Part shown: piece by piece, positions 1-5,493 of the stretch
Layout: each line of letters begins with the position of its first letter
How positions within the stretch are numbered: the stretch's first letter is position 1
Assembly: GCA_029974875.1 (NCBI GenBank)
Contig: JARKQP010000302.1
Coordinates: forward strand, 1 to 5,493
DNA length: 5,493 bases
Reading direction: 5' to 3'
From: Mobilitalea sp.
Lineage (GTDB): Bacteria > Bacillota_A > Clostridia > Lachnospirales > Lachnospiraceae
Notes under the pieces: model-generated
What the model was told of the DNA's origin: nothing
The model's database searches: none
Seen by the model: only the letters and a program-made list of their open reading frames with translations
Position numbers and translations under genes: made by a program

Positions 1-1
1 C

Positions 2-238
2 AGCCCCCGGTCCGGCGGAATCCTGTGCGGTAAATGCATCATGCATGATAGGAGTGCAGTGGAAATTAATACCTCTACCCTATATACTATGCAGTACATA
101 ATATCCAAGGAGGTTGAAGGCCTGTATACCTTCCGGGTCACCGATACTGTCTTGAAGGAATTGCAGCGCTGTATCAAGCGGTACTTGGAATGTTATGTGG
201 AACACGAATTTAAATCTCTTGAGATATTAGGGGGGTAG
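2..238 (+). CDS. recO: DNA repair protein RecO, C-terminal fragment
   Basis: This is the last 78 residues of an open frame that enters from the left edge and stops with TAG at 236-238. RecO binds DNA and, with RecR, loads RecA onto SSB-coated single strands in recombinational repair. The visible peptide begins SPRSGGILCGKC: in RecO this phrase closes the zinc-binding module, and the CGKC pair (visible residues 9 and 12) would be its second CxxC. The tail, with RYLECYVEHEFKSLEIL near the end, matches the usual RecO C-terminal helix pattern (R-x-YL ... EFKSLxIL). The N-terminal OB-fold and the first two zinc cysteines lie outside the window. An ATG at 41 lies within the frame but is not the start, because the RecO signature lies upstream of it. 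Family assignment is from recalled motifs. Confidence 0.85.
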   Translation, partial: SPRSGGILCGKCIMHDRSAVEINTSTLYTMQYIISKEVEGLYTFRVTDTVLKELQRCIKRYLECYVEHEFKSLEILGG

Positions 239-400
239 CTAAAAACTGCAATGGGTTTCAGTTACGTCCAAGCTCATATGTTTTAAGAATAAAAAATGAT
301 TTTATAAATTGGTATTGAAAATAGAACCTATTCAGGTTAAAATGATATGAACCCAACTTAAGACATTAGGGTGTGCCTGAAAACTCATTGTAGTTTTCAG
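239..400. repeat. Pair of degenerate inverted repeats, possible mobile-element remnant
   Basis: Positions 377-400 form a perfect 9-bp palindrome, CTGAAAACT (377-385) and AGTTTTCAG (392-400), around a 6-base loop. Positions 239-261 are a decayed relative: aligned with the reverse complement of 377-400, 20 of 24 columns match, with three substitutions and one gap. The two copies lie about 115 bases apart between the recO stop and the lipoprotein gene. Outer bases also look related in direct orientation (ATTAGGG at 226-232 and at 365-371; GTCC near 267-270 and 405-408), so the orientation of the pair is ambiguous because each unit is itself palindromic. No transposase is present. It could be a MITE-like or IS-end remnant, or merely two regulatory hairpins. 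The 377-400 hairpin is not followed by a T run, so it is not a convincing terminator. Confidence 0.4.
315..343 (+). promoter_or_regulatory. Candidate sigma-A-type promoter for the lipoprotein gene
   Basis: TTGAAA at 315-320 and TAAAAT at 338-343 are separated by exactly 17 bases, each one mismatch from the housekeeping consensus. A start near 350 would give a 5' leader of roughly 120 bases that contains the palindrome at 377-400 before the gene at 474. It is the best promoter in the recO-lipoprotein gap. The AT-rich setting makes chance matches possible. Confidence 0.5.
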
Positions 401-463
401 ATATGTCCCAGTATTTTATTTTTAATTTGACGAAAATGTGATGACGCCCCGAAGCGCTCGAAT

Positions 464-468
464 GGAGG
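464..468 (+). promoter_or_regulatory. Ribosome binding site that sets the lipoprotein start
   Basis: GGAGG lies five bases before the ATG at 474. The in-frame upstream ATG codons at 438, 441 and 462 lack a comparable site, and using them would put charged residues in front of the signal peptide. The site therefore decides in favour of 474. Confidence 0.8.
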
Positions 469-473
469 AAGCT

Positions 474-1067
474 ATGAAAAAGATAATTCTTTGCGCCATA
501 GCGCTGTTCTTAATATCAGGAGCAGCCGGTTGTACAAAAGAAGAATTGCGGGTAGGTGAAATAGCGGCGAATACAATGGTTGCCAGGGCAGATGGAGAGC
601 TTCAGGTAGCAACAATAGAGTCCTTTGATAAGGATTATTACGATCTGGAGGGACTAAAAAGCTACATCCAAACGCAGGTGGATGCCTATAATACAAAGGC
701 CGGAGAAGAAAAGATTAAGGTTGATGATGTTGATAAAAAGGAAAACAATGCGGTAATGATACTTACCTATTCCGGCATGGACCAATATTCCAGCTTTAAT
801 GAAGAGTTCGGCGCCTATTTTTCCGGTGGTGTGGAAAATATCTCCTTAAAGCTCCCTTCCACGCTGGTTAATGCCAAGGACGGTTCCCTGGCAAGCACGG
901 ATGAAGTCCTGAAGGACGAAAAAAACAGGATCCTTGTATTGAATGAACCATACCACATCATTGTTGACGGGAAAATTAAATATTACTCTGAAAAGGCAAC
1001 CCTTGTAGATGACAATGAGATAGACGGGGCTGCCGAAGATATGACAATCGTGGTATTTAAAAAGTAA
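474..1067 (+). CDS. Predicted lipoprotein of unknown function
   Basis: The frame encodes 197 residues from the ATG at 474. It starts MKKIILCAIALFLISGAAGC: two lysines, a hydrophobic stretch of about 12 residues, then AAGC, which fits a lipobox with Cys20 as the lipidated residue (the -3 position is Ala rather than the commoner Leu). The protein should therefore be exported by Sec, cut by signal peptidase II and anchored to the outer face of the membrane. The mature part is soluble, rich in Asp, Glu and Lys, with no further membrane segment and only the lipobox cysteine. Its pattern of alternating hydrophobic stretches (for example NAVMILTYSG, YHIIVDGKIKYYSEKATLV, MTIVVFKK) suggests a mixed alpha/beta fold. 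I do not recognise the family. It sits 235 bases after recO and 121 bases before glyS, and may share a transcript with glyS. Confidence 0.8.
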   Translation: MKKIILCAIALFLISGAAGCTKEELRVGEIAANTMVARADGELQVATIESFDKDYYDLEGLKSYIQTQVDAYNTKAGEEKIKVDDVDKKENNAVMILTYSGMDQYSSFNEEFGAYFSGGVENISLKLPSTLVNAKDGSLASTDEVLKDEKNRILVLNEPYHIIVDGKIKYYSEKATLVDDNEIDGAAEDMTIVVFKK

Positions 1068-1098
1068 TGGAAATAAAATAATAATTATGTGAGGATGA

Positions 1099-1125
1099 AG
1101 TTTGAAAGAAAGTCACTTTCAAACT
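1099..1125 (+). promoter_or_regulatory. Hairpin 1 in the glyS leader
   Basis: AGTTTGAAAG (1099-1108) is perfectly complementary to CTTTCAAACT (1116-1125), a 10-bp stem with a 7-base loop. It lies 31 bases after the lipoprotein stop. The stem is AT-rich and followed by ATTTATT rather than a clean T run, so it could be only a weak terminator. It may instead be part of a regulatory leader together with the next hairpin. Confidence 0.5.
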
Positions 1126-1140
1126 ATTTATTAAGGCCTA

Positions 1141-1172
1141 TTCACTTTTTGGATAGGTCATCAAAAAGTGAA
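1141..1172 (+). promoter_or_regulatory. Hairpin 2 in the glyS leader, next to the ribosome site
   Basis: TTCACTTTTTG (1141-1151) pairs perfectly with CAAAAAGTGAA (1162-1172), an 11-bp stem with a 10-base loop. The right arm ends 16 bases before the glyS ATG and abuts the weak ribosome site, so folding could influence initiation. Competing pairings exist: CCTAT (1137-1141) with ATAGG (1153-1157), and CACTTT (1114-1119) with AAAGTG (1165-1170). None of the conserved T-box bases (AGGGTGGNACCGCG) is present, so this is not a recognisable tRNA-sensing T-box. Confidence 0.5.
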
Positions 1173-1188
1173 AGGCACGGGTGTAACT

Positions 1189-2577
1189 ATGGAAAAGACA
1201 ATGGAGAAAATAGTAGCGTTAGCAAAAGCAAGAGGCTTTGTATATCCTGGCTCCGAGATCTATGGGGGTCTGGCAAATACCTGGGACTACGGCAACCTGG
1301 GTGTTGAATTAAAGAATAACGTGAAAAAAGCATGGTGGTTAAAATTTATCCAGGAAAACCCCTATAATGTTGGTGTTGACTGCGCGATCCTGATGAACCC
1401 CCAGACCTGGGTTGCTTCCGGTCATCTGGGCGGTTTTTCTGATCCCCTGATGGACTGTAAGGAATGCCATGAGCGTTTCCGTGCGGACAAGATAATCGAG
1501 GATTATAATAAGGAACAAAATATTGCCACGGAAGGCGCTGTGGATGCCTGGTCCAATGATGAGATGAAGAACTATATCGAGGAACATAACATCCCATGCC
1601 CCACCTGTGGAAAACATAACTTTACCGACATCCGCCAGTTTAACCTGATGTTCAAGACCTTCCAGGGCGTAACTGAGGATGCGAAGAATGTTGTATACTT
1701 AAGGCCTGAGACAGCGCAGGGTATCTTCGTAAACTTTAAGAATGTGCAAAGAACCTCCCGTAAGAAGATCCCCTTTGGTATCGGCCAGATTGGAAAGTCC
1801 TTCCGTAACGAGATTACACCGGGTAACTTTACCTTCCGTACCAGGGAATTTGAGCAGATGGAGCTAGAATTCTTCTGTGAACCGGATACTGACCTGGAGT
1901 GGTTCAACTATTGGAGACAGTTCTGTATTGATTGGCTAAAGAGCCTTGGTATTACGGATGGAGAGATGAGGGTCCGTGACCATGATCCGGAAGAGCTGTC
2001 CTTCTACAGTAAAGCGACTACCGATATCGAGTTCTTATTCCCCTTTGGCTGGGGTGAGCTTTGGGGTATCGCAGACCGTACGGATTATGACCTGACACAG
2101 CACCAGAATGTATCTAAGGAGGATATGAGCTATTTCGACGATGAGAAGAAGGAGCGTTATATCCCATATGTAGTTGAACCGTCCTTAGGCGCAGACCGTG
2201 TTGTACTGGCCTTCCTGTGTGCGGCTTATGATGAGGAAGAAATTGCGGAGGGCGATGTCCGTACCGTACTGCATTTCCACCCGGCGCTTGCTCCCGTAAA
2301 AATCGGCGTGCTTCCGTTATCCAAGAAGCTGTCCGAGCCTGCCGAAAAGGTATTCATGGAATTATGCAAGACCTATAACTGTGAATTCGACGACAGGGGA
2401 AATATTGGTAAACGCTACCGCAGACAGGATGAAATTGGTACTCCGTTCTGCATTACCTACGACTTTGAATCCGAGACGGATGGAGCGGTTACGGTCCGTG
2501 ACAGGGACACGATGGAGCAGGAAAGAATCAAAATAGAGGATTTAAAGGCTTATTTTGAGAATAAATTTAAATTTTAA
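1189..2577 (+). CDS. glyS: Glycine--tRNA ligase, single-chain homodimeric type
   Basis: The enzyme (462 residues from the ATG at 1189) attaches glycine to tRNA-Gly using ATP in the cytoplasm. It is the class II alpha2 type found in Archaea, eukaryotes and many Gram-positives, not the GlyQ/GlyS tetramer. Features in order: the conserved start with [13 protein letters not shown] (15-27); [10 protein letters not shown] (70-79) in the motif 1 region; a four-cysteine insertion, CKEC (90-93) and CPTC (137-140), that looks like a zinc site; RPETAQG (172-178); motif 2, [21 protein letters not shown] (205-225); motif 3, EPSLGADR (330-337); and a C-terminal anticodon-binding domain from about 365, including [17 protein letters not shown] (411-427). 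The length is normal. A GTG at 1168 is in frame but lies inside a leader hairpin; 1189 is preferred because family members usually begin MEKTMEKIV, as recalled, and GGTG at 1180-1183 gives a weak ribosome site. No terminator is visible after the TAA. DYGNLG (33-38) has Asn where Pro is usual. Confidence 0.96.
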
Positions 2578-2608
2578 CAAAAAACTCTTTTCTTACAGTG
2601 ATGGTATA

Positions 2609-2617
2609 TGTTATAAT
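2609..2617 (+). promoter_or_regulatory. Extended -10 promoter between glyS and ppdK
   Basis: TATAAT at 2612-2617 is a perfect -10 box, preceded by TG at 2609-2610 with one base between, the extended -10 arrangement that can work without a good -35. At the -35 distance only T-rich sequence is seen (around 2588-2594). Transcription would begin near 2624, directly at the structured region before ppdK. This makes it the likely promoter for the non-coding RNA, and perhaps for ppdK by read-through. Confidence 0.7.
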
Positions 2618-2623
2618 CGTACA

Positions 2624-2646
2624 CGGCAGACGGATACCGCCTGCCG
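2624..2646 (+). other. GC-rich hairpin at the predicted transcript start
   Basis: CGGCAG (2624-2629) pairs with CTGCCG (2641-2646); after one A.C mismatch, CGG (2631-2633) pairs with CCG (2637-2639) around a 3-base loop. It begins exactly where transcription from the -10 box at 2612-2617 should start. It is not followed by a T run, so it is not a glyS terminator. It may cap the 5' end of the RNA, or be trimmed off a mature RNA starting near 2640. Confidence 0.5.
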
Positions 2647-2687
2647 GTGCATAGAAATACTAAGCATGAGTTATAATTTGTGATATA

Positions 2688-2779
2688 GGATTGTCCATTG
2701 GGTGATAAAAGTATTAGGCTAACATAACGAAAACTTTCGCTATGCTGGCTTAGTACTTTTGGCGCTCAATTGACGGGCC
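2688..2779 (+). repeat. Long imperfect inverted repeat (45-bp rod-like hairpin)
   Basis: Arms 2688-2732 and 2735-2779 pair along their whole length: of 45 positions, 32 are Watson-Crick, 8 are G-U on the + strand and 5 are mismatches (2690, 2696, 2705, 2722 and 2727 with their partners). The inner 26 pairs run from AAAAGTA (2707-2713) and TACTTTT (2754-2760) to CGAAA (2728-2732) and TTTCG (2735-2739). It forms the terminal stem of the proposed non-coding RNA. Confidence 0.8.
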
Positions 2780-2873
2780 GGGTGGGGAAAGCTTCTGCAA
2801 TAGGTGCGGGATGTGCCCCAAACTTGCTCCATGATAGTTCTGCACCAAATTGTAAACATATAAAATTATTTTT

Positions 2874-2880
2874 AGGAGGG
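2874..2880 (+). promoter_or_regulatory. Strong ribosome binding site of ppdK
   Basis: AGGAGGG lies ten bases before the ATG at 2891 and nearly matches the full complement of the 16S rRNA tail. It fixes the ppdK start and implies high expression. A TATAAA at 2859-2864 just upstream could be a -10 box of a short-leader promoter, but no acceptable -35 is seen. Confidence 0.85.
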
Positions 2881-2890
2881 CACTTACAAA

Positions 2891-5493
2891 ATGGCAAAAT
2901 GGGTATATTTGTTCAAAGAAGGTAAGGCAGACATGAAAAACCTTCTCGGCGGTAAAGGCGCTAACTTAGCAGAAATGACTAACTTAGGTCTTCCAATTCC
3001 CCAAGGTTTTACAGTAACAACAGAAGCTTGTACTGATTACTACAATAGCGGTAAGAAGATCACCGATGAAATCAAAGCTCAGATTTTTGAGGCTTTAGGA
3101 AAGCTGGAGGAAGAGCAGGGTAAAAAATTCGGTGATACAGAGAATCCTTTATTAGTATCAGTTCGTTCCGGTGCAAGGGCATCCATGCCTGGTATGATGG
3201 ACACAATCCTTAACTTAGGCTTAACAGATGCAGCTGTGGAAGGCTTCGTAAAGAAGACAGGCAATCCTAGATTCGCATATGATTCCTACAGAAGATTCAT
3301 CCAGATGTTCTCTGACGTTGTTATGGAAATTTCAAAGTCCAAGTTTGAAAGAGTTTTGGATGAAATTAAAGAGAAGAAGGGTGTTCATTATGACACTGAA
3401 CTTACTGCTGAAGATTTAAAAGAAGTCATCGCTGGCTTCAAGGCATTATACAAGGCTGAAAAAGGCACAGATTTCCCCCAGAATCCTGCAGACCAGTTAA
3501 TTGAAGCTGTAACTGCCGTATTCCGTTCCTGGGACAACCCCCGTGCTATTTACTACAGAAGAATGAACGATATCCCTGGCGACTGGGGTACTGCTGTTAA
3601 CGTTCAGGCAATGGTATTCGGTAACATGGGTGATACCTCCGGTACTGGCGTTGCATTTACACGTAATCCTTCCACTGGTGAAGCTAAGATCTACGGTGAG
3701 TACCTGATCAATGCCCAGGGTGAGGATGTTGTTGCCGGTATCAGAACTCCTAATCCAATCAGCAGACTGGAAGAGGATATGCCAGAGGCATATGCTGAGT
3801 TCATGAGAATTGCTACTCTTCTTGAGAATCACTACAGAGATATGCAGGACATGGAATTCACAATTGAAGATACAAAGCTTTACTTCTTACAGACACGTAA
3901 CGGTAAGAGGACAGCTCCTGCCGCTCTTCAGATCGCTTGCGATTTAGTAGACGAAGGCAAGATTACAAAGGAAGATGCTATCAAGAGAATTGAAGCTAAG
4001 TCCTTGGATCAGTTATTACATCCTACATTTGATATAGCAGCATTAAAGGCAGCTAAGCCTGTAGGCAGCGCTCTTCCTGCATCACCTGGTGCAGCAGCCG
4101 GTAAGGTATACTTCACAGCAGAAGATGCAAAGAATCATCACGAAGCAGGCGAGAGAGTAATCCTTGTTCGTCTTGAGACTTCTCCTGAAGATATTGAAGG
4201 TATGCATGCAGCTGAAGGTATCCTGACCGTACGCGGTGGTATGACATCACATGCAGCCGTAGTTGCACGTGGTATGGGTACTGCTTGTGTATCCGGTTGC
4301 GGCGAGATCGTAATCGACGAAGCAGATAAGGTATTTACTCTTGGCGGCAGCACAGTAAAAGAAGGAGATTATATCTCCTTAGACGGCTCCACTGGTAACA
4401 TCTACGTTGGAGATATCCCTACGGTAGAGGCTTCCATCAGTGGTAACTTTGATAGAATTATGACATGGGCTGATGAGATCAGAACCTTAAAGGTAAGAAC
4501 CAATGCGGATACACCTGATGATGCAGCTAACGCTGTTAAGTTTGGTGCAGAAGGTATCGGCCTTTGCCGTACAGAGCATATGTTCTTTGAAGGTGACAGA
4601 ATCCATAAGATCAGAAAGATGATCCTTTCCAAGACAGTTGAAGCCAGGGAAGCAGCTCTTAACGAGTTAATTCCTTTCCAGAAGGGTGACTTCAAGGGTC
4701 TTTATGAGGTAATGGAAGGAAGACCGGTTACCATCCGTTTCCTGGATCCCCCGTTACATGAATTCGTTCCTACGGATGCAGATGATATTGCAGCTTTAGC
4801 AAAGGATATGGATCTTTCTGTAGAAGAGGTTAACGCAGTTTGTGATTCCTTACATGAGTTCAACCCTATGATGGGCCACAGAGGTTGCCGTCTTGCCGTA
4901 ACATATCCTGAGATCGCAAGAATGCAGACCAGAGCCGTTATGGAAGCAGCAATTGAAGTTAAGAAAGAAAAAGGCTTTGATATCGTTCCTGAAATCATGA
5001 TTCCGCTTGTTGGCGAGAAGAGGGAGCTTAAATTTGTAAAAGAAATCGTTGTTGAGACAGCAGAAGCGGTTAAGAAAGAAATGAATTCCGATATTGAATA
5101 CCATGTTGGTACTATGATTGAAATTCCCCGTGCAGCTTTACTTGCTGACGAAATCGCTGAGGAAGCTGAATTCTTCTCCTTCGGTACAAATGACTTAACA
5201 CAGATGACCTTCGGTTTCTCCCGTGATGACGCTGGAAAGTTCCTGGATGCATATTACAAGAATAAGATCTACGAGTCAGATCCATTTGCAAGACTTGACC
5301 AGGAAGGTGTTGGCCAGTTAGTGAAGATGGCATCCGAAAAAGGCCGCGCTACAAGACCAAACATTAAGCTTGGTATCTGCGGTGAGCACGGTGGAGATCC
5401 TTCAACCGTTGAATTCTGCCATAAGATAGGCTTGAACTATGTATCCTGTTCACCTTTCCGTGTGCCGATTGCAAGACTTGCAGCAGCTCAGGC
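2891..5493 (+). CDS. ppdK: Pyruvate, phosphate dikinase (lacks only the last few codons)
   Basis: PPDK reversibly converts pyruvate, ATP and phosphate into PEP, AMP and pyrophosphate. In anaerobic clostridia it often runs toward pyruvate and ATP, or supplies PEP for gluconeogenesis. The window shows 867 complete codons with no stop; the family is about 874 residues, so only the extreme C-terminus is cut off by the window edge. N-terminal nucleotide-binding domain, about 1-340: GGKGANLAEM with Lys22, SVRSGARASMPGMMDTILNLG with Arg92, and QTRNGKRTAPA with Gln334 and Arg336. Swivelling phosphohistidine domain, about 380-505: GGMTSHAAVVARGMG with catalytic His454 and Thr452, the equivalent of the regulatory threonine of plant PPDK. 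PEP/pyruvate TIM barrel, about 515 onward: GLCRTEHMFF (Arg560), TIRFLDPPLHEF (Arg616), Glu744, Asn767 and GICGEHGGDP with Cys830. From Gln334 onward the numbering trails the C. symbiosum enzyme by one. All catalytic residues I looked for are present. It lies downstream of the structured RNA and may share its promoter. Confidence 0.97.
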   Translation, partial: MAKWVYLFKEGKADMKNLLGGKGANLAEMTNLGLPIPQGFTVTTEACTDYYNSGKKITDEIKAQIFEALGKLEEEQGKKFGDTENPLLVSVRSGARASMPGMMDTILNLGLTDAAVEGFVKKTGNPRFAYDSYRRFIQMFSDVVMEISKSKFERVLDEIKEKKGVHYDTELTAEDLKEVIAGFKALYKAEKGTDFPQNPADQLIEAVTAVFRSWDNPRAIYYRRMNDIPGDWGTAVNVQAMVFGNMGDTSGTGVAFTRNPSTGEAKIYGEYLINAQGEDVVAGIRTPNPISRLEEDMPEAYAEFMRIATLLENHYRDMQDMEFTIEDTKLYFLQTRNGKRTAPAALQIACDLVDEGKITKEDAIKRIEAKSLDQLLHPTFDIAALKAAKPVGSALPASPGAAAGKVYFTAEDAKNHHEAGERVILVRLETSPEDIEGMHAAEGILTVRGGMTSHAAVVARGMGTACVSGCGEIVIDEADKVFTLGGSTVKEGDYISLDGSTGNIYVGDIPTVEASISGNFDRIMTWADEIRTLKVRTNADTPDDAANAVKFGAEGIGLCRTEHMFFEGDRIHKIRKMILSKTVEAREAALNELIPFQKGDFKGLYEVMEGRPVTIRFLDPPLHEFVPTDADDIAALAKDMDLSVEEVNAVCDSLHEFNPMMGHRGCRLAVTYPEIARMQTRAVMEAAIEVKKEKGFDIVPEIMIPLVGEKRELKFVKEIVVETAEAVKKEMNSDIEYHVGTMIEIPRAALLADEIAEEAEFFSFGTNDLTQMTFGFSRDDAGKFLDAYYKNKIYESDPFARLDQEGVGQLVKMASEKGRATRPNIKLGICGEHGGDPSTVEFCHKIGLNYVSCSPFRVPIARLAAAQ

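Follow-up and report, generated by a model that had tools for sequence, protein, structure and literature searches.

A strongly folding sequence between glyS and ppdK of a Lachnospiraceae bacterium as a candidate cis-acting ppdK leader

Results and Discussion

We analyzed the gap between glyS and ppdK in a 5,493-nucleotide stretch of Mobilitalea sp. DNA (the window), and we read the feature that it holds, with middling confidence, as a ~268-nt 5′ untranslated leader of ppdK that belongs to one Lachnospiraceae lineage, would be transcribed with ppdK from 2609–2617 and would act in cis. About 230 nt of this leader, GC-rich and predicted to fold strongly, are missing from the closest relatives reached and are hereafter called the element. 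The leader reading is favored because promoter and gene order are conserved, with a short leader, in 10/10 readable members of the closest genus reached, and because the extra sequence aligns between promoter and ribosome-binding site with no terminator-like site. It is further favored because the fold is strong (z −6.1), three hairpins are stable in 33/33 transcript models, the plus strand folds better than the minus strand and GC lies above that of the flanks. An earlier note on this DNA had proposed 6S RNA here and kept an undescribed ppdK leader as its fallback; the comparison favors the fallback, by the promoter position kept in relatives, the extra sequence ahead of the ribosome-binding site and the lack of a terminator-like site.

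Table 1. Positions of genes, signals and predicted RNA structures in the window
Feature	Position	Strand	Basis or remarks
recO, 3′ end	before the lipoprotein-like gene		Call based on a Pfam scan
Lipoprotein-like gene	474–1067		Between recO and glyS; ORF list
glyS, glycyl-tRNA synthetase	1189–2577	+	ORF; Pfam HGTP_anticodon, tRNA-synt_2b; upstream neighbor
Extended −10 TGTTATAAT, putative ppdK promoter	2609–2617	+	Sole exact TGNTATAAT in the window
Putative transcription start region	2622–2625	+	5–8 bases downstream of the −10
GC-rich 5′ hairpin	2624–2646	+	−13.1 kcal/mol, z −4.0; indicator pairs ≥0.98 in 33/33 transcript models
Helix A (outer stem of the earlier note), 5′ side	2646–2651, with 2841–2846	+	Predicted, 0.67–0.92 in transcripts ending at 2848–2850
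Helix B, alternative closing helix, 5′ side	2672–2695, with 2833–2854	+	Pairs of the minimum-energy fold
Long rod hairpin	2693–2774; 2697–2731 pairs with 2736–2770	+	−38.0 kcal/mol, z −8.0; arms 2693–2732/2735–2774
Second hairpin and third junction arm	2775–2829	+	~−23 kcal/mol; indicator pairs 0.98–0.99 in 33/33 transcript models
Shared 3′ strand	2833–2854	+	2841–2846 used by helix A, 2833–2854 by helix B
AGGAGG, ppdK ribosome-binding site	2874–2879	+	Sequence
ppdK, pyruvate phosphate dikinase	2891–5493, open at window end	+	ORF; Pfam PPDK_N, PEP-utilizers, PEP-utilizers_C

Genomic context and the promoter in front of ppdK

By the boundaries of the open reading frames the gap runs from 2578 to 2890, which gives the same 313 bases as reported before (Table 1). 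A scan of the whole window returned no tRNA or tmRNA, and in a check for hidden small proteins five mechanical open reading frames of 32–51 amino acids were found to overlap the gap. When genera were ranked by the first 400 amino acids of ppdK, the closest one reached was that of genome G351, seven members of which showed 92–93% identity over 400/400 residues. Eleven of the 15 genomes of this genus gave a ppdK match and one of these, G411, is cut before the start, leaving 10 readable members.

The lipoprotein-like gene upstream of glyS has no Pfam family and 83 other relatives at E≤1e-3. It evolves fast, with 25–41% identity where glyS has 84–91% (13 loci with a match), a difference which makes it probable that the genomes reached do not include the genus of the window. 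The nearest other lipoprotein is 88% identical and comes from a Clostridiales bacterium, and the next relative with a genus name, from Herbinix sp., is 72% identical; the proteins P0003–P0006 have 72–73% identity.

The extended −10 at 2609–2617, earlier called excellent, is an exact match, but it is accompanied by a poor −35 and is missed by a −35/−10 consensus scan; the poor −35 counts against the leader reading. The motif TGNTATAAT is seen once in the window against 0.26 occurrences expected by chance, and as 47 of 200 shuffles contain it at least once, the promoter is suggestive at most when judged by its sequence. Conservation provides what we consider the stronger argument for this putative promoter, since the same TGNTATAAT is located at the matching place before ppdK in 10/10 readable members of the G351 genus, where glyS is also the upstream gene. 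On the 3′ side of the element there is just a short AT-rich stretch, with hardly any space for a second ppdK promoter, and a scan of 2560–2900 detected no terminator-like site.

In these ten members the ppdK leaders are 52–55 nt long, contain a small hairpin at most and lack the element. When the window was aligned with two of these loci (L102 and L133; alignment A1), its extra sequence appeared as an insertion downstream of the promoter and ahead of the ribosome-binding site of ppdK, which is where a part of the leader would be. We infer that the element would be co-transcribed with ppdK and exert its effect in cis on the joint mRNA. A lineage-specific insertion need not have a function, which is a point against the leader reading.

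Predicted fold of the leader

That the gap folds strongly, as had been supposed, was borne out by folding 2624–2860, which gave −91.7 kcal/mol (z −6.1) with 0/200 shuffles as good; the gap is thus predicted to carry a strongly folding sequence. Pair probabilities were obtained for 33 start/end combinations modeled as transcripts (Table 1), and the 5′ hairpin, the rod and the second hairpin proved robust in every one, with indicator pairs at ≥0.98. The second hairpin on its own (2775–2830, z −1.6) is no better than shuffles. Two details of the earlier description required correction: the rod given there as 92 bases is actually ~82 bases long (2693–2774), and what was taken to be a large asymmetric bubble is mostly occupied by the hairpin at 2775–2829. 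In the transcript models that reach it, 2875–2880, at the ribosome-binding site, is unpaired with a probability of 0.50–0.80.

The closing stems of the earlier description survive as complementary sequence (2646–2651/2841–2846 and 2665–2670/2827–2833), but in a transcript 2618–2890 their pairs have a predicted probability of 0.0001–0.0008. The models have helix A prevailing only for RNA ends near 2846–2852, with longer transcripts adopting helix B: once the transcript end is at or beyond 2856 the pair probability of helix A is 0–0.20, and that of the outer part of helix B (2672–2682 with 2843–2854) is 0.74–0.94. The two helices are at most a few kcal/mol apart, which is inside the error of such models, and the leader is possibly bistable by exchange between them.

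In the mechanism that we propose, transcription would begin at ~2622–2625 from the extended −10 at 2609–2617 and continue into ppdK. The GC-rich hairpin would start within ~2 nt of the putative 5′ end, with the rod and a three-way junction behind it, and most of the time the ribosome-binding site would stay accessible. The likeliest effect of such an arrangement is that the 5′ hairpin and the downstream structure hinder 5′-end-dependent decay and lengthen the lifetime of the ppdK mRNA, and the competing helices A and B could add co-transcriptional or conditional control. mRNA stabilization through a protected 5′ end is suggested by analogy, as B. subtilis mRNAs are reported to be stabilized by hairpins that lie at their 5′ end or close to it (PMC3997798). 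The leader would resemble the 5′-terminal stem-loop mRNA stabilizers of Firmicutes, such as the B. subtilis aprE leader, in that a hairpin lies at the 5′ end or close to it and the ribosome-binding site is downstream. Leaving the size of the aprE hairpin aside, it differs from them in being much longer and in containing a rod and a three-way junction.

The fullest version of the leader reading, an undescribed ppdK leader RNA gained in one Lachnospiraceae lineage within about a genus-level time span, with a three-way junction and helices A and B that are remodeled as polymerase passes 2850–2856 and so set ppdK output, is in our opinion unlikely as a whole. If functional, the element would be a regulatory or stabilizing RNA recently gained before a gene of central metabolism, and the relatives with short leaders offer a natural comparison for what the RNA adds. 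The phrase "upstream of ppdK" was not found in the literature searched, and no title matched in a search on ppdK and riboswitches names a ppdK leader; the terms ppdK, dikinase and Lachno- have 0 occurrences in the main text of the structured-RNA discovery papers PMC11109978, PMC8632094, PMC6429828 and PMC2864571.

Leader RNA or inserted element

The chief rival to the leader reading is that a hairpin-rich, non-autonomous MITE-like element inserted recently into the ppdK leader and persists there as a passenger with no role of its own, which we regard as somewhat unlikely. MITE-like palindromic insertions are lineage-specific in presence, form hairpins and have short inverted repeats near their ends. 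The element resembles them in all of these respects, being absent from 10/10 readable relatives in the G351 genus and having near its ends a 10-nt inverted repeat that is 90% complementary (2671–2680/2846–2855). Its composition is also unlike that of its surroundings: the GC fraction of 2624–2855 is 0.457, compared with 0.283 and 0.257 for the two flanks, 0.314 and 0.340 for the remaining intergenic regions of the window and 0.245–0.308 for the leaders of 8 relatives. This contrast fits a structured RNA and likewise an imported sequence. Unlike such insertions, the element shows no clear target duplication (a flanking TA can be read as one but is not distinctive), has no further copy where we searched and folds preferentially on one strand.

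The strand bias speaks against a MITE-like insertion, as 2671–2855 folds at −71.8 kcal/mol (z −5.8) on the plus strand versus −43.6 (z −2.4) on the minus strand. The separate hairpins tell otherwise: the rod folds well on the minus strand (−25.7 kcal/mol, z −5.6), and for the 5′ hairpin the minus strand gives the better fold of the two (−17.6, z −6.1, vs −13.1, z −4.0, for the plus strand). Both thus behave like a DNA palindrome, which argues against an RNA-only reading. A decaying DNA palindrome is expected to show equal numbers of G-U and A-C positions. The plus strand of the rod has 6 G-U versus 2 A-C, a difference on the side of RNA, although these eight positions are too few to decide.

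Further copies or homologues of the element were sought by DNA searches of 397 genomes of the family, 15 of the G351 genus and 392 of the order (the family and order draws overlap), and none was found, the short matching pieces being taken as chance. At E≤1e-3 matches were obtained in 13 of the 397 family genomes, 12 of them at query 291–341 (window 2850–2900), where they correspond to the ribosome-binding site with the start of ppdK or another gene, or lie at an unrelated place. The only family match inside the element, in G327 (40 bases, 83%, E 3.8e-4, query 116–155, window 2675–2714), was judged to be chance because of its AT-rich surroundings. In the order, 38/392 genomes matched at E≤1e-4, and all 40 places listed are in the flanks (query 1–58 or 315–391). 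The G351 genus gave matches of 16–32 bases in 8/15 genomes at E≤0.5 (best E 0.024), and a further DNA search gave matches of ~16–33 bases in 8/8 genomes at E≤1 (best E 0.049).

A model made from the window alone (R1), which recovers the window at 214.6 bits as its sole positive control, had no match in the 397 family genomes (the inclusion of G327 among them being unconfirmed) or in the 15 genomes of the G351 genus. Plasmid and phage records gave no match at 1e-5, with four plasmid matches of 20–41 bases (E 0.6–7) at E≤10, and an exact 34-base pattern had 0 matches in viral contigs. The lack of any copy in the 15 G351-genus and 397 family genomes, by DNA or model, and in plasmid and phage records argues against a MITE-like insertion, as a statement about genomes other than the window's own and its genus. 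It equally leaves the leader reading with no covariation support, the main gap in its case.

Riboswitch-like leader and small RNA

It is improbable that the leader is riboswitch-like, sensing a metabolite or signal with helices A and B as its two states. The two helices are mutually exclusive, their predicted balance flips as the transcript passes 2850–2856, and the leader belongs to a gene of central metabolism, all of which would suit such a switch. Against this, we found no Rfam match and no terminator-like site, no expression platform is evident because the ribosome-binding site is mostly unpaired in the models, and competing helices often arise by chance in long sequences.

We give similarly little credence to a stable, trans-acting small RNA of ~200 nt processed from the ppdK leader. 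An end near 2850 would yield a compact fold closed by helix A, but no terminator-like site and, in the genomes searched, no conservation was found that would favor it.

Comparison with 6S RNA

6S RNA, a ~200-nt mimic of the open promoter that binds RNA polymerase, failed every sequence and structure test that we ran, and we attach practically no probability to it. Its fold is described as a rod in which closing and apical stems flank an open central bubble (PMC8876501). The element is similar in length, near 200 nt, and an RNA with its end near 2850, in the conformation with helix A, would have a rod-with-closing-stem layout; to this extent the likeness in size and layout seen earlier is real. 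An open central bubble is absent, because the hairpin at 2775–2829 fills the region and helix B closes its 5′ side in longer transcripts. Since the outer stem yields to helix B beyond 2856, the part of the structure that carried the 6S idea is not robust.

The Rfam model RF00013 gave no match in the window at gathering score and none in 2570–2900 at E≤10 with permissive filters; retron ncRNA and T-box, also considered, likewise had no Rfam match in that search of the gap. In the G351 genus, by contrast, Rfam 6S scores above cut-off in 13/15 genomes, at places other than the glyS-ppdK gap (two places in 7 genomes, one in 6, and none over cut-off in 2). We built a second model (R2) from an alignment (A3) of 11 of the 12 6S loci fetched from this genus, omitting L162 as identical to L161, and scored it at all positions of the window. 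Its best score was 9.1 bits and the five matches overlapping the element reached 0.8–5.3 bits, which is noise level; two 6S loci of the G351 genus gave 185 and 189.5 bits, values that serve for scale only, since L151 went into R2 and L162 is identical to one of its members. Two blocks conserved in the 6S RNAs of this genus, TTTTGAWCCTACA (≤2 mismatches) and CCCACCTAGC (≤1 mismatch), had 0 matches in the window. The 6S identity proposed for the element is thus contradicted by Rfam, by the genus model, by the missing blocks and by the filled bubble. Resemblance in size and layout is by itself a weak basis for identifying 6S RNA, and in the G351 genus the genuine RNA is easily found elsewhere.

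ppdK leaders in other relatives

We compared the putative leader with those of loci having at least 83% identity at the ppdK N-terminus. Of 44 unique loci, 38 with leaders of up to 200 nt were used; L001, L006, L007, L008 and L110 were left out for having no TGNTANAAT within 400 nt, and L126 for a leader above 200 nt. The 38 leaders have a median length of 86.5 nt, the longest being 141 nt, and a lowest z of −3.3, compared with ~268 nt and z −5.8 for the leader of the window. The putative leader of L126 is 307 nt (z −4.4, and −3.5 in the looser table described below) and so exceeds that of the window in length; none of the 40 leaders (window, 38 and L126) has a z below that of the window, whose leader ranks second by length.

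As a group the 38 leaders, with a mean z of −1.25, are no more structured than control stretches taken upstream of the promoter, with one of −1.15 (Wilcoxon p 0.38), and z ≤ −3 was observed for 1 leader vs 8 controls; the control stretches may include terminators of the preceding gene. A structured ppdK leader throughout the family is unsupported by these data, and the leader reading consequently has no family-wide precedent, which counts against it.

A looser table, admitting weaker promoters and ppdK identity down to 61%, contains one leader that exceeds that of the window (L042, 182 nt, z −7.9) and two that are comparable to it (L010, 246 nt, z −5.9; L091, 209 nt, z −5.3). In these three loci ppdK is 74–81% alike, and two of the three have weak promoter matches. 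The ~182 nt before the ppdK start of L042 fold at −80.1 kcal/mol into a long rod and a second hairpin. As a distant cousin of the element L042 was rejected, having no match to R1; DNA searches with its upstream stretch gave nothing in G351, G413 or G414, and within the genome of L042 just the stretch itself and its reverse strand.

The ppdK leaders of L112 and L116, both ~129 nt and with no Rfam match at gathering score, have the blocks GGCGGATCGAGAGGGTTCGTC and GTTGTGGAGATGCCCGTCTTCACAAAC in common and differ in other parts. L004 and L129 have two-hairpin ppdK leaders of similar layout in which the stems are changed, possibly in a compensatory manner.
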